Below are positions 1-64,000 of a stretch of 64,000 bases of DNA, in pieces; the stretch's first letter is position 1; every line of letters begins with the position of its first letter. Origin of the DNA: a bacterium (Candidatus Blackallbacteria) CG13_big_fil_rev_8_21_14_2_50_49_14. GTDB taxonomy: Bacteria; Cyanobacteriota; Sericytochromatia; UBA7694. The stretch is from contig PFGG01000045.1 in NCBI GenBank assembly GCA_002783405.1, forward strand, positions 22,238-86,237. The letters run 5' to 3'. Below the pieces are notes generated by a model. The model searched no databases and was not told where the DNA came from. It was given only the letters and a program-made list of their open reading frames with translations. The translations under genes were made by a program, and so were the position numbers.

Positions 1-2
1 AG

Positions 3-65
3 GTCATTGATACCACGGATCATGCCCAAGGGGAAAACCCCTATTACCGCGCTTCTGCGCATTGA
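3..65 (+). CDS. C-terminal tail of an upstream gene (partial, tentative)
   Basis: The third forward frame is open from the window edge to a TGA at 63-65 and reads as a polar tail ending NPYYRASAH. It stops 12 bases before the next ATG, which is the spacing expected inside an operon. Frame 1 is also open here, to a TGA at 79-81, so the choice of frame is uncertain. The fragment is too short for any family to be recognised. Confidence 0.3.
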   Translation, partial: VIDTTDHAQGENPYYRASAH

Positions 66-77
66 TTCAGGTGCACT

Positions 78-3000
78 ATGAATAAGCTTGAACGGGCCAA
101 CCGAGTACGTCGCCAGGAAGCGGGTTTGTGCCGCCAATGGAGTTTGGATGATTTTCATCAGGTTTTAAGAGCAGCCTCCGTCACGCGGGCCTATCTGGTC
201 TATGAAAATGGCTTGTTCAGGCTTTCCCATCCCCATCTGCTGAAACCCCTGCAGAGTTTTTTTGAACTCTCTCAGGATTTTTCAAGCCATGAAGGGGTGT
301 TTATTGGCCGTGAGGAGGGCATTGACGCGCTTTTCTTTGCCTTTGTGCATGATACGCGCAGGGGCTTGGCACAAGGGGGCCTGCGCTTTGCGCCCTATAC
401 GAATCTGGCAGAGGTCTTGGTCGACGGTCTGCGCCTTTCACAGGGAATGACGCGAAAAAACGCCTTGGCGGGTTTGGATTGGGGGGGCGGCAAGGGCATT
501 ATGACCCTTCCTTCTCAGTTTAAACATCCGCGTGAATTCCAGGCAAGCCCTGAACGTCAGGCCTGTTTTGAAGCCTATGGCCGTTTTGTGGCCTCGTTGG
601 GCGGCGTTTATTATACCGCTGAAGACGTGGGCACCAATACCCAGGATATGGCGGCACTCTTAACGCAAAATCGTTTTACCACCTGTATCCCGCCAGAACG
701 TGGGGGCAGTGGCAACCCCTCTCCTTTTACTGCCCGTGGCGTTTTGCGGGCCATGCAGGCTGCTTGGCTTGCGCTCTCTGGCAGCGACAATCTTCGTGGG
801 GTACGGGTCGCCGTTCAGGGCACAGGCAATGTGGGCGCACCTTTGATCCGCGCGCTCGATGATTTGGGGGCCACTGTTCTGATTTCCGAGCTGAATCAGG
901 CCTCCTTGAATGAAATTCTGGCAGAACGCCCCCATCTGGAGGTGATTTCGCCTCCGGATGCAATCTTTGATGCCGAAGCCGATATTTTTGCCCCCTGTGC
1001 CATTGGTGCCCAGGTGAATGCCGATACCATTCCCCGTTTAAAGGTGAAATTGGTTTGCGGGGCTGCCAATAATATTCTCAAGGAGCCTGAAGCCGATGCC
1101 GAACGATTGCGGCAGCGCAGTATTGGTTTTGTGCCCGATTTTGTCTGCAACCGCATGGGCATTGTGAACTGTGCCGACGAGTGGCAGGGCTATCTCGCAG
1201 AAGATGTACAACTCGCGGCAGAACGGGTTTTTCCGGATACCCTGCGTGTGTTTAATTATGCGCAAAGCCGCCACTGTACGGCTACCCAGGCCGCCAATGA
1301 TCTGGCCGATATGGCTGCCAGTGAATTGCATCCCCTGATGGGACATCGGGGCAGAAGGATTATTGATCACCTGATCATTTCAGGTTGGGCGCAAGGAGAT
1401 GCCAAGCCCAAAACAGAACGTCGCTTTGAACCGATTTTTGTGCCCGTGCTGGATGAGCCTCCTTTGCGGCTGCAATGGGAGCGAGAGGGTTTCTACGGGG
1501 GAGATTTTCCAGTTTTAGCAGCAACTCCGTACTCTACTGCATTTGCTCCATCTTTGGCTGATATTCTCTCTTCCGTGTTATTGGATATAAAATCCCGGGC
1601 CCTGCAACTTCACCAGGGAGTCTCTCCCCGCAGGGTTTTGGGAACCGAGCATGGCGGTCTGGCACTTCAGTTGGCCGTTGAGCGCAATTCGCCCTATACG
1701 CGTGAAGAATTGGGCCGAACGGAGTTTGTCTCCATGTGTCGGGACCATTATTTCAGAAATGAAGCCAGGGTCAGAGAACAATTGCAAGTCAGCGGCGTGG
1801 GCTTTGAACCTCCCCAATGGCTCAGTCCCATGCGCGATTCCGGCAGTTCAACCGTTCAAGCGCTCTATGATTTTTTAAACCGTTCAGGCTTGGTCTATAC
1901 CCAGGAGTGCATTGCCTATCACAGCCCCACTTCAGGTTCGGTGATGGTGGCCTCAGATTTAAAGCGCTCGAAATTAAAGGTCGATTCACGTTATTTCTAT
2001 CACCTTGTTTCAGCGTCAGGTAAATCAGCCGATGTCGAAATCTATTTCCTCGAATATCTGCCTGGGGTGGTGGCTTTGGGCGTTCATCCCGAGGGGGCAT
2101 ATGCCGACTGGGTGGGCCAGGAAATTCAGCATCCAATTTATCGACACCCAATCCCCGTGCTGGCCTCTGTTAATTTAAATGCTGAAATCGAATGGATTAT
2201 TCCCTTGGCGCGCAAAGCGCATGAAAGACTGGCGCGGGAATACGGTCTGAATCCGCAAGTTCAGCTTTTTGATGCCCAGGGTTTGATGTCGGCCCCTGAA
2301 TTTCAAGCTTTTACGCCCCAGCAGGCCTGTGAAAATATTGTGGAGCGTCTGGCTTCTCGCCTGCGTCAGGAATCCGGCCAATGGGCAGTGGATGCCCTGT
2401 ATTGCTCCCGTTCAGGCGTCAGGGTTATTCCCCGTTACAGTGAGCAGCGTTTTGTGCGGATTGAGCAGGCGGTGAAAGACTTGAAACGCGCGGTTATGGA
2501 AAATGAAATTCGCTTCAGTTCTGAACTCTGGAAAGAGCATGTTTTGAAAATTCTCTCTGGCCTTTCGATCTGGTGTATCTCCAGGCAGTATTGGTGGGGA
2601 AATGCCATTCCCAATTCTGAAGATGTCTTTTCGACTTGGTTTTCAATGGCGGCCTGGGTATTACAGGGCGCAGGCTGGCCAGACAATCCCAAGCCAGAGG
2701 CAATCGATGAAGTCTTTGTGGATCAGGAACTGCTCTTCCGATGGGTCGTGCCCTCACTTTTGGTGGGCATGATTGTGACAGGTCAGCCCGTATTTAAACA
2801 TATTTATGTCCATGGTACGCTCCATGTCCAGGAGCGTCATTTACTCCCTTCAGGTCAGGGCTCGGAGCAGGCCTCTGACGAAGAGCGTTTTCAGTTCAAG
2901 CGCGTTAAACGGCCCATGAAATACCGTTTGGGCAATATCGTTGAACCCGCGACTTTGGTGCGCCGCTTTGGAGCCGATGCGCTGCGCTTGGGGTTTGTGC

Positions 3001-3509
3001 TTTCACTCGAATCCTCAGCTCCTGATGTGGTGATGCTTTCAGAGGAGCGCCTCAGACTCGCGCGCAAAGTCCTGTATGAGTTAAATTCAAAATTGAGTGG
3101 TTTTTATCAACTGGTCAAAGCTTCGGATCTCCCGGTTGAGCTTTTGCCTTTGGATTGTTACCTGCTGCAAAAAATACCCGATTTGGAAAAATGCGTTAGT
3201 GAGGCCTATCAAGCGAATCAATTTGGCTTGATCGGCAAAGAACTGATTACCGCTTCGCGGGAATTGGTGAAATATATCAATACGGTGATCGAGTTGCGGC
3301 GGACGAAAAGTCTGGCCTCTGCCCTGTATGTGGTTCAAGTCGTTTTGAGTGCTTACCATCAGCTTTTTTCGCCGCTTTGCCCCTTTTTGTTTCAAAAGTT
3401 GTTTAGTTGGAGCCGGGAAAGAGCAGTTCAAACTTCGGCTGTTTTCTCGGAGTCTGATCCGCTATACTCATGGGAAGAAGCATTGCTCCTGGAAAGGGAG
3501 ATCCCATGA
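78..3509 (+). CDS. Leu/Val-type amino acid dehydrogenase fused to a degenerate valyl-tRNA-synthetase-like module
   Basis: Residues about 70-440 are a Glu/Leu/Phe/Val dehydrogenase, which performs NAD-linked reversible oxidative deamination of branched-chain amino acids. The substrate and catalytic motifs look intact: MTRKNA and WGGGKG supply two lysines, TAEDVGT the aspartate, and GTGNVG (about 249) the dinucleotide fold. Residues about 470-1143 follow valyl-tRNA synthetase in order: GTEHGG just after the HIGH position, GVHPE in the editing domain (about 667), ISRQYWWG (about 834), DVFSTWFS, FGADALRLG and an anticodon-binding-like helical end. The HIGH signature is replaced by APSLAD (about 489), KMSKS by MKYRL (about 946), and the editing TxRPE and zinc cysteines are missing. 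Aminoacylation is therefore unlikely; a regulatory or valine-sensing role is my inference. An AGGTG at 69-73 precedes the ATG. The stop overlaps the next start (ATGA). Confidence 0.85.
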   Translation: MNKLERANRVRRQEAGLCRQWSLDDFHQVLRAASVTRAYLVYENGLFRLSHPHLLKPLQSFFELSQDFSSHEGVFIGREEGIDALFFAFVHDTRRGLAQGGLRFAPYTNLAEVLVDGLRLSQGMTRKNALAGLDWGGGKGIMTLPSQFKHPREFQASPERQACFEAYGRFVASLGGVYYTAEDVGTNTQDMAALLTQNRFTTCIPPERGGSGNPSPFTARGVLRAMQAAWLALSGSDNLRGVRVAVQGTGNVGAPLIRALDDLGATVLISELNQASLNEILAERPHLEVISPPDAIFDAEADIFAPCAIGAQVNADTIPRLKVKLVCGAANNILKEPEADAERLRQRSIGFVPDFVCNRMGIVNCADEWQGYLAEDVQLAAERVFPDTLRVFNYAQSRHCTATQAANDLADMAASELHPLMGHRGRRIIDHLIISGWAQGDAKPKTERRFEPIFVPVLDEPPLRLQWEREGFYGGDFPVLAATPYSTAFAPSLADILSSVLLDIKSRALQLHQGVSPRRVLGTEHGGLALQLAVERNSPYTREELGRTEFVSMCRDHYFRNEARVREQLQVSGVGFEPPQWLSPMRDSGSSTVQALYDFLNRSGLVYTQECIAYHSPTSGSVMVASDLKRSKLKVDSRYFYHLVSASGKSADVEIYFLEYLPGVVALGVHPEGAYADWVGQEIQHPIYRHPIPVLASVNLNAEIEWIIPLARKAHERLAREYGLNPQVQLFDAQGLMSAPEFQAFTPQQACENIVERLASRLRQESGQWAVDALYCSRSGVRVIPRYSEQRFVRIEQAVKDLKRAVMENEIRFSSELWKEHVLKILSGLSIWCISRQYWWGNAIPNSEDVFSTWFSMAAWVLQGAGWPDNPKPEAIDEVFVDQELLFRWVVPSLLVGMIVTGQPVFKHIYVHGTLHVQERHLLPSGQGSEQASDEERFQFKRVKRPMKYRLGNIVEPATLVRRFGADALRLGFVLSLESSAPDVVMLSEERLRLARKVLYELNSKLSGFYQLVKASDLPVELLPLDCYLLQKIPDLEKCVSEAYQANQFGLIGKELITASRELVKYINTVIELRRTKSLASALYVVQVVLSAYHQLFSPLCPFLFQKLFSWSRERAVQTSAVFSESDPLYSWEEALLLEREIP

Positions 3510-5158
3510 GAAAACTAAAAAATATCCAGGTATTTGCCCTTGCGCTTTTCGTAAGTGCCTGTCAGACTCAAAATCTGTCAAAGCCCCCTTTGCCCAGCAG
3601 CTCTCCTCTTCTTTCAGCCAGTGCAGTGCCGAGCCCTTCAGTCTTCCCAGGACTGACCAGCCCCTCGCCAGTGGCCAGTTCTGTTCCTGCGTTTACGCCG
3701 AAGCCCGGCAGTCAGGTGACACCCATTCCCCAACTCACCCCCACTCCCCAGCCCAAGCCGACGGCAAGTAGTTTGCTGCCTGCTGGTGCGAGCGTAGACG
3801 CCTCCTTGAAAGCTGAAATGGCCCAAATACTTGAAAAACTTTCTCCTGGAATCCAATCCCATGCTCTGGTTTCAGAGATTACCCATGCCCATGCTTTGCA
3901 ATTGGCCCAGGATTCAAAAAATACACAATTTCAAATTCAAGCGACGTATGATCCTATTTCCCCCTCCGCCTTGCAAATTTTGATGATGCACGCAGGGGTT
4001 TTTGCTTCAGACAACCTATTGAATGCTTATTTTTCTGATTCAAACAGCAGCAGTCTGCTCAGCCGCTTCAGCCAACAAATATCAAAATCCATGGGCAATT
4101 TACCTTTTACCCATTATGCGCTGGAGGTCATTCGCAAGGATTCTTCCTGGTATGTCAGCCTGGTGCTCTTAACTGAAATCGTGACGCTTAAAGGGCTACA
4201 GTTGGAGTATGCCCAGCCCGCGCAACTGAGTCTTCAGGGATCCATCAGGGATGCTCGTTTTCAGACGCCCAGTGGTTTATTGACGCGCCCCGATGGTCAG
4301 GTCGAAAGTTTAAATCTCAGCAGTTCGGATTCGCGTTTTGAGTTGCCACTTGATCTTTCCAGCACTGGCTATTACAGCTTTGAAATCAATGTGGTGGGGC
4401 CCTATGGGCCTCAGCCTGCCACCAATTTTGTCGTGGCTGTAGGCGTTCCCTATCCCAAACCTGAGAACCAGCCCGTTCCTTCACCTACCCCTTTGCCAGA
4501 AATATCTGGCCTGCGTCAATTGCTCTTGAATCTTGTCAATTCCGACCGACAGGCGATGGGGCTCTCTGCCCTGAGTGCAGATCCGCTCTTGGCTCAAGCT
4601 GCACAAAATCACTCCGAAGACATGATCAACCAAGGTTATATTGGCCACAATTCGCCGTCAGTTGGTAGCCCCCAGCAGCAGGTAGCTCTGGCGGGAGTTT
4701 CGGATTTGGTGGCGCAGAATATTGCCATTAGCCATTCTCCTGAGAATGCGCAGCGCGAATTGATGAGCAGCCCTGGCCACCGCAAAACCCTGATTAAGCC
4801 AGAATGGACCCATGTCGGTTTTGGCATTTCCCAGGCCCCAGACGGTTTTTTATATATTACCCAAGATTTTGTTCAACGCAAATTGGTATTGGATCCTTTC
4901 CCGGCTTCTATCAAACAGGGTGAAAATATAGTGGTCAAAGGCAAAGCCCTTTCAAGTTCAGGCTATCTGGGTGTCTTTCTGGATGGCACAATCCAAGGAA
5001 GCCCCTATAATCTGAGTGCGAATCCTGAATTCAATCTGCCAGTGAACCTGCTCAGTACGGGCAAACATCAACTGCGGATTGGTATCAGCGGCCCGCCTGT
5101 GAATAATTCCTATTCCTTTACTTTCTCTAACCTCTGGGATTTTACCGTCAATCCCTAA
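3506..5158 (+). CDS. CAP/SCP-domain lipoprotein
   Basis: A 550-residue exported protein. The ATG at 3506 is chosen over an in-frame ATG at 3470 because it opens directly into a lipoprotein signal (FALALFVSAC, cysteine about 16), follows a purine-rich GGAAAGGGAG, and overlaps the preceding stop as ATGA. A Pro/Ser/Thr-rich linker occupies about 20-100, typical of a surface tether. Residues about 345-470 form a CAP (SCP/PR1-like) domain with LLNLVNSDRQAMGL, HSEDM, GHNSP and SPGHRKTL, where the paired histidines of this family are visible. The last 90 residues look like a beta-sandwich. CAP domains occur in secreted bacterial proteins of mostly unknown activity, so the role is open. Coupling to the dehydrogenase fusion implies co-translation but not an obvious shared pathway. 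Confidence 0.8.
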   Translation: MRKLKNIQVFALALFVSACQTQNLSKPPLPSSSPLLSASAVPSPSVFPGLTSPSPVASSVPAFTPKPGSQVTPIPQLTPTPQPKPTASSLLPAGASVDASLKAEMAQILEKLSPGIQSHALVSEITHAHALQLAQDSKNTQFQIQATYDPISPSALQILMMHAGVFASDNLLNAYFSDSNSSSLLSRFSQQISKSMGNLPFTHYALEVIRKDSSWYVSLVLLTEIVTLKGLQLEYAQPAQLSLQGSIRDARFQTPSGLLTRPDGQVESLNLSSSDSRFELPLDLSSTGYYSFEINVVGPYGPQPATNFVVAVGVPYPKPENQPVPSPTPLPEISGLRQLLLNLVNSDRQAMGLSALSADPLLAQAAQNHSEDMINQGYIGHNSPSVGSPQQQVALAGVSDLVAQNIAISHSPENAQRELMSSPGHRKTLIKPEWTHVGFGISQAPDGFLYITQDFVQRKLVLDPFPASIKQGENIVVKGKALSSSGYLGVFLDGTIQGSPYNLSANPEFNLPVNLLSTGKHQLRIGISGPPVNNSYSFTFSNLWDFTVNP

Positions 5159-5160
5159 GC

Positions 5161-8100
5161 CTAATGTGAAAGTCTGACGCGCGAGCCTTCAGGGTATTTT
5201 TGCACTTCAATCCGAAAAGGGAAGAGTGATTTTAAATCATCCACATGGGTGATGACCAGAATACAGGCATAGAGGCCTGCGACTGAATTGATGGCTTCGA
5301 CCAATCTGCTCTTGCCCTGTTCGTCCTGGCTGCCAAAGCCCTCATCAATCACCAGGGTTTGAAGCTTTGCACCTGCTCTGCGCGCCAGCATTCTTGAAAT
5401 AGCCAGGCGAATTGCGAAATTGACGCGAAAGGTTTCTCCTGCACTGAAGGTCTCATAACTGCGAGTGCCCATTTCATCGCTGATTAAGATATCCAGGGTT
5501 TCGACCAAAGAGTCTTTGGATTTGAGTGATTTCAGGGTCTGAAATTTAATATGCATGCGACCTTCTGTCATTTGACTGAGCAAATCATTGGCCGCGTGTT
5601 CTATTTCAGGAATTGCATTTTCAATCACGACGGCCTGAATCCCCTTTTGCCCGAAGATATCCGTCAATTCAGCATAGAGTCGGAATTCCTGGTCTAAATT
5701 TTTTTGGGCAAGCAAAGCCTCTTCACGCATCTCAGACTGTAGATTCAGGCTTTGCAGTTCTTTTTCCAAGGCAAAGATTTTGGCATGGTTCTCTTTTTCT
5801 TCTGCCAGATAGATATTCAATTGGGTTTTGAGTAGACGGGTTTCACTCTCCGCTGATAAATAGGCTTGCCGGATCTGTTCGGCTTGGGAGAGCTTTTCAA
5901 ACAATTGGGTCTGTTCTAAAACCAGGCTGGCTTCGGTTTGGGCAATCCGCTCTGACTCTTTGCTGATTTGTCCCCATAACTCCTCTCCGCTGAGCAGGGC
6001 TTCCCATTTCTGTTGGTAGATTTTGAGCCTTTGGATTTCATCGCGAATAAACTGCAGATTTTTCACCCACTCAGGCAGGGGTTCCAGTTCATGCTCCAGC
6101 CTTGTGATTTGCGCCTTGAGTTCGGGGGCAAAACTTTGCTCCTGGAGTATTGTTTCTAAAAGGCTGGAGGTTTGTGCTTGCTCGGCAATCTGTGCTGTGA
6201 GTTGAGCCAGCTCAGTTTCGGCCTGTTCTGCCTCCTTGAATTTCTGCTCTATTCCAGCATATTGGGAGAGGGCTTTGCGCGCCTTTTGGTGCCTTTCTGG
6301 CTGATAATCGAGGACCCTTATTTGGGCACTTATTTCTTCTTTTTCGGCCCTTAAGCGCTGCAGTGAGGGGGAATGCTTCAGTGCATCCAGCAGTTGGGCA
6401 AGTTCGGCTTCTTTTTCAATCAATTCAGCTTTGCTGGCTTTTAAAGCCTCAAGCGCCTGTTCAATTTGGCCGATTTCTTTTTGAAGGGGATCGCGTTTTT
6501 TCAATTCTCTTGTTAGCTGGCTATATTCGGCGCGAAAGGAGAGGATCTGTGCTTCCAGGTCTTCTAACTCCTGTTGCAGTTTTTTTTGCTGCGTTTGGTT
6601 TTGATTCAAATCTTGGCTGTATTTTTGCACCAAGAGATTGAGATCCTCAGGGTTCAAGAGGCGTTCACACAAGGGGCAGGCATCGGCTTGGTGGCTTTCC
6701 AATTGCTCTTTTTTTTCAGCCAGTAAGAGTTCATTTTCAGCAAGGCTGCGCAGCCGTTCTGTCTTTTGTTCCTTGAATTGATTCTGGGCCTGCCCTGCGG
6801 TGGTGATCTCATTTAATTGATGCTGGAGAAGATTCAATGCTTCCATTTCTGAGAGGCGGTCTTGAAGACGGTCTTGAAGGGAAACTTCTGCTTCAAGCTT
6901 TTGAGACTGCGCTGCGATATACGCTCTCAGGGCGTGGGCTTGATCCTCCAATTCACGACTGAAGCTTTCCACTTCCTTTGTTTTGTCAAGAAGGCTCTGG
7001 CGGAGGAATTGATCCTGGGAAAATTTTTCTTCCCAGGTCTGAAACTCCGTCAGCAGGAGCGTATAGCGCTCCCAATCGGCACGGATTTCTGGTGCCTTGT
7101 TCTGTAGGGTTTGCCATTTCTGGGCCTCTTTGCGCAGATACTTGAGGGCCTCCTGCGCTTGATTCAATTTCAGAGAAACAGCATGGGCTTCTGATTGAAA
7201 TTTTTGTTGTGCCTGGTGTTTTTCAGTTTGAAGTTCCTGAAGCTGAGTGACTTGGGCTTCTAAGGCTGTTTTTTGTTCGGCATAGCTCTGTAGACGTTGG
7301 TAACCAGCTTCAATCTGGGGACGTTGTTCGCGCAGTTTCAAGATTCGGGCTTGCTCAATCTGATTTTCCTGCTTGTTTTTTTCAATCAGGCTGAGTTCCT
7401 GTTTGAGTTGAACCTGTCTTTGTTCAAAGATTTGCAGTTCAGCATTTTGAAGTTGAAGGCGATTGAATGCTTCAGTCTTTGTTTCCAGAGCGTTTTGACT
7501 GGCTTTCAGCTTTTGATTCAGTTCTTTCTCGGCTTCCTGGAGACTGAGGATCTGCTCTTCAACAAAGGGCTTGGCGGTCAATTGGGCCTCCAATTGTTGC
7601 AATTGCCCCTGAATGACCTGTTTCTCCTGTTGAAAACGGGTTTTTTTTTCTTTTGCCAAGGCTTGTAATTTTTCATACTGATTTAAATTGAGAATATCTG
7701 CAAGCACATCTTTGCGTTCTTTGGCCGAACTGGTGGTAAAGACATCTGCCCGCCCCTGAAGAATAAAGGAGGAATTGATAAACAGGGTATAATCCATACG
7801 CAGGGTCTGAATGATCTCTTGCTGCGTCTCTTTGACGCCTTTGCCACTTAAGGAACGAAAACCCTCTTCGCTTTTGACCTGAAATTCGAGGGTATGTTTG
7901 CCTGGGCTCTTGCCTTTGGATCTTTGCCGAGAGCGTAATATTCGATAGGTCTTGTTTTCGAGTTCGAAACTGAACTGAACGCTGACTTCGCTCTCTCCCA
8001 GTCGAATAATGTCTTCACTGTTTGGGCTGCGAGATTTTTCAAACAGAGCCCAGGTCAAGGCATCTAAAATTGAAGATTTGCCACTGCCATTGGCCCCCGT

Positions 8101-8187
8101 TAAGCAGGCAATCTGAAAGGGACTGAAATCCAGTTCAAGATGCTCATAGGCCATGAAATTTTTGGCTTCAAGTATGAGGGGAATCAT
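5161..8187 (-). CDS. sbcC: SbcC/Rad50-like DNA repair ATPase
   Basis: A 1008-residue SMC-like ATPase, the usual length for SbcC, which with the nuclease SbcD opens hairpins and trims DNA ends. Walker A GANGSGKSS lies at 31-39, two very long coiled-coil arms follow, and the zinc-hook CPLC sits near residue 502 at the arm apex. The ABC signature (TFSAGETFR, about 915), Walker B (LVIDEGFGSQD, about 949) and a terminal THVDDL complete the split head. The ATG at 8187 (MIPLILEAKNF) is preferred to an upstream start because the family begins with this strand and because the ATG overlaps the TGA of the kinase gene. Its likely partner SbcD is not adjacent but lies about 35 kb away on the other strand. 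Confidence 0.93.
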   Translation of the reverse strand: MIPLILEAKNFMAYEHLELDFSPFQIACLTGANGSGKSSILDALTWALFEKSRSPNSEDIIRLGESEVSVQFSFELENKTYRILRSRQRSKGKSPGKHTLEFQVKSEEGFRSLSGKGVKETQQEIIQTLRMDYTLFINSSFILQGRADVFTTSSAKERKDVLADILNLNQYEKLQALAKEKKTRFQQEKQVIQGQLQQLEAQLTAKPFVEEQILSLQEAEKELNQKLKASQNALETKTEAFNRLQLQNAELQIFEQRQVQLKQELSLIEKNKQENQIEQARILKLREQRPQIEAGYQRLQSYAEQKTALEAQVTQLQELQTEKHQAQQKFQSEAHAVSLKLNQAQEALKYLRKEAQKWQTLQNKAPEIRADWERYTLLLTEFQTWEEKFSQDQFLRQSLLDKTKEVESFSRELEDQAHALRAYIAAQSQKLEAEVSLQDRLQDRLSEMEALNLLQHQLNEITTAGQAQNQFKEQKTERLRSLAENELLLAEKKEQLESHQADACPLCERLLNPEDLNLLVQKYSQDLNQNQTQQKKLQQELEDLEAQILSFRAEYSQLTRELKKRDPLQKEIGQIEQALEALKASKAELIEKEAELAQLLDALKHSPSLQRLRAEKEEISAQIRVLDYQPERHQKARKALSQYAGIEQKFKEAEQAETELAQLTAQIAEQAQTSSLLETILQEQSFAPELKAQITRLEHELEPLPEWVKNLQFIRDEIQRLKIYQQKWEALLSGEELWGQISKESERIAQTEASLVLEQTQLFEKLSQAEQIRQAYLSAESETRLLKTQLNIYLAEEKENHAKIFALEKELQSLNLQSEMREEALLAQKNLDQEFRLYAELTDIFGQKGIQAVVIENAIPEIEHAANDLLSQMTEGRMHIKFQTLKSLKSKDSLVETLDILISDEMGTRSYETFSAGETFRVNFAIRLAISRMLARRAGAKLQTLVIDEGFGSQDEQGKSRLVEAINSVAGLYACILVITHVDDLKSLFPFRIEVQKYPEGSRVRLSH

Positions 8188-10472
8188 GGGTAAAGTTCGG
8201 AGGCCCTGGCTTCGACCACATAGCTCCAACCAATTGAATCCAAGCGGTTAAATGCGATCAAGAGTGTGGGTTGATCTTTTCTTTTGAGTTCGAGATGTCC
8301 AAAAGGATGCTGTTTGAGTTCAGAAAGAACTTCAGGGTGGGGATAAGTTGAAAGTTGAAGCTTCTCTGATTTTGACTGCTCAGATTTTTGCGTTTGCACG
8401 ACAATTTCTCCTGCCTGATTGAGCAGATAAATATTTTCAATCGTTTTCATATCGGGTAAGGCCAGCAATTGACGGGCCCAGGTCTCTAGGACCATTTCAA
8501 TCCCAGCGACACCTGCCATTTTTCCTGAGGGCAAGAGTATCGGCTGAACACAGGGCAGCAAAATGCCTTGTCCAGAGGCATCGAGATAGGGCTCTCCCCA
8601 GAGAGCCTGGGTTTTACCAAGGGCCTGTTTGTACCAGGGTCTTTGACGGGGATCGTAGCTGGGCTTGTAGCCCCCTTTGCCAGGATAAGAGAAATGAAGG
8701 CCTGCTTCCAGCCCAATATATGACCAGATCAGAGGTACGCCTTGCTGATCCAAGGCTTTTCGTAGCTGAGCAAGAGAGCTGAGCGGTTTCTGCGGGCTTT
8801 GCATAAAAACTTCCTGAAAAACAGGGGTTAGTCCAGCCAATTGCTTGAGAGGACGTTTGACTGCTGATGCTGAAACGCCAGGAGCCAGTTTAAAACCAGC
8901 CTGATCGATGCTGATTTCACGTTGATAGAGCGGAGAGAAGTGAAAATCACGGGGCCTGCGTTTGGGATCTGAAAAATCGTCGTTCAAGAAAATCGCTTGG
9001 GCCTGGGGATTTTGAAGATTGAGACTGGATTCGGTGGCCGATACCAGTTTGGCAAGCAAGCCCTGCATGCGTAAAAATTCAGAATCAATTTGCTGTGTTT
9101 TTCTGGCAATTTCGGTTAAGTGTTTGCTTAAATGCGCTTCCCTCTGCCTCGAAATCTGAAGCGCGTGCTGGCTGCTCCAGGTCGCGGCCAGGGTGATAGT
9201 GGAGCTGAGAGCCAAAAATAGCATTACTCCTGCAGCCACCCGATTGCGGTGTTTTTGCAGCGTTCGGAGGGTTTTGCGTAGCTGATTGTCGGGCCGCGCT
9301 TCGGTTTCTTCGCCGTGCAGATAACGGCGAAGATCCTGGGCCAAGGCATCTGTGCTGGCATAGCGATCTTTGCTCTTTTTGGCAGTGGCTTTGTGAACAA
9401 TGGCCTTCAATTCGACGGGAATCTTGATGTGCGGATCAAAGGGGGTAAAGTCTTCAATCTCTGCCTTCAGCACTTTTTTTAATAAATCCATGGCTCCTGT
9501 GGCTTTAAAGGCCGGCAAAAGAGTGAGCAATTCATAGAGAATCAAGCCCAAAGCGAATTGATCACTGCGTCCATCCAGTTCTTTGTTCTTGCCTGCTGCC
9601 TGCTGTGGCGACATATAGCGGGGCGTGCCGACAATTTGCCCGATTTGTGTCTGTTCACCCAAGAGATCGTCAGAGATGGCTTGCTTCAACTCGATTTGAT
9701 CGTCTGCATCCTGGTCTTGGAAGAGTTTTGCAATGCCCCAGTCCATGACATAGACTTCTTTGTATTCCCCGATCATGATATTTGCGGGTTTTAAATCCCG
9801 ATGTATGACCTGTTTGCTATGGGCATAGGCCATTGCATCGCAAACCTTGAGAAAATGGTCTAGCAGGGTTTCCAGACTGTGTTCATCGTCAGGCAGTTTT
9901 CCAGCCTTATAGAGTTCCTGGGATTCTTTGATCAGATCCTTGAGGGTTTTGCCTTTGACCATTTTCATGGCATAGGCCAGACTGCCGTCAGGACGGATAT
10001 CGAGGTTGTAAATGGGCACGATATTGGGATGGTCTAATTGTGCTGTGATTTGTACTTCATTGAGAAAGCGTCTGAGCAGGCCACGATTTTGAGCCATTTC
10101 CTGAAGCAATTGCTTATAGGCAATTGTGCGTTGCAGGTTTTTATCCTTGGCCTTGTGCACCAGCCCCATGGCCCCTTGGCCCAAAAGGCCGAGAAAGTCA
10201 TATTGTTCTGAGAGTTTCAGGTTGGGGCGTTCTCCCATTTGCTGCTCAAGCAGCTGAGATTGGCTGAGCAAATCGATATGGGTGACTTCAATCGGTTCGA
10301 GAAGGTGAATTTCCTGGAGGGCTTTGCTGTCTATTTTTTTTTCGGAATAGAGCCAGGCCACGAATTGATCCAGATTGGCTTGGGGAAAATCATGAAAATA
10401 GCTCTGATACAAACTGTCCAGAGAGTCAGGAGCTCGATCGCCTAATACGGTTTTTATATCCTGCAGATTCAT
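8184..10472 (-). CDS. Membrane Ser/Thr protein kinase with extracytoplasmic dCache-like sensor
   Basis: A 762-residue kinase of the bacterial PknB/Hanks type. After about 90 N-terminal residues come the glycine-rich loop LLGQGAMGLVH (about 96-106), a lysine in IAYKQL (120), the catalytic HRDLKPANIM (about 222) and DWGIAKL in place of the usual DFG (about 244). One membrane segment spans about 410-432. The C-terminal half, about 435-760, looks like a double Cache ligand sensor, with the characteristic YDPRQRPWYKQA and a following GIEM strand. Ligand sensing outside the membrane is thus expected to drive phosphorylation inside; the ligand is unknown. The stop overlaps the SbcC start by 4 bp, so kinase and repair ATPase are translationally coupled. 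The tRNA terminator ends only 23 bp upstream of this ATG. Confidence 0.9.
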   Translation of the reverse strand: MNLQDIKTVLGDRAPDSLDSLYQSYFHDFPQANLDQFVAWLYSEKKIDSKALQEIHLLEPIEVTHIDLLSQSQLLEQQMGERPNLKLSEQYDFLGLLGQGAMGLVHKAKDKNLQRTIAYKQLLQEMAQNRGLLRRFLNEVQITAQLDHPNIVPIYNLDIRPDGSLAYAMKMVKGKTLKDLIKESQELYKAGKLPDDEHSLETLLDHFLKVCDAMAYAHSKQVIHRDLKPANIMIGEYKEVYVMDWGIAKLFQDQDADDQIELKQAISDDLLGEQTQIGQIVGTPRYMSPQQAAGKNKELDGRSDQFALGLILYELLTLLPAFKATGAMDLLKKVLKAEIEDFTPFDPHIKIPVELKAIVHKATAKKSKDRYASTDALAQDLRRYLHGEETEARPDNQLRKTLRTLQKHRNRVAAGVMLFLALSSTITLAATWSSQHALQISRQREAHLSKHLTEIARKTQQIDSEFLRMQGLLAKLVSATESSLNLQNPQAQAIFLNDDFSDPKRRPRDFHFSPLYQREISIDQAGFKLAPGVSASAVKRPLKQLAGLTPVFQEVFMQSPQKPLSSLAQLRKALDQQGVPLIWSYIGLEAGLHFSYPGKGGYKPSYDPRQRPWYKQALGKTQALWGEPYLDASGQGILLPCVQPILLPSGKMAGVAGIEMVLETWARQLLALPDMKTIENIYLLNQAGEIVVQTQKSEQSKSEKLQLSTYPHPEVLSELKQHPFGHLELKRKDQPTLLIAFNRLDSIGWSYVVEARASELYP

Positions 10473-10495
10473 GAGGCACCTGCCAATTCAAACTC

Positions 10496-10527
10496 AAAAC
10501 GCCTCCTTCATGATCAGGAGGCGTTTT
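10496..10527 (-). terminator. Rho-independent terminator after the tRNA
   Basis: A perfect 12-bp inverted repeat (AAAACGCCTCCT / AGGAGGCGTTTT) with an 8-base loop. On the minus strand it follows the tRNA by 5 bases and its descending arm ends in TTTT. It lies just upstream of the kinase ATG, so it may also limit read-through into the kinase-sbcC operon. Confidence 0.8.
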
Positions 10528-10532
10528 ATGAG

Positions 10533-10606
10533 TAGCACAGGCTGGATTCGAACCAGCGACAACTCGGGTATGAACCGAGTGCTCTAACCAACTGAGCTAC
10601 TGTGCC
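10533..10606 (-). tRNA. tRNA with CAU anticodon, probably elongator tRNA-Met
   Basis: Read on the minus strand this 74-base gene folds as a full cloverleaf: acceptor GGCACAG/CTGTGCT, D-arm GCTC/GAGC, anticodon arm CTCGG/CCGAG around loop TTCATAC, and T-arm GCTGG/CCAGC with TTCGAAT. The anticodon is CAU and CCA is not encoded. The anticodon stem lacks the three stacked G-C pairs of initiator tRNA, so elongator Met is favoured. A tRNA-Ile whose CAU is modified by TilS cannot be excluded from sequence alone. Confidence 0.95.
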
Positions 10607-10618
10607 AAAGTTGAAACT

Positions 10619-10624
10619 ATTATA
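10619..10624 (-). promoter_or_regulatory. Minus-10 element for the tRNA gene
   Basis: A consensus TATAAT on the minus strand ends 12 bases before the mature tRNA 5' end, the right distance for a short tRNA leader. The TTTGCT placed 17 bases upstream is only a weak minus-35. Confidence 0.5.
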
Positions 10625-10688
10625 CTCTGGTTTTTTTCAAGAGCAAAGAGGATTCACAAAGACATTCTTTTTCAGCTATGCTGAACCT

Positions 10689-13600
10689 ATGAAATCTGAA
10701 CGAAAGCCCTACCCTGACGAGCCACTCTACCGAGTTTTATATCAATTAATTTTAGCGGAAAGCTGGGAACATTTACTTTATATTGGCCAAAAGGGCGACC
10801 CTGCCTTACTCGAAACCCTGTTTGAAGCCCGTTCGTATTTAAACCGCGCTCAAAAACTGAGCCTGATAGAATCTGATCCTGAAGCATTTAAATACTATCA
10901 AAGCCTGGCTGCCACTCAAGAAAATACTGATTTTTATTTGGGTTATTCACAGACTCAGGCCCATTTCCCTTCGCTTGAAAGCCTGTTTGCCTTTTACCGC
11001 AGCCAAAAAACGGCCTGGCACCACTACCCAATTGATTTTTGGGCTGAAAAAGCCGCAAAAGAAGCCCAGGAATTTCATTTATCGCAGCAAAAAGGGCAGT
11101 TGAGTCGCCTGAGAGAGTTTTCCCCGGCCCCTGATTTCGTGATTTTGGATGGTTCAGAATTTTTCAGCCAGGCGGATTTGATGGCTTGTTCAGAGGCCCG
11201 CTTGATTTTACTGATGGGCGTCAGTGCCTATAAAAACTTTGCCAATTTTAAACGGCTCTCCGAAGATCCACGTTTTTATTTGATGTATCAAAATTGGCAA
11301 GCGGGTTTTGGCTACGCCCTGTTTAAAAAGCTACCGGCTTTAAAATCTGGTATCAGCGTGGTGATACATACCAAAAATGAAGAAAAAAATATACGTACCT
11401 GTTTAGAGAGTGTGACCTGGGCTGATGAACTTCTGGTGATCGATATGTACAGTGATGATACGACCTGTGAAATCGCCAGAGAATATGGTGCAAAAATCAT
11501 TCCCCATATCCCCGTCACGTTTATTGATCAGGCCCGGAACTTTGCCCTGGCTCAAGTTCAGCATCAGTGGACCTTGGTGCTCGATGCCGATGAGCGGGTC
11601 CCTGAGGCTCTGAAAACAGAACTTCGCCATTTGAGCCAAGCAGCTGATTCGGTTGCGGGTTATTGGTTGCCACGCCAAAATTGGTTCTTTGGCGAGTGGA
11701 TTCAAGATCTTTTTCCCGATTTTCAGATGCGTTTTTTCCGCAGCGGTTCAGGGGCCTGGACGGGTATGATTCACGATTTTGCGCGTATTCAGGGTGAAAC
11801 GGTTTATCTGCCTGCGAGACCCGAACTGGCCCTGCAACATTATTCATACCATACGGTTCAGGATTTTGCTCAGAAACAGATCTATTATGCACAGCATACG
11901 GTCTCTCAGTATCAGGCGCTTGGCGATCAGGTTCAGATTAACAGTGAGACGATACGAAAAGAATTCAGCCAAGATCTTGCCAAACTTCAAAAACGGATCC
12001 AAGACCCGCATCTCAGCGATCTCAATTGGTTAACCCAGACACTTTATTTCTTTTCTAATTACCTCACTGGAGCAAGTTTATTAGAGAAATATGGTGAACT
12101 ATCTAAAAATACTCAAAAAAAATCGATATTAAGCGCATATACCTATTTAAAAAATGGAATTCGTTTTGATTATCCTTTCAAAGAGAGCATTGCCTCAGCG
12201 CTTGAAATCTGTGATGAGTTGATTATTTGCTATGCCACCGATTCAGAAGATGAAACCCCGGCTGCGCTTCAGGAATTGGCTTCACAGGAAGCCAAAATTA
12301 AGCTTTTTCCTTCTGAAGTCTGGAAGCAAAACAAAGGCCATGAGGGAGAAGTGATTCGTCTTGCGGCTGAAGAAGCCATGGCCTATTGTCAGGGAGAATG
12401 GCTCTGGCATGTGCAGGCCGATGAGGTTTACCATGAAACAGATTTAAAAAAATTAAAAGACGTGCTTTTAGCTGCCGATGCCCGTCAAACAGATGCCTAT
12501 CGCTTTAAGATCCTGCATTTTTATGCAGATTACCAAACCTTGATTTCTGAATCGGCCCAGGAAATTGGCTGGTATCAGCGCTGCATTCGCTTGACACGCA
12601 GGGGTAAAACCCAGCATATCAAAGATGCTTGGACGCAAATCCTGGATCCCAAAGCGCCGGGAAAAATCAGAGATCTTGAAATTCGGATTTTTCATTATGG
12701 CCATGTGCGAGAACATGAAGCGATGCGGCGCAAGGCCTCGTATATGGAACAGCTTTATGCTCCCTTGCCAGAGGATTTCGAAGTTTGCCCAGAAGGGCGT
12801 TTCAGTTATGATCGGGTACCCGAAGCGTATCTTGAAACCTTTCAAGGCAGTCACCCAGTTTGGATGCGTCAACGCATTGCCCGCTCCGCACTGCAGCACT
12901 TGGCTTTGTTACCCCGAAAGCCCAAAGTCTTGGTAATTTCACGCCACCACCAAATCAAAAAAGGTTTTGGCATCAGTTTGAAAGAGATCTATGCCAGCGG
13001 TGTATTGCACGCGCATTTTGAAATTCATCAATTGGCCTGGCATTACCATGGGCCCGATCAGCTCCAGGATGAAGTATATGTTTATGGTTTGAAAAAAGAA
13101 GATCCCTTTGGCTTGCAGCGCTTAAAGCAACTGCTAATCCTGCTTGAGCCCGAAGTGATTCTTCTGCATGCTGATACGCATTTTTTCCCTGTCTATCTCT
13201 CAATACTTGAAAACTGGCAAGGGGCTGTGATGGGCTGGTTTCCTGTGGATTATTCCCGTGTGAACAATCCCCGTCCGATTCTGCCCCTCTTGCAGCGCTG
13301 TCAAAAAATTCTCAGTCTTTCAGAATTTGGTATCAATCAGCTCAAAAGGAATTATAAGGGGCCCCTGGAAGTTGTTCCCCTGGGGGTCAATACACAATTA
13401 TTTTATCCTCTTGAATCAGACCAGCAAAAATGGGAATTGAGAAAAGCCTTGGATTGGCCTGAAGAAGCCTTTGTCTTTTTAATGATCGGAAATAATTTTT
13501 GGCGCAAAGGCATCGAATACAGTATTGAATCCTTTTTTCAATTCAGGCTGAAATTTCCTGAATTGGCGAAACAGGCCTTTCTCTACCTGCATACTGAGTT

Positions 13601-14126
13601 TGCTGAATCTTTTCAGGAATTAATTCAGGCCTATGGTTTAGAGCATCATATTCGCATGAGCAAAGGATTTGACCCCTATCGCCAACCTTTTTCTCAAAAA
13701 GATTTACTGAAACTCTATCAAGCGAGTGATACACTGATTCTAACTTCTTTGGGAGAAGGTTTTGGAATGCCCCTTTTAGAAGCACAAGCCTGTGGCTTGC
13801 CTGTGATCGGCACTGATTTTTCTTCGATTCCAGAAGTCATCGGTCAAGCCGGCCTTTTAATCAATGCTTCTGCCCCGATTTGTGGACAGAGCTCTGATTG
13901 TATTGTTTGGCTCAAATTGCCTGATACTGAACATGCAGCGGAAAGAATGGCTGAAATGATGAGCAATGCCAGTTTACGTCAAGAATTCAAGCAAAAAGCC
14001 CTGGCCCGAGCCAAACAAATGACTTGGACCCAAACAGCTGAATTGCTGGGGGGAGCTTTAAGCCAGTTGGTTGGTCAGGGAAAGCCCGTTTTTGAATACC
14101 AGGAACCCAGGATTCTTTCTGTATGA
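10689..14126 (+). CDS. Multidomain glycosyltransferase (two GT2-type modules and a GT4-type module)
   Basis: A 1145-residue cytoplasmic protein. After an unrecognised N-terminal region (1-215) comes a GT-A module: ISVVIHTKNEEKN (about 222), SDDTTCEIAREYG and the metal-binding LDADERVP (about 298). A second, more divergent GT-A module spans about 485-640 (IICYATDSEDETP, VQADEVYHE). Residues about 745-1140 form a GT-B glycosyltransferase of the GT4 type, ending in the donor-site signature GEGFGMPLLEAQACGLPVIG (about 1022). It may build consecutive sugar linkages on a surface polysaccharide, lipid or protein acceptor; the sugars are unknown. The ATG at 10689 is preferred because the longer frame starts inside the tRNA. 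The stop overlaps the next ATG (ATGA). Confidence 0.85.
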   Translation: MKSERKPYPDEPLYRVLYQLILAESWEHLLYIGQKGDPALLETLFEARSYLNRAQKLSLIESDPEAFKYYQSLAATQENTDFYLGYSQTQAHFPSLESLFAFYRSQKTAWHHYPIDFWAEKAAKEAQEFHLSQQKGQLSRLREFSPAPDFVILDGSEFFSQADLMACSEARLILLMGVSAYKNFANFKRLSEDPRFYLMYQNWQAGFGYALFKKLPALKSGISVVIHTKNEEKNIRTCLESVTWADELLVIDMYSDDTTCEIAREYGAKIIPHIPVTFIDQARNFALAQVQHQWTLVLDADERVPEALKTELRHLSQAADSVAGYWLPRQNWFFGEWIQDLFPDFQMRFFRSGSGAWTGMIHDFARIQGETVYLPARPELALQHYSYHTVQDFAQKQIYYAQHTVSQYQALGDQVQINSETIRKEFSQDLAKLQKRIQDPHLSDLNWLTQTLYFFSNYLTGASLLEKYGELSKNTQKKSILSAYTYLKNGIRFDYPFKESIASALEICDELIICYATDSEDETPAALQELASQEAKIKLFPSEVWKQNKGHEGEVIRLAAEEAMAYCQGEWLWHVQADEVYHETDLKKLKDVLLAADARQTDAYRFKILHFYADYQTLISESAQEIGWYQRCIRLTRRGKTQHIKDAWTQILDPKAPGKIRDLEIRIFHYGHVREHEAMRRKASYMEQLYAPLPEDFEVCPEGRFSYDRVPEAYLETFQGSHPVWMRQRIARSALQHLALLPRKPKVLVISRHHQIKKGFGISLKEIYASGVLHAHFEIHQLAWHYHGPDQLQDEVYVYGLKKEDPFGLQRLKQLLILLEPEVILLHADTHFFPVYLSILENWQGAVMGWFPVDYSRVNNPRPILPLLQRCQKILSLSEFGINQLKRNYKGPLEVVPLGVNTQLFYPLESDQQKWELRKALDWPEEAFVFLMIGNNFWRKGIEYSIESFFQFRLKFPELAKQAFLYLHTEFAESFQELIQAYGLEHHIRMSKGFDPYRQPFSQKDLLKLYQASDTLILTSLGEGFGMPLLEAQACGLPVIGTDFSSIPEVIGQAGLLINASAPICGQSSDCIVWLKLPDTEHAAERMAEMMSNASLRQEFKQKALARAKQMTWTQTAELLGGALSQLVGQGKPVFEYQEPRILSV

Positions 14127-15439
14127 AAATCAATAAATTTGTCTTGATACAAATTGCTGAAGAGTCTTTTGACGAGGCCTTGTTTATTCCCCGTTTGATT
14201 GAACAATTGCCTGCCAATAGTCAGGTCTATTGCCTTTCCAACTCGATTTCCTCAGCCTTTATTTCGAGTATTACAGGTCTTCGCGTATCGATGATGACTG
14301 AAAATCAGGAAAACAATCTGCATGATTTTTCAACCATTGTCGTCAACGATGAAATCGACGCCATCATTGTCATGGATTTGTATAAATACCTGGTCACGCC
14401 CAAAGATATCAATTTCCTGCCCAATTGGTTGGATGAGTTTTATAAACCGATCTATGCCCTTGATTATTTTAACCTTCTGGAATACCGCGAGCATCAATTG
14501 CTATTGAAAGCCAATATTCCGCGTGCCTATGCCGAAGGTGAAGAACCAGAGCCATTGACCATTTCACCTATTTTGCTAAAGCCATTCCCCCCCAATTATC
14601 CCCTGGATTTAAGTGGCGAGCAGGAAAAGGTTGTCCCCTGGAATGCTGTAGATTCGATGTTTCAAGTCAGAAAAGAAACGGTAAAGAGCCAAATTCGTGC
14701 TTCTTTTCAGATTGATGAAAATGAAAAAATCGTGACCCTCTTGGTGGATCCCCTCTTGTTTTTAAAATCGCTTGAAATATCTGCCCTTGGCTACTATATG
14801 GCCTTGATCGAAATTATCGGTTTTTACTTAAGGCAGTTCCCCGAAACCCGCTTTCAATTCCTGATTGTCGGTCTTTTCCCCCCCCAGGAAGAGATGAACG
14901 AAATTCAGGATCTCAATTTAAAAATTCGTTATTTCTCGCACCTAACGGCTGACAATTATCTGACCTTGATTGCGGGCAGCGATTTGCTCTTAACCCATAC
15001 CACCCGCAGCCCCTTGCTTTTGGATGCCATGGTTGCAGAAACCCCTTGTTTGGTTTTGGGAAACAGTGTGATTCAAGAACTATTGGAAGATCAAACCCGT
15101 GAATTAAAATCCTTTTTTAGCCCCCATCCCTTTCTCTATGATATGGTTCATCTGATGATGAATCTGAATCAGTGGACTTCCTATCTTCCGATTTTTCAAT
15201 TTACTGACTATCCCATTCCCTATAAGGAACTTGATTTTCCAGAACCGGGAATGAAATTTCAAGGATTGATTTACCATTTCGCCGATGTCTTTGATGATTT
15301 AACCACAGTACCTATCTTTGAAAATCTTTTGTTTAATCCTGAATATATGAATAATTTTAATGAACAGGTAAAATTAGCACTTAAACGCCATGAATCTTTC
15401 TTCCTATCTCAAATCATTGCCCGAAACGCTGAAGCTTAA
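14123..15439 (+). CDS. GT-B-like protein of unknown specificity
   Basis: A 438-residue protein with no signal peptide or membrane segment. The N-terminal 160 residues alternate strands and helices with IDAIIVMDLYKYL. The C-terminal half contains FQFLIVGLF and then LIAGSDLLLTHTTRSPLLLD followed by AETPCLVLGN. This resembles the nucleotide-sugar-binding half of GT-B glycosyltransferases, where a donor-site acidic residue and a small-residue loop sit in that position. It overlaps the multidomain glycosyltransferase as ATGA, so a shared pathway is likely. Specific family membership was not recognised; a catalytically inactive partner is an alternative. Confidence 0.55.
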   Translation: MKINKFVLIQIAEESFDEALFIPRLIEQLPANSQVYCLSNSISSAFISSITGLRVSMMTENQENNLHDFSTIVVNDEIDAIIVMDLYKYLVTPKDINFLPNWLDEFYKPIYALDYFNLLEYREHQLLLKANIPRAYAEGEEPEPLTISPILLKPFPPNYPLDLSGEQEKVVPWNAVDSMFQVRKETVKSQIRASFQIDENEKIVTLLVDPLLFLKSLEISALGYYMALIEIIGFYLRQFPETRFQFLIVGLFPPQEEMNEIQDLNLKIRYFSHLTADNYLTLIAGSDLLLTHTTRSPLLLDAMVAETPCLVLGNSVIQELLEDQTRELKSFFSPHPFLYDMVHLMMNLNQWTSYLPIFQFTDYPIPYKELDFPEPGMKFQGLIYHFADVFDDLTTVPIFENLLFNPEYMNNFNEQVKLALKRHESFFLSQIIARNAEA

Positions 15440-16286
15440 AGAACGATATACTGCCAGTCAGGCAGCATTTAATTCCGTGCTCAGTCGCAAAACTCAAGAA
15501 ATCCAGATTCAACCTGCCTGGAGTCATCTTCAACCTGAATTTTTTAGAGCCCCAGAGGTCTGGCAACTCAATTCTCCTGATCTCTATCCCTATTACCGGA
15601 TTCTCTTTTATTCAACCGTTGCATTGATCGTCGCCGTGCTTTTGATTCTCATTGCCTTTATTCAGGGGTTCTTTGTCAATGAAGCGAAACTATTTAATGC
15701 TGTAATGACAAACTATGCTTCAAATAATCCAAAATTTCAAGAAAAAGCCCAAGAATACTTAAAAAAGTATCCCCAAGGCAGCTACCATCTTTCCGTTGAG
15801 AATATTGTCCAGTCAAGTTCTCAAATTGGCTATCTCGCTGCCTTAAACCAAGCTGAGCATCAACCCAGTTATCCCTTAAAAATGCAGGCTTATCAAAATG
15901 TATTGAGTAAATATTCGGCTATTCCAGCAGAAAGAAAACAAAAGCTAGAAATAAAGCTTGCTAAATATACAAAACAAGTTCAAGAATATGAAAATCTTTT
16001 AAATAAAGCCAGAACTTATAGTAAAAAAGAATACTTCACTTCCAGCCTGCTTTTACTTTCAAAATTGGTCAAAAAAGGGCCTGTTTATGGCAATTTGTAT
16101 ACTGAAGCTCAGGATTTATTAAACAGTATTTCAATTAAGAAAATTGACTTTTATTTGGTAAAAGGGCAATTGAGAAAAGCCAAAATCGCCTTAAACGATG
16201 CCCGCATTTATGGTGTATCCGAGAATGTGCTTACGGATTTAAGCAAAAAGATCAAAAATTTAGAACAGTTAAAACCCTTAAGATAA
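15390..16286 (+). CDS. Single-pass membrane protein with C-terminal helical repeats
   Basis: A 298-residue protein of unknown function. The first 67 residues are soluble; one strong membrane segment follows (IALIVAVLLILIAFI type, about 72-92). The rest is lysine-rich and helical, resembling degenerate TPR repeats (for example KAQEYLKKYPQGSYH and KAKIALNDARIYG). The ATG at 15390 lies 50 bp inside the preceding gene, an unusually long overlap, and no better start is visible before the membrane segment. Its position at the end of the glycosyltransferase operon suggests a scaffold or anchoring role in the same process, which is inference. A terminator follows. Confidence 0.65.
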   Translation: MNLSSYLKSLPETLKLKERYTASQAAFNSVLSRKTQEIQIQPAWSHLQPEFFRAPEVWQLNSPDLYPYYRILFYSTVALIVAVLLILIAFIQGFFVNEAKLFNAVMTNYASNNPKFQEKAQEYLKKYPQGSYHLSVENIVQSSSQIGYLAALNQAEHQPSYPLKMQAYQNVLSKYSAIPAERKQKLEIKLAKYTKQVQEYENLLNKARTYSKKEYFTSSLLLLSKLVKKGPVYGNLYTEAQDLLNSISIKKIDFYLVKGQLRKAKIALNDARIYGVSENVLTDLSKKIKNLEQLKPLR

Positions 16287-16302
16287 TTGCATCGATGCAA
16301 TT
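16285..16302. repeat. 18-bp perfect palindrome, copy 1
   Basis: AATTGCATCGATGCAATT, perfectly self-complementary, overlapping the stop codon of the preceding gene and abutting a terminator hairpin. The same 18 bp recurs inside a longer palindrome at 19200-19227. Function unknown. Confidence 0.8.
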
Positions 16303-16322
16303 GGCCCCTCCAGAGAGGGGCC
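16303..16322 (+). terminator. Rho-independent terminator of the glycosyltransferase operon
   Basis: Perfect 8-bp stem GGCCCCTC/GAGGGGCC with a CAGA tetraloop, followed by the T-rich TTGCTTTG. It lies between two convergent genes and faces the plus-strand operon. Confidence 0.75.
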
Positions 16323-16338
16323 TTGCTTTGTGTTCAAT

Positions 16339-18714
16339 TTATTCAGCTTCTAAAGCGGCGACACGTTGAACCACATCGACAAAACTGTCGGGGTTCAGGG
16401 ACATCGAATCAATCCCTGCTTTGACCAAAAACAAAGCAAAATCTGGATAATCACTCGGACCTTGGCCACACAAGCCCACTTTAATCCCTGCCTGATGGGC
16501 TTTTTCGATGACTGTTTGAATCATAATCTGAACGGCTTCATTGCGCTCATCAAAGAGATTGGCCAGTTTGCCAGAATCGCGATCCACGCCCAAGGTCAAT
16601 TGGGTTAAATCATTCGAGCCAATCGAAAAACCATCAAAACGGGTGGCAAATTTCTCTGCCAAAATGACATTGGAGGGAACTTCGCACATCATATAGACCT
16701 GTAATTCTTCTAATCCCCGTTTCAAGCCATTCTCAGCCAAAACCTCATGGATTTTATCGGCTTCATCTAAGGTTCTGCAAAAGGGAATCATGATGCTGAT
16801 ATTTTTAAAACCCATTTCTTCTCTGACTTTGCGAATGGCCTGGCATTCCAAACTGAAGCCCTGTTTATATTCTTCGCTATAATAACGTGAAGCTCCCCGA
16901 AAGCCCAACATCGGATTTTCTTCAATCGGTTCATAGGCTTGCCCACCGATTAGATTGGCATATTCATTGGTTTTAAAGTCTGACATACGCACAATCACCT
17001 GGCGAGGATACTGTGAAGCCGCAATTTTTGCCACGCCATATGCCAATTGGTCAATAAAATAGCGCTTTTTATCAGCATAACCGCGCGTCATTTGTTGGAT
17101 GATTTTGCGGGTTTCATCCTCTTCTAGACTGTCATAATGAACCAGGGCATTGGGATGAATTTTAATCGCATTGTTGATGATAAATTCCATTCGGGCCAGA
17201 CCAATTCCATCACTGGGTAAACGCCACCACCTGAAAGCCATATCTGGATTGGCAATATTGAGCATAATCCGGGTTTTGGTTCTGGGAATATTCGTGAGCT
17301 CCACTTCGTTTTCTTGAAATTGGAGAATGCCATCGTAAACAAATCCTTGATCTCCTTGAGCACAGGAAAGCGTCACCAATTGTTCATGTTTTAAAATACG
17401 TGTCGCATTGCCTGTACCCACCACAGCGGGAACCCCCAATTCACGGCTGACAATCGCAGCATGACAGGTTCTTCCGCCTTGATCGGTAATGATCCCTGCG
17501 GCTTTGCTCATAATCGGAACCCAGTCGGGATCTGTCATTTCGGTAACCAAAAGCGAACCCGGTACAAATTGCTCAATGTCTTCGACTGAGCGAATCAAAC
17601 AGACTCTTCCTGTTGCAATCGCATCGCCAATACTCAAGCCCGTAACTATCGGAGCTGCTGCATCCAAGAGCTCATAGGTTTTGAGCATATGGGCTGTCTT
17701 TTGCGACTGAACCGTTTCAGGCCGTGCTTGAACAATAAACAATTCACCTGTTTCGCCATCTTTTGCCCATTCAATATCCATGGGGCGATTGTAATGTTTT
17801 TCAATCGTATGGGCCCAGCGGGCCAGTTTGAGAATATCCTCTTCGCTCAGGCAGTAACTTGTTTTTTCAGCCAGGGAGGTATCTACAATTTGGGTGGTTC
17901 CCACCCCTCCCAAGGCATAGATCATTTTTTTATGCTTATGGCCCATTTTTTTAGAAATCAGGGGGTGTGTCTTTTCTTCCTCTAGAAGCGGTTTAAAGAC
18001 AATAAATTCATCGGGGGTGACCATGCCCTGAACAACACATTCTCCCAAACCCCAAGCCCCAGTAATCACAATGACTTTTGGAAAACCTGTTTCTGTGTCC
18101 AAGGTAAACAAAACCCCAGAACTGGCTTGATCTGAACGTACCATTTTTTGAATGCCGACACTGAGAGAAACCTCGAGATGATCGTATCCCTGTTTTTCGC
18201 GGTAAGCGATGGCCCGATCAGTAAACAGTGAGGCATAACATTTTCTGATCGCATCCAGAATCCCCCCCAAACCTGTGATGTTTAAGAAGGTTTCCTGCTG
18301 GCCAGCAAAACTGGCATCGGGTAAATCTTCAGCGGTGGCACTGCTGCGCACGGCAACATCGACACTGTCTTGGCCATACTTTTGGCTGAGTTCTTGGTAA
18401 GCAGCTTTGACAGCCTGAATAAATTCAGGCCTAAAATCAGTATTCAAAAATAAATTGCGAATGGCTTTGCCTGTTTTTTCCAAAGAAACCTCTTCTTGGC
18501 GAAAGGCTTCAATACAGGCTTTCATTTTTGTTTCCAATTGATTGAAGTTTAAAAATTCCTGGTAGGCGGCAACTGTGGTTGCAAATCCATTGGGAACCCT
18601 AATATTTTTTTTACTTAAGAGGCGAATCATTTCACCCAAGGATGCATTTTTACCGCCCACTAGGGGTAAATCGTTCAAACTGAGGGTGTCATAAAAACGA
18701 ATATATGAAGTCAT
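16339..18714 (-). CDS. ppsA: Phosphoenolpyruvate synthase
   Basis: A 791-residue enzyme, the usual family length. It converts pyruvate, ATP and water to phosphoenolpyruvate, AMP and phosphate, the entry step of gluconeogenesis from C3 acids. The N-terminal ATP-grasp-like domain begins with LVGGKNASLGEM and contains VAVRSSATAEDLPDASFAGQ. The swivelling domain has the phospho-histidine in GGRTCHAAIVSRELG (about 417). The C-terminal TIM barrel contains GSNDLTQLTLGVDRDSG and the catalytic cysteine in VGLCGQGPSD (about 748). It is monocistronic, with a TATAAT-like element upstream. No regulatory DUF299-type kinase/phosphatase gene is adjacent. Confidence 0.95.
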   Translation of the reverse strand: MTSYIRFYDTLSLNDLPLVGGKNASLGEMIRLLSKKNIRVPNGFATTVAAYQEFLNFNQLETKMKACIEAFRQEEVSLEKTGKAIRNLFLNTDFRPEFIQAVKAAYQELSQKYGQDSVDVAVRSSATAEDLPDASFAGQQETFLNITGLGGILDAIRKCYASLFTDRAIAYREKQGYDHLEVSLSVGIQKMVRSDQASSGVLFTLDTETGFPKVIVITGAWGLGECVVQGMVTPDEFIVFKPLLEEEKTHPLISKKMGHKHKKMIYALGGVGTTQIVDTSLAEKTSYCLSEEDILKLARWAHTIEKHYNRPMDIEWAKDGETGELFIVQARPETVQSQKTAHMLKTYELLDAAAPIVTGLSIGDAIATGRVCLIRSVEDIEQFVPGSLLVTEMTDPDWVPIMSKAAGIITDQGGRTCHAAIVSRELGVPAVVGTGNATRILKHEQLVTLSCAQGDQGFVYDGILQFQENEVELTNIPRTKTRIMLNIANPDMAFRWWRLPSDGIGLARMEFIINNAIKIHPNALVHYDSLEEDETRKIIQQMTRGYADKKRYFIDQLAYGVAKIAASQYPRQVIVRMSDFKTNEYANLIGGQAYEPIEENPMLGFRGASRYYSEEYKQGFSLECQAIRKVREEMGFKNISIMIPFCRTLDEADKIHEVLAENGLKRGLEELQVYMMCEVPSNVILAEKFATRFDGFSIGSNDLTQLTLGVDRDSGKLANLFDERNEAVQIMIQTVIEKAHQAGIKVGLCGQGPSDYPDFALFLVKAGIDSMSLNPDSFVDVVQRVAALEAE

Positions 18715-18746
18715 GGTATGCCTCGAGTTGTATTGAGATCTTCTCT

Positions 18747-18752
18747 ATTATA
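18747..18752 (-). promoter_or_regulatory. Minus-10 element for ppsA
   Basis: TATAAT on the minus strand, 32 bases upstream of the ppsA ATG. No good minus-35 is seen at 16-18 bases, so the assignment rests on the minus-10 alone. Confidence 0.4.
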
Positions 18753-18855
18753 CAGTGGGGGAATTTACTTGTTTTTTTATTTTCTTTTTGGCCCTCACGC
18801 CGATTTATCCTGTCAAGTGTCCTGTCAAAGATAATCGGCACGCGCTTTTTATTTT

Positions 18856-18883
18856 ATCTCCAATAATAAACATTATTGGAGAT
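18856..18883 (+). promoter_or_regulatory. 12-bp hairpin covering the ribosome-binding site of a small ORF
   Basis: ATCTCCAATAAT, loop AAAC, ATTATTGGAGAT: a perfect 12-bp inverted repeat. Its 3' arm contains GGAGA, the only Shine-Dalgarno candidate for the ATG at 18893, so folding of the transcript would hide the site. As DNA it could equally be an operator. Confidence 0.55.
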
Positions 18884-18892
18884 GTAGAACCT

Positions 18893-19063
18893 ATGAAAAC
18901 ACTGGGTTTTTACTCTTTAACTACAATAACTTGGCAACGTATCTTAATATATTTCAGGCGGGTCATTTTTTTAACTCCAATAACACGATGGCTGTATTTT
19001 TTAGTTTTTGATCAGATTTATTTACTTATCTCTCTTTGGATTACTATTTTTGTTTATTTTTGA
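18893..19063 (+). CDS. Putative small hydrophobic protein
   Basis: A possible 56-residue protein, rich in Ile, Leu, Phe, Tyr and Trp with scattered Arg, and nearly all membrane-compatible (for example IYLLISLWITIFVYF at the end). The ATG lies 10 bases after GGAGA in the hairpin arm. Small size, hydrophobicity with basic residues and a hidden ribosome-binding site recall type I toxins or other membrane microproteins, but there is no homology evidence. AT-rich DNA throws up such frames by chance, so confidence is low. Confidence 0.3.
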   Translation: MKTLGFYSLTTITWQRILIYFRRVIFLTPITRWLYFLVFDQIYLLISLWITIFVYF

Positions 19064-19199
19064 TTGTATATATCATAACATAGGTTTTTAATGAAAAATA
19101 GAGAAAACTAGAGATATAATGTTCTATTATATTTTTTTAATGATTAAATAGTTATTTATGCGTAGATATATCAGTTTAAAATTTTTCTTGGCCCTGCAC

Positions 19200-19227
19200 A
19201 AAAGAATTGCATCGATGCAATTCTTTT
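19200..19227. repeat. 28-bp perfect palindrome containing copy 2 of the 18-bp motif
   Basis: AAAAGAATTGCATC followed by its exact reverse complement. The central 18 bp equal the palindrome at 16285-16302. It is in AT-rich non-coding DNA and ends in TTCTTTT, so it could also act as a weak terminator; as duplex DNA it is a plausible dimeric-protein site. Confidence 0.75.
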
Positions 19228-19464
19228 ATCGACCCTATTTTATGCTTTATTTTCAATAATCTGTTGGCTTTATTTTTAATCGAAATACTTTCTAAATATA
19301 TTTCAATACTATTTTCAGCTTATTTTTAATCTATAGTCATTAAATTGAGTATTTGATATTTTTTGTTTTTTGAGACCCAACTGCTGCTCATTTTTACTCT
19401 TTTTCAGATTTTTGAGAGCTCCTCCCACCCCTTACGATGAAAATACACCTTTCATCCAGACACT

Positions 19465-19496
19465 AAAAAAGCCTCTCTTTTCAGAGAGGCTTTTTT
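19465..19496 (-). terminator. Rho-independent terminator of the SH3-domain gene
   Basis: Perfect 13-bp stem: a GCCTCTC/GAGAGGC core flanked by A6 and T6, with a 6-base loop. It lies 31 bp beyond the stop of the minus-strand gene; the T run on either side would allow it to work in both directions. Confidence 0.85.
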
Positions 19497-19526
19497 ATAT
19501 CTTCAGTTTTATTACTGAATGAACTT

Positions 19527-20513
19527 TTATTCAGTAATATATTTTGAGGCAACCCAACCCACTGTTCCCTGGGATGTTTTAATTTGTGACCAAGTTAAAC
19601 CGTCTGCAGTAACTGTTGCACTTTGTAAAACTTCAATTTCAGTTTGTGCTGGCAGGGTGGTGATTAAGGCTTGGCTGACAGAGGGGCCCGAGCGGAAACT
19701 GACACCAGCAGCATTAATTTTTTTGGTTGCTGCACTGCTTGCAGGTAGACTTGAAGCCGGTGTCTGATCGAGAGTTGTCGTTTCAGTTGGGGTGGCTTGC
19801 GTATTTTCGGCAATGGGTTGTACTGCAGGCTCTGTTGTTTGCTGAGTTATAAATGAAGCTGAAACCCAGCCCGTTAAACCAGAGGTTGTTTTTATTTTTG
19901 ACCAAACATACCCCCCTGCATTCTGGCTCTTGTCTTCTAAAATTTCAACTTTTTCATTTTGACTCAAACGGGTAAGCGCAGCTGATTGGGTACTGGCTTC
20001 AGAGCGCAAGGCCACTCCATTGCCTGTGATCATACCTTCAGGCACGACAGGGGCAACAGCTTGGTTTGCTGTGCTCACAGTTTCAGTCGCTTCTGTTTTT
20101 TGCGGTGTGGTGGAGGCAGGTGTTTCCTGTTGCACTTGTGCAACAGGTTTGGGAGTAAAAATTTCAATGCATTTCATTACGATTGGGGTCAGACAAATCA
20201 GACCGACCAGGATGGTCAATAAGAGCATTTTATTCTGATAAAGGGGCATTTCATTGCCTTGCTCTTCAACTGTGGATTCTGGGCTTTCCATAGTATTTAC
20301 TTCTTCTTCCTGAACCAATTGTGAAATTGTACGCATATTAGATTCTATGACTTCGATATCTTGCTCAGTACTGGCATAACTTAATGCTTGCTTTAATTCT
20401 TTTAAAGCCTGACGATAATTTCCTGCCATATAAAATTCGTTTGCACTTTTATGATAATGGGCCAACATATTTGCTGGAGAGGTAGTTTCTTGTGAGATAG
20501 GGGGTTGATTCAT
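19527..20513 (-). CDS. Membrane-anchored protein with two bacterial SH3 domains
   Basis: A 328-residue protein. A short TPR-like helical pair lies at about 15-70 (YHKSANEFYMAGNYRQALKE). A single membrane segment follows at about 96-116 (LLLTILVGLICLTPIV type), then a Thr/Glu/Pro-rich linker. Two SH3b domains are seen at about 160-225 and 263-328, each with the ALRSEAS or SFRSGPS turn and a closing GWVSASFI or GWVASKYI. SH3b domains often bind peptidoglycan peptides, so the extracytoplasmic part probably contacts the cell wall. It is monocistronic, with a strong terminator and a divergent Rieske gene. Confidence 0.85.
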   Translation of the reverse strand: MNQPPISQETTSPANMLAHYHKSANEFYMAGNYRQALKELKQALSYASTEQDIEVIESNMRTISQLVQEEEVNTMESPESTVEEQGNEMPLYQNKMLLLTILVGLICLTPIVMKCIEIFTPKPVAQVQQETPASTTPQKTEATETVSTANQAVAPVVPEGMITGNGVALRSEASTQSAALTRLSQNEKVEILEDKSQNAGGYVWSKIKTTSGLTGWVSASFITQQTTEPAVQPIAENTQATPTETTTLDQTPASSLPASSAATKKINAAGVSFRSGPSVSQALITTLPAQTEIEVLQSATVTADGLTWSQIKTSQGTVGWVASKYITE

Positions 20514-20678
20514 GCCATCAGGATCCTTTACTGTTTCAATCGCTCAACTTACACTACTATATACAATAGGTAATATAGAGGGGCATGGGAAAGGGTAAGT
20601 GTCACAACTTCAGGATAACAAAAGGAAATCTTTTCTGAAAGGCATAGTTTATGCTTCTCAGAAAAATATTTTATCAAC

Positions 20679-21008
20679 ATGAAGCATCTTTCTTCCGAAG
20701 AATGGATTATTGCCTGTACACTCAAAAAATTAGAACGGGAACAGCGTGTTGAATTGATGATTCAATCCCATGTGATTTTGATACTTTTAAACGAATCTCA
20801 ACCCCTTGCTCTTTTAAACCGTTGCCCGCATCAAGGTTATCCACTCAGTTCCTCTCGCCTGGATGCTGAACAAAAGATTTTAACCTGTCCTTTTCATGAA
20901 TGGTCTTTTTCGCTTTTGGATGGCCATTGCCTGCAGAACCAGTCTCAACTTCAGTTTTTTCCACTGAAAGTCGAAGCCGGGATGGTCTGTGTAAAATTAA
21001 GCCCTTAA
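20679..21008 (+). CDS. Small Rieske-type [2Fe-2S] protein
   Basis: A 109-residue stand-alone Rieske domain. The two cluster-binding loops are complete: C49-P-H51 in RCPHQGYP and C70-P-F-H73 in LTCPFHEWSF. There is no signal peptide or membrane segment, so it resembles ferredoxin components of dioxygenases or nitrite-reductase small subunits rather than the bc1/b6f Rieske protein. No oxygenase gene is near; the following genes encode DUF4178 and membrane proteins. An electron-transfer role is inferred from the fold, the partner is unknown. Confidence 0.85.
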   Translation: MKHLSSEEWIIACTLKKLEREQRVELMIQSHVILILLNESQPLALLNRCPHQGYPLSSSRLDAEQKILTCPFHEWSFSLLDGHCLQNQSQLQFFPLKVEAGMVCVKLSP

Positions 21009-21056
21009 GAATCCGTGTTAAAATTAGTGAGAGTTTAAACAAGCAAAGGTTAACCC

Positions 21057-21629
21057 ATGGGCCTTCTTGAATTTTTATTTGGCAAACCGCGCAGCAAGGA
21101 AAATTATCAGCAGAATTTACCCGCTCCTTTGGTAAAATCTGGCAAAGCGCTGACCCGGCAGGCTTCGGTTCTGGATCTTCAGGTCGGAGGCGTGGTTTCC
21201 TATGACGGCACCGATTTTATTGTTCGCAACCGCCACGCCTATGAATCCCATGGCTTTGAATGGTTTTCCTTTCACCTGATCGATACGATTTCAGGTCGCA
21301 AACTCTGGCTCGATGCCGAAGATGACGATGAACTTGAAATGGGTATCAGCCAGGAGATTGATTTGGAACTGTCTGGCAGTATCCCTTCCCGCCTGAGTTG
21401 GCAGGGACAAACCTATCGCCTCGATGAACATGGCTTTGCAAAAGTGCTGATGGAAAGCGAAGACAGCACCCCCAAATATGCCCAGGTGGAATACTGGGAC
21501 TTTTATTCTTCTGATGAAGAGAGTGCCTTAGGCGTTGAAAAATGGGGGGGGGATCTCGAAGTCAGTTTGTCTCAAGCAATTGAGCCCTATGAAATCACGA
21601 TTCTCGCGCTCGGACCTGCCGATGCCTAG
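21057..21629 (+). CDS. DUF4178 domain protein
   Basis: A 190-residue soluble acidic protein. The core about 35-180 resembles DUF4178: VGGVVSYDGTDFIVRNRHAY, the aromatic/acidic motif WLDAEDDDELEM, the repeat-like WQGQTYRLDEHGFAKV, and a closing YWDFYSSDEES. The domain's function is not established; it often occurs beside DUF350 and polyamine-synthesis genes, and here DUF350 is two genes downstream. Its stop overlaps the next ATG by 8 bp, so the cluster is translated as a unit. Confidence 0.7.
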   Translation: MGLLEFLFGKPRSKENYQQNLPAPLVKSGKALTRQASVLDLQVGGVVSYDGTDFIVRNRHAYESHGFEWFSFHLIDTISGRKLWLDAEDDDELEMGISQEIDLELSGSIPSRLSWQGQTYRLDEHGFAKVLMESEDSTPKYAQVEYWDFYSSDEESALGVEKWGGDLEVSLSQAIEPYEITILALGPADA

Positions 21630-21837
21630 AATTGTTTTTATTGTAATCTTTATACTGGTTGCAGCGATTCCCTTTCTGCTCTTTGCAGGCTTAAGCAATG
21701 CTGGCACGGGTTCAGCTGGGTCTCACAACGGTTATTACCGTCGGGGCTCCTCGTTTTACTTTTTTGACTTTGGCGGCCGAGGCCGTGGCTACAGCAACGG
21801 TGGCTTTCAAAGTGGCGGTTTCCGTTTTGGCAAATAA
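21622..21837 (+). CDS. Small membrane protein with Gly/Arg/Phe-rich tail
   Basis: A 71-residue protein starting at the ATG that overlaps the DUF4178 stop. One hydrophobic segment (about 3-24, IVFIVIFILVAAIPFLLFAG) is followed by a low-complexity tail rich in Gly, Ser, Arg, Phe and Tyr (YFFDFGGRGRGYSNGGF). No family was recognised. Its place between DUF4178 and DUF350 suggests a part in the same membrane-associated system. Confidence 0.6.
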   Translation: MPRIVFIVIFILVAAIPFLLFAGLSNAGTGSAGSHNGYYRRGSSFYFFDFGGRGRGYSNGGFQSGGFRFGK

Positions 21838-21855
21838 ACTTTTTCGGAGGTAAAT

Positions 21856-22077
21856 GTGGAAGAACTTCGCGCGCTTACACCTGGTGTACTCTTGGTTTCT
21901 TTAATCTATTCAATTTTGGGTATGATTTTTTTGATGGTGGCCTATAAGGTCTTTGATATCGTCAATGCCCTTGAGTTTACCAAAGAACTCGAAAAAAACA
22001 ATCAAGCCTTGGGAACTGTGATCGCAGGCTTTTTCATTGCCATCGCTATAATTATCGCAGCGGCAATTCACGGCTGA
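21856..22077 (+). CDS. DUF350 membrane protein
   Basis: A 73-residue protein with two membrane segments (about 11-33 and 50-71) separated by a charged loop, matching one DUF350 unit; the tail TVIAGFFIAIAIIIAAAIHG is typical. The start is GTG at 21856, supported by CGGAGG five bases upstream. The TGA overlaps the next ATG (TGATG). Biochemical function is unknown. Confidence 0.75.
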   Translation: MEELRALTPGVLLVSLIYSILGMIFLMVAYKVFDIVNALEFTKELEKNNQALGTVIAGFFIAIAIIIAAAIHG

Positions 22078-24497
22078 TGAAAAAGCTTCTTTCTTCTCTT
22101 CTCTTTGCCTGCAGTCTTTCTCTCGGCTCAGCAGCCCTGGCTGAAGAATCTACCCGTTTGTACCTGCCTCAGAGTGTTCCTTTGCCTGCTGTAGCTTTGG
22201 TCGATGATTCCAGTGCATTGGGACTCAATCCGGGGGGGGCTGGCGCAAAAGATTTATTTGAACTGTATCTGAGTAAATCTTTAAACCCCAACAATGCTGG
22301 GCAATTCAGTGTTTTTGCAGGCATTCCCAACATGTCCTTTGGGTATCAGCAATTTCAAGCGGGAATCTTGGGTGATTTGCGCCGTTTTTCAATGGGGGTC
22401 AGCTACCCCCTTCAAGACTATTTATCACTGGGCCTCTCCTATCACCTAACCCAGGAAATTGCATCTGCCAATTCCAATATTCATTCCTTTGATTTGGGGC
22501 TGCAATTTCGTCCCGTCAGCTTTTTATCTTTGGGCCTCAGTGCCCGAAACCTCAACAACCCCCGCGTTCAAGACCGCGAAATCAAGCGTTCCTATGTGGC
22601 CGGCGTAGGCGTCCGCCCCTTTGGCAAACGCTTGACCCTGACGGCTGATGCCCAATGGGATGAAGGCGATGATGTCAAACAAATGACCGGTCTTTTTGGG
22701 CTGGAATCTGAACCCATTGATGGGATACTACTCAGAGGCTCGATCGATTTAAAAGGTCAGTTCATGCTCGGATTGGGCTTCCAGTTTGATCATTTCAATC
22801 TGGGCTATTATCACAGCTTCAACGGAACGCCCAATCAAGACAGCCTGCACCTCAAGGTCACCAATACCACCTTTCATAACGCCATTCAACAAATGGGAAA
22901 CCATTTCGCCTATATTAACCTTCACCAGGGGCTGATTCTCGACTCCGGCGAACCCACAGGCAATTTTCTGCGTAAAAACCAACCGCTTTCCTATTGGCGT
23001 TTTTTGGAACAGCTCAAAGAAGTAGAGACGCTTTCCCGCTATAAGGGCGTCGTGATTGATCTCAGCAGCTTACGCGCTGGCCTGGGTACGATTGAAGAAA
23101 TTCATGAGGCCTTGCGCAGAGTGCGTTCTGCCGGAAAACAGATTATTGTCTATTTGCGTGAGGGTGGCATGGCCGAACACTACCTGGCCTCGCTGGCGGA
23201 TAAAATCGTCATGCATCCTTTGGGCAGCTTGCAAATGAAGGGCTTTTCTTATGTCATGCCCCATTATAAAGATCTGCTTGAGCAGGTGGGCGTCAATATC
23301 GAGTTTATCAAAGTCGGTGCGTATAAAACCGGTCTTGAATCTTATACCCGCAGCGAGTCCTCTGCCGCCACACTCGAACAATACGGTTCGATCCAAAAAG
23401 ACGATTTTGATCGCTACCTAGCCAATTTACAAGCCACCCGCCATTTGGATCCAGCTGTGATCGACAAGATTTTTAAAAAATCACTCTTCAATGCCAGTGA
23501 AGCCAAGGAAACGGGCTTAATTGATGCGATTGCCTATCAGGATGAAATCCCTGAAATAGCGGCCAATTTGATCCATCAACCCAGCAGTCAGTTTGAAGAT
23601 ATCAGCCGGACCCGCTTTGAAAAAAACGCCTGGGAACCCAGTGATAAAATAGCTGTCGTCTATATCTCTGGCAATATTGTGGAAGGCAACAGTGGACGTG
23701 GACTGGTCTTTGGAGAAGAATATGTCGGTTCAAATACCATTGTCGAACAAATTCTGGCTCTGCCCCGAGATCCCCAAGTCAAGGCCCTGGTGGTACGCAT
23801 CAACAGCCCAGGGGGCTCAGCCCTGGCCTCAGATGAAATTTACAGGGCCATGAAACTCTATAAAAAACTGACCGGCAATCCCGTGATCGTCTCAATGGCA
23901 GATGTGGCAGCTTCTGGTGGGTATTGGATTGCCCTGGCGGGGGATCAAATCCTTGCCAATGAAAGCACCATGACGGGAAGTATCGGCATTTATGCTGGAA
24001 AAACCAATCTCCACGGCCTGTTCAATCTGCTGGGCGTCAAGCATTCAATTATCAAAACGAATGAGAAAGCCGATGCTGAAGGTGAACACCGCGCCTATAG
24101 CGATGATGAACGCCAAATGATTCAAAACAATCTGAGAGAATACTACCGTGTTTTCCTGGAGCGGGTCTCTGAAAATCGCAAACTCGATTTCTCGGTAGTC
24201 GAACAGGTCGCCCAAGGTCGGGTCTATACGGGCAAACAGGCCTTGAATATTCACCTAGTCGACAAAATTGGAGGCCTTTCTGAAGCAATTGCCCTGGCCC
24301 GCAGCCAGGCAAAAATTCGTACCCAGGGCATACAAATTGAGCATTTGCCTGAAATGGGCAATTTCCTTGCCCAAGCGACCTTGCCTTTAGAGCAGAAAGC
24401 CCTCTTGCCTGAAATTCGAGCCTCGGTTGAGCGTTTGTTTCCCTCATCTACGCACGTTCTCGCGATGTTGGAGCCTGAATTTTTCTTAAAATTTTAA
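22077..24497 (+). CDS. sppA: Signal peptide peptidase SppA (67K type) with N-terminal beta-barrel-like region
   Basis: An 806-residue exported protein. Signal peptide 1-22 (ending GSAALAEE). Residues about 25-275 are alternating amphipathic strands (GVSYPLQDYLSLGLSYHL, FDLGLQFRPVSFLSLGLSAR) like an outer-membrane barrel. Residues about 290-800 are a tandem SppA: the N-domain supplies the general-base lysine region (FIKVGAYKTGLESY, about 417) and the C-domain the nucleophile serine in DVAASGGYWIA (about 613), followed by TGSIGIYAG. SppA clears leftover signal peptides at the membrane. The barrel fusion would place it at or near the outer membrane, which is unusual. It is coupled to DUF350 by TGATG. 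Confidence 0.85.
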   Translation: MKKLLSSLLFACSLSLGSAALAEESTRLYLPQSVPLPAVALVDDSSALGLNPGGAGAKDLFELYLSKSLNPNNAGQFSVFAGIPNMSFGYQQFQAGILGDLRRFSMGVSYPLQDYLSLGLSYHLTQEIASANSNIHSFDLGLQFRPVSFLSLGLSARNLNNPRVQDREIKRSYVAGVGVRPFGKRLTLTADAQWDEGDDVKQMTGLFGLESEPIDGILLRGSIDLKGQFMLGLGFQFDHFNLGYYHSFNGTPNQDSLHLKVTNTTFHNAIQQMGNHFAYINLHQGLILDSGEPTGNFLRKNQPLSYWRFLEQLKEVETLSRYKGVVIDLSSLRAGLGTIEEIHEALRRVRSAGKQIIVYLREGGMAEHYLASLADKIVMHPLGSLQMKGFSYVMPHYKDLLEQVGVNIEFIKVGAYKTGLESYTRSESSAATLEQYGSIQKDDFDRYLANLQATRHLDPAVIDKIFKKSLFNASEAKETGLIDAIAYQDEIPEIAANLIHQPSSQFEDISRTRFEKNAWEPSDKIAVVYISGNIVEGNSGRGLVFGEEYVGSNTIVEQILALPRDPQVKALVVRINSPGGSALASDEIYRAMKLYKKLTGNPVIVSMADVAASGGYWIALAGDQILANESTMTGSIGIYAGKTNLHGLFNLLGVKHSIIKTNEKADAEGEHRAYSDDERQMIQNNLREYYRVFLERVSENRKLDFSVVEQVAQGRVYTGKQALNIHLVDKIGGLSEAIALARSQAKIRTQGIQIEHLPEMGNFLAQATLPLEQKALLPEIRASVERLFPSSTHVLAMLEPEFFLKF

Positions 24498-24541
24498 GAA
24501 ATTCAGCTTTCAAGAATCAAGTCACCTATTTTTTTTTATTG

Positions 24542-24588
24542 GATATAAAACAAGTAAAATCTTTTGGATTCTATACTTGTTTTATATC
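24542..24588. repeat. 15-bp perfect inverted repeat downstream of sppA
   Basis: GATATAAAACAAGTA and its exact complement TACTTGTTTTATATC, separated by 17 bases that themselves contain AATC/GATT. It is 44 bp after the sppA stop and 24 bp before the next ATG. The AT-rich stem followed by TTTATTTC could be a weak terminator or an operator. Confidence 0.65.
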
Positions 24589-24612
24589 TTTATTTCTGAA
24601 AGTGAATAGATA

Positions 24613-24828
24613 ATGAGGCTTCAATCATTTTTCCTTCTTTCCCTTTCCGCTTTTTTTCTCACAGCATGTATGCAACGCAACGATGCTCTCACCCAAGCCG
24701 TTCCTCAAGGCGGCGCGAAATTTCAAACGTCTTCTGAAGCTTGTCCCAGTATGTGTACCGCACGCGGTCTCAATTATCAAAAATTTATTGGGACTTCCAT
24801 CGGAGATTGTTTTTGTGAACCCCATTAA
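24613..24828 (+). CDS. Small cysteine-containing lipoprotein
   Basis: A 71-residue precursor with a clear lipoprotein signal (LSLSAFFLTAC, cysteine 19). The mature part of about 50 residues has four further cysteines (EACPSMCTARG and GDCFCEPH), compatible with two disulfides. No family was recognised. The stop overlaps the stop of the convergent gene by 4 bp. Confidence 0.7.
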   Translation: MRLQSFFLLSLSAFFLTACMQRNDALTQAVPQGGAKFQTSSEACPSMCTARGLNYQKFIGTSIGDCFCEPH

Positions 24829-25985
24829 GCCAGTTTGTCCCGAATCGCTTTGACGATTCGCTGGGATGCTCCTTTTGGCCCGTATCTTTCAGCCTGAACA
24901 GTTTGGGCAGCCCTTCGATAGGCGGGTTCTGTCAAAAGGCGGTTCAAAAACCAGGCCACGATCTCAGCATGCGGATCTGTTAGCAAGGTGAGCGCAGGCC
25001 CCAAAAGGCGGGTCTGCGCCTCTGCAAATTTTGGCGTGTATTGTAGCCCCTCTCGCCCCCAAGTCAAAATTGGAATGCCTAAGCCTGCGGCCTGCTCATG
25101 GGCCGTTCCTGCAAAACCAATCAAGGCTTCAGCCTGGTTTAAGATCGCTCCCCAATAATCTGAAGTATAGAGATAGAGGCGCATTTCCCCTTTTTGATAG
25201 CGATCTGTTTTTTCAAGCTCTTGTTGTTGCCAACCGCTTTGCAGCAAAACGGTCTGGATTTCATAGTTTGGAATACCGGGTGCCAGGCTGAGCAAGAAGT
25301 CATAGGGCCTCTCCCTGCAAGCTTCCAAATGGTGCACTAAATCGTTAAAATTCGCCACAGCATCCTGCCGACTGCCTGGAGCCAAAGCGATTCTGTTTCG
25401 CCCGGGTTGTGGGTGATAATTCCAGTTTTTCAGAGGTTCACAGCGATCCAAGATCGGGTTCCCCAATGCTTCTACCCGCAAGCCTCTTATTTTCAGACCG
25501 GCTGCGGTGAGCGCGTCGCGTGGATAGATTCCCAAACTTGCCTGACGCAGCATTTGGCATTGCAGGACATCATAGGTATTTTTTCGACCCTGGGTATAAT
25601 AATCACTCAAGGCACAGCCCACAAAGGCAAAGGGCAGTTTGCGCTGCCAGGCATAGGTGACGACGACGATATCTCCCACTGCAAGCACCCCATCCAAGGG
25701 GGTTTGATTGAGCACCTGACGTGCTTTCAAGAGATGCCCCCCCAAACCGGCCTGAAAATCCTTGAAAAGCTTCAATGGATTTAAATAGGCAAAACCAGCG
25801 GAAGGCGGCGAAAACTTGACAGGCAGGCATTCAATCCCCGCCTGCTTGTAAAAATGACCTTCTCCTACCAAGGGCAAAGCCAAAAGGGTATCTTGTGGGG
25901 CTTGTGCTTTCCAGGCCTGGGCCAGACTGACGCCAAGTAAATCTTCGCCCATGCCATTGCTGAGCAGGAGCATGCGTCGCTTCAT
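24825..25985 (-). CDS. Lipid-A-disaccharide-synthase-related protein
   Basis: A 386-residue GT-B-like protein. It has LLLSNGMGEDLLGVSLA at the N-terminus, VLAVGDIVVVTYA, an acceptor-site-like ALAPGSRQDA (about 203), and a donor half ending in IGFAGTAHEQAAGLGIPILT. It resembles the family annotated as lipid-A-disaccharide-synthase-related, which I recall as mostly cyanobacterial and without proven LpxB activity. No LpxA or LpxD gene is nearby. The start overlaps the stop of the upstream methyltransferase (ATGA). A glycolipid-forming role is plausible but unproven. Confidence 0.7.
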   Translation of the reverse strand: MKRRMLLLSNGMGEDLLGVSLAQAWKAQAPQDTLLALPLVGEGHFYKQAGIECLPVKFSPPSAGFAYLNPLKLFKDFQAGLGGHLLKARQVLNQTPLDGVLAVGDIVVVTYAWQRKLPFAFVGCALSDYYTQGRKNTYDVLQCQMLRQASLGIYPRDALTAAGLKIRGLRVEALGNPILDRCEPLKNWNYHPQPGRNRIALAPGSRQDAVANFNDLVHHLEACRERPYDFLLSLAPGIPNYEIQTVLLQSGWQQQELEKTDRYQKGEMRLYLYTSDYWGAILNQAEALIGFAGTAHEQAAGLGIPILTWGREGLQYTPKFAEAQTRLLGPALTLLTDPHAEIVAWFLNRLLTEPAYRRAAQTVQAERYGPKGASQRIVKAIRDKLA

Positions 25986-26686
25986 AGGCTACCTGGAAAA
26001 AAGTCTTTGACCAGATCCAGATAAGCTGTGCTGTGCACCTTCCCCTCACGAATGCTTAAAGTCTGCTCACGGGGCCATGAAGGCATTTTTTGCCAGGACA
26101 TGAGGATACGTATCGGTTTTTTTCCTGCCTGCCCACTGACCCGACAGAGGGCGTTTAAATAGAATCCCTGCGCTTGGGCTGCCTGCCTCACCGTGGTTTC
26201 TGTCTCTGCTGGCAGGATCAGAGCCAATTGCCCCTGGGGAGTCAACCCGTCTTTCGCAAAGGCGAGAATATCCTTCCAACTCAAATCCAGGCTGGAGCGT
26301 CCACGGGCCCGGGCTGGCTCTGGAGAAAGCGTATAGGGTTCAAAATAGGGGGGATTGCTCAGTATCAGATCAAAGGCCCGTTCTGGACGGTAGTCTTGTA
26401 ATTTGAGCTGCCTGAGCTGAAGTCGCTCTTCCCAAGCTGAAGCTTTAAAATTTTCCTGGGCCTGTTCAGCCGCTTGGGGTTCTGGTTCCAGCGCTTCAAT
26501 TTGGGCCTGGGGATATTTTTGAGCCTGCATCAGGGCCAAAATCCCTGTCCCCGTGCCAATATCTAAAATGTGTTGGGGCTGCTCAGATTCAACCCAAGAA
26601 CCCAGCAGCAGAGCGTCTGTCCCCATCGGGATGGGACTGTTCTGCTGCCGAATCCAAAACTGCTTGAGGCGAAAATCAGTGGGCAT
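25982..26686 (-). CDS. tRNA1(Val) (adenine-N6)-methyltransferase-like protein
   Basis: A 234-residue class I methyltransferase. The N-terminal FWIRQQNSPIPMGTDALLLG is characteristic of the TrmN6/YfiC group; the SAM loop is DIGTGTGILAL (about 42-52) and the N6-adenine catalytic motif is NPPYFEP (about 116). The family methylates A37 of tRNA-Val in enteric bacteria; the exact target here is inferred. ATG at 26686 is preferred to a TTG at 26716, since homologues begin near the FRLKQFWI strand. The gene starts 11 bp inside the upstream peptidase gene. Confidence 0.8.
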   Translation of the reverse strand: MPTDFRLKQFWIRQQNSPIPMGTDALLLGSWVESEQPQHILDIGTGTGILALMQAQKYPQAQIEALEPEPQAAEQAQENFKASAWEERLQLRQLKLQDYRPERAFDLILSNPPYFEPYTLSPEPARARGRSSLDLSWKDILAFAKDGLTPQGQLALILPAETETTVRQAAQAQGFYLNALCRVSGQAGKKPIRILMSWQKMPSWPREQTLSIREGKVHSTAYLDLVKDFFPGSL

Positions 26687-27656
26687 GCCTGAGTTTAAAG
26701 TCTTCCGTAAAGCCAATCAATTGATGCAGAATTCCCGGCTCCATGGCCGAATGGCCTGCATCGGGAACAATCTCAAGCTGGGCTTCTGGCCAGGCCCTGT
26801 GCAAATCCCAGGCAGAGCGTACCGGGCAGACCACATCATAGCGTCCATGCACAATATAGCCCGGAATCTGGCGAATTTTATCGACATTTTCCAAAAGATA
26901 ATTTTTGCTTGGGAAAAAGGAATCATGGATAAAATAATGGCATTCAATTCGCGCGAAAGCCAAGGCAAACTCAGCTTCATCAAAGGCTTCGACCAGGTTT
27001 AGATCGGGAATTAATTTAGAAGTCGCGGCTTCCCAGGTACTCCAGACCCGTGCAGCCTGCAACCGTACCTCTGGATCTTCTGAAGTCAGGCGGGCATAAT
27101 AGGCTTTGACCATGTCATGGCGTTCATTTTCAGGGATCACGGCCAGGTATTTTTCCCAGACATCGGGATAAAGCCAAGAGGCCCCTTCCTGATAAAGCCA
27201 TTGAATTTCTTCGGGCCGACAGAGAAAGATTCCCCGCAAAATCAAACCACTGGCCCGATCAGGATGGGTAATCGCATAGCTGAGCGCCAGGGTACTGCCC
27301 CAGCTGCCCCCAAAGACCAGCCATTTTTCAATGCCCAGTTCCTGGCGCAATTTTTCAATATCTGCCACCAAATCCCAGGTGGTATTCTCTCTTAAATCGG
27401 CATGGGGCAAGCTTTTGCCTGCTCCGCGCTGATCAAAGAGAATGATGCGGTAAAATTCAGGGTCAAAAAAGCGGCGGTATTTTTCATTCACCCCGCCCCC
27501 AGGCCCGCCATGCAGGAACACGACAGGATAGCCTTCTGGATTGCCACAGGCTTCGTAATACAAACTGTGAGGGTCGGAAACCTTGATAAATCCGGTATGG
27601 TAGGGTTCAATTTCAGGAAATAGAATGTTTTTCTGATCTGCTTGTAGAGGTTGCAT
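26676..27656 (-). CDS. pip: Proline iminopeptidase
   Basis: A 326-residue S33-family alpha/beta hydrolase, full length. It removes N-terminal proline from peptides. The oxyanion-hole motif HGGPGGG, the DQRGAGKS strand, the nucleophile elbow GGSWGSTLAL, and the Asp and His in GRYDVV and PDAGHSAMEPG are all visible. The ATG at 27656 is chosen because AGGAG lies 6 bases upstream; a longer frame from 27701 lacks this. It precedes the TrmN6-like and LpxB-like genes with short overlaps, forming one operon. Confidence 0.93.
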   Translation of the reverse strand: MQPLQADQKNILFPEIEPYHTGFIKVSDPHSLYYEACGNPEGYPVVFLHGGPGGGVNEKYRRFFDPEFYRIILFDQRGAGKSLPHADLRENTTWDLVADIEKLRQELGIEKWLVFGGSWGSTLALSYAITHPDRASGLILRGIFLCRPEEIQWLYQEGASWLYPDVWEKYLAVIPENERHDMVKAYYARLTSEDPEVRLQAARVWSTWEAATSKLIPDLNLVEAFDEAEFALAFARIECHYFIHDSFFPSKNYLLENVDKIRQIPGYIVHGRYDVVCPVRSAWDLHRAWPEAQLEIVPDAGHSAMEPGILHQLIGFTEDFKLRHAH

Positions 27657-27702
27657 AGCCGCTCCTGACGATGTTTTTCTGCTTCTCCAGACAGAGAACA
27701 CT

Positions 27703-27733
27703 GGCAGTATACAAGCTATTCGCTAATACTGCC
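27703..27733. repeat. 8-bp inverted repeat upstream of pip
   Basis: GGCAGTAT and ATACTGCC separated by 15 bases, 47 bp upstream of the pip ATG and 53 bp beyond the stop of the next upstream gene. No T tract follows, so an operator is as likely as a transcript hairpin. Confidence 0.35.
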
Positions 27734-27786
27734 GACCCAAACGCATTTTAGAACAAACAACCTATCATTGAGTTGCCAGAGGCATC

Positions 27787-28980
27787 CTATTTCTTTGCAG
27801 GTTCTTGATGGTGCAGGTATTCCTTTCCGGCCTCAATCAGGAGGGCTGTAGTATTGAGCACCCAGTCCTTTTCAGTCTTGGGCCAGTTCTCCCAGCCTTC
27901 CGGAAACTGGTGATCGCGAAACATCAGGGTCACATCAGCCAGTGAGACGGCAGGTTCTCCGTCAATCTCCTTCGTATTCGGGCTGTTGGCGAGAAAGGCC
28001 ATCAGTAGCCCAAATTCACCTGTAGAGCCAATCAAGTTATTTTCCCCGAGGGTCTTGGTAAGCGCTTCAAGCACTTCCCGATCCGCCGCATCATCCTGGC
28101 GATGTGCAATCTTCTGCAGTATCGCTGGCCCAGTCTTAGCAACGAAATTACCCAGGTCAGCCAAGAGCAGCCCGGCAGCCTTTCCGCTGAAGACCTTCGA
28201 ATCTGGGTCACGGAGAAGATTTTCTGCAATGAAATGGGCGATGTCGGAGCGCTTCAGGTAGCCATCCTTGGCCCGCATCGCCAGGCGGTCAAATTCAGAG
28301 GGGCTAAATCTCCCGGTATTCAGACGCGAGGGATCCCCCTGTAGAATGCCACTGTGACCAGGGTGCGAGCCCTGAGAGCCAGGAAAATCAAGGCTGAACA
28401 AGCTCGGCGGTAGCGGTGAATCCAGCGCGCCCGATTTGCTCAGCATCTTCGAATGGTTGCCTTTAGCGAAAAGCTCAAGCAAATTTCCCAGGTTGCCGCC
28501 GCCGCTGTTACCAAGGGCCACGACATCAGAGATGTCGGCAAGCGGCTGCTCTTCAGTATTGCGAACGGGCAGCGCACCTCCTGAGACCGCAGAACCTATA
28601 AATGGACAGGTTGCTTTCTTGGTAGCGATCGACTCTAACTGCTCGCTGCTTAAAGAGAGGACCTGCGTAAGCACATCTTCCGTTGCAAGCAAGCCTTCTC
28701 CCAAGGCCGGATGTGCTTTGTCATCCAGATCCTGAATGGTAGCAGGAGCCTCAAGTCCAGCAATTTTCAAGCTGGACTTGGGCACAGACCCCTGCTTTAA
28801 GGCATTGAGATCCAGTGATTTCCCGTCAAGGACATAGCCTTCACCTTTGGCTGAAACTAAAATTCGGTCTTTGCCATCGTTCGGCTTTGGAGCCTGACGA
28901 TGGTCTTCGGGGGTAGCTTTGCGAACATTTCCATCTAAGGGTTCTTCGTTATTAAAGCGAAAGGAAGGGATTGAGGGCAT
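27787..28980 (-). CDS. Possible heme-thiolate (chloroperoxidase-like) protein
   Basis: A 397-residue protein with no obvious signal peptide. Near residue 123 it reads TCPFIGSAVSGGALPVRN, followed by DISDVVALGN and a short helix. This matches the spacing of the proximal-cysteine motif of fungal heme-thiolate peroxidases (CP, then a helix and GxLPR). Further on, HSGILQGDPSRLNTGRF (about 211) loosely recalls their EHD-S-SR segment, though the acidic residue seems replaced. This assignment is tentative and from motif memory. AGGAGT lies 6 bases before the ATG. Two LysR genes lie upstream on the same strand. Its base composition appears more GC-rich than the flanking gaps. Confidence 0.4.
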   Translation of the reverse strand: MPSIPSFRFNNEEPLDGNVRKATPEDHRQAPKPNDGKDRILVSAKGEGYVLDGKSLDLNALKQGSVPKSSLKIAGLEAPATIQDLDDKAHPALGEGLLATEDVLTQVLSLSSEQLESIATKKATCPFIGSAVSGGALPVRNTEEQPLADISDVVALGNSGGGNLGNLLELFAKGNHSKMLSKSGALDSPLPPSLFSLDFPGSQGSHPGHSGILQGDPSRLNTGRFSPSEFDRLAMRAKDGYLKRSDIAHFIAENLLRDPDSKVFSGKAAGLLLADLGNFVAKTGPAILQKIAHRQDDAADREVLEALTKTLGENNLIGSTGEFGLLMAFLANSPNTKEIDGEPAVSLADVTLMFRDHQFPEGWENWPKTEKDWVLNTTALLIEAGKEYLHHQEPAKK

Positions 28981-29253
28981 AAGAAACTCCTATTTACAAA
29001 TGCACAAACTGCATTAAATTTTAATCATATTTTATCTCGAAATATCTAAATTTTTGAAACAAAACTTGTGCACTTTTTTATAGCGTATTTTTTGTAGCTT
29101 AGGGCAGGCCCCCTGTAAAGCCTGGAGCACCTGTCTAAAATTACCACTTTACATCAAAGTGATTTCTCTGATAGCAATGAGGATAATTTTTGAGTATGTC
29201 CAAGCTCTGAAAAGAGTCTCAAAGAACGGGTTTAATCCCCATATCGCTCTGTT

Positions 29254-30162
29254 CTAAGTCTCGAAAGCATTCTCAGACGCTGTGATTTGTTCTGCAATAG
29301 CTTGAATTTTTTCAATAGAGACATAGTGTTGACGATTTTTATGCCAGCTCAAAATTCCCTGATAAAACACCTTATTACAACGTTGAAGAATTTGCATTTC
29401 ATGATCTGCAACCCTATCTGCTACGGCTGCTTCGTGGGTAAGAATAGAGCCTTCACCAGCCATAGCCAATTTACGGCAAATACAAATAGTGTTGACAATC
29501 AAGCGAGTCAAAGGATACTCATGCTCCAAGGTTTCACCCAGGGTATAATCGTATTTGCGGTCTTTTAACATTCGAACAAAGGGAAAAACATGTTCATCAT
29601 TAAAGGCTATCAGACCTTTTTGCTCTCCTTTGTAGCAATCTGCGGCCAATACAGCAGGAGAAGAAAACAGTTCGTAATTTTCGACTTCTTCAATGTTCAA
29701 GCGATGATAGCCCAGAGCAATGCTATTGGGCTGCTCAATTAAAGCCGCTGCCAATTGATGCTGAAGCACCCAATGGGATTTGATTTCAATTTCAGGAAAC
29801 GCCGCAAGCAAAGCCAACAAAAACTGGCTGGTAAACAAATTGCAATCCCAGCCATTGCTCAAATAAAGGCGCAGGGTCTTCGCTTCTCCCTTTTGGGTGA
29901 ATTGCTGCATCGCAGACATCGTCTGATCCAGGGTCTTAAAAAATTGTGGCAAAGCATGGTTTAAACGTTGTCCAGCTTCCGTAATCACCAAGCCCTGCGC
30001 TTGTCGTTCAAAGAGTTGAACATTTAATTTTTCTTCCAATTGTGCAATTTGGTAACTTAAAGCCTGCTGGGTATAATTCAGAGCTTCGGCAGCACGCGAA
30101 ATATTCAATTGCTTGACCAATTCTTGAAAACTGATCAGGGCGTCTAAATTCACATCGCTCAT
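29254..30162 (-). CDS. LysR-type transcriptional regulator
   Basis: A 302-residue regulator of normal LysR length. The N-terminal winged helix-turn-helix contains NISRAAEALNYTQQALSYQI and LEEKLNVQLFER (about 18-55). The rest is the two-lobed effector-binding domain, rather divergent. It overlaps the stop of another LysR gene by 4 bp and so is translated with it. The next gene downstream is the peroxidase-like protein, a possible but unproven target. Confidence 0.88.
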   Translation of the reverse strand: MSDVNLDALISFQELVKQLNISRAAEALNYTQQALSYQIAQLEEKLNVQLFERQAQGLVITEAGQRLNHALPQFFKTLDQTMSAMQQFTQKGEAKTLRLYLSNGWDCNLFTSQFLLALLAAFPEIEIKSHWVLQHQLAAALIEQPNSIALGYHRLNIEEVENYELFSSPAVLAADCYKGEQKGLIAFNDEHVFPFVRMLKDRKYDYTLGETLEHEYPLTRLIVNTICICRKLAMAGEGSILTHEAAVADRVADHEMQILQRCNKVFYQGILSWHKNRQHYVSIEKIQAIAEQITASENAFET

Positions 30163-31049
30163 ATCAGATCCTCACGTTGAAAATGCCATTGTGCCAACTG
30201 CTCAGCAGATAAAACCTGAGCGTTCAAATGGGAATGATAAGCCAACAAAAGTGCTGGGCGCACCCTTAAAGTCTGAGGCGGCTCTGCAACCACAGCCAAT
30301 TTGCCTTGACTTTGCTCTTTTTGAGTAATGCTGGCGGGTAAAAAAGCAGCCAAGGCCATGTGTTGACACATGTACTTTAAAATATCCACATTGGGCACAA
30401 TGATTTTAACCTGACGGGGATAGGCTGTTTGGTTCCAAAGCGGAAAGGGAGCTTGCAAAGCCAATGAGGACTCAATTTCACCATAGAGATAATCCGACCA
30501 ATGCCCCCCCCTGTATTGGGGATGTGAAACAATTTGAAAAGGTTCTTCAGGCCCCAGATAGAGTTCAAACTCTCGTCCTGAGATATAGGGCATCACCCGT
30601 TCTCCATTGAGCGAATAAGTGGTCAATACCACATCCAATAATTGTGATTGAAAGGCATCCAATAAAATATGCCAATCTCGATTGAATCCCTGTACATTAA
30701 GCAGGTACTGGGGATGCAATACACGCAGAGCAGAAACCAAAGGCAATAAAATACTTCGGCCCCAAAAATCAGACCAACCGAAGCGTATTTCGGCAGGATA
30801 AACATTATTGGATACTTGGTTAATTTTGGAAACTCCGATCAGCAGTTCCAAAGCCTGACGTTTGAAGTACTCGCCAGCATCGGTCAATTCACTCAGTTGA
30901 TTATTAAACAGGGCAACGCCCAATTGTTTTTCCAATTGACGCATGTTTTTTTGTAAGGTCACAGGGGTTACGTTAAGGCTCTCAGCAGCCTGTGAAACAT
31001 TCAGACAATCGGCCAGCACAGAAAAAAAGTACAGCCATTGTATTTTCAT
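30159..31049 (-). CDS. LysR-type transcriptional regulator
   Basis: A 296-residue LysR protein. The helix-turn-helix NVSQAAESLNVTPVTLQKNM is followed by LEKQLGVALFNN (about 18-52), with a divergent effector domain behind. It lies first in a two-gene LysR operon (ATGA overlap with the second). The two regulators share only the family pattern and differ through most of their length, so this is not a recent duplication. Confidence 0.88.
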   Translation of the reverse strand: MKIQWLYFFSVLADCLNVSQAAESLNVTPVTLQKNMRQLEKQLGVALFNNQLSELTDAGEYFKRQALELLIGVSKINQVSNNVYPAEIRFGWSDFWGRSILLPLVSALRVLHPQYLLNVQGFNRDWHILLDAFQSQLLDVVLTTYSLNGERVMPYISGREFELYLGPEEPFQIVSHPQYRGGHWSDYLYGEIESSLALQAPFPLWNQTAYPRQVKIIVPNVDILKYMCQHMALAAFLPASITQKEQSQGKLAVVAEPPQTLRVRPALLLAYHSHLNAQVLSAEQLAQWHFQREDLI

Positions 31050-31217
31050 TTTTTAAGCGTATCCTAACAGCAAGAGTAACGGAACGAATAAATCAAGCCC
31101 TGCGGATCCAGCACTGAATTGAGTTTATCATAGCGTATATGCTCCCCAAAACGCTTGCTCCTGTAAACACTCCAATCGCCTGTTTAGACACGTTTCAGAG
31201 GGTCTCAAACGAAGTTT

Positions 31218-32249
31218 CTAATCTGCCGTGTTTCTATTTTCACTGAGTTCCCCGCAGAGATTGACCTGCATCAGTTCACGGGTACGCTCCGGGCTATAGC
31301 CCACAGTCAAGAGGTAATAGAGTTTGGCCAAGGCCGCTTCTGCGGTCATATCCCCGCCGCCAATCACCCCCACCTCAGCCAAAGCGCGACCGGCTGCATA
31401 ACTGGTAATTTCAACACCGCCCTTCAGACATTGGGTAACATCGACAATCACCACGCCCCGTTCTGTAGCTTCTGCCAGAACGCGGAGAAAATCGGGGTCA
31501 CGGGCGGGGCCATTGCCCAGCCCATAGGCCTCTAAAATCAAACCCTGCAAAGGCGGCTGCAGCATATTTTCAAGCACCTGGGCCGAGATGCCGGGAAAGA
31601 GGCGCAAAGCCCCCACGGTGGCTTTATTCAGGGCCTGCACATGCAAATTGGGGGGTGTCACCGGCACCGGCCGAATTTCAGGCCAGCGAATCTCGATTTC
31701 AATACCGGCAGTACCCAAGAGCGGGTAATTGGGGGAGGCAAAAGCTTGAAACCCCTTGGCATCAACTTTAACGGCCCGACAGCCGCGCAAGAGTTTCCCG
31801 CCAAAGAAGAGACAGACTTCTGGAATCGCATATTGCGATGCGATCAGCAGCGAGGTGATCAGATTATCGCGGGCATCATTGCGAATTTCACAGAGCGGAA
31901 TTTGCGAACCCGTCAAAAGAACAGGCTTGCGCAATCCCTGCAACATAAAGGGCAGAGCCGAAGCGGTATAGGCCATCGTATCGGTTCCGTGCAGCACGAT
32001 AAAGCCATCGTAATCGTCATAATGGCTGGCGATATCCTCGGCAATTACCAGCCAGTCATCAGGGTGCATATTGGCTGAATCGAGCAGATTCGGGTATTCG
32101 TGGATTTCAAATTCTGGCATGCCCGCCTGATTAAACATCGGCATAAGTTCCATTTGGGCCTGAAGATAACCGGGCTCGGGACGATAGCCCTGGGGGGTAT
32201 TCATCATGCCGATCGTGCCGCCATTATAGGCAATATAAATCCGTTTCAT
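31218..32249 (-). CDS. ansA: Type I L-asparaginase
   Basis: A 343-residue cytoplasmic-type asparaginase, which hydrolyses asparagine to aspartate and ammonia. The first catalytic threonine is in YNGGTIGMM (about 8-16) and the second in LHGTDTMAYTASAL (about 87-100), followed by TGSQIPLCEIRNDARDN. It lacks a signal peptide, as type I enzymes do. Its ATG overlaps the TGA of the FHA-GAF-Nudix gene (TGATG), so translation is coupled. Confidence 0.93.
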   Translation of the reverse strand: MKRIYIAYNGGTIGMMNTPQGYRPEPGYLQAQMELMPMFNQAGMPEFEIHEYPNLLDSANMHPDDWLVIAEDIASHYDDYDGFIVLHGTDTMAYTASALPFMLQGLRKPVLLTGSQIPLCEIRNDARDNLITSLLIASQYAIPEVCLFFGGKLLRGCRAVKVDAKGFQAFASPNYPLLGTAGIEIEIRWPEIRPVPVTPPNLHVQALNKATVGALRLFPGISAQVLENMLQPPLQGLILEAYGLGNGPARDPDFLRVLAEATERGVVIVDVTQCLKGGVEITSYAAGRALAEVGVIGGGDMTAEAALAKLYYLLTVGYSPERTRELMQVNLCGELSENRNTAD

Positions 32250-33706
32250 CAGGCCTGAGTGCCTGATTCACGCAACTTGAGTAAATCTGAAAGAATACCT
32301 TCAAAATATTTTTTATCTTTGGCATGGGTCAAGAGCTCTGTCGCTGATTCCAGGGGAACCCACCGCGCTTCAGGATTATCTGGGTCTTGAGGTTTGAGTT
32401 CTTCCTGTTCAGTGGTAAAGAGGTACATATAGATGGTTTTAACTTCCCCCCTGTCCTCTGTTCCCTCAGAATTCAGTGCAGTGCGCTGATAAGATGGCAA
32501 AGGCCGGTTTAAGCGCAGAAATTCAATCCCGGATTCTTCAAAGATTTCCCTTTGAGCAGTCACGGCAGGCTCTTCTCCCACCTCAATTTTACCCTTGGGC
32601 AAAGACCAGGAGGTGCCTTTTTGACTCACGATCAGCACCTCCCCTTTGCTATTGAGAACCACGCCCCCAGAAGAATAGGTATGCGCAATCGGCGTGGGTT
32701 GAGGAACCGCTTTCGGTTTTTCTGCTTCTGGTTCTTCCAACAGCACAGTTGGATCTAGAATACTGAGTTTACGGGTCAAGGCCTGGTGGCGTTCTTCCAA
32801 GTTTTTATGCGCCAGATTAAGTTGTTCAAGCTCTTCCTGTTGCTTGTTTTTTTCAGCCTGTAAATCAGCATAGCGCTTCGCATTGACAATCGCAATCGCT
32901 GCCTGATCAGCCAAATAATCAAAGAGAAACTGATCCACATCGGTAAAATTATTCATGAGCTGTTTTGCATCGGCATAAAACAACCCAATTACGCGTTCTC
33001 TCAGCATCAGGGGGGCACACATCGCCGAATAGATTTTCTGCGACATCATGCTTTCACTGTGACCTAAAACCTGGGGATTGTCTGAATTAAGACGTACAAT
33101 CGTATGCTTTTCACTCAAAGCGTCTTTGAGAATCGAGTGGCTGATATCCGCCTGGCCGGATTCCGCTTTTTCCTTATCAATACGGTAGGTGGTCGCGTAT
33201 TTCCAGAGGATCTTCTCATGCGTATCTGTCAGCACAATAAACCCTCTTTCTGCGCCAATTAGCCCCAAACCTTCCTTGAGAATATTGAGCAGAATCATGT
33301 CCAGATTGTTGAGGGTGAGAATGGATTGCGTTACTTTTTTCAGGCGCATCAGATCATCTTTGTGGATAAAGTGCCTTTGCATATCCATCATGGTGTTTTG
33401 GCGGGGATCGGGCCCTGTTTCTTCGCTATAGACCAAATGAATATCGCTGGAGATTTGAATCCGATCATTCACTTCAAGTTGTTTTTGTTTGACCCTGACA
33501 CCATTCACAAAGACATAATTGGTAGAGTTGAGATCCTGAACCGTATAATGCCCGTTTTCAAGAAATATCCGGGCATGGTTGCGTGAAACCTTGGGGTGAT
33601 CAAATACAAGATCATTGTCTTTGCTTCTCCCAATCGACAGCACAGGCTTGTCCATGGGATATTTTTTGACAATATCATTGCCTTTTAGGTGTGTTAAGAA
33701 TTTCAT
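32249..33706 (-). CDS. FHA-GAF-Nudix fusion protein
   Basis: A 485-residue cytoplasmic protein. Residues 1-95 are an FHA phosphothreonine-binding domain (SIGRSKDNDLVF, VSRNHARI, LNSTNYVFVNG). About 115-285 form a GAF sensor domain (RGFIVL, MCAPLMLRERVIGLFYAD). A short coiled coil (about 285-320) leads to a Nudix hydrolase at about 345-480, with a perfect Nudix box: G372, E378, REIFEESGI. The closest simple Nudix relatives clean up dinucleoside polyphosphates, but the substrate here is not determined. The FHA part could read the output of a Ser/Thr kinase such as that at 8184-10472. It is coupled to ansA. Confidence 0.88.
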   Translation of the reverse strand: MKFLTHLKGNDIVKKYPMDKPVLSIGRSKDNDLVFDHPKVSRNHARIFLENGHYTVQDLNSTNYVFVNGVRVKQKQLEVNDRIQISSDIHLVYSEETGPDPRQNTMMDMQRHFIHKDDLMRLKKVTQSILTLNNLDMILLNILKEGLGLIGAERGFIVLTDTHEKILWKYATTYRIDKEKAESGQADISHSILKDALSEKHTIVRLNSDNPQVLGHSESMMSQKIYSAMCAPLMLRERVIGLFYADAKQLMNNFTDVDQFLFDYLADQAAIAIVNAKRYADLQAEKNKQQEELEQLNLAHKNLEERHQALTRKLSILDPTVLLEEPEAEKPKAVPQPTPIAHTYSSGGVVLNSKGEVLIVSQKGTSWSLPKGKIEVGEEPAVTAQREIFEESGIEFLRLNRPLPSYQRTALNSEGTEDRGEVKTIYMYLFTTEQEELKPQDPDNPEARWVPLESATELLTHAKDKKYFEGILSDLLKLRESGTQA

Positions 33707-33783
33707 CAGTGGATCATCTGACTCTCAGGAATTTTAACGCCTATTGTACACAATCCTGAGCCTGAAAGGAATCCCGCAGAAAT

Positions 33784-35076
33784 TTAAAGCAGAGCGCGTG
33801 GGCCGTCAATCATGCCATTGCCAAACTGCTCATCAAAACCAGGCGCACCCAAGTCAATCGCAGTGCCCTCCAAACGGGTTTTGATCTGGGCGGGGGTCAG
33901 CTGGGGGTGACGGCTGCGAATCAAGCCGACCAAACCAGCCACAATCGGGGCCGCCATGGAGGTGCCATCCATAAAATCGTATTGGGTCTGATACCCTTCA
34001 TTTTGGGTCATATAGACAGAAGTCTGAGGCATGGTAGAAAGAATCTGAACGCCTGGAGCAACCACAGACACCCAAGAGCCAAAATTTGAAAAACCAGCCA
34101 ATTGGCGGGAATTGTCGACAGCGCCCACTGAAATCACACCGGGAATGGCTGCCGGATAGCGCAGTTCATTGGTGGATTCATTGCCTGCGGCCACCACCAC
34201 GGGCACATTGCGGGAAAAAGCATAGCGAACAGCCCGTTCGAGGGTAGGATCTGACTGAGGACCACCCAAACTCATATTAATCACCTGGGCGCCATGATCG
34301 ACAGCCCAGACAATGCCAATCGCAACATCGAAAGCATTGCCTGCCCCTTCGGCATCCAATGCTTTAACGGGCATCAGTTTACAACGGGGGCAGGTTCCAG
34401 AGACCCCTTCACGGTTATCACCCACAGCAGCGGCAATGCCTGAGGCATGGGTGCCATGGCCATTGTCATCCTGAGGAGGGGTTTGACCTTGAGAGAGCAC
34501 ATTGTAACCAGAGACAAGATTGGCACGCAGATCCGGGTGAGAAAGATCTGCGCCACTGTCAATCACCGCGATAATCACACGGGGATCGCCCAGGGAGAGA
34601 TCCCAGGCCTTGCCCATGCCGATAATCCCCAACCCCTTCTGTTCAGAAGAGCGGGGGTCGTTGACTGTAAATTTATTGGTATATACCGGGTTGGGCCCCG
34701 CATATTGCACATAAGGATCCTGTTTCAGAGAGTTCATCACCTGGGCAGTGGCCATGGCAGGATTCAATTGTTGGTAAAGCGCTTCGCCCATGGGCGAAAC
34801 TTTCAGCAGGCGCAGGCCATGGGCCTGAGCAAACTGTTGCAAAAGCGTGGGATGGGTGCGGGTTTTAAAACTGACAATGACTTGGCCTGGCACATACTGG
34901 GCACGGGCAGCGCTCGCACGGTTGAGACGGGAGACAGCAGCAGTGGGAAGCGTATTGGAAGGCGCTGAAAGCGTCAATTCAGGAGCCATGCGGCCACAGG
35001 CCACCAGGCTGATTCCCGCCAAAGCGGCTGTCATCGTTTTTTTGAAGTTCTGCATGAGCTGTTTTTTCATTGTCAT
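33784..35076 (-). CDS. Subtilisin-like serine protease lipoprotein
   Basis: A 430-residue S8 protease. Lipoprotein signal with LAGISLVAC near residue 27. A prodomain-like segment (YVPGQVIVSFKTR, about 60-135) precedes the catalytic domain. The triad is complete: Asp in VIDSGADLSHPDL, His in NGHGTHASGIAAAVG, Ser in DGTSMAAPIVAGL. The CPRC in the middle may form a disulfide or bind metal. It probably degrades proteins outside the inner membrane. A second S8 gene lies 91 bp upstream in the same direction. Confidence 0.9.
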   Translation of the reverse strand: MTMKKQLMQNFKKTMTAALAGISLVACGRMAPELTLSAPSNTLPTAAVSRLNRASAARAQYVPGQVIVSFKTRTHPTLLQQFAQAHGLRLLKVSPMGEALYQQLNPAMATAQVMNSLKQDPYVQYAGPNPVYTNKFTVNDPRSSEQKGLGIIGMGKAWDLSLGDPRVIIAVIDSGADLSHPDLRANLVSGYNVLSQGQTPPQDDNGHGTHASGIAAAVGDNREGVSGTCPRCKLMPVKALDAEGAGNAFDVAIGIVWAVDHGAQVINMSLGGPQSDPTLERAVRYAFSRNVPVVVAAGNESTNELRYPAAIPGVISVGAVDNSRQLAGFSNFGSWVSVVAPGVQILSTMPQTSVYMTQNEGYQTQYDFMDGTSMAAPIVAGLVGLIRSRHPQLTPAQIKTRLEGTAIDLGAPGFDEQFGNGMIDGPRALL

Positions 35077-35167
35077 CTTATTCTCTCTTCACGCCAGTGC
35101 TTATGCAAAGATTATAGCCTGAAAAGCGCTAAAACTTTCGAACCCTTAAAAAGAATATTACTATTTC

Positions 35168-36613
35168 TTATCTTCGAGATAAAGAACGGGAGGCACGTAA
35201 AGCACTTAAAGCGGCAGAAGGGGCTGCAGGATCCGCAGGAGGCTGCGCTGGATTCATGCCTGCAGCCAGGGCTTGAAGAGAGGCATCAATCTGAATGCGC
35301 CCCGAACCGAAGAGACGGGCATCGCCAACCGGCTTCGCAGTCCGGGTTATCAATTCTTTGACCTGTTCTGCTTTTAAGCCAGGATTCATGCTTAAAAGCA
35401 AAGCGGCCTGAGCTGTTACAATCGGACAGGCCATCGAGGTACCGCTCATGGCAGAGTAAAATACATCAATACCATTCTGTGACATGGCATTGGTCAAATA
35501 GGTCGGCGTGGTCGACATAATATCGACACCAGGGGCCATGACATCAATCCGCTCATCGTGGTTGGTGAAATCCGCGAGCCAGTCTTTGCTATCGGTTGCG
35601 CCCACCGCCAGAACACCGGGAAGATTGGCAGGGAAACCGGTATGGGTAAAAGAGTTTCCAGCAGCCGCTACAATCAAAACTCCCTTAGACTGCGCATATT
35701 CAATCGCAAGTTGAATCGGCTTGCTTTGATCGCCCCCCCCTAAACTGAGATTGATCACCCGCGCCCCTTTGTCAGTGGCATAGGTAATTCCTTGGGCAAT
35801 CGCAAAAGCTGAACCCCAGCCTTCCTGGTTCAAGGCTTTGATATTCAAAACCTTAACCATCGGCGCAATCCCAGCCACACCGGTCTGGTTATCTGCTAAA
35901 GCAGCGATGATACCCGCTACATGGGTGCCATGGCCCAACTGGTCGAGGGGATCATCATCAACCGTATCGGGAGAGCCGATGCCATTGGGGCCAGAAACAT
36001 CTTCGGCCATGAAGTCCATGCCATTGATAATTTGTCCTTTCAAATCAGGGTGACGGTAATCTACCCCGCTATCGACCACAGCCACCAGGATTTCCTGTTT
36101 ACTGCGCATCAGCCCCCACGCTTGGGGAATTCCGATTTTGGGCAAAGCCCACTGCAAAGGATAAAAGGCATCAGAAAGAGGAGCTGCTGCAGTCGACTGT
36201 CTGAAAACAGGAACCTGAGGAGCAGCCAAGGCAGTATAGCGTGGGTTACGGGCGACACTTGCCACTTCAGGAAGGCTTTTCAATTTTGAAACCGCTTGAT
36301 CACTCTGGGCCTGAGACTGAAATTTCAAAAGCGCGAATTTGTCTCCTTGAATGGTCAGAGGCTGGGCATGGGTTAAACCGGGCAGAACAGGAGTCTGTTG
36401 GGCTTGGGTGGCAAAACCACTGCGGTACTCGACCACTACTTCAGCGGGAAGAAATGGAGACTGCTTTTTCGTGACCCACTTGGCCTGAACACGGGCAGGG
36501 GCAACCTGACGGGTCGGAATCGCAGACAAAGGCGCTTGAAGACCGGAAGAACAGGCTGTCAAAACCAGAAAAGAAGCTGAAATGGTTGAAGCTGAAAAAA
36601 GCTTTGATTTCAT
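35168..36613 (-). CDS. Subtilisin-like serine protease lipoprotein
   Basis: A 481-residue S8 protease. Lipoprotein signal SFLVLTAC (cysteine about 21), an N-terminal inhibitor-like prodomain (about 55-110), then the complete triad: VVDSGVDYRHPDL, QLGHGTHVAGIIAALAD and SGTSMACPIVTAQAA. The C-terminus is a short Ala/Pro/Ser-rich tail ending in Arg. It is related to the adjacent S8 gene but clearly diverged, so an old duplication. It is divergent from the pseudopilin operon, with a 239-bp shared upstream region. Confidence 0.9.
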   Translation of the reverse strand: MKSKLFSASTISASFLVLTACSSGLQAPLSAIPTRQVAPARVQAKWVTKKQSPFLPAEVVVEYRSGFATQAQQTPVLPGLTHAQPLTIQGDKFALLKFQSQAQSDQAVSKLKSLPEVASVARNPRYTALAAPQVPVFRQSTAAAPLSDAFYPLQWALPKIGIPQAWGLMRSKQEILVAVVDSGVDYRHPDLKGQIINGMDFMAEDVSGPNGIGSPDTVDDDPLDQLGHGTHVAGIIAALADNQTGVAGIAPMVKVLNIKALNQEGWGSAFAIAQGITYATDKGARVINLSLGGGDQSKPIQLAIEYAQSKGVLIVAAAGNSFTHTGFPANLPGVLAVGATDSKDWLADFTNHDERIDVMAPGVDIMSTTPTYLTNAMSQNGIDVFYSAMSGTSMACPIVTAQAALLLSMNPGLKAEQVKELITRTAKPVGDARLFGSGRIQIDASLQALAAGMNPAQPPADPAAPSAALSALRASRSLSRR

Positions 36614-36755
36614 AAAAAGAAGACTCCGACTACGCTTTTGATAAAAATCATATCGGAAAAAAAACCAAAGAGATTGCTTAGACTAAACAAAACTTAGAAA
36701 AAAGTTAGTCATTACTTAATAACTTAATATTTTGTAATATTTATCAGAGACCCAA

Positions 36756-36784
36756 TTGACTTGCAAACTATTAATTGTTAAGAT
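36756..36784 (+). promoter_or_regulatory. Sigma70-type promoter of the pseudopilin operon
   Basis: TTGACT, a 17-base spacer, then TAAGAT with TG one base upstream (extended minus-10). The expected transcript start near 36791 leaves about a 60-base leader before the ATG at 36853. The surrounding 36614-36852 gap is AT-rich and holds nothing else recognisable. Confidence 0.6.
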
Positions 36785-36852
36785 TTGTATATCAGGTAAA
36801 GTTAAGTTTTGTAAACAAAAATTTAGTTTTACAAAGGGAGAGGAACAAGGAA

Positions 36853-38610
36853 ATGAAAAACAGTGTGATTCGCAAAAGACAAAAAGGTTTAACTTTGATT
36901 GAAATGCTGACCGCCACGAGCATTCTCATGACAGTCAGTTTGGGCATGGCAACATTTATCCCTGCCAGTTTTAAGAACAATGATCGCAACAAACGTCAAA
37001 TCGTCAGCACCCAGATCATTAACCAGGTCATGGAAGAAATCAACCGCCAGGAATTTAATACCATCAATGCAGGTACAGAACCCGAAAGGGCTCAGAATGA
37101 ACCCCTGATTACCGTTCTGGATACCCGAGGCAATGATGTAAGTATAGACACCACAGTTTCACCGCCCCTGGTCACAGGCAATACCATCAGCATGGGTGAC
37201 AGCTCAAACCCTTTGACCTATCCGCGCCTGATCAGCATGAACAACGTCAACTACCGTGTCGATCTGCTGGTTCAAAAAGGACCTTTTGATCAAATTGCAA
37301 GTCTTTCACCAGCCCAAAGCGATAACAAACTTTCAGATTTTCTGGTGCCTCCCGCCCTGGCCGGCAACAATGCGAGTCTCTCAATCCAAATGACGCCATC
37401 CACGGCTATCGGTTATAAAAATACCACTCCCTTCCAATTCAGCAGCAGTTGCTCAGGTTGCCCTCCCGAAAGATTCCGTCAATACAATTGGAATTTTGGC
37501 GTCGGCGAAGGCAATAATTCTGGAGATGCGGCCCCAGTCAAAACCTTCAGTGTCCCAGGCAGCAACAAAGAAGTCTTTCTCACGATTACAGACACAAGAG
37601 ACCCCAGTTGGGCCGTCAGCACCCGCAGATATCTCACCATCAAAGAATCGGCTGTTACGGTAGAAGTTATTCCCAATGCGCCAGAAACCGGAGAAACCGT
37701 CACGTTCAGAGCCACCTGCAGTACAGACAACAATATGGATTGCGGCAGCAGCCCTCAGTTTGTCTGGACCTTTGGAGATGGACAATCCCAAACCGGCCAA
37801 ACCGTGACCCACGTCTATCAGGAATCGGGAAACTATACCCCCGCAGTGACAGTGACAGGGGGAGCAGATCCCACAGCCAGTCAACCCATCAGCGTCTCTC
37901 CGGCAGGCGGTCGCCAGGCAATTATCAATCTCAATCCAGGAAGCACAGGGATCGCAGGGCCCTTAGATAATTCGGAAACCACAAATTTTCAATTTGAAAC
38001 CACCAGCCGACATCTGGCAGATACTGGTGCCAGCGCAGTAGTTTACAAACTCAATTTTGGCGATGGAAGTCCAGAAGTGGAATTGAGAGACGAAAACCCC
38101 AATGATAGCAGCTTTCCCTCCAGCAACCACCGCTATCTGTTGGGAGGAGACTATAAGGTCAGCATGACAGCCACCCCCGTCGGCGGCACAGATACCAGTC
38201 CAGTCATAACCAGCACCACCGTTCACGCCCAATCCAAAGTCGAAATTCTGACCTCAACCACCACCGTCAATGTCGGTCAACAGATTCGCTTTGACACCAC
38301 TGCCTTGGGGACAGGTCAAAACCCTGCCTATAACTGGAGTTTTGGAGATGGTCAGAACCAAGTAAACTATGCAGGCATGAGCTACCATACCTTCGCTGAA
38401 CCCGGTCTTTATGACGTAAGCGTTCAGGTAGAAGGGGGCACACGGCCTTCTGCAGTCAAACAGATCCAGGTGGTCACCATAAACGGCACAGGCCATGATC
38501 AAGCCGAAATGAAAAAAATAACGGTCTTTATCTCACCCTGGACAGGCAAAGGGAATCAGCAAAAAATCAATACCAGCTCCGTCTTTTTTCTGGGCCAAGC
38601 GAAACGATAA
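36853..38610 (+). CDS. Pseudopilin-like protein with inserted PKD domains
   Basis: A 585-residue protein. The ATG at 36853 is chosen over 36775 because it gives a canonical prepilin leader: short basic stretch, then KG cleaved before LTLIEML with Glu at +5, and a hydrophobic helix (13-35). About 36-150 resemble the start of a minor pilin beta-sheet (NYRVDLLVQ). About 180-545 contain PKD-like repeats: YNWNFGVG (degenerate), FVWTFGDGQ, YKLNFGDGS and YNWSFGDGQ, each ending near HVY or HTF. The tail KKITVFISPWTG resembles a closing pilin strand. PKD modules typically mediate binding at surfaces, so an adhesive pilus-tip role is inferred. It is first of three coordinated genes. Confidence 0.8.
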   Translation: MKNSVIRKRQKGLTLIEMLTATSILMTVSLGMATFIPASFKNNDRNKRQIVSTQIINQVMEEINRQEFNTINAGTEPERAQNEPLITVLDTRGNDVSIDTTVSPPLVTGNTISMGDSSNPLTYPRLISMNNVNYRVDLLVQKGPFDQIASLSPAQSDNKLSDFLVPPALAGNNASLSIQMTPSTAIGYKNTTPFQFSSSCSGCPPERFRQYNWNFGVGEGNNSGDAAPVKTFSVPGSNKEVFLTITDTRDPSWAVSTRRYLTIKESAVTVEVIPNAPETGETVTFRATCSTDNNMDCGSSPQFVWTFGDGQSQTGQTVTHVYQESGNYTPAVTVTGGADPTASQPISVSPAGGRQAIINLNPGSTGIAGPLDNSETTNFQFETTSRHLADTGASAVVYKLNFGDGSPEVELRDENPNDSSFPSSNHRYLLGGDYKVSMTATPVGGTDTSPVITSTTVHAQSKVEILTSTTTVNVGQQIRFDTTALGTGQNPAYNWSFGDGQNQVNYAGMSYHTFAEPGLYDVSVQVEGGTRPSAVKQIQVVTINGTGHDQAEMKKITVFISPWTGKGNQQKINTSSVFFLGQAKR

Positions 38611-38621
38611 GGGGAAAAACA

Positions 38622-39281
38622 ATGAAATCACAAAAAGGCTTTACCTTAACAGAATTACTCGTCAGTATTACCTTACTGGCAGGATTGACAGGGTTGGGTT
38701 TAAGACTCTACCTGCAATCAGAACAGGCGCTTAAAATCGCAGAATCTGAAGCCAATATGCAACAAAGTGCGCGCATCGCCATTACCAAAATTGCCGAAGA
38801 GCTGCGCCAGGCCTCAGATTATTTTGAAGTTCCCTTCGACGGATTGCCCCAAGCGAAAGAGATCCTGTTTATCCGCCCTGTTCACGATCATAATTCAGGA
38901 CAGGTCAGTGGCAATATCCTGGTCAGGTATTGGTTTCACCAGAACACGGAAGGCGTTTATTCGCTCTTAAGAGCGGAAAAAAATCATGGCAGTGAAACCC
39001 ACTTAAATACAAGCGATGGGGAATTTGAACCCGATCCAGAAAAAGCAAGCGATCGCGAAAGCTTTAAAATCACCCCCCTGATTCGGGAAGCAACGGTGAT
39101 CGAGCCCGGAAAACAATCCTATTTTCAACAAAACAGAAGCCAGCTCAATCTGGTCACCCTGCGTCTCGTCACCGCGACCTATGGCTATGTACGGAATCCA
39201 CAGAGCGCACAGACCAAATTGGAAGTCAAAAGACGGTTTCGTTTGGATACCACCCTTGATGCCCGCAATCTGAATCTTTAA
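38622..39281 (+). CDS. Prepilin-like protein (PilW/GspJ type)
   Basis: A 219-residue protein with a textbook prepilin leader (MKSQKG, then FTLTELLVSITLLAG) and a helix continuing to about residue 35. The body has mixed strands and helices (ARIAITKIAEELRQASDYF), like minor pilins or pseudopilins at the tip of type IV or type II machines. It lies 11 bp after the PKD-pilin gene. The peptidase and assembly ATPase are not in this window. Confidence 0.8.
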   Translation: MKSQKGFTLTELLVSITLLAGLTGLGLRLYLQSEQALKIAESEANMQQSARIAITKIAEELRQASDYFEVPFDGLPQAKEILFIRPVHDHNSGQVSGNILVRYWFHQNTEGVYSLLRAEKNHGSETHLNTSDGEFEPDPEKASDRESFKITPLIREATVIEPGKQSYFQQNRSQLNLVTLRLVTATYGYVRNPQSAQTKLEVKRRFRLDTTLDARNLNL

Positions 39282-39290
39282 GAGGTCACT

Positions 39291-40808
39291 ATGCAAAGAA
39301 AAATAAAACCCCAAAAAGGAAGCGCACTCTTGCCCGTCATGATCCTGGTGGTGGTCATGAGTGCTTTGATGGGAGCCATGGCCATGAAAATTACAGGGCA
39401 TGTCAAAGTCAATCAACGCACCGTTTTATCTGAAAAGGCATTGATGATTGCCGAAGCCGGAATTCAAAGAGCCTTGACCGGACTCACCTGGCAAAATGAC
39501 AATATGAGCTGGGAACTCAAAGACCTGACCCAAAGACCCGCAAACGCGCCCGAAAGTTTCTGGCTGTGGAAATGGCAAACCGTTAAAGACAGCAAGGGGC
39601 TCCCCATTGGACGCTATTGGCTGGAAATTCTGCCAGCGGAAAGTAACCGTCGCCTCATGCGCATCAAAGCCATCGGACAAATCTTTGCTGACAGACAAGG
39701 CGGCACTTCAGGCCGAGAGGTTCAACGAACCCTGGGCGTAGAATTCAGACAAGTCAGCCTGGGAGATTTTGCAATCGCCAGCAACCACCAGCTCGGAGGC
39801 ACCCGAATCAATGGGGGAGCACGTATTCATGGAGGCATTTTTACAGCCGGAAAACTCCATCTTGATGCTTCTTCAACAGGAATTTACAACGATTATACGG
39901 ATTTAAATGACAATCAGAATTTTCAGGGCTATAGCTTACCCGTCACCCCCCCTGAAGCTGAAGTCTTTGTTTACAAAGACCCCCTTTCAGCAGATATGGA
40001 AAATGGCGTGGTCAAACTGGCTGCACAAGCAGATTTGGGAACTTCAGCCAATCCAATGCAAGCCATCCATGTCCAAGAAAATAGCAATATCATCGACCCA
40101 GGAACAGGCATGACAGGAACCGCAGGAGACGGGATTATTGGACAGGGCCAGGAAAAAGCCAAAGGTAAAAAAGATCATACCCTTCCCAGCGTCAGTTTTC
40201 CCGATGCCTCTGTGAACAGCAGCTTTATGAACGCCCGCAAAAATGAAGCACAAAACAATGGCAATGCCATTTATACAGGCGACCTGGTACTCGGAAACTC
40301 AGATTTCAGTCTCGGCAGTGGGCCCGCACTGAGCTACAACGCCAGTACCCATGAATTGGTACTCCAGGGTACTGTCTATATCATCGGCAATCTGAGCATA
40401 CCCCAAAGCGTTAGTTATACAGGCAAAGGCGCACTGTTTGTAGAAGGCAATGTTCAAGCGCCTGAGGGTCTTGAACCCAAAGATTCAAGTAATTTCCCAA
40501 ATACAGAAGCCCTCGGACTGGTTTGCAGCGGCAATATGGAATTGGGAAGAAATTCAGGTGATAGCAGTCGCTATGCAGGTTTCTTCTTCGGCAATCAATC
40601 TATCACGGTTCAAAAAGCCAAAATTTATGGAAATATCTTTGGCAATACCGTCAATCTCCCGACAACCGGCACCCGCCCAGATATTTATGTTCACCCTGAT
40701 TTGATGGGCTCAATTGGGGTGGCCCTGCCAGATTTTAGCAAAGCCGAAATCTTACGCAATAAATGGTGGGAAATGAAAGGACGCCTGGGCTTAAAAAGCC
40801 CAGACTAA
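39291..40808 (+). CDS. PilX/GspK-like minor pilin-related protein
   Basis: A 505-residue protein. The N-terminus KGSALLPVMILVVVMSALMG lacks the +5 Glu of ordinary pilins, as in the GspK/PilX group, whose members cap pseudopilus tips. SEKALMIAEAGIQRAL continues the helix. The large C-terminal part is rich in Gly, Asn and short strands, with RINGGARIHGGIF and a later FVEGNV and VCSGNMEL, which look like repeating beta-turns of an extended adhesin. It ends the operon and is followed by a very long hairpin. Confidence 0.7.
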   Translation: MQRKIKPQKGSALLPVMILVVVMSALMGAMAMKITGHVKVNQRTVLSEKALMIAEAGIQRALTGLTWQNDNMSWELKDLTQRPANAPESFWLWKWQTVKDSKGLPIGRYWLEILPAESNRRLMRIKAIGQIFADRQGGTSGREVQRTLGVEFRQVSLGDFAIASNHQLGGTRINGGARIHGGIFTAGKLHLDASSTGIYNDYTDLNDNQNFQGYSLPVTPPEAEVFVYKDPLSADMENGVVKLAAQADLGTSANPMQAIHVQENSNIIDPGTGMTGTAGDGIIGQGQEKAKGKKDHTLPSVSFPDASVNSSFMNARKNEAQNNGNAIYTGDLVLGNSDFSLGSGPALSYNASTHELVLQGTVYIIGNLSIPQSVSYTGKGALFVEGNVQAPEGLEPKDSSNFPNTEALGLVCSGNMELGRNSGDSSRYAGFFFGNQSITVQKAKIYGNIFGNTVNLPTTGTRPDIYVHPDLMGSIGVALPDFSKAEILRNKWWEMKGRLGLKSPD

Positions 40809-41173
40809 AAGCCTGAGAACTGGCCAAAGGCCTGGAGCAAAGAGGGTTGAGAACCTCCTGCTCCAGGCCTTTGGCCTCACTATTTTCAGAAGTGGCAGCA
40901 AAAATACGGGCCTCGCTTATTTTTAGTTTCAATAACAAGATAAGCAGATGAATGCCCTCCATAAAATTCAAAAGCATTTCTAACATTTGCAAGCAAAACA
41001 AGCCCAAAATAGGCAGGCAAACGCTTGTCAGTAAGCAAAATCACAGATGAAAGCACAAAAGAAAGCCCACTCAATACAATACGCAGGGGAGAAAGCAGAA
41101 GGAACCCGTAGAGCAGGCCTGGCTTTCTGGTAAACTGGGTATCTGAAACAAACTGGATTCCATGGAGCAAGCC
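40809..41173. other. 365-bp gap with a long hairpin
   Basis: Between the pseudopilin operon and the GTPase gene. It holds the hairpin at 40822-40876. From about 41100 down to 40886 the minus strand is open and would encode an unrecognised hydrophobic peptide with no convincing start or ribosome-binding site, so no gene is called. No strong promoter was recognised for the GTPase. Confidence 0.5.
40822..40876. terminator. Very long hairpin, probable bidirectional terminator
   Basis: A perfect 18-bp stem (GGCCAAAGGCCTGGAGCA and its complement), with an inner partial stem of about 8 bp closing on GAG. It is 13 bp beyond the last pseudopilin gene. There is no run of T after either arm, so termination would be atypical. 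Confidence 0.55.
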
Positions 41174-43381
41174 ATGTCTACGACCCTGGCCCAATACACA
41201 GAGGCCCTGACTGAGAAACTCAAAACGGTAATTGCCGCCTTTAAAAAGAAAGAAAATGATCCCCAATTAGAAACCCTGTTTGCAAAATGGGAAAAACAAC
41301 TGGCAGAAATGCAAGCCAGCGCAGCCGAAGGAGAAACCGTTTCAGTCGCATTGCTGGGGGGAACAGGCGCAGGCAAAAGCACCTTGATCAATACCTTGCT
41401 CGGCGAAGACTTATTGCCCACCCACAGTTTTCGCACCTGTACTTCGGCAGCGGTTGAAATCAGCTATGCTCCCACCAAGCTAATCGCCGTACAGTTGGAG
41501 TTTATCAGCCCAGAAAGTTGGGAAGCCGAAAAGCAAGCGTTTTTGGATGAAATCAAAGAATCCCGTGAGAGCGGTCAAAACCTGCTGGGTCAACAGGATT
41601 TTATCTACAAAGCCTGGAGCTTGTATAAACCCCAGGAAGGGCCGCCCCCACTGCCCTTTCCCTTGGACGAGATGATCCGCCTGCTTGAAAAACCCCTGCC
41701 TGAAAACCTGCAAAAATATCTCAACGAGGGCATTCATCTCAGTCGCTACCGCAGTGCTGAACAACTCAAGCAGGAACTCACAGCGATTCTTACCGCACAA
41801 GGGCAGATCTGGCCCTTGCTGAAACGGGTACAAATCAGGGGCCCCTTTGAAATTCTCAAAGGGGGGCTGCAATTGGTGGACTTACCAGGTTTAAATGATC
41901 CCAATCCCGCACGGGAACAGATTACACGGGCCTATCTTAAGCAGGCCGGGTTTATCTGGTTGGCCTTTAACCTGACCCGCGGGCTGACCCGCGATGTGAT
42001 GGAATTGCTCAAAGACCGTGGCTTTCTGACCCAGGTGATCATGGACGGCACCCTCAGCGCACTGGCATTTATTGGCACCCGTGCGGATGAATTTATCCCT
42101 GAACTCGAAAAACAACAATTGGGCTTGCCCGCCGAAGCAAGTCTGGAACAAGTACTCAGTGCCAGACAGGAACAGATTCAAGCCCGGATTCGGGAACAAC
42201 TGAGTGAATTGACCCTGTGGTTCAGCCACCGCTATCGGGTACAAAGCCAAATCGGCGACGTACTCCAGTTGATCGGCCAAACCCTTGAGCACTCACCTGT
42301 CTTTGTGGTTTCTGCGCTCGAAGAACAGCGCCTGCGGGGCTGGCGAGAAGGCCAGGGCTTGCTTGAAAATCAGGCGCAAACCGGAATCGCACCTTTGCAA
42401 AACTATATGGAAGAAATTGTCAGCAACCAAGGTTTGCAGGCGCGAAAAAAACTGATCCGCAGTCAATGCCAACAGATGAACCAGGAAATCAAACGGCTCT
42501 TGCAGGGCTTAAAAGGGCGCAAGAGCTTGCAAAGTGTCGCCGAAATTCACACACAGGGCCTTGAAAACGCCTTCGGGCAGGCCCGTCAGACCCTGGAGAC
42601 CGGTTTGCAACAAATTCGTGAAAAATTAGAAAAACGCCAGGCCGAGGCAAAAACGATTCTACTGGGCCATTTTTCAAATTATCTGCAGGAAAGCAAACAG
42701 GAATTGCCAGAACTGATCAGCACCTGGGGCAGTCATTCCTGGCAAATTTTGCAAAGAACCGTGCGCAATCAAGGCTTTTACACCAGCCCCTCCACAGGCA
42801 GCCAACTGAATTTGCCCCAAGAACTTGGCGATTTTGTACTCGGCGGACTGGCCCCGGTCTGGAACGCCTATTTTATTCAGAATATTGAAACAGAGCCCGA
42901 TCTTTTGCTCAATCAACTGCTCGAGCTGCTCAAACACTTTGCTGAAAGTTTTCAGAACCTGCCCCAAAGTGATGAAGCCCTGCTCACAGAAGTAAAACAA
43001 AGGCTGGCAGAAATCAACCGCTCCTGCTCAGAAATATTAAGTGAACAGGCGCTTCAGACAGGCCTGCGCTTGCAGGAAGATCTGAAACAAAGCCGAAGAA
43101 AACTCGCAGAACTGCTCTTAAATCAAACCGAAAAAGAGCTGAAAGCAGCCTGTGCTCTGGCCAAAGAACATACGGGAGCAGGGCTCAAGCAACAGATTTT
43201 GAGCACCCTGCAAAACCATCTGGAAGCAGGTTGGGAAAGCCTCGAACACGAATCCAATCAAGAAATCGCGAAGCAATTGGAGACGCTGACGCATCATTTG
43301 CAGCTCTATCTCGAGATCATGAGTGCCGTGCTGAGAGAAAATGCCCAGATGATCAGCACACTGCTGCCCAAGCAAGCGTGA
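41174..43381 (+). CDS. Dynamin-like GTPase
   Basis: A 735-residue large GTPase. G1 is GGTGAGKSTLIN (62-73), G3 is VDLPGLND (about 235) and G4 looks like GTRAD (about 300). After the GTPase domain come long glutamine- and glutamate-rich helices (about 330-735) typical of bacterial dynamin-like proteins, which remodel membranes. No membrane segment is obvious. ATG at 41174 is preferred to one at 41162 because GGAG lies 5 bases upstream of it. The stop overlaps the SbcD start (GTGA). Confidence 0.75.
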   Translation: MSTTLAQYTEALTEKLKTVIAAFKKKENDPQLETLFAKWEKQLAEMQASAAEGETVSVALLGGTGAGKSTLINTLLGEDLLPTHSFRTCTSAAVEISYAPTKLIAVQLEFISPESWEAEKQAFLDEIKESRESGQNLLGQQDFIYKAWSLYKPQEGPPPLPFPLDEMIRLLEKPLPENLQKYLNEGIHLSRYRSAEQLKQELTAILTAQGQIWPLLKRVQIRGPFEILKGGLQLVDLPGLNDPNPAREQITRAYLKQAGFIWLAFNLTRGLTRDVMELLKDRGFLTQVIMDGTLSALAFIGTRADEFIPELEKQQLGLPAEASLEQVLSARQEQIQARIREQLSELTLWFSHRYRVQSQIGDVLQLIGQTLEHSPVFVVSALEEQRLRGWREGQGLLENQAQTGIAPLQNYMEEIVSNQGLQARKKLIRSQCQQMNQEIKRLLQGLKGRKSLQSVAEIHTQGLENAFGQARQTLETGLQQIREKLEKRQAEAKTILLGHFSNYLQESKQELPELISTWGSHSWQILQRTVRNQGFYTSPSTGSQLNLPQELGDFVLGGLAPVWNAYFIQNIETEPDLLLNQLLELLKHFAESFQNLPQSDEALLTEVKQRLAEINRSCSEILSEQALQTGLRLQEDLKQSRRKLAELLLNQTEKELKAACALAKEHTGAGLKQQILSTLQNHLEAGWESLEHESNQEIAKQLETLTHHLQLYLEIMSAVLRENAQMISTLLPKQA

Positions 43382-44601
43382 AAATCCTGCATTTTGCCGA
43401 TTTACATATCGGCGTGGAAAACTATGGCAAGATCAATGCCGAAACAGGTCTGAATACCAGACTTGAGGATTTTGTAAAATCCTTTGATCGCCTGATCGAA
43501 GACGCGATTCAGGAAAGCGTCGATCTCGTAATTTTTGCGGGAGACGCCTTTAAAATCAACGAACCCAGCAATACCCACCAGCGCCTTTTCGCAGAACGTA
43601 TTCTCAAATTGGCCCGCCATGAAATTCCCGTTTTTCTCTTGATTGGCAACCACGATCAAACCAACCGCTATGGGGAATCCCATGCCTTGGATATTTATGC
43701 CACCCTGGATATCCCAGGGGTTTGGGTCAGTGGCCGCCCCCAGATTCAAACCCTTCCCACCCGTTCAGGCCCGCTGCAAATCGTCAGTTTGCCGCATATT
43801 TCCAAGAGCGCTTTGATGACCGTCGATGATTATGCCCGCAAAACCTTTACTGAGGTCGATCGCAGCCTGGTTCAACAGGTGGAGGAAATTCTCGATTATT
43901 TTAAAAACCAGCTCAATCCCGAAATCCCCGCCATTCTGGCAGCCCATGTGGGGGTGGAACAAGCCCGGATAGGCTCTGAACACAGCATGTCGATTGGCTA
44001 TGGTTTTACGATCCCGCTGGGGCTCTTGACCCGCTCAGAATACAAATATGTGGCCTTGGGGCATATTCACAAACACCAAATCTTGAGTCAGGATCCGCCG
44101 GTAATCTATCCAGGCAGTGTCGACAGGGTAGATTTCGGCGAAGAAAAAGAAGAAAAAGGCTATATGCTGGTCGAAATTTTGCCTGAAAAGACAAATTATC
44201 GCTTTGTCGCCTTGCCCAGCCGCCGGTTTATCACGCTTGAAAAAAATCTGCTCGAAAGTGAAACCCCCACCGAAGATCTGCTCAAAGGCATTGAAAAAGC
44301 CCAGGTTCAGGATGCAATCGTGCGCGTGATCTATACAATTCAAACCCATCGCGCCGATGAAGTCAAAAGCCGCTTGCTCAAACAAGCCTTGGAACCAGCA
44401 TTTCACGCCAGTATTCGCCCAATCCTAGAAGACCAGGATGAACGGATACGCATGCCCGATCTGGCTGAGACAGAACCGCTGCACCCGCTCAAAACGCTTG
44501 AGCTCTATCTGCAAAGACGCGAAGACCTTTCAGGCCTCCAGGAAGCACTGCTGGAACGCGCACAGGGCCTCTGGCAGGAGCTGGAAAAACGCGAAGGATG
44601 A
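43378..44601 (+). CDS. sbcD: SbcD/Mre11-like nuclease
   Basis: A 407-residue metallophosphoesterase, the nuclease partner of SbcC. The metal ligands are all visible: HFADLHIG (Asp8, His10), FAGDAFK, LIGNHDQ, AHVGVEQ and ALGHIHKHQ. The GTG at 43378 begins exactly at the KILHFADLH strand and overlaps the previous stop, so longer frames into the GTPase gene are rejected. The C-terminal about 100 residues look like the SbcC-binding capping region. SbcC itself is at 5161-8187 on the other strand. Confidence 0.92.
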   Translation: MKILHFADLHIGVENYGKINAETGLNTRLEDFVKSFDRLIEDAIQESVDLVIFAGDAFKINEPSNTHQRLFAERILKLARHEIPVFLLIGNHDQTNRYGESHALDIYATLDIPGVWVSGRPQIQTLPTRSGPLQIVSLPHISKSALMTVDDYARKTFTEVDRSLVQQVEEILDYFKNQLNPEIPAILAAHVGVEQARIGSEHSMSIGYGFTIPLGLLTRSEYKYVALGHIHKHQILSQDPPVIYPGSVDRVDFGEEKEEKGYMLVEILPEKTNYRFVALPSRRFITLEKNLLESETPTEDLLKGIEKAQVQDAIVRVIYTIQTHRADEVKSRLLKQALEPAFHASIRPILEDQDERIRMPDLAETEPLHPLKTLELYLQRREDLSGLQEALLERAQGLWQELEKREG

Positions 44602-45488
44602 AAAAATGGCCAGCAGGCATTGCCGAAATGCTGATTTCAACCTTCTTTTTTGCCCTGATGAATTTCTGCGTCAAAGGGCTGCCTGGCATTCCCACCCATG
44701 AAATGGTCTTTTTCAGGGCTCTGGGCGTTTTCACGCTTTCAGGGCTCTCACTCTGGAAACTGAAGATCTCCCCCTGGGGACAAAAAAAATCCTGGCTGCT
44801 GCTACGCGGGCTCTATGGCACCTTGGGGCTGAGCCTCTATTTCTGGACCCTGAAAAACATGCCCCTGGCATCAGCCGTCACGATCCAATACCTCTCTCCG
44901 ATTTTTTCTACAGTGGTTGCGATCTGGTTGCTGAAAGAAGTGCCGCCTCGTCGTCAATGGCTGTTTTTTGGAATCTCGATTCTGGGGGTCATGCTGATCA
45001 AAGGTTTTGACACCCGGATTGCCTGGCTGCCCCTGGTGGCAGGCATTGGAGCGGCGATCTGTTCGGCTCTGGCCTATAACTATGTGCGCAAACTGCGGGG
45101 GTTGGATCACCCCCTGGTAACCGTCTTTTATTTTCCCCTGGTGACCTTGAGTTTGGTCAGCCCCTATACCCTGACCCATTGGGTCAGGCCCCACGGACAG
45201 GAATGGCTTTGGTTGGGACTGATCGGCATCTTCACGCATTTTGCCCAGTATTATCTGACCAAAGCCCTACAGGCTGAAAAAATGGCGATCATTTCACAAC
45301 TGAACTATATCGGGGTGGCCTATGCCCTGGCCATGGGCTGGTTTTTCTTTCACGAGCAAATCCCGCCCTTGGCCATTCTCGGCCTGGGTCTGGTGATTGC
45401 AGGCGTGGTTTTGGGCAATACCCTGGGGCGCAAACAAGAAAATAAGAGCGCGCTAATGCACACACCCTCTGCGCAAAGCAAAGCATAG
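44598..45488 (+). CDS. DMT-family transporter (EamA type)
   Basis: A 296-residue membrane protein with ten predicted hydrophobic helices arranged as two EamA repeats: the first about 8-135, containing FFRALG and SAVTIQYLSPIFSTVVAI, the second about 150-280, containing QYYLTKALQAEKMAIISQLNYI. Such proteins export or import small metabolites or drugs; the substrate is unknown. The ATG overlaps the sbcD stop (ATGA). Confidence 0.9.
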   Translation: MKKWPAGIAEMLISTFFFALMNFCVKGLPGIPTHEMVFFRALGVFTLSGLSLWKLKISPWGQKKSWLLLRGLYGTLGLSLYFWTLKNMPLASAVTIQYLSPIFSTVVAIWLLKEVPPRRQWLFFGISILGVMLIKGFDTRIAWLPLVAGIGAAICSALAYNYVRKLRGLDHPLVTVFYFPLVTLSLVSPYTLTHWVRPHGQEWLWLGLIGIFTHFAQYYLTKALQAEKMAIISQLNYIGVAYALAMGWFFFHEQIPPLAILGLGLVIAGVVLGNTLGRKQENKSALMHTPSAQSKA

Positions 45489-45601
45489 CCCCGAAGCGCA
45501 AAAGACTAGCAGCACAAACCCAGCATCGAAAAAAGGCTGTAAAAAAGGAACCCCAAGCCCCAAAACCCGTCTATAAAAAACATCCCCCAAGAGGTCAAAA
45601 C

Positions 45602-47398
45602 ATGAAACCGATTCTGCTTACACTGGCCTGCAGTCTGATGCTGGGCTGCAGTCTCGCCCCGATCACCCCCCCAAATCAGCCCAGTGAAACACCTCTGCCC
45701 ATTAGCACGCCCAGCCTGCCTCCCGCAGATTTTTCTCCAGAAATCCCCCTAAAACTCACGCTCTTACCGGGTGAACAGCGGGTCTTGAATTTAAAAACAA
45801 CTCCTGGCATCAAATACCTGCTGATCGTGGAAGCCGATGCCGCCAGCGGACAAAATCTGGATGCCAAGCTTGGGGATCTGTTTACAATCGACTATTTTGG
45901 CCCCAATTCAGATATTCAGAGCGAGAACCAGGCCCAAAACTTCCGAAATTTACCGGGCTTGTTTCACGATTTACAGTTTACGGGCATGGACTATGGCGCC
46001 TATTTGGCCCTTTCGCTCAAAAAAGAGGCAAAATTCCCGCTGCCCCTAAAACTGACACTGAAGTCTGAAACTCCAGCCCCCGCAGAACCCACTCCTGCCC
46101 CCGAAATCACGCCCACTCCCAGCCCCCTCCCGCCGCTGCAAATCAGCGCGGAAGCGCAGCAGGAGACACTGACCCTCTATTTTAATCAGGCCGTTGATTC
46201 AGAAAGTATCGAGCAGGCCTTGGCAGCTTACGGGCAAGCCCAATTACCGCTCAGTATCGAAAAGGGAGGGGCAGGCTATTTTGTGGAGGCCAAGGCCCGT
46301 AAAATATTTTCAAGTCAAGCATTTGAAAAGCGCTGGAACGCTCAGAAAACAGAGCTGCGCATCAACTTAAAAACAGAATTTCAATGGCCAACAGATCGTG
46401 ACCCAGAACGTCAGCCCCACTACACGCTAAAATTTGACCAAATTCCTGAATTAAAAGACGCTCAGGGTTTCAAACGAAATTACCAGTTTCTTTCCCCTTT
46501 GGCCAGCAGCGATGGCCAAGGTCTTGAACTGAAACCTGTCTATAGCCCGCTCAAACCCCAATTTACCCACGGCAGAGCGAGTCTAAATTCAGACCTGGCT
46601 TTGCATTTCTCTCAGCCCGTGGCCTACAGAACGGCAGATCGAATCTTGGCAGGGGGCAGCAATGGCAACCCCCTACAGGCCCCTGTGGCGACGGGCAGCC
46701 TGACAAAACAGCAGGTGGCCCAAAACTATTCCCTCAGCCTGGAAAGGGGAGGGCTCACGCTCTTCGAGCATATCTCCTGGGCAGCCTTTGGCGGGAGTGT
46801 CGAATGGGGCACAAGCACGTCCGAACTGAAATTAAAAGGCCCAGTGCCCCTCAGCGAGGCCCTCAGCGGGGTTTACCCCCGAGGAGCCGAACTGGAAAGC
46901 TGGCCGGGGCCCTACAATACCGATGATGCCGATGCCAATGGTGAAAGCTTGAAACTCTCACTTGTGACCCGCTCTTGGCAGGAGGTGCCCTTGGGAGAGA
47001 TCAACCTGAGAGAAAACCTGAAAACGGCAGGAGAAGTCGCCCAGGATTTGCAGGCCCAGTTGCGTGAAGCCTTGCTCAAATTGCCTGAACCCTATCCCCA
47101 TGACAAAGCCAGTTTTACCTGCAAAGCAGACAGCCTGGGTGCGCTTCGGCTGAGCTTTGAGGATCCCCAGGGCCTCTTTCTGGGCTTTCGCTTTCTCAGC
47201 CACTTTAAAACCAGCTCCAGTCAGAGACTGCCGGATAAATGGAAAGATCTTGGCCAAGCCGAAACCCTGCCTGCAGGTATAAAACCCCCTCTCTGGCAGG
47301 CAGGGGATTTGCTGACCCTTGAGCTGGCCCCCACCTTGTTGGCCCCCGATGGCGATCCCTTTGAAGGCTTAAGTTTTTCGCTGCGAGTAGAATCCTGA
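45602..47398 (+). CDS. Lipoprotein of unknown function
   Basis: A 598-residue exported protein. Signal with lipobox CSLMLGC (about residue 16) and then a Pro/Thr/Ser-rich linker. About 45-155 look like a beta-sandwich; a second proline-rich linker (PAPEITPTPSPLPPL) precedes a larger strand-rich part. LTLYFNQAVDS and LALHFSQPVA suggest Ig-like folds in tandem. No catalytic motif or known family was recognised. AGAGG lies 8 bases upstream of the ATG. Its end overlaps the convergent VanZ-like gene by 30 bp. Confidence 0.75.
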   Translation: MKPILLTLACSLMLGCSLAPITPPNQPSETPLPISTPSLPPADFSPEIPLKLTLLPGEQRVLNLKTTPGIKYLLIVEADAASGQNLDAKLGDLFTIDYFGPNSDIQSENQAQNFRNLPGLFHDLQFTGMDYGAYLALSLKKEAKFPLPLKLTLKSETPAPAEPTPAPEITPTPSPLPPLQISAEAQQETLTLYFNQAVDSESIEQALAAYGQAQLPLSIEKGGAGYFVEAKARKIFSSQAFEKRWNAQKTELRINLKTEFQWPTDRDPERQPHYTLKFDQIPELKDAQGFKRNYQFLSPLASSDGQGLELKPVYSPLKPQFTHGRASLNSDLALHFSQPVAYRTADRILAGGSNGNPLQAPVATGSLTKQQVAQNYSLSLERGGLTLFEHISWAAFGGSVEWGTSTSELKLKGPVPLSEALSGVYPRGAELESWPGPYNTDDADANGESLKLSLVTRSWQEVPLGEINLRENLKTAGEVAQDLQAQLREALLKLPEPYPHDKASFTCKADSLGALRLSFEDPQGLFLGFRFLSHFKTSSSQRLPDKWKDLGQAETLPAGIKPPLWQAGDLLTLELAPTLLAPDGDPFEGLSFSLRVES

Positions 47399-47815
47399 GA
47401 ACCAAAACTGCAAACAGAGAAAAAGCAGCGCGCCGCCCATATCCCAGCACAAATCCCAGGCCGTGCCTGTGCGCGAGGGGATCAGGCTTTGGTTCCATTC
47501 GTCCCAACTGGCCAGAGCCAGGGCAATCAGCAAAGCAAAGAAGATCTCCCGCGCTGAAGCCCGCTGACGAAAGGATGACTGTAGCGCGCCGAGCCAGCTC
47601 AGCGCCAGCAAGCCATAGGCCGTCACATGGCCAGCTTTCCTGAGCAGGGTATTCAAGCCCGCAAGGGTCTCGGCGCTGAAGCCAGGAAAAGCCCAGGCAA
47701 GCAAAAGATAAAGGAGGCCCCCCGTATTTTCCGCAGAAAAGGTCTGAGAAGAAGCCCAAGCGATCAATCCCGTCATGATCAAAGCAGGTAAAAGCGTCAG
47801 CAAACGTTTTTTCAT
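47369..47815 (-). CDS. VanZ-like membrane protein
   Basis: A 148-residue membrane protein with four hydrophobic helices. The family pattern is visible: LLRKAGHVTAYGLLAL in the second helix and DEWNQSLIPSRTGTAWDLCWDMGG before the last helix, with the conserved acidic residues. VanZ-like proteins are widespread; their molecular role, beyond low-level teicoplanin resistance for VanZ itself, is unclear. ATG at 47815 is preferred to an upstream GTG. The 3' end overlaps the convergent lipoprotein gene. Confidence 0.85.
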   Translation of the reverse strand: MKKRLLTLLPALIMTGLIAWASSQTFSAENTGGLLYLLLAWAFPGFSAETLAGLNTLLRKAGHVTAYGLLALSWLGALQSSFRQRASAREIFFALLIALALASWDEWNQSLIPSRTGTAWDLCWDMGGALLFLCLQFWFSGFYSQRKT

Positions 47816-47903
47816 GCAGGCAGCATACACTAAAAAATTTCTCAGGAAAAAGTCCTAAATTTTTGGTACGATGATTGAAATCGCATCTTCACAGGAGTCA
47901 GCC

Positions 47904-48803
47904 ATGGAGCATCTGGCGCAACTTTCAGATCTAATCGGCATGAAAGGCCAATGGAACGCCGCAGGAACTGTCTTTAAGACCGATACCCTGAGCTACGGCT
48001 ATCTCAGTCCAATCCAAAAGATTGAAGTGGAAGGCCAGGGGCTCTATATGATTTCGTGCCCGATCACCAATACCGAATGGTGGCATCAATTTATGCCTGT
48101 TTCGGGTTGCCCACGGCTGAAAGGCCAATGGATTGAAATCAAAGACCGCTTCGATCCCTTTTGCCGTGCTGCTCAATGTGATGAGGCCTGTGGCGCCGAA
48201 GATCAGTTCGTAGATCTCAGTGCCGGGCGCTTTCGCGTCGATGAAGATCGCGAATTTCTCAACCAACGTTTTCCCCGTTTGGGATTCTTTCTTGAAAGAG
48301 CAGAAAAACTGACGCAGGAAATTTCACGGCAAACGGGATGTGGGATTCTGCTCGATACCAGCAGCAGTGTACTGGATCTGCGCGCCCGGTTTATCGGCAG
48401 CGACGAGAATATCCAAAAATTTGCCCAGGCCTTTAAAGCACTGTATGCAGAAATCACACGCCTGCAGGGCAAAGTCAGTACCGCCTGGCTGCCCCAACCC
48501 GAAGATTATTCAGATGTAAAAATCAGCGAAGAGAGTGTCTTGGCAGAGGCCCGTTTTTACGCCTTGCAGGAAGCCGTTCGCCAGGAATCGCTGGATATGC
48601 TCAATTTTCTGGTTCAGAAAAAGGGAGGGCAGATCATTGAAAACGAATACTACCTGCCCGTTGAGCAGGTGACCTATACCCTCTTGAATAATAGAATTGA
48701 GGCCAGTCGCAGTGGCCTCTATATGGGAGCCGAAGGCTTCAAAAAAGGCGTTCAGGAATTGCAGCAGTTTTTTCAAACCACCCTGGGAGGCGGCCGCTGG
48801 TGA
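47904..48803 (+). CDS. Conserved-looking cytoplasmic protein, function unknown
   Basis: A 299-residue soluble protein. It starts at ATG 47904, with AGGAG six bases upstream, not at the ATG 33 bases earlier. A cluster of four cysteines (SGCPRL, DPFCRAAQCDEACG, about 73-101) could bind metal. The second half is mainly helical. No family was recognised. It overlaps the next gene as GTGA, so the two products probably work together. Confidence 0.6.
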   Translation: MEHLAQLSDLIGMKGQWNAAGTVFKTDTLSYGYLSPIQKIEVEGQGLYMISCPITNTEWWHQFMPVSGCPRLKGQWIEIKDRFDPFCRAAQCDEACGAEDQFVDLSAGRFRVDEDREFLNQRFPRLGFFLERAEKLTQEISRQTGCGILLDTSSSVLDLRARFIGSDENIQKFAQAFKALYAEITRLQGKVSTAWLPQPEDYSDVKISEESVLAEARFYALQEAVRQESLDMLNFLVQKKGGQIIENEYYLPVEQVTYTLLNNRIEASRSGLYMGAEGFKKGVQELQQFFQTTLGGGRW

Positions 48804-50212
48804 GCCCGCCCGTTCTCTTTCTCTGCTATGGCAAACCTGAAGATTTGCCAGAAAGCAAGCTCTTCAAAAATCTACTCAGTTTAAGCCGTCAAAACAAATT
48901 GCCCAGCCACTGGGCCTGCCTGCTGATGGGAGAAACCCCTCTGACGGGTGAGGAATGGAACCAAATCATAGCAGAAAAGCTCAGAGAAGAAGGTTTGGAA
49001 TGGCAGGAAAACAGTCTCACTAAATTTGAATACTTTCAGGTGGCAGAACATTCCACGCAAGAACTCACCCAATTGCATGAATTGATTGCCCATCTCAATG
49101 TTCAACTCGATCTTCAGGGCAATTTTCTGTTTTATCCGCTGCAAGAGGATTTTTCAGAATTTTTGAGAATTATACACAGTCTGGGTCTTTCAAGACCCCC
49201 TGAAGTGCGCGGCTTTCGCAGAATTTTGCTGGAGATGCCCCTGCATTCAGATCTCGCAGGCTTGAAAAGCAAACAACGCGAATTGCATGACCTCTTTCGT
49301 GAAGAACAAATTTTCAGACGCAGCTATGGCCTCTGCCCCTATATCCTGAATGCCTTGATCAGCCTGCGCTTTTCCAATGGCATTTTTGAGCCGCTCTGGA
49401 ACCGCCACCAGATCCAGGCAGTGGAAATCAGCTTGGGAGACCTTACCCCTGTTAACAGAGAGCAACCCTCTTTTATTGAAGAACGTCTCCCCGCCCTGCT
49501 TCAACTTTTATCCCTGATCGCCATGGACCCCCCCGTGCTGCGCGAGGAACAGGCCATTCGCAATGAAATGCTCAAGGTTTTACTTTCTTTAAGAAATCTC
49601 GACCCCTACGAAATTCCTGAGTTGGCCATGCTGGGGAGATTGAAATCAGAAAGTCTGCTCCAAGCAGACATTGAACCCCACGAATCCTATCTCGGCTTGC
49701 GCATCCATATCGACAATGGACGTTGGAACGAAACCCCCTTTTACCTGCGCAGCGCAGCAGGGGTTCCCCAGGATCGCCTGGATCTGGTTTTTCATTTTCA
49801 TCCCGTCTCCAATCGGCTGTTTCAAGAAAGCGATCCCTTAGACGTTCAAAACACACTGGTGATCAGTTTTTTTCCAGAACTCAAATTGGAACTGAGCTTG
49901 GGAGTTCCCGCCGGTCAAAACACCACGGAATTGCAGGCGGTTCAACTGAACTGGAAAGATGAGGCGAATGCCAAAAGCATGCGCGCAGGGTTTGATGCCC
50001 TCTTGCTGGATTGTCTGGAAGGCAGACAGGAACTGTTTCTCAGAGCTGACGCAATTGAAAGCATTGAAGCTTGGATCAGCCCTTTAAAAAAAGCAAGAGA
50101 ACAGAAGAAACTGCCCCGCTATCTTTACCGGGATTCAGAGTGGGGGCCGAGCGAAGCAGAATCTCTGTTTGAAGATTTACACGCCCAGTGGTGGGAACCT
50201 GAAAACTTCTGA
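48800..50212 (+). CDS. Cytoplasmic protein, function unknown
   Basis: A 470-residue protein starting with GTG that overlaps the preceding stop. It has no signal peptide, membrane segment or recognised motif. It is rich in Leu and Glu, with alternating helices and strands; the C-terminal third contains LVFHFHPV and LVISFFPELKLELSLG strands. It is the second of a two-gene unit with the cysteine-cluster protein. Confidence 0.6.
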   Translation: MSPPVLFLCYGKPEDLPESKLFKNLLSLSRQNKLPSHWACLLMGETPLTGEEWNQIIAEKLREEGLEWQENSLTKFEYFQVAEHSTQELTQLHELIAHLNVQLDLQGNFLFYPLQEDFSEFLRIIHSLGLSRPPEVRGFRRILLEMPLHSDLAGLKSKQRELHDLFREEQIFRRSYGLCPYILNALISLRFSNGIFEPLWNRHQIQAVEISLGDLTPVNREQPSFIEERLPALLQLLSLIAMDPPVLREEQAIRNEMLKVLLSLRNLDPYEIPELAMLGRLKSESLLQADIEPHESYLGLRIHIDNGRWNETPFYLRSAAGVPQDRLDLVFHFHPVSNRLFQESDPLDVQNTLVISFFPELKLELSLGVPAGQNTTELQAVQLNWKDEANAKSMRAGFDALLLDCLEGRQELFLRADAIESIEAWISPLKKAREQKKLPRYLYRDSEWGPSEAESLFEDLHAQWWEPENF

Positions 50213-50241
50213 AGCGCAAATTCCAACCCAAGGCAGAAAAA

Positions 50242-51312
50242 TCAGGCCATTGGGCTCATCACCAGATTCTGATTCAAAGACTGATTGAGTTTATCTATCG
50301 CATCCATCAAGCTGCGCAGGGCATTTTTATCAATTTTCTGGGTTTCGAGAAGGCGTTGGGTCGTATCAAAGAAATTCAGGATCCTTTCAAACTGAGGCGG
50401 CACTTTCTCAATTTTATGTTTCGCATCTTCCAGATCCTGTTTGTCTTTTAATTCCTTACGCAGCATTTCTAATTCCATGCATCGTTTACGGATGAAGGTT
50501 TTCAAGACCGCCTGGGCCACATCCGCAGGATCATTTTGAAGGGCGTTCATCATCATTTCTTTTTCTTCTTCATTCATACCAAAAGCAGCCTGAAGCTCAG
50601 GAGCATGAAGATACGCCATCACCTGATAGGCGGCTTCTATCATCGCTTGAAGATCTTGCTGAGCTTGCCAGTCTTCGAGCCGCTGCTCTTCTTCCAATAG
50701 CTCCATGGCATTTTGATTTTCATACGCCCAAAATGGGGCTTCAGCTTGAGTATCGGTTGCTTTAAAAAACTGATCAAGGCCCTGACCTGCACTGCCAGAA
50801 GCTGCAGCCAGTGGAATTTGCCCCGTTTGCGTCGTTTCAGCCAGTGAAGGATTTTGGCTCAGCGCATCCAGACGCAAGGCCAATTGAATGGAAGTCACTT
50901 GATAGGCGGTAACCCCTTCAGCATTGGTAAAGGGGGTATAAATCTGAATCAAACTGCCACGACTGGCTTCATCCGCATATTTTTGTACGGTGACGGGTTG
51001 TTGAGGCCTGGATTGCGTAGCTGGGGTTTCATAGGCCGATGAAACTTGAATCTTGAGGTGTAAGTCGGTTGTGCTCAATGCCTGGGTTCCCACCAGGGAA
51101 GGCCCGGAAGCGAGCTGAGACTGTTTCTGACGGCGCATGGCGTCTGCTAAATATTCCAATTGCAGAAAGAAATTCACGAAATCCTGAAAAGCATACTGCA
51201 CCATCTGCTTTTGCACAGGGCTCAAACTGGGAGAAGCCTGCCCCTCGGCACGCGCAAGCTCAACCTGTTGCAATAATTGTGATTCTAAACGAGAAATGGA
51301 TAAAACACTCAC
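50242..51312 (-). CDS. Protein of unknown function with C-terminal coiled coil
   Basis: A 356-residue protein with a GTG start supported by GGAGG nine bases upstream. About 1-65 are helical, about 66-175 rich in Gln, Thr and Ser, and about 265-345 form a charged coiled coil (MLRKELKDKQDLEDAKHK). It has no signal peptide. Nothing was recognised; the arrangement recalls secreted or appendage-associated proteins, but this is a guess. Confidence 0.6.
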   Translation of the reverse strand: MSVLSISRLESQLLQQVELARAEGQASPSLSPVQKQMVQYAFQDFVNFFLQLEYLADAMRRQKQSQLASGPSLVGTQALSTTDLHLKIQVSSAYETPATQSRPQQPVTVQKYADEASRGSLIQIYTPFTNAEGVTAYQVTSIQLALRLDALSQNPSLAETTQTGQIPLAAASGSAGQGLDQFFKATDTQAEAPFWAYENQNAMELLEEEQRLEDWQAQQDLQAMIEAAYQVMAYLHAPELQAAFGMNEEEKEMMMNALQNDPADVAQAVLKTFIRKRCMELEMLRKELKDKQDLEDAKHKIEKVPPQFERILNFFDTTQRLLETQKIDKNALRSLMDAIDKLNQSLNQNLVMSPMA

Positions 51313-51425
51313 GAATCAGCCTCCGCCAAAGAAGAATGAATGGGATTAGAATACGCTAGCACAGTACCCCTCCAAGTTTCAAGCTCTTAAAGGCAGGCCT
51401 TCACGCTGCCCAGAAGCAATGCGAA

Positions 51426-52583
51426 TCAGGAGAGAATCTTTTCGTTTAGCGCATCAATCAACTGGCTCAAATTCTGCTTGCGGGTGGCCATCAATTCAAG
51501 CAAAATCAGGGCAGAGAGAATACCATCCCGCTCCATGATATGCCCTTGAAAGGCATAGCCCCCCAAGCCATCACTGGCCATCAAGGCCTGTTCCTGAACC
51601 ATTTCAGCGGTAATATTGCGAAAATCTGTGGTAGTTGAATAGGTAATTGGCAATTTGTGAAATTCTGCAACCTTTTCAGCAAAATCATGCTGACGGGTAG
51701 GCTTGACAATGCCCCCATGCCATTCTTTCTCAGTGACCAAATAATCAATTAAAAGCGCAAACATTTGATCATGGGGAATCAAGGTGCCACAGATGCCAAT
51801 GGCCTGCATATTGCAGCCATCGCCATCAATCGCAATGCCCACCCCCAGAGAAGCCCGTGTACTGACCACCACCTGACGCAATTCGTAAAGATTCTCATCA
51901 CTCAAGACAGGCACCAAACTGCCAAAATCGGAATGGGGGCTGTTTTGAATTTCACGCAAAACCCCACCTGCTTCCCTGAAGATTTCGTGAAGGTAACCCG
52001 AGCTGATGCCATAGAGATAATCCACAGTGATATCGATCGGCAGAGAGGCAATCAGGCGTAAATCGACAAAGCGTTTGATTTGGCTGAAATAAGCGGGTTT
52101 GGGGTTGTGGAGGTTCTTTTCACCGGGATTGACGCTGTAATGCAGATAGCCAGGATTTTCGCTGAGGATCTGAATTTCTTGTTCAATGCCCTGGGTGGTG
52201 TCTTCACTGGCAATGGCCATATGGGAGGTAATAAATTTCACACCATTGTATTCAGCGGACTCATTGGCCCCGGTAATCATAATCGCGCCCGTACAGACCA
52301 AATCCTGAACCATCCAGCTGATAACCGGGGTAGGGGCTGCACGATCGCTGATATAGACATCCAGACCATTGTTGGTGACGACTTCTGCAGCCACTTGGGC
52401 AAAATGTTGCCCCATAAAGCGCGAATCACAGCCGATCACCAGTCGCGGCGGGAAATTATCAATATAGCTCTGTTGTTTGCGTACATGGTTACAAATGGCC
52501 TGCACCACCATACGCAGATTGGTAAAGGTAAATTGGTCTGCTACGACCGCCTGCCATCCATTGGCTTCAAAGCGTGGTTCCAT
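51426..52583 (-). CDS. Degenerate phosphohexomutase-like protein
   Basis: A 385-residue relative of phosphomannomutase/phosphoglucomutase, shorter than the usual 450 or so. The family's active-site loop TASHNP (or TGSHNP) reads TGANES at 104-109, so the phospho-serine is alanine; the metal loop DGDGDR reads DGDGCN at 253-258; the sugar loop GE-SGH reads YAFQGH. The fourth domain, which binds the phosphate, is missing. Flanking residues EYNGVKF and MERDGILSALILLE remain typical. It is therefore probably a non-mutase paralogue or pseudoenzyme. It follows a sugar-phosphate isomerase gene with a 17-bp overlap. Confidence 0.75.
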   Translation of the reverse strand: MEPRFEANGWQAVVADQFTFTNLRMVVQAICNHVRKQQSYIDNFPPRLVIGCDSRFMGQHFAQVAAEVVTNNGLDVYISDRAAPTPVISWMVQDLVCTGAIMITGANESAEYNGVKFITSHMAIASEDTTQGIEQEIQILSENPGYLHYSVNPGEKNLHNPKPAYFSQIKRFVDLRLIASLPIDITVDYLYGISSGYLHEIFREAGGVLREIQNSPHSDFGSLVPVLSDENLYELRQVVVSTRASLGVGIAIDGDGCNMQAIGICGTLIPHDQMFALLIDYLVTEKEWHGGIVKPTRQHDFAEKVAEFHKLPITYSTTTDFRNITAEMVQEQALMASDGLGGYAFQGHIMERDGILSALILLELMATRKQNLSQLIDALNEKILS

Positions 52584-53634
52584 GAGGTATTAAAGCTATT
52601 CTCCGCTTGAATTCATCGATGGGCGCGATCGGAGTAGGATCCGTCTGATTGAGCAAGGCCAGATAAACACTGACAAAATCACCCAGGCAGGTCAGATACA
52701 AAACTTTTTCCAAATGATTCTCGCCTTGGGCCTGAAGCACCGTTACCGAAGCAATATGGTCTGCCACCAGCTCCAAGGAGACGCGATCAAAATCTGCCAC
52801 ATCGGAATTTAGCGTAAGATAAACCAAAGCCTTTTGGCTATGATAGGCAGCACACATTGCCACCATCTCATTGTGATTGAGTTCCGGCAAATTCGAACAA
52901 ACGGCAAGCCGCTTGGCATTTTCACTCCATTGGTTTTTCCAGCGTTGGGCAATAATACCCGTTTCTGGATCACTGCCCCAAAAAAGAACGTCGTGGCTAC
53001 GCAGAGATTTTGCAAGTTTGAGGGGTTCTGGCTCTGGATTTTGTGGGCTGATCGCAAAAGCATGGGCCCAATCGGCAAGAGGCTCCAAACTCTTTGCAAG
53101 TTCCGCAGCCGAAAGTTTCAGACTGTCCAGCTGATAAAGACTCCCCAAGAGGGCAAAAAGCATATCAAAGAGTGCAGAGCGTGGTGGCAAGCCGCCTGCA
53201 ATCGGAATACAGTGGATACCATTTTCGGAGGCAAATTGAGACAGGGCTCCCCCAGAAGAAAGCACGAGCAAATGCGCCCCCCGTGCCTTCGCGGCTTGCA
53301 TACAGGCCAAAGTTTCTGCCGTGTTGCCTGAATAGGAGACCCCAATCACCAGGGTATGGGAATCCACCCAAGCCGGCAGTTTTGCGGATTTATTCACCCA
53401 AATGGGAAGCTTCGACTCAGTACAGAGCGCTTGAAGCAAATCCCCCGTACTGCCAGACCCCCCCATACCACAGACTAAAAGCTGATGAAACGTATCACTG
53501 GGGGCCTGAAGGGGGTGGTTCTGCCCCATTTGAAAATGCAAGCGGGCCCGTTCTGGAGCGGCTTTTACCAGTTCCAGCATGCCTGAAGGGTCAAATTGGG
53601 TCAGCTGCTGCAAATCGTCAAGCGTCGGGTTCAT
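52567..53634 (-). CDS. Bifunctional phosphoglucose/phosphomannose isomerase (SIS fold)
   Basis: A 355-residue protein with two SIS domains, the size of the archaeal and bacterial PGI/PMI family. It would interconvert glucose-6-phosphate, fructose-6-phosphate and mannose-6-phosphate. Motifs: VCGMGGSGSTGDLL, VIGVSYSGNTAETL, GGLPPRSALFDM and the base-containing PELNHNEMVAM near residue 264. The next gene is a mutase-like protein that would use the same sugar phosphates, but that partner appears inactive. Confidence 0.85.
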   Translation of the reverse strand: MNPTLDDLQQLTQFDPSGMLELVKAAPERARLHFQMGQNHPLQAPSDTFHQLLVCGMGGSGSTGDLLQALCTESKLPIWVNKSAKLPAWVDSHTLVIGVSYSGNTAETLACMQAAKARGAHLLVLSSGGALSQFASENGIHCIPIAGGLPPRSALFDMLFALLGSLYQLDSLKLSAAELAKSLEPLADWAHAFAISPQNPEPEPLKLAKSLRSHDVLFWGSDPETGIIAQRWKNQWSENAKRLAVCSNLPELNHNEMVAMCAAYHSQKALVYLTLNSDVADFDRVSLELVADHIASVTVLQAQGENHLEKVLYLTCLGDFVSVYLALLNQTDPTPIAPIDEFKRRIALIPHGTTL

Positions 53635-53753
53635 GAAAAGATTCCTTCAAATCAGTTTGATCAGGCCAGTTATATCCTTGCCCGTACAGTTTAGTCTATT
53701 TCTAAGGGTTCTGGTTTAAGAGCGGGACAAAATCCTCGCACCGTCAAGAAGAA

Positions 53754-53783
53754 AAAGACCACCGCCAAGAGGCGATGGTCTTT
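53754..53783 (-). terminator. Rho-independent terminator of the acyl-CoA dehydrogenase gene
   Basis: 13-bp stem with one mismatch (AAAGACCACCGCC/GGCGATGGTCTTT) and an AAGA loop, 14 bp beyond the stop codon. On the minus strand it runs into TTTTTCTTCTT. Confidence 0.8.
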
Positions 53784-53797
53784 AGAAAATGAAAAGC

Positions 53798-54949
53798 CTA
53801 GGCGCGTTTACGCTCAAAGAGTTCTTTGGCGATAATCAAACGTTGAATTTGACTGGTGCCTTCGTAAATCTGGAAGATTTTGGCATCGCGCATCAATTTT
53901 TCAACAGGATATTCTTTGCTATAGCCATTTCCGCCGTGAATCTGAACAGCATCAGTGGCCACGCGCATCACGGTATCCGCTGCAAAGCATTTGGCAAAAG
54001 CTGCAAATTTGGTATTGCGCTCGCCTTGATCGATCATCCAGGCCGATCTCCAAACCAACATGCGAGCCGCTTCAATATCTTTCGCCATATCGGCAATCAT
54101 AAAGCTGATGGCCTGGTGGCTGGCAATCGGCACCCCAAAGGTTTTGCGTTGGGAGGCATATTGAATCGATTCTTCCATCGCACGGCGGGCCACACCAACA
54201 GCACCTGCTGCGACCATGGGGCGAGAAAGGTCAAAGGCGGCCATGGCAATTTTAAAGCCCTGTCCTTCGCCACCGAGCAGATTTTTGGCAGGAACTTTCA
54301 CGTTTTCAAAGGTAATCCCACGGGTATCAGAACAGCGCTGGCCCATGTTCATTTCTTTTTTACCGACTTGAATGCCTTCGCTGTCAGCTTCAACCAAAAA
54401 TGCGGTCATGCCACGGGCACCGGCGCTTAAATCTGTAGAGGCCAAAACAAAATACCAATTGGCAACGCTGGCATTGGTAATCCACATTTTGGCACCATTG
54501 AGAATATATTCATCGCCCACTTTTTTGGCGGTCGTGCGAATGCTGGCGACGTCTGATCCCGCATCGGGTTCAGTCACACAATAGGCGGCAAGCAGAGGCG
54601 CTTCGGTCATACGCCCCAAAAAGCTTTTCTTCTGGTCTTCATTGGCAGCCACCAAAACGGGGCATTCTGCCAGCATATTGCCTTCCATTGCGGTCGAAAT
54701 ACCAGAACAACCATAGGCCAGTTCTTCAGAGACGATACTGCCATCCAGAACACTCAGGCCCAGGCCGCCGTATTCTTCGGGAATATGGTTGTTGATCAGT
54801 CCGGCATCCCAGGCTTTGTTGATGATTTCGCGGGGATATTCAGCGGTTTCATCGTGATAAGCGGCTTTGGGGATGATTTCTTTTTGGGTGAAATCGCGGG
54901 CCAGTTTCTGATACTCTTTTTGTTCATCAGAAAGAGAAAAATCGATCAT
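53798..54949 (-). CDS. Acyl-CoA dehydrogenase
   Basis: A 383-residue flavoprotein of the short/medium-chain type, which introduces the first double bond in fatty acid beta-oxidation. [12 protein letters not shown] binds FAD, KMWITNA is the usual core, and the catalytic glutamate is in [17 protein letters not shown] near the C-terminus. AGGAG lies 8 bases before the ATG, and a TGT-TATAAT element 40 bases before it. No electron-transfer flavoprotein or thiolase gene is adjacent. Confidence 0.92.
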
Positions 54950-54988
54950 AGCGAGCTCCTTGCGGGGGTAATAGGTTGATCAAACGGC

Positions 54989-54994
54989 ATTATA
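54989..54994 (-). promoter_or_regulatory. Extended minus-10 for the acyl-CoA dehydrogenase gene
   Basis: Minus-strand TATAAT preceded by TGT, the extended minus-10 pattern, 40 bases from the ATG at 54949. The minus-35 is poor. Confidence 0.5.
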
Positions 54995-55065
54995 ACACGG
55001 TGCATACAAGTGAAGGAGTGCTGGCCAAGATTTATTCAAGCGATTGCTAAAAAGCACGCTAGCGC

Positions 55066-56133
55066 TCATTGCAAATCTTTGCTGATCTTCTCAACCAGGC
55101 CATCATTGTCTTCATAGCCACTGTTGTTCAATACAATCGTGAGAAAATCTTCACTGATCTGATAACTGATCAGGGTGCGAAAACCGGCCCAGGAACCATT
55201 GTGCCAGACCAAATCGCCCTCTTCATCAATCACCCAGCCATAGCCATAATCGGTTGTTTTCCCATTGTTCAGCTGTCCAGGTTGAAACAGCATTTTCAGG
55301 CCAGCCTTGGAAATCAATTTTCCCTGAAACAGAGCCTCCTGCCATTTGCGCAGATCCAAAGCTGAGCTGTAGATGCCACCATCGCCAACAACACCATCCA
55401 TCCAGGTGAGATCATCACCAACCAGTTGATTGCGCTGATAGGCCATGCCCTTGACCAGGGGCTTGGATTTGCCCGGTTGGTAGACAAAACTGTCCTGCAT
55501 GCCGGCTGGGGTAAAAACGTGTGCTTTAAGATAATCTGCAAAGCTCTGTTTGGAGACAGCTTCAACCAACGAAGCCAAGAAAGCATAGCCTGTATTGCTG
55601 TAATCATACTTGCTATTGGGCTTAAACGCGAGCGCTGGCTTGTGTTTGCGGAATAAATTTAAGATATCTGCATTGGTGAGTAACTGATCAGTATCCCACT
55701 CTTCTTCTGCCAGTTCGATATAATCAGGAAGCCCTGAACGGTGGCCCAACAAGTGATCCACGGTGATTTCAGGATAGGGCAGCTTCAAGTATTTCTGAAT
55801 TTTATCTTCATAACGAAGTTTGCCAGCTTCCACCAATTGGGCAATGGCCAAGGCCGTAAACTGTTTTGAAACTGAAGCCAGATTAAAAGCCGAGTTCATT
55901 TCCAGCTTTTTCTGACTGCGAATATCGCAATAACCTTGTGCAGCCTGAAAGACAACCTTTCCTTCTTTGACCATTAATACCGTTCCATGAAATTTTGGAG
56001 CCTTGGAAAGCTGCTCAAGGGAAGATTTTTGCGCAGCCCTTGCAGCAAAATCCGGGATAAAAACGGGGCTGAAGGCAGCGAATATCAAGGCGGCCCCTAA
56101 AGCGCCCTGTCTGGCCATGTTCTTCAATTTCAA
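55066..56133 (-). CDS. Exported serine beta-lactamase-fold hydrolase
   Basis: A 355-residue class C beta-lactamase/penicillin-binding-like protein. Signal peptide about 1-33. Active-site motifs are all present: ASVSKQFT (serine and lysine), YDYSNTGY (tyrosine) and VWHNGSWAGF in place of KTG. Proteins with this HNG form are usually esterases or D-amino-acid peptidases rather than true lactamases. The first codon is TTG; an ATG five codons later is also possible. Role in this organism is unknown. Confidence 0.85.
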   Translation of the reverse strand: MKLKNMARQGALGAALIFAAFSPVFIPDFAARAAQKSSLEQLSKAPKFHGTVLMVKEGKVVFQAAQGYCDIRSQKKLEMNSAFNLASVSKQFTALAIAQLVEAGKLRYEDKIQKYLKLPYPEITVDHLLGHRSGLPDYIELAEEEWDTDQLLTNADILNLFRKHKPALAFKPNSKYDYSNTGYAFLASLVEAVSKQSFADYLKAHVFTPAGMQDSFVYQPGKSKPLVKGMAYQRNQLVGDDLTWMDGVVGDGGIYSSALDLRKWQEALFQGKLISKAGLKMLFQPGQLNNGKTTDYGYGWVIDEEGDLVWHNGSWAGFRTLISYQISEDFLTIVLNNSGYEDNDGLVEKISKDLQ

Positions 56134-56240
56134 AATTAAATGCCTGCTTTAACTCTATGGATGGGACAGTAAGAAAAACACAGACAGTATATCTAAAAAA
56201 AGGAAATTGGAAAACTGGGCAGAGAAAAGCTCAGAAGGTC

Positions 56241-57446
56241 TTAAGCACTCTGATTCAAAGATCCGACCGCTCTTTTGATGCCATTCAGGCTCAAATCTTC
56301 CATCTGGATCAAACTGCGAATCGTATTCAAAGTCCAGGAACCATAGGTTTGATCCCAGCTCTCCTTGGGCAAGGGGTTCAACCAAACCAGATGGGGAAAG
56401 CGTTTTTTAAAGCGGTTTAACCAGACCAGGCTGGGTTCAGACGTTTCATCTTCAAAATACAGACTGCCATAGGGAGAGACCAATTCACCGGGGCCCATGC
56501 TGGCATCCCCCACAAAAATCACCCGTGTTTCTGGAGACGCCTGCAAAAGCTTCTCTGTTTCAATGCGTTCCTGATGACGCGCATCTTTGAAAACGCTTTG
56601 GTAAATCGTATTGTGAAAATAATAGATTTTCAGACTCTTGAAGCGATCCTTGAGTTTTTCAAACACCAAGCGGGTCAGATCAATATGGGGAAGCATCGAC
56701 ATGCCCCCATTGTCGATCAAGAGCATAACGGTGATTTTATCCTTCAAATCGCGTTGAAAAACCAGTTCAATTTCACCGCCATTTTTGGCTGTGGCTTGAA
56801 TCGAGCGCTCGATATCCAATTCAGTATGGGCACCCGAGGGTTTGAGTTGCTTCAGCGAAGCCAAAGCCTGGCGAATATTGCTGCCTTTCAAGGCATTCGA
56901 AGAGGCATAGTCGATAAAATTTCGTTGTCCAATCGCTTTGATAGCCGAACGGTTGCCGCCCGGCCCATGTACGCGCACCCCAGGCTGGGCCATGCCCGAG
57001 TGCCCAAAGGGAGAACTGCCCCCTGTTCCCACCCAACGATTGCCGCCATCATGTCGTTCCAATTGGGCTTTCAAGGTTTCCCAGAACTTGCGAATCAACT
57101 CTTCCTGGCTCAATTTCCAGACCGGGCCCGTGATTTCATTTTGGGCAATGGCATTTTTCAACCAGGCCTTGAACTGCGGGGTAGAGAGCAGGGCGGGGTC
57201 CCCTTCTGCAAGATTGGGAATATCAATATCCAAAAAATAGAAGGCAAAGGCGCGTTCAAAGGCATCCAGATGCTCTGCCTTTTTGACAACCGTCAGTTTT
57301 AAAAAGACAAACAGACTGTCTAAATTCTTAACCAGCCCTCTTTCCAACCCGCTTTGAAATTCAAGAATATACTGCAAACTGATGGGCACGCCATAGCGCG
57401 GCAAGAGCTGAAAAAAGGCGATAAACAGGGGATCTGCTTCCATCAC
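56241..57446 (-). CDS. VWA-domain protein (CoxE-like), partner of a MoxR ATPase
   Basis: A 401-residue soluble protein. The N-terminal 130 residues are helical, followed by a Gly-rich segment (GGSSPFGHSG, about 142) and a von Willebrand A domain (about 235-390) whose metal loop reads DNGGMSM rather than DxSxS. It resembles CoxE-like proteins, which work with MoxR ATPases to mature or insert cofactors in client enzymes. The MoxR gene stops 3 bp before this GTG start; no obvious client enzyme gene is nearby. Confidence 0.8.
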   Translation of the reverse strand: MMEADPLFIAFFQLLPRYGVPISLQYILEFQSGLERGLVKNLDSLFVFLKLTVVKKAEHLDAFERAFAFYFLDIDIPNLAEGDPALLSTPQFKAWLKNAIAQNEITGPVWKLSQEELIRKFWETLKAQLERHDGGNRWVGTGGSSPFGHSGMAQPGVRVHGPGGNRSAIKAIGQRNFIDYASSNALKGSNIRQALASLKQLKPSGAHTELDIERSIQATAKNGGEIELVFQRDLKDKITVMLLIDNGGMSMLPHIDLTRLVFEKLKDRFKSLKIYYFHNTIYQSVFKDARHQERIETEKLLQASPETRVIFVGDASMGPGELVSPYGSLYFEDETSEPSLVWLNRFKKRFPHLVWLNPLPKESWDQTYGSWTLNTIRSLIQMEDLSLNGIKRAVGSLNQSA

Positions 57447-57449
57447 GGC

Positions 57450-58292
57450 TTACCAGGAACGCTGCTGTCGATGGGGGCCTTTGCGGTAGGCCAAAATATC
57501 TTCAGTGCGCTTGAGCAAAGCCCCCAGAAAGGGCAGCTGATCGGGTACCAATACTTGGGTTTGAGTTCTTTGCAATGCTTCGAGCCAATCCAAAAGTTCA
57601 CTGGTGGCAGGGGCTTTTTCAAAGCCCCTGGCCCGCAATTCATAAAAAATATTCAAAGCCGCGTCTACCAAGCCAGAATCCGGGGATTCAAAATGCAATT
57701 TGATAATCTCAAGCATTTCTTCCCGGCTGGGAAAGGCCAGATGGTGACAAAAACAACGCCGCAGAAAGGGATCTGACAGCTCGCGCTTGGCATTGGAGGT
57801 GATGATGATCAACGGGTTCTGCTTGGCCTGAATGATCTGGTTGACCTCCCGAATGGTGAATTGTTTTTCATCGAGCACATCGAGCAGATTGTCCTGCACA
57901 TCGGTTTCTGTTTTATCGATCTCATCCAAGAGCAATACCACCCGCTCTTCACTGCGAAAGGCACGCCCAATCGGGCCCCAGATAATATAATCAAAGAATT
58001 CATTCACATTGCGCTCCGTCTCACCGGTGCCAAAACGGGCATCGTTCAAACGCAAGACCGTATCCTGCACATAACAGGCCTCTTCGCCTTTGATCGTCGA
58101 TTTGGCTCTTAAAATTTCAAGCGGCATCTTCAATGCGCGGCTGATCTCAAAGGCCAACTGGGTTTTGCCCGTGCCGGGTTCCCCGGTCAGCAAGAGAGGC
58201 TTGTCCATTTGCATGGCCATATTCACAATCATTTTCAATTCAGGGGTTAAATAATATTTATCTGAGCCTGTAAATTCCATGCTTTGTTTCAC
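57450..58292 (-). CDS. MoxR-family AAA+ ATPase
   Basis: A 280-residue AAA+ ATPase. Walker A GEPGTGKTQLA (37-47), Walker B VVLLLDEIDKTE (about 118), sensor 1 IIITSNAKRELSDPFLRRC with the arginine finger region. MoxR proteins act as chaperones with VWA partners, here the next gene. The first codon is GTG; an ATG four codons in is an alternative. Spacing to the VWA gene indicates one operon. Confidence 0.88.
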   Translation of the reverse strand: MKQSMEFTGSDKYYLTPELKMIVNMAMQMDKPLLLTGEPGTGKTQLAFEISRALKMPLEILRAKSTIKGEEACYVQDTVLRLNDARFGTGETERNVNEFFDYIIWGPIGRAFRSEERVVLLLDEIDKTETDVQDNLLDVLDEKQFTIREVNQIIQAKQNPLIIITSNAKRELSDPFLRRCFCHHLAFPSREEMLEIIKLHFESPDSGLVDAALNIFYELRARGFEKAPATSELLDWLEALQRTQTQVLVPDQLPFLGALLKRTEDILAYRKGPHRQQRSW

Positions 58293-58309
58293 TGCCTTTC
58301 AGAGCAAAC

Positions 58310-59026
58310 TTAAAGATTGTTTTCAAACCAGCTGATACTGCGCTGCCAACAAAGATCCCAGTCTTCTTCGCGCATAAAATGCCCCGATTCAGGATATTCG
58401 AAATAGGCAAGGCGTTCAGGGGCCTGGGCATAATAGGTCTGAAGGGCCTGATGAAAATCCCGGGCAAACTGCGCGGGAACCGCTTGATCCTGGCCTGCAT
58501 TCTGAGAGAGCAAAGCGCACGGGAAAAAGCGTTCAGGCCGGTGAGCCGGACTCTCTGCAGGGCTTTCTCGCCAATAAGGAGAGCCCAAAATCACAGAAAC
58601 GGCTTTCAGACGGGGTTCGGCTAAAATGGCGGCATAGGCAATATAGCCCCCCATCGACACACCCACCAAGCCCAATTTTTCTGGTTGAATCCAGCCTTCA
58701 GCCAGATAGGCATCGATCAAGTGAGGCAATTCAGCCGCAGTGGCCCGAACAGCGGCTATCAATTCACTGCCAAAATCAGGATTCTCACCCGAAAACCGCG
58801 CCTCAAAATCAGCATAGCGCCGCGCGCCATGGCCCCTATTGTCAATACCAATCGCCAAAAATCCATGTGCAGCCAAACTTTCAAGCTCTTTCAGGCTTTG
58901 TTCTTTGGCTGACCCCAAACCATGGTAAAAAAAGACGGCCCCTTTATGGCTGGCCTGTTCACGATCTTCGGCATAAACCCAAAGGGCAGGCGCAATCTGA
59001 TCACAAACTTCATGTACGATTCCCAT
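58310..59026 (-). CDS. Alpha/beta hydrolase
   Basis: A 238-residue single-domain serine hydrolase. Oxyanion strand FFYHGLGSAKE, nucleophile elbow GLVGVSMGGYIAY and catalytic histidine in ESGHFMREED are present. The size and order resemble dienelactone-hydrolase-like or acetyl-esterase proteins; no substrate can be named. It lies 17 bp upstream of the MoxR gene on the same strand and may be co-transcribed. Confidence 0.85.
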   Translation of the reverse strand: MGIVHEVCDQIAPALWVYAEDREQASHKGAVFFYHGLGSAKEQSLKELESLAAHGFLAIGIDNRGHGARRYADFEARFSGENPDFGSELIAAVRATAAELPHLIDAYLAEGWIQPEKLGLVGVSMGGYIAYAAILAEPRLKAVSVILGSPYWRESPAESPAHRPERFFPCALLSQNAGQDQAVPAQFARDFHQALQTYYAQAPERLAYFEYPESGHFMREEDWDLCWQRSISWFENNL

Positions 59027-59124
59027 CAGATTCTTGCCTTTCTGCTTTCAGAGGGTTGGCCGCAGGTACAATCCAGTCAGCCAATACTGCTCATTATAGT
59101 AGAATCAGAGCGAAAACGCCCGGT

Positions 59125-59880
59125 TCAGACTTCGGGTTTCACAGCCCGCGTGGCATAGTAACAGGGCGCATTGTAAGCGTGTAAATGCCCAGAGCCATTG
59201 GTATCATGGAAGATATCCGTCAATCTGAAACCTGCCCGCAATTGCCCGCCCAGTTGCTCTTCTATCGTATGCGAGAACTGAATGCCCCAATCCTTTTCAA
59301 GTGACTCCTGATAAAGTTCAGGATCCTGAAGCGGATTAAAGGGCAGCTTTCTTACCACTTTTTCTTCTGCTTCATCAAAGAGATAATTGAAGCCATTGTC
59401 CAAACCTGCCAGCAAAACCCCGCCGGGCTTGAGCACGCGGAAACATTCTTGCCAGATCGACTCGACTTCCTGAACATAGCAATTGGAGACCGGATGAAAG
59501 ATCAAGTCAAAGCTCTGATCTGCAAAGGGAAAGGGCTGGGTCATATCTGCCCGCAGGGTGGTAACGGAATAGCCTTCGCGTTCGGCAACTTCCTTTTCAC
59601 GGGCCAATTGCTGCTCTGAATAATCCAGAACCGTACATTCGGCTCCCAAGGCAGAGAAAATCGGGATTTGCTGCCCTCCCCCTGAGGCCAGCCCCAAAAT
59701 TTTACAGCCCTGAAACGCTAAAAACCAGGCTTTGGGAACCGCTTTGGTGGGCGTCAGAACCACCGACCAATCCCCGGCTTTGGCGCGGGCAAAGGTCTCA
59801 GAATCAATCGGCAGACTCCATTCCCAGCCTGAACCGACCCATTGATCAATCACTTCTGAATTGATTTGTGTATAGTGCAT
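59125..59880 (-). CDS. SAM-dependent methyltransferase
   Basis: A 251-residue class I methyltransferase. The SAM loop ILGLASGGGQQIP is followed by VLDYSEQQLAREK, ADMTQPFPFADQSFDLIF and LKPGGVLLAG. This resembles the small-molecule methyltransferase group near UbiE, with no reliable substrate. ATG at 59880 (MHYTQINSE) is preferred to a longer frame, as AAGGA lies 8-9 bases upstream. Confidence 0.85.
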   Translation of the reverse strand: MHYTQINSEVIDQWVGSGWEWSLPIDSETFARAKAGDWSVVLTPTKAVPKAWFLAFQGCKILGLASGGGQQIPIFSALGAECTVLDYSEQQLAREKEVAEREGYSVTTLRADMTQPFPFADQSFDLIFHPVSNCYVQEVESIWQECFRVLKPGGVLLAGLDNGFNYLFDEAEEKVVRKLPFNPLQDPELYQESLEKDWGIQFSHTIEEQLGGQLRAGFRLTDIFHDTNGSGHLHAYNAPCYYATRAVKPEV

Positions 59881-60031
59881 CTTCTTTTTCCTTGAGGGTT
59901 TGAAATTAGGGGCGTATTTGGGGGCCACTTTGTTCCCGCTTCTGAAGAGATTAAAGATCCAGGTACCAGATCAAAAGAGCAGGCAAAACCCACGGTCTAT
60001 CAAGCTGGGTTTTGCACTTGGCCAATCAGGG

Positions 60032-60037
60032 TATAAT
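60032..60037 (+). promoter_or_regulatory. Minus-10 element before the secreted hydrolase-like gene
   Basis: Consensus TATAAT 31 bases upstream of the TTG start at 60069. Just upstream, CAAAACCCA (59984-59992) and TGGGTTTTG (60006-60014) form a 9-bp inverted repeat that overlaps the expected minus-35 region and could be an operator. Confidence 0.45.
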
Positions 60038-60068
60038 GAAAAAAATCCACAATGATAGGTAAACCCCC

Positions 60069-61145
60069 TTGAAAGTCAGAATCCCCTTCCTTTCAGGCAT
60101 ACTTTGCGCCTTGCTGAGCAGCGCAACCCTGCCGGTGCAGGCCCGTGAAGCCAGTTATTCAGATGTCTTCAAACTCAACCCCAACGCCAGTTATATTATG
60201 GTTTTCGCTTTTCCCTCTGCTGCCTGGTTGGATTGGTCTAACCCCAGCAGACTGGCACGCACCACGCTTCAAAGCCAAATTGCAAAAAAAATCTATGGCT
60301 ACCCCAGTTCAATAGGACATGCCCAAATCGCCTGGTCGTGCCAACAAGCGGATGGCAGCCAGCAGGAAGGCGCAGCGGGTCAAACCGGACAAGACAATGG
60401 ACAAGGGGTCTCCACCCTGCTTCAAGGCTGGGGCATGAGCCTGCTTGAACTTGTCTATGATGACGGCCATCTTGAGTCTGCCCAGGAAGTCGAAGAGCGG
60501 ATTCAAAGCGGTGCCAAAGCCCAGCAATTTTCTTGGATTGGTTTTCAGGTCAAACCCGAACAGTGTCAAAAACTTGCAAATTTCGTCAAGGCCTATGATC
60601 AATCGGGGGCAGCCATCAACTATGGTTTTCCTGTTGAACCGCTCAAGATGGAAGGCGCGGGCTGTACCAGTTTTGCCAATGCCGCTGTCGAAACAGCAGG
60701 TATTCCCTTTCCCTTGCGCAAGTTCTGGACCCGCCACTATGATGTGCCTTTAATAAAAATGGGTCGCCAAACCAAACTTCCAGCCCATACCAAGCTGGTC
60801 CCCAATGCCCGTCTGCCCCAAGAAAACCGTTCAGTGCCACTGACAGAATTTCTCTGGGGAAATGTGACTTGGGCGCAAGCGGGTGAAAGCTCCATTCCGT
60901 TTACTTACTATGATCCTGAACTGTTTTACGAGAATTTTCTGCATCTTGAAAATGTCTACCGCAAAAGTTTAGGCCTGCAACCCAAGCCCCCGATTCGCAC
61001 CGAGGGCTATGATGAATTTCAATTGCCACTTAAAAATGCAAGCGAAGCATGGATCGAAGGCTTGCTCAAAAAAGGCACGGCGATGAAATTGGGCTTTATC
61101 CATCAAACCTCTGGTCTGATTGTAGATCTAAGCCACGAGCCTTGA
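60069..61145 (+). CDS. Exported protein, possible permuted papain-like hydrolase
   Basis: A 358-residue protein. TTG start followed by a signal peptide (1-25, ending PVQA). Candidate catalytic residues are a histidine in SIGHAQIAWSC (about 80) and a cysteine in GAGCTSFANAAVETAGI (about 199). This His-before-Cys order is that of circularly permuted NlpC/P60-type proteins. The assignment is by pattern only. Position alone in its transcription unit gives no help with function. Confidence 0.55.
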   Translation: MKVRIPFLSGILCALLSSATLPVQAREASYSDVFKLNPNASYIMVFAFPSAAWLDWSNPSRLARTTLQSQIAKKIYGYPSSIGHAQIAWSCQQADGSQQEGAAGQTGQDNGQGVSTLLQGWGMSLLELVYDDGHLESAQEVEERIQSGAKAQQFSWIGFQVKPEQCQKLANFVKAYDQSGAAINYGFPVEPLKMEGAGCTSFANAAVETAGIPFPLRKFWTRHYDVPLIKMGRQTKLPAHTKLVPNARLPQENRSVPLTEFLWGNVTWAQAGESSIPFTYYDPELFYENFLHLENVYRKSLGLQPKPPIRTEGYDEFQLPLKNASEAWIEGLLKKGTAMKLGFIHQTSGLIVDLSHEP

Positions 61146-61176
61146 AGCCCAGCCAATCGAGAGGGGCTTTGCCCTT

Positions 61177-62007
61177 CTATTCAGTGTAGACTTCCAGTTG
61201 GTAACCCGTATATTTTCTCAGATTGATCACCCCTTCTGAAAAAATCAGGTATTGCCCTTTGATGCCTCTTAGCTCCCCGGCAACCTGGGGGTCTTTGTCC
61301 AAATTGAAAGAGCTGACTTTTTGGGGGTATTCAAGTACCGGATAGTCGATATTCACGCTTTCAGCTGCCTCTAAAAATTGAACGGCATCGGATTCCTGGG
61401 TTTGTACAAAGCTTTTGAATTCATTTTCAAGCTGATTGAAAAGTTGATCTCGCGCTTGTGCCAAATCCAACGCTTCGACTTCATTTTTCAACATTTTACG
61501 CCAATTGGTTTTATCTGAAACCTGTGTTTTAAACAGCACTTCAGCCAGGCCCGAGAGATAGCGGCTTGAAACCCGCAGAATAGGTAAGGCCTGCACCGCA
61601 CCCTGATCAATCCAGCGCGTGGGCACTTGGCTGGTGCGGGTAATTCCCACCTTGATACCTGAAGCATTTGCCAAATAAACATAATGATCAATCATGCAAT
61701 GGCTTTGACCCCACTCAGGTTCGCGGCAGGTACCCTGGGCAAAATGACATTTTTCTGGGCTCATAATACAGCTGTCACATTGGGCAAGGGTGGTCATGCA
61801 GGGATAACAATAACCCTGGCTGAAACTTTTTGAAGTGGCGCGACCACAGTGTTGGCAAAATATTTTTCCTGTAAAAACCAGGCGGATCTGCTGCCCCAAA
61901 AGGGCATTCATATCCACAAGCTGCTCTCCCACAGGCAAATGGTAATGAACGGGGGTCTCCAGCTTTGCTTTCATTTTGGATATGGAACCAGTCGCAATCA
62001 AGGGCAT
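61177..62007 (-). CDS. DUF2797 zinc-binding protein
   Basis: A 276-residue protein. Residues about 50-110 carry several cysteine pairs (CQHCGR, CYPCM, CDSCI) and further single cysteines, likely holding two zinc ions. The following YLANASGIKVGITR and a GIY-YIG-like strand pattern are typical of DUF2797. Function is unknown; a nucleic-acid role is sometimes proposed from the fold. ATG at 62007 (MPLIATG) is preferred because AAGGA lies 7 bases upstream; a frame from 62103 adds an unlike N-terminus. Confidence 0.75.
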   Translation of the reverse strand: MPLIATGSISKMKAKLETPVHYHLPVGEQLVDMNALLGQQIRLVFTGKIFCQHCGRATSKSFSQGYCYPCMTTLAQCDSCIMSPEKCHFAQGTCREPEWGQSHCMIDHYVYLANASGIKVGITRTSQVPTRWIDQGAVQALPILRVSSRYLSGLAEVLFKTQVSDKTNWRKMLKNEVEALDLAQARDQLFNQLENEFKSFVQTQESDAVQFLEAAESVNIDYPVLEYPQKVSSFNLDKDPQVAGELRGIKGQYLIFSEGVINLRKYTGYQLEVYTE

Positions 62008-62140
62008 GTAAGTTTCCTTTTCAGATGATTGAATCTTCAGTCTTATTTGATAATCTAAGGGTTCACCATAACCTCTCTTCAGAATCCTACAGGACTTTGG
62101 CAAAGGTCAAGGCGTTTTATCTGTTCGAGGGTCCGCAGGC

Positions 62141-62770
62141 CTAACCTGGTACGCTGAAAACGCGGGCAGGATTTCCCATGACCGTCGTGCCCGCTGCCAC
62201 ATTCTGAATCACGACAGAACCCACACCTACTTTGGCATTTGCCCCAATCTGGATAGTAGAAAGCAGGGTGGCTCCGCCCCCGACTTGGGCACCGGTTTCA
62301 ATTTCGACCTTTCCCAAAACGGTTGCCCCCGCAAAGAGGGTGACAAAGGGCCCAAGCCTGACATTGTGGCTGAGAATACAGCCCGTATGAATCAAATCAA
62401 AATCACCCATCTGGGCCTGGCTTTGAATTACAGCCCGGTCGAGCACCATCACCCCTTTGCCCAGCGAAACCGAGGGACTCAACCAGGCTGACTTTGCAAT
62501 CAGGGTGGGAGAATCAAAACCCAACTGGCGAAGATAAATCACCATGATTTCTCGGTTGGCTGGCAAATAAGCGGCGGGAACGACTTGAACAGCTTGGGGG
62601 TCTAAGGATTCCAGATACTGGCGGTTTCCCAGCACGGGATACCCCATAAACTGCTCAGGGGGAGCGGGATCATCGACAATAAATCCCACCAAGTGCCATT
62701 CTGGATAGCTTTCAATGAGTTCTGTCAGCATTTGCGCCAAGCCGCCGACGCCCCAGATTATCAATTTCAT
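62141..62770 (-). CDS. NeuD-like sugar O-acyltransferase
   Basis: A 209-residue protein. The N-terminal Rossmann-like part begins LIIWGVGGLAQML, with a VGFIVDD strand. About 95-205 form a left-handed beta-helix of hexapeptide repeats (ILSHNVRLGPFVTLFAGATV, ending TTVMGNPARVF). Such proteins transfer acetyl or other acyl groups to amino sugars of surface glycans. ATG at 62770 overlaps the stop of the AMP-ligase gene (ATGA), so an activated acyl group may be passed between the two; that is inference. Confidence 0.85.
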   Translation of the reverse strand: MKLIIWGVGGLAQMLTELIESYPEWHLVGFIVDDPAPPEQFMGYPVLGNRQYLESLDPQAVQVVPAAYLPANREIMVIYLRQLGFDSPTLIAKSAWLSPSVSLGKGVMVLDRAVIQSQAQMGDFDLIHTGCILSHNVRLGPFVTLFAGATVLGKVEIETGAQVGGGATLLSTIQIGANAKVGVGSVVIQNVAAGTTVMGNPARVFSVPG

Positions 62771-64000
62771 GGCCTGACAGCTTGCGCCACCCTTTCGCGA
62801 TTGAGCTTGCCCCGTGAGGTTTTCGGAATTTGCGCAACGGGATACCATTGAGTGGGCATTTTATGCGCTGAAATTTGGGTTTTGAACCAATCTTTGACAG
62901 TTCTTAAATCGACCCCATCAGTAAGCACCAAGGCCACGCCAATATTTTGTCCGGCTATCTCATCGGGATAGGCAAAGGTGCAAGCTTCCTTGACCAGGGG
63001 GCTGCGTTCCAGGGCCAGGTCCAAATCTTCTGGATAAATTTTCATGCCGCCCCGGTTAATTTCATGTCGTTTTCTGCCCACCAGCACCAAACGCCCCTTG
63101 GCATCTAAATAGCCCAAATCACCCGTCTGAAACCAGCCATTGAGAAGTGCTGCCTGGGTCAGGTCTGGGCGCTTGTAATAGCCTTGCATCAAGGCGGGTG
63201 TTCTTACCAAGACCTTTCCCACCTCTCCCGGCTTACAGGTTTCAATCACAGCTTCCTGATCTTGAATCACCCAAAGATCTGAGCCCCAGGCTTCGCCAAT
63301 ATAGCCATCACAAAATTGGGTACAGTTCTCTTCGGTTCCTGCCAGCCAGCTTCCCGTTTCGGTTATTCCATAGGTATTTTTGACCCGATCAATGCGGGTC
63401 CACTCCTGAATTTGTTTTCTTAAATCCAGGCTCAGGGGAGCCGAGCCACAATGGACAAGTTCCAAAGTGTCTTGTGAAGGAGGCGCAGAAAGTTTGAGCG
63501 CCATTTTCCACAGCGAAGGTACAGAACTCATAAAACGAATGCGCTCTTGAGTGAGGATCTCCCCCAAATCTTTTAGCGTATTCAGACTGAAAGGAGGGAG
63601 CAAAATCAGGGTTTTGCCATTGAGCAAGGGATAGAGACAATTGCATATCAGTCCATGCCCAAAATGGGTAGGCAAGAGATTCAGGCTTCGCTCCAAGCGG
63701 GAAAGCGGCACATAGGGACGCAAGAGATAAAGACGGGCAAGCAAACTGCGAAAACTATGCACCACCCCTTTGGGCTCCCCAGTTGAACCCGAGGTATACA
63801 GAATCAGCGCGGGGGCGTCCCAATCCACGCCAGAGTCTGGCTGTATTGAAAACTTTACTGGCATTTCGCTCAAGCTTTCTGTTTCAAGCCATAAAAATTC
63901 GCCCCCCAATTCTGCCTGTAGATCTTGATGCGGAATTACTTTGCGGTAGATCAGTCCCACACTGCCTGAATGTCGCGCCAGGTTGAGCAGCTCTGGCTGA
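62767..64000 (-). CDS. AMP-forming acyl/aryl-CoA ligase (5'-partial)
   Basis: The C-terminal about 410 residues of an ANL-superfamily adenylating enzyme; the frame is open through the window end (LLNLARHSGSVGLIYR) and the true start lies beyond. The ATP/AMP signature LILYTSGSTGEPKGVVHS, YGITETGSW, FQTGDLGYLD, the hinge VGRKRHEINRGG and the closing catalytic lysine SRGKLNRE are all present. It activates a carboxylic acid as acyl-AMP, and usually then as a thioester. Substrate unknown. Coupled to the acyltransferase gene. Confidence 0.88.
   Translation of the reverse strand, partial: QPELLNLARHSGSVGLIYRKVIPHQDLQAELGGEFLWLETESLSEMPVKFSIQPDSGVDWDAPALILYTSGSTGEPKGVVHSFRSLLARLYLLRPYVPLSRLERSLNLLPTHFGHGLICNCLYPLLNGKTLILLPPFSLNTLKDLGEILTQERIRFMSSVPSLWKMALKLSAPPSQDTLELVHCGSAPLSLDLRKQIQEWTRIDRVKNTYGITETGSWLAGTEENCTQFCDGYIGEAWGSDLWVIQDQEAVIETCKPGEVGKVLVRTPALMQGYYKRPDLTQAALLNGWFQTGDLGYLDAKGRLVLVGRKRHEINRGGMKIYPEDLDLALERSPLVKEACTFAYPDEIAGQNIGVALVLTDGVDLRTVKDWFKTQISAHKMPTQWYPVAQIPKTSRGKLNRERVAQAVRP

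Follow-up and report, generated by a model that had tools for sequence, protein, structure and literature searches.

What might a protein do in which an amino acid dehydrogenase is continued, in the same chain, by a region resembling valyl-tRNA synthetase (ValRS) that has lost the catalytic motifs of a synthetase? The question is raised by a gene near the start of the window (the whole 64,000-nucleotide stretch of DNA that was analyzed, from a Sericytochromatia genome, here G000). An earlier note on this DNA had described a dehydrogenase fused to a ValRS-like module in an unbroken frame, and the open reading frame, the Pfam and NCBIfam models, and the PDB matches all bear that description out. 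The frame runs uninterrupted from an ATG start to a TGA stop. Its product matches ELFV_dehydrog_N (PF02812; 6e-15), ELFV_dehydrog (PF00208; 2e-15), and tRNA-synt_1 (6e-30), and the ELFV dimerization and NAD domains both exceed the Pfam cutoffs. The gene is laid out as follows.

78 to 3509, forward strand: whole fusion gene (1,143 amino acids, single frame), with one-frame homologues in 14 other genomes
78 to 287, forward strand: N-terminal extension of the dehydrogenase (residues 1 to 70; from alignment)
288 to 1373, forward strand: ELFV-type amino acid dehydrogenase core (residues 71 to 432), with a GTGNVG NAD-binding motif (Pfam, alignment, and structure match)
1374 to 1442, forward strand: linker (residues ~433 to 455; block mean pLDDT of 57, a low model confidence)
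1443 to 3428, forward strand: ValRS-like pseudo-synthetase module (residues 456 to 1117; Pfam, NCBIfam, PDB, tree, and structure)

An AlphaFold model built from fusion sequences alone (mean pLDDT, 74.7) has ValRS (1gax) as its top structural match, with leucine dehydrogenases ranked lower. A model from a deeper alignment, to which unfused dehydrogenases and true ValRS rows were added, reaches a pLDDT of 90.7 and a pTM of 0.82, a confidence that is partly borrowed because ValRS and leucine dehydrogenase rows are in its alignment. Its top structural match is 1gax (TM, 0.65 by target length), and it aligns with leucine and phenylalanine dehydrogenases at TM values of 0.83 to 0.92.

The dehydrogenase half was compared with leucine dehydrogenase (LeuDH), for which residue roles were taken from published work (PMC8766677).

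372 to 374, forward strand: Gln99, which takes the pocket position of LeuDH L40; all fusions aligned at this point have Gln
456 to 458, forward strand: Lys127, equivalent to LeuDH K68 (substrate carboxylate; from alignment)
492 to 494, forward strand: Lys139, equivalent to catalytic LeuDH K80 (from alignment)
624 to 626, forward strand: Asp183, equivalent to catalytic LeuDH D115 (from alignment)
1149 to 1172, forward strand: NRMGIVNC signature, in which LeuDH V291 is replaced by Ile and V294 by Cys

The catalytic lysine pair and the aspartate of LeuDH (K68, K80, and D115) are all kept, and the dehydrogenase half is seemingly in working order and probably active. LeuDH pocket residues are altered (L40 to Gln, I111 to Tyr, V291 to Ile, and V294 to Cys), while A113 is retained as Ala181; the leucine-type side-chain pocket (L40, A113, V291, and V294) is thus not found in the fusion. 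The suggestion that valine, leucine, and isoleucine are its substrates is therefore not supported, and because the pocket differs from that of leucine dehydrogenase, a branched-chain substrate is no more than a possibility. By its sequence, the protein is an ELFV superfamily dehydrogenase and not a leucine dehydrogenase proper. With LeuDH and other ELFV dehydrogenases, including the tryptophan dehydrogenase ScyB, it shares the fold, the cofactor motif, the two catalytic lysines, and the aspartate, whereas the N-terminal extension, the NRMGI signature, the changed pocket, and the C-terminal ValRS-like module set it apart. The genome's own leucine dehydrogenase is about 37% identical to the fused dehydrogenase and has no such extension, which is common to the unfused relatives. 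The closest of these found are Acidobacteriota proteins with the N-terminal extension and the NRMGI signature. These unfused Acidobacteriota proteins (L116 to L126) form a distinct dehydrogenase group.

The C-terminal half resembles ValRS in its domain order, in its ISRQxWWG, TWFS, and FGAD motifs, and in having 1gax as its best structural match; it differs in the absence of HIGH, KMSKS, and the editing motif, in a truncated C terminus (the C-terminal ValRS coiled coil is missing), and in a long new insert. When the C-terminal 693 residues were searched alone, as had been recommended, Thermus thermophilus ValRS was the best PDB match (1.9e-25). NCBIfam valS models align from about residue 497 (up to 2.5e-53) but far below their cutoffs, TIGR00422 giving 169.9 bits against a cutoff of 612.1.

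1527 to 1565, forward strand: former HIGH region, PYSTAFAPSLADI; HIGH missing in 12 of 12 fusions
1641 to 1658, forward strand: GTEHGG, equivalent to ValRS GTDHAG; its acid is expected to hold the amino group (D or E in 10 of 12 fusions)
1893 to 2405, forward strand: CP1 (editing-like) domain, which lacks TTRPET; the relative in G133 has lost it by deletion
2577 to 2600, forward strand: ISRQYWWG, a retained ValRS signature
2631 to 2642, forward strand: STWF with Trp854, equivalent to T. thermophilus ValRS W456; all 12 fusions have Trp
2739 to 2744, forward strand: RW with Trp889, equivalent to ValRS W495; Trp in 12 of 12
2823 to 2915, forward strand: insert of ~25 to 50 residues that ends in a conserved DEERF, not present in ValRS; a predicted strand pair beside the former KMSKS
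2913 to 2927, forward strand: former KMSKS, now PMKYR; KMSKS missing in 12 of 12 fusions
2967 to 2993, forward strand: FGADALRLG, a retained ValRS signature
3042 to 3428, forward strand: helical bundle where ValRS has its anticodon-binding domain; within the window's genus, no other part is less conserved

DVFSTWFS is present in this half as well, so that all three signatures singled out earlier (ISRQYWWG, DVFSTWFS, and FGADALRLG) are where they were said to be. The reported loss of the catalytic and editing motifs extends to the family: HIGH and KMSKS are missing in all of the 12 aligned fusion copies on which our motif counts are based, and TTRPET is gone in every fusion that still has an editing domain. 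Because HIGH and KMSKS are missing throughout, the module is not expected to form adenylates by the class I mechanism, and the fusion protein is, on its sequence, not a valyl-tRNA synthetase. In the fusion of G133 (L128), the whole editing (CP1) domain is lost and the remainder is kept. The survival of the valine pocket, a check proposed in the earlier note, was assessed at W456, W495, I491, and D81, which we take to be the valine contacts of ValRS (1gax work; T. thermophilus numbering). The equivalents of both tryptophans are Trp in all 12 fusions, the two exceptions to an acid at the D81 position are Asn, and the I491 equivalent varies. The claim that the zinc motif had gone holds for the window's protein but not for the family, as both Cys pairs are retained in G002, G061, G062, G063, and G133. 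Because these relatives keep the cysteines and the active-type ValRS of the window's own genome likewise lacks them, the zinc loss is no sign of a dead protein.

The fusion occurs in one frame in 15 genomes from about six labeled phyla (Sericytochromatia, Acidobacteriota, Planctomycetota, Wallbacteria, Calditrichaeota, and KSB1) and at least fifteen species, and the frame is conserved across the other genomes at 41 to 71% identity. Three further copies are partial or masked: those in G004 and G066 end at contig ends, and that in G065 is interrupted by a masked stretch. An alignment-based scan of GTDB species genomes yielded 11 loci, and phylum-wide searches added G400, G133, G905, G906, and G907; a single-sequence protein scan of genome contigs with the C-terminal half as query gave no match. 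Within the window's own order, five of seven genomes carry the fusion. Outside it, the fusion is rare (3 of 347, 2 of 343, 2 of 40, 1 of 40, and 3 of 82 genomes in the phyla searched), and these rates are lower bounds, since the larger searches scored two or three candidates per genome. With the same number of candidates per genome in the larger searches, no unfused dead ValRS module was found at an E value of ≤1e-70 in the phyla searched. PLSDB contained no near-full-length match, the rows listed covering the dehydrogenase part only. The named records carrying the fusion are metagenome-assembled genomes.

The ValRS-like halves form a single clade (100/100), separate from the ValRSs of their hosts, although this clade sits on a very long branch whose exact root is uncertain. 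Likewise, the fused dehydrogenases form a single clade (SH-aLRT, 100) separate from unfused relatives. Because each half forms a single clade, we infer from the trees one ancient fusion, probably followed by losses or transfers. Since the fusion modules are one clade outside each host's ValRS, we rejected an origin by recent duplication of the host valS.

At 162 positions conserved in ValRS, the fusions keep the residue at 39, have switched to another conserved residue at 15, and are relaxed at 108; a further 67 positions are conserved in the fusions only. This pattern, together with the newly conserved positions, points to a new function and not to decay. Omega values (Nei-Gojobori, three pairs) are 0.00 to 0.05 for the dehydrogenase, 0.07 to 0.19 for the ValRS-like half, and 0.06 to 0.10 for valS. 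The G059-G060 pair (0.02, 0.08, and 0.06, respectively) is the better guide because dS is near saturation for G000-G001. Judged from these comparisons, both halves are under purifying selection and kept for a function; the module is an aminoacyl-tRNA synthetase paralogue without adenylation motifs that is nonetheless kept by selection. In the window's genus (G000-G001), the old active-site half is 74% identical and the anticodon-type bundle 50%, a pattern that does not hold for G059-G060. The earlier note's general idea, that a synthetase scaffold was recruited to regulate the enzyme, is plausible: a module that has lost its catalytic motifs and yet is strongly conserved is what recruitment predicts, and the pocket tryptophans are kept. 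Its branched-chain substrate and its use of the zinc loss are not supported.

A separate valS, whose presence the earlier note asked to have confirmed, was found in all 18 fusion genomes checked (in G004 and G905, a contig end cuts it short). In place of the ValRS usual in the family, G005 (L054) has a distant type that shares 31% identity with the G000 enzyme. The valS gene lies directly after the fusion in G400, G906, and G907, directly before it in G065, and 4 to 5 kb downstream, beyond two other genes, in G059 and G060. Such linkage, always on the same strand, was found in members of Acidobacteriota, KSB1, and Calditrichaeota. Two valS types are represented among the linked genes, which argues against linkage as one coinherited accident, and valS may stand on either side of the fusion. 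No valS linkage was seen around the fusion in G063, G133, and G905. In G000, valS is about 19 kb from the fusion, and in G001 it is on another contig. The immediate neighbors in the window are the following.

1 to 65, forward strand: 3' end of an Fe-S biogenesis (NifU/Nfu-type) gene, 12 bp upstream of the fusion; same neighbor in G001
3506 to 5158, forward strand: CAP-type lipoprotein gene, downstream, its ATG overlapping the fusion stop (ATGA); a neighbor of the fusion in G001, G002, and G004 as well

No branched-chain pathway gene was recognized among the few fusion neighbors looked at.

In our opinion, the best explanation, which we hold tentatively and at somewhat less than an even chance, is allosteric control of the dehydrogenase by the pseudo-synthetase half through a small, amino-acid-like ligand. 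The N-terminal half would be an NAD-dependent L-amino-acid dehydrogenase, and the C-terminal half would be a ValRS paralogue that has lost adenylate formation and now acts as an allosteric control module. Its old amino acid pocket would take up a small amino-acid-like ligand, the first candidate being valine or a near analogue, and the bound ligand would alter dehydrogenase activity. Several lines of evidence speak for this model, in which activity of the dehydrogenase, amino acid binding in the old pocket, control of the enzyme, and the identity of the amino acid are inferred: the dehydrogenase catalytic residues are kept while HIGH and KMSKS are lost, the pocket tryptophans are invariant (12 of 12) and an acid occupies the D81 position in 10 of 12, both halves are under selection and form single clades, a separate ValRS accompanies every fusion (18 of 18) and its gene is frequently linked, and a HisRS paralogue, HisZ, offers a precedent in controlling HisG via histidine. 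Against this reading stand the variable I491 position and the Asn at the D81 position of two fusions, a dehydrogenase pocket that is not that of LeuDH, the lack of a branched-chain gene among the neighbors examined, and, in Sericytochromatia, unrelated neighbors (Nfu and lipoprotein) with valS ~19 kb off or on another contig.

Two observations favor a small ligand over tRNA: in the window's genus, conservation is lowest in the bundle, where ValRS reads the anticodon, and a fusion can do without the editing domain. From sequence comparison, binding of a small molecule seems likelier than binding of tRNA. It is rather unlikely that the pseudo-synthetase half docks on tRNA-Val or on the real ValRS and that the dehydrogenase responds to tRNA charging in the manner of Gcn2. 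Such docking would fit the gene arrangement in KSB1, Acidobacteriota, and Calditrichaeota genomes, where valS, in two types and on either side, adjoins the fusion or lies close to it, as it would the retained remnant of the anticodon-binding bundle and the precedent of the HisRS-like domain of Gcn2, which answers to uncharged tRNA. However, that bundle is only 50% identical between G000 and G001, the editing domain is deleted in G133, the coiled coil is missing, and three genomes (G063, G133, and G905) show no linkage. A one-protein bacterial Gcn2-like sensor, in which the pseudo-ValRS half would read tRNA-Val charging or the adjacently encoded ValRS and switch the dehydrogenase, is quite unlikely. 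Also unlikely is a purely structural scaffold that has no ligand and serves in oligomer control, stability, or placement: the lost catalytic motifs, the dispensable CP1 (deleted in G133), and the many relaxed positions are compatible with it, but the old active-site half is among the conserved parts, 67 positions are newly conserved, and both pocket tryptophans are kept. The new conserved insert (DEERF) ahead of the former KMSKS and the many newly conserved residues could alternatively reflect other chemistry kept or gained without HIGH and KMSKS, for example with the dehydrogenase product, or an aminoacyl or acyl carrier, as its substrate; as no candidate nucleotide-binding motif was recognized and no carrier protein gene near the fusion, we consider this very unlikely. 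The chance of an assembly artifact or a decaying pseudogene is negligible. The metagenomic origin of the named records might raise that suspicion, but the identical in-frame joint recurs in 15 separate genomes from about six labeled phyla, omega is low, and each half forms a single clade. Both assembly error and pseudogene were rejected on the multigenome joint and the low omega. The earlier note had named three findings that would count against it, namely a genome with no other valS, an assembly error joining two genes, and a frame not conserved in relatives; none of them was encountered.

Control of the dehydrogenase by a ligand in the old pocket has its nearest parallel in HisZ, a HisRS paralogue without adenylation activity that bears the histidine feedback site of HisG (PMC9437257; PMC4335047). 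Both link a synthetase paralogue that lacks adenylation with an enzyme of amino acid metabolism (HisG is the ATP phosphoribosyltransferase), and in both the former active site is where allosteric control is proposed to act. HisZ, however, is class II and a separate subunit, whereas the fusion module is class I, ValRS-like rather than of class II HisRS origin, and in one chain with the dehydrogenase, its regulatory role being predicted. Gcn2 likewise has a pseudo-synthetase domain (HisRS-like) fused to a catalytic domain, but it is class II and eukaryotic, binds uncharged tRNA, and controls a kinase. Thus, enzyme-controlling pseudo-synthetases are already known for HisRS (HisZ and Gcn2). In the open-access literature searched, we found only precedents of these types and no description of the fusion itself, nor any report of a class I ValRS-derived pseudo-synthetase that is fused to an amino acid dehydrogenase and kept across phyla. 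The retention of the module by selection after the loss of its catalytic motifs suggests that a translation enzyme has been converted into a control module for amino acid metabolism. As a single purifiable protein with a simple NADH assay, the fusion could be used to test the old idea that synthetases became amino acid sensors. If it instead reads tRNA-Val charging, amino acid metabolism would be coupled directly to translation via a class I synthetase.

Two other genes in the window deserve mention. A 485-residue protein combining FHA, GAF, and Nudix domains, an unusual combination, is encoded at 32249 to 33706 on the reverse strand, and a signal peptide peptidase (Peptidase_S49), whose long N-terminal region resembles an outer-membrane barrel, at 22077 to 24497 on the forward strand.
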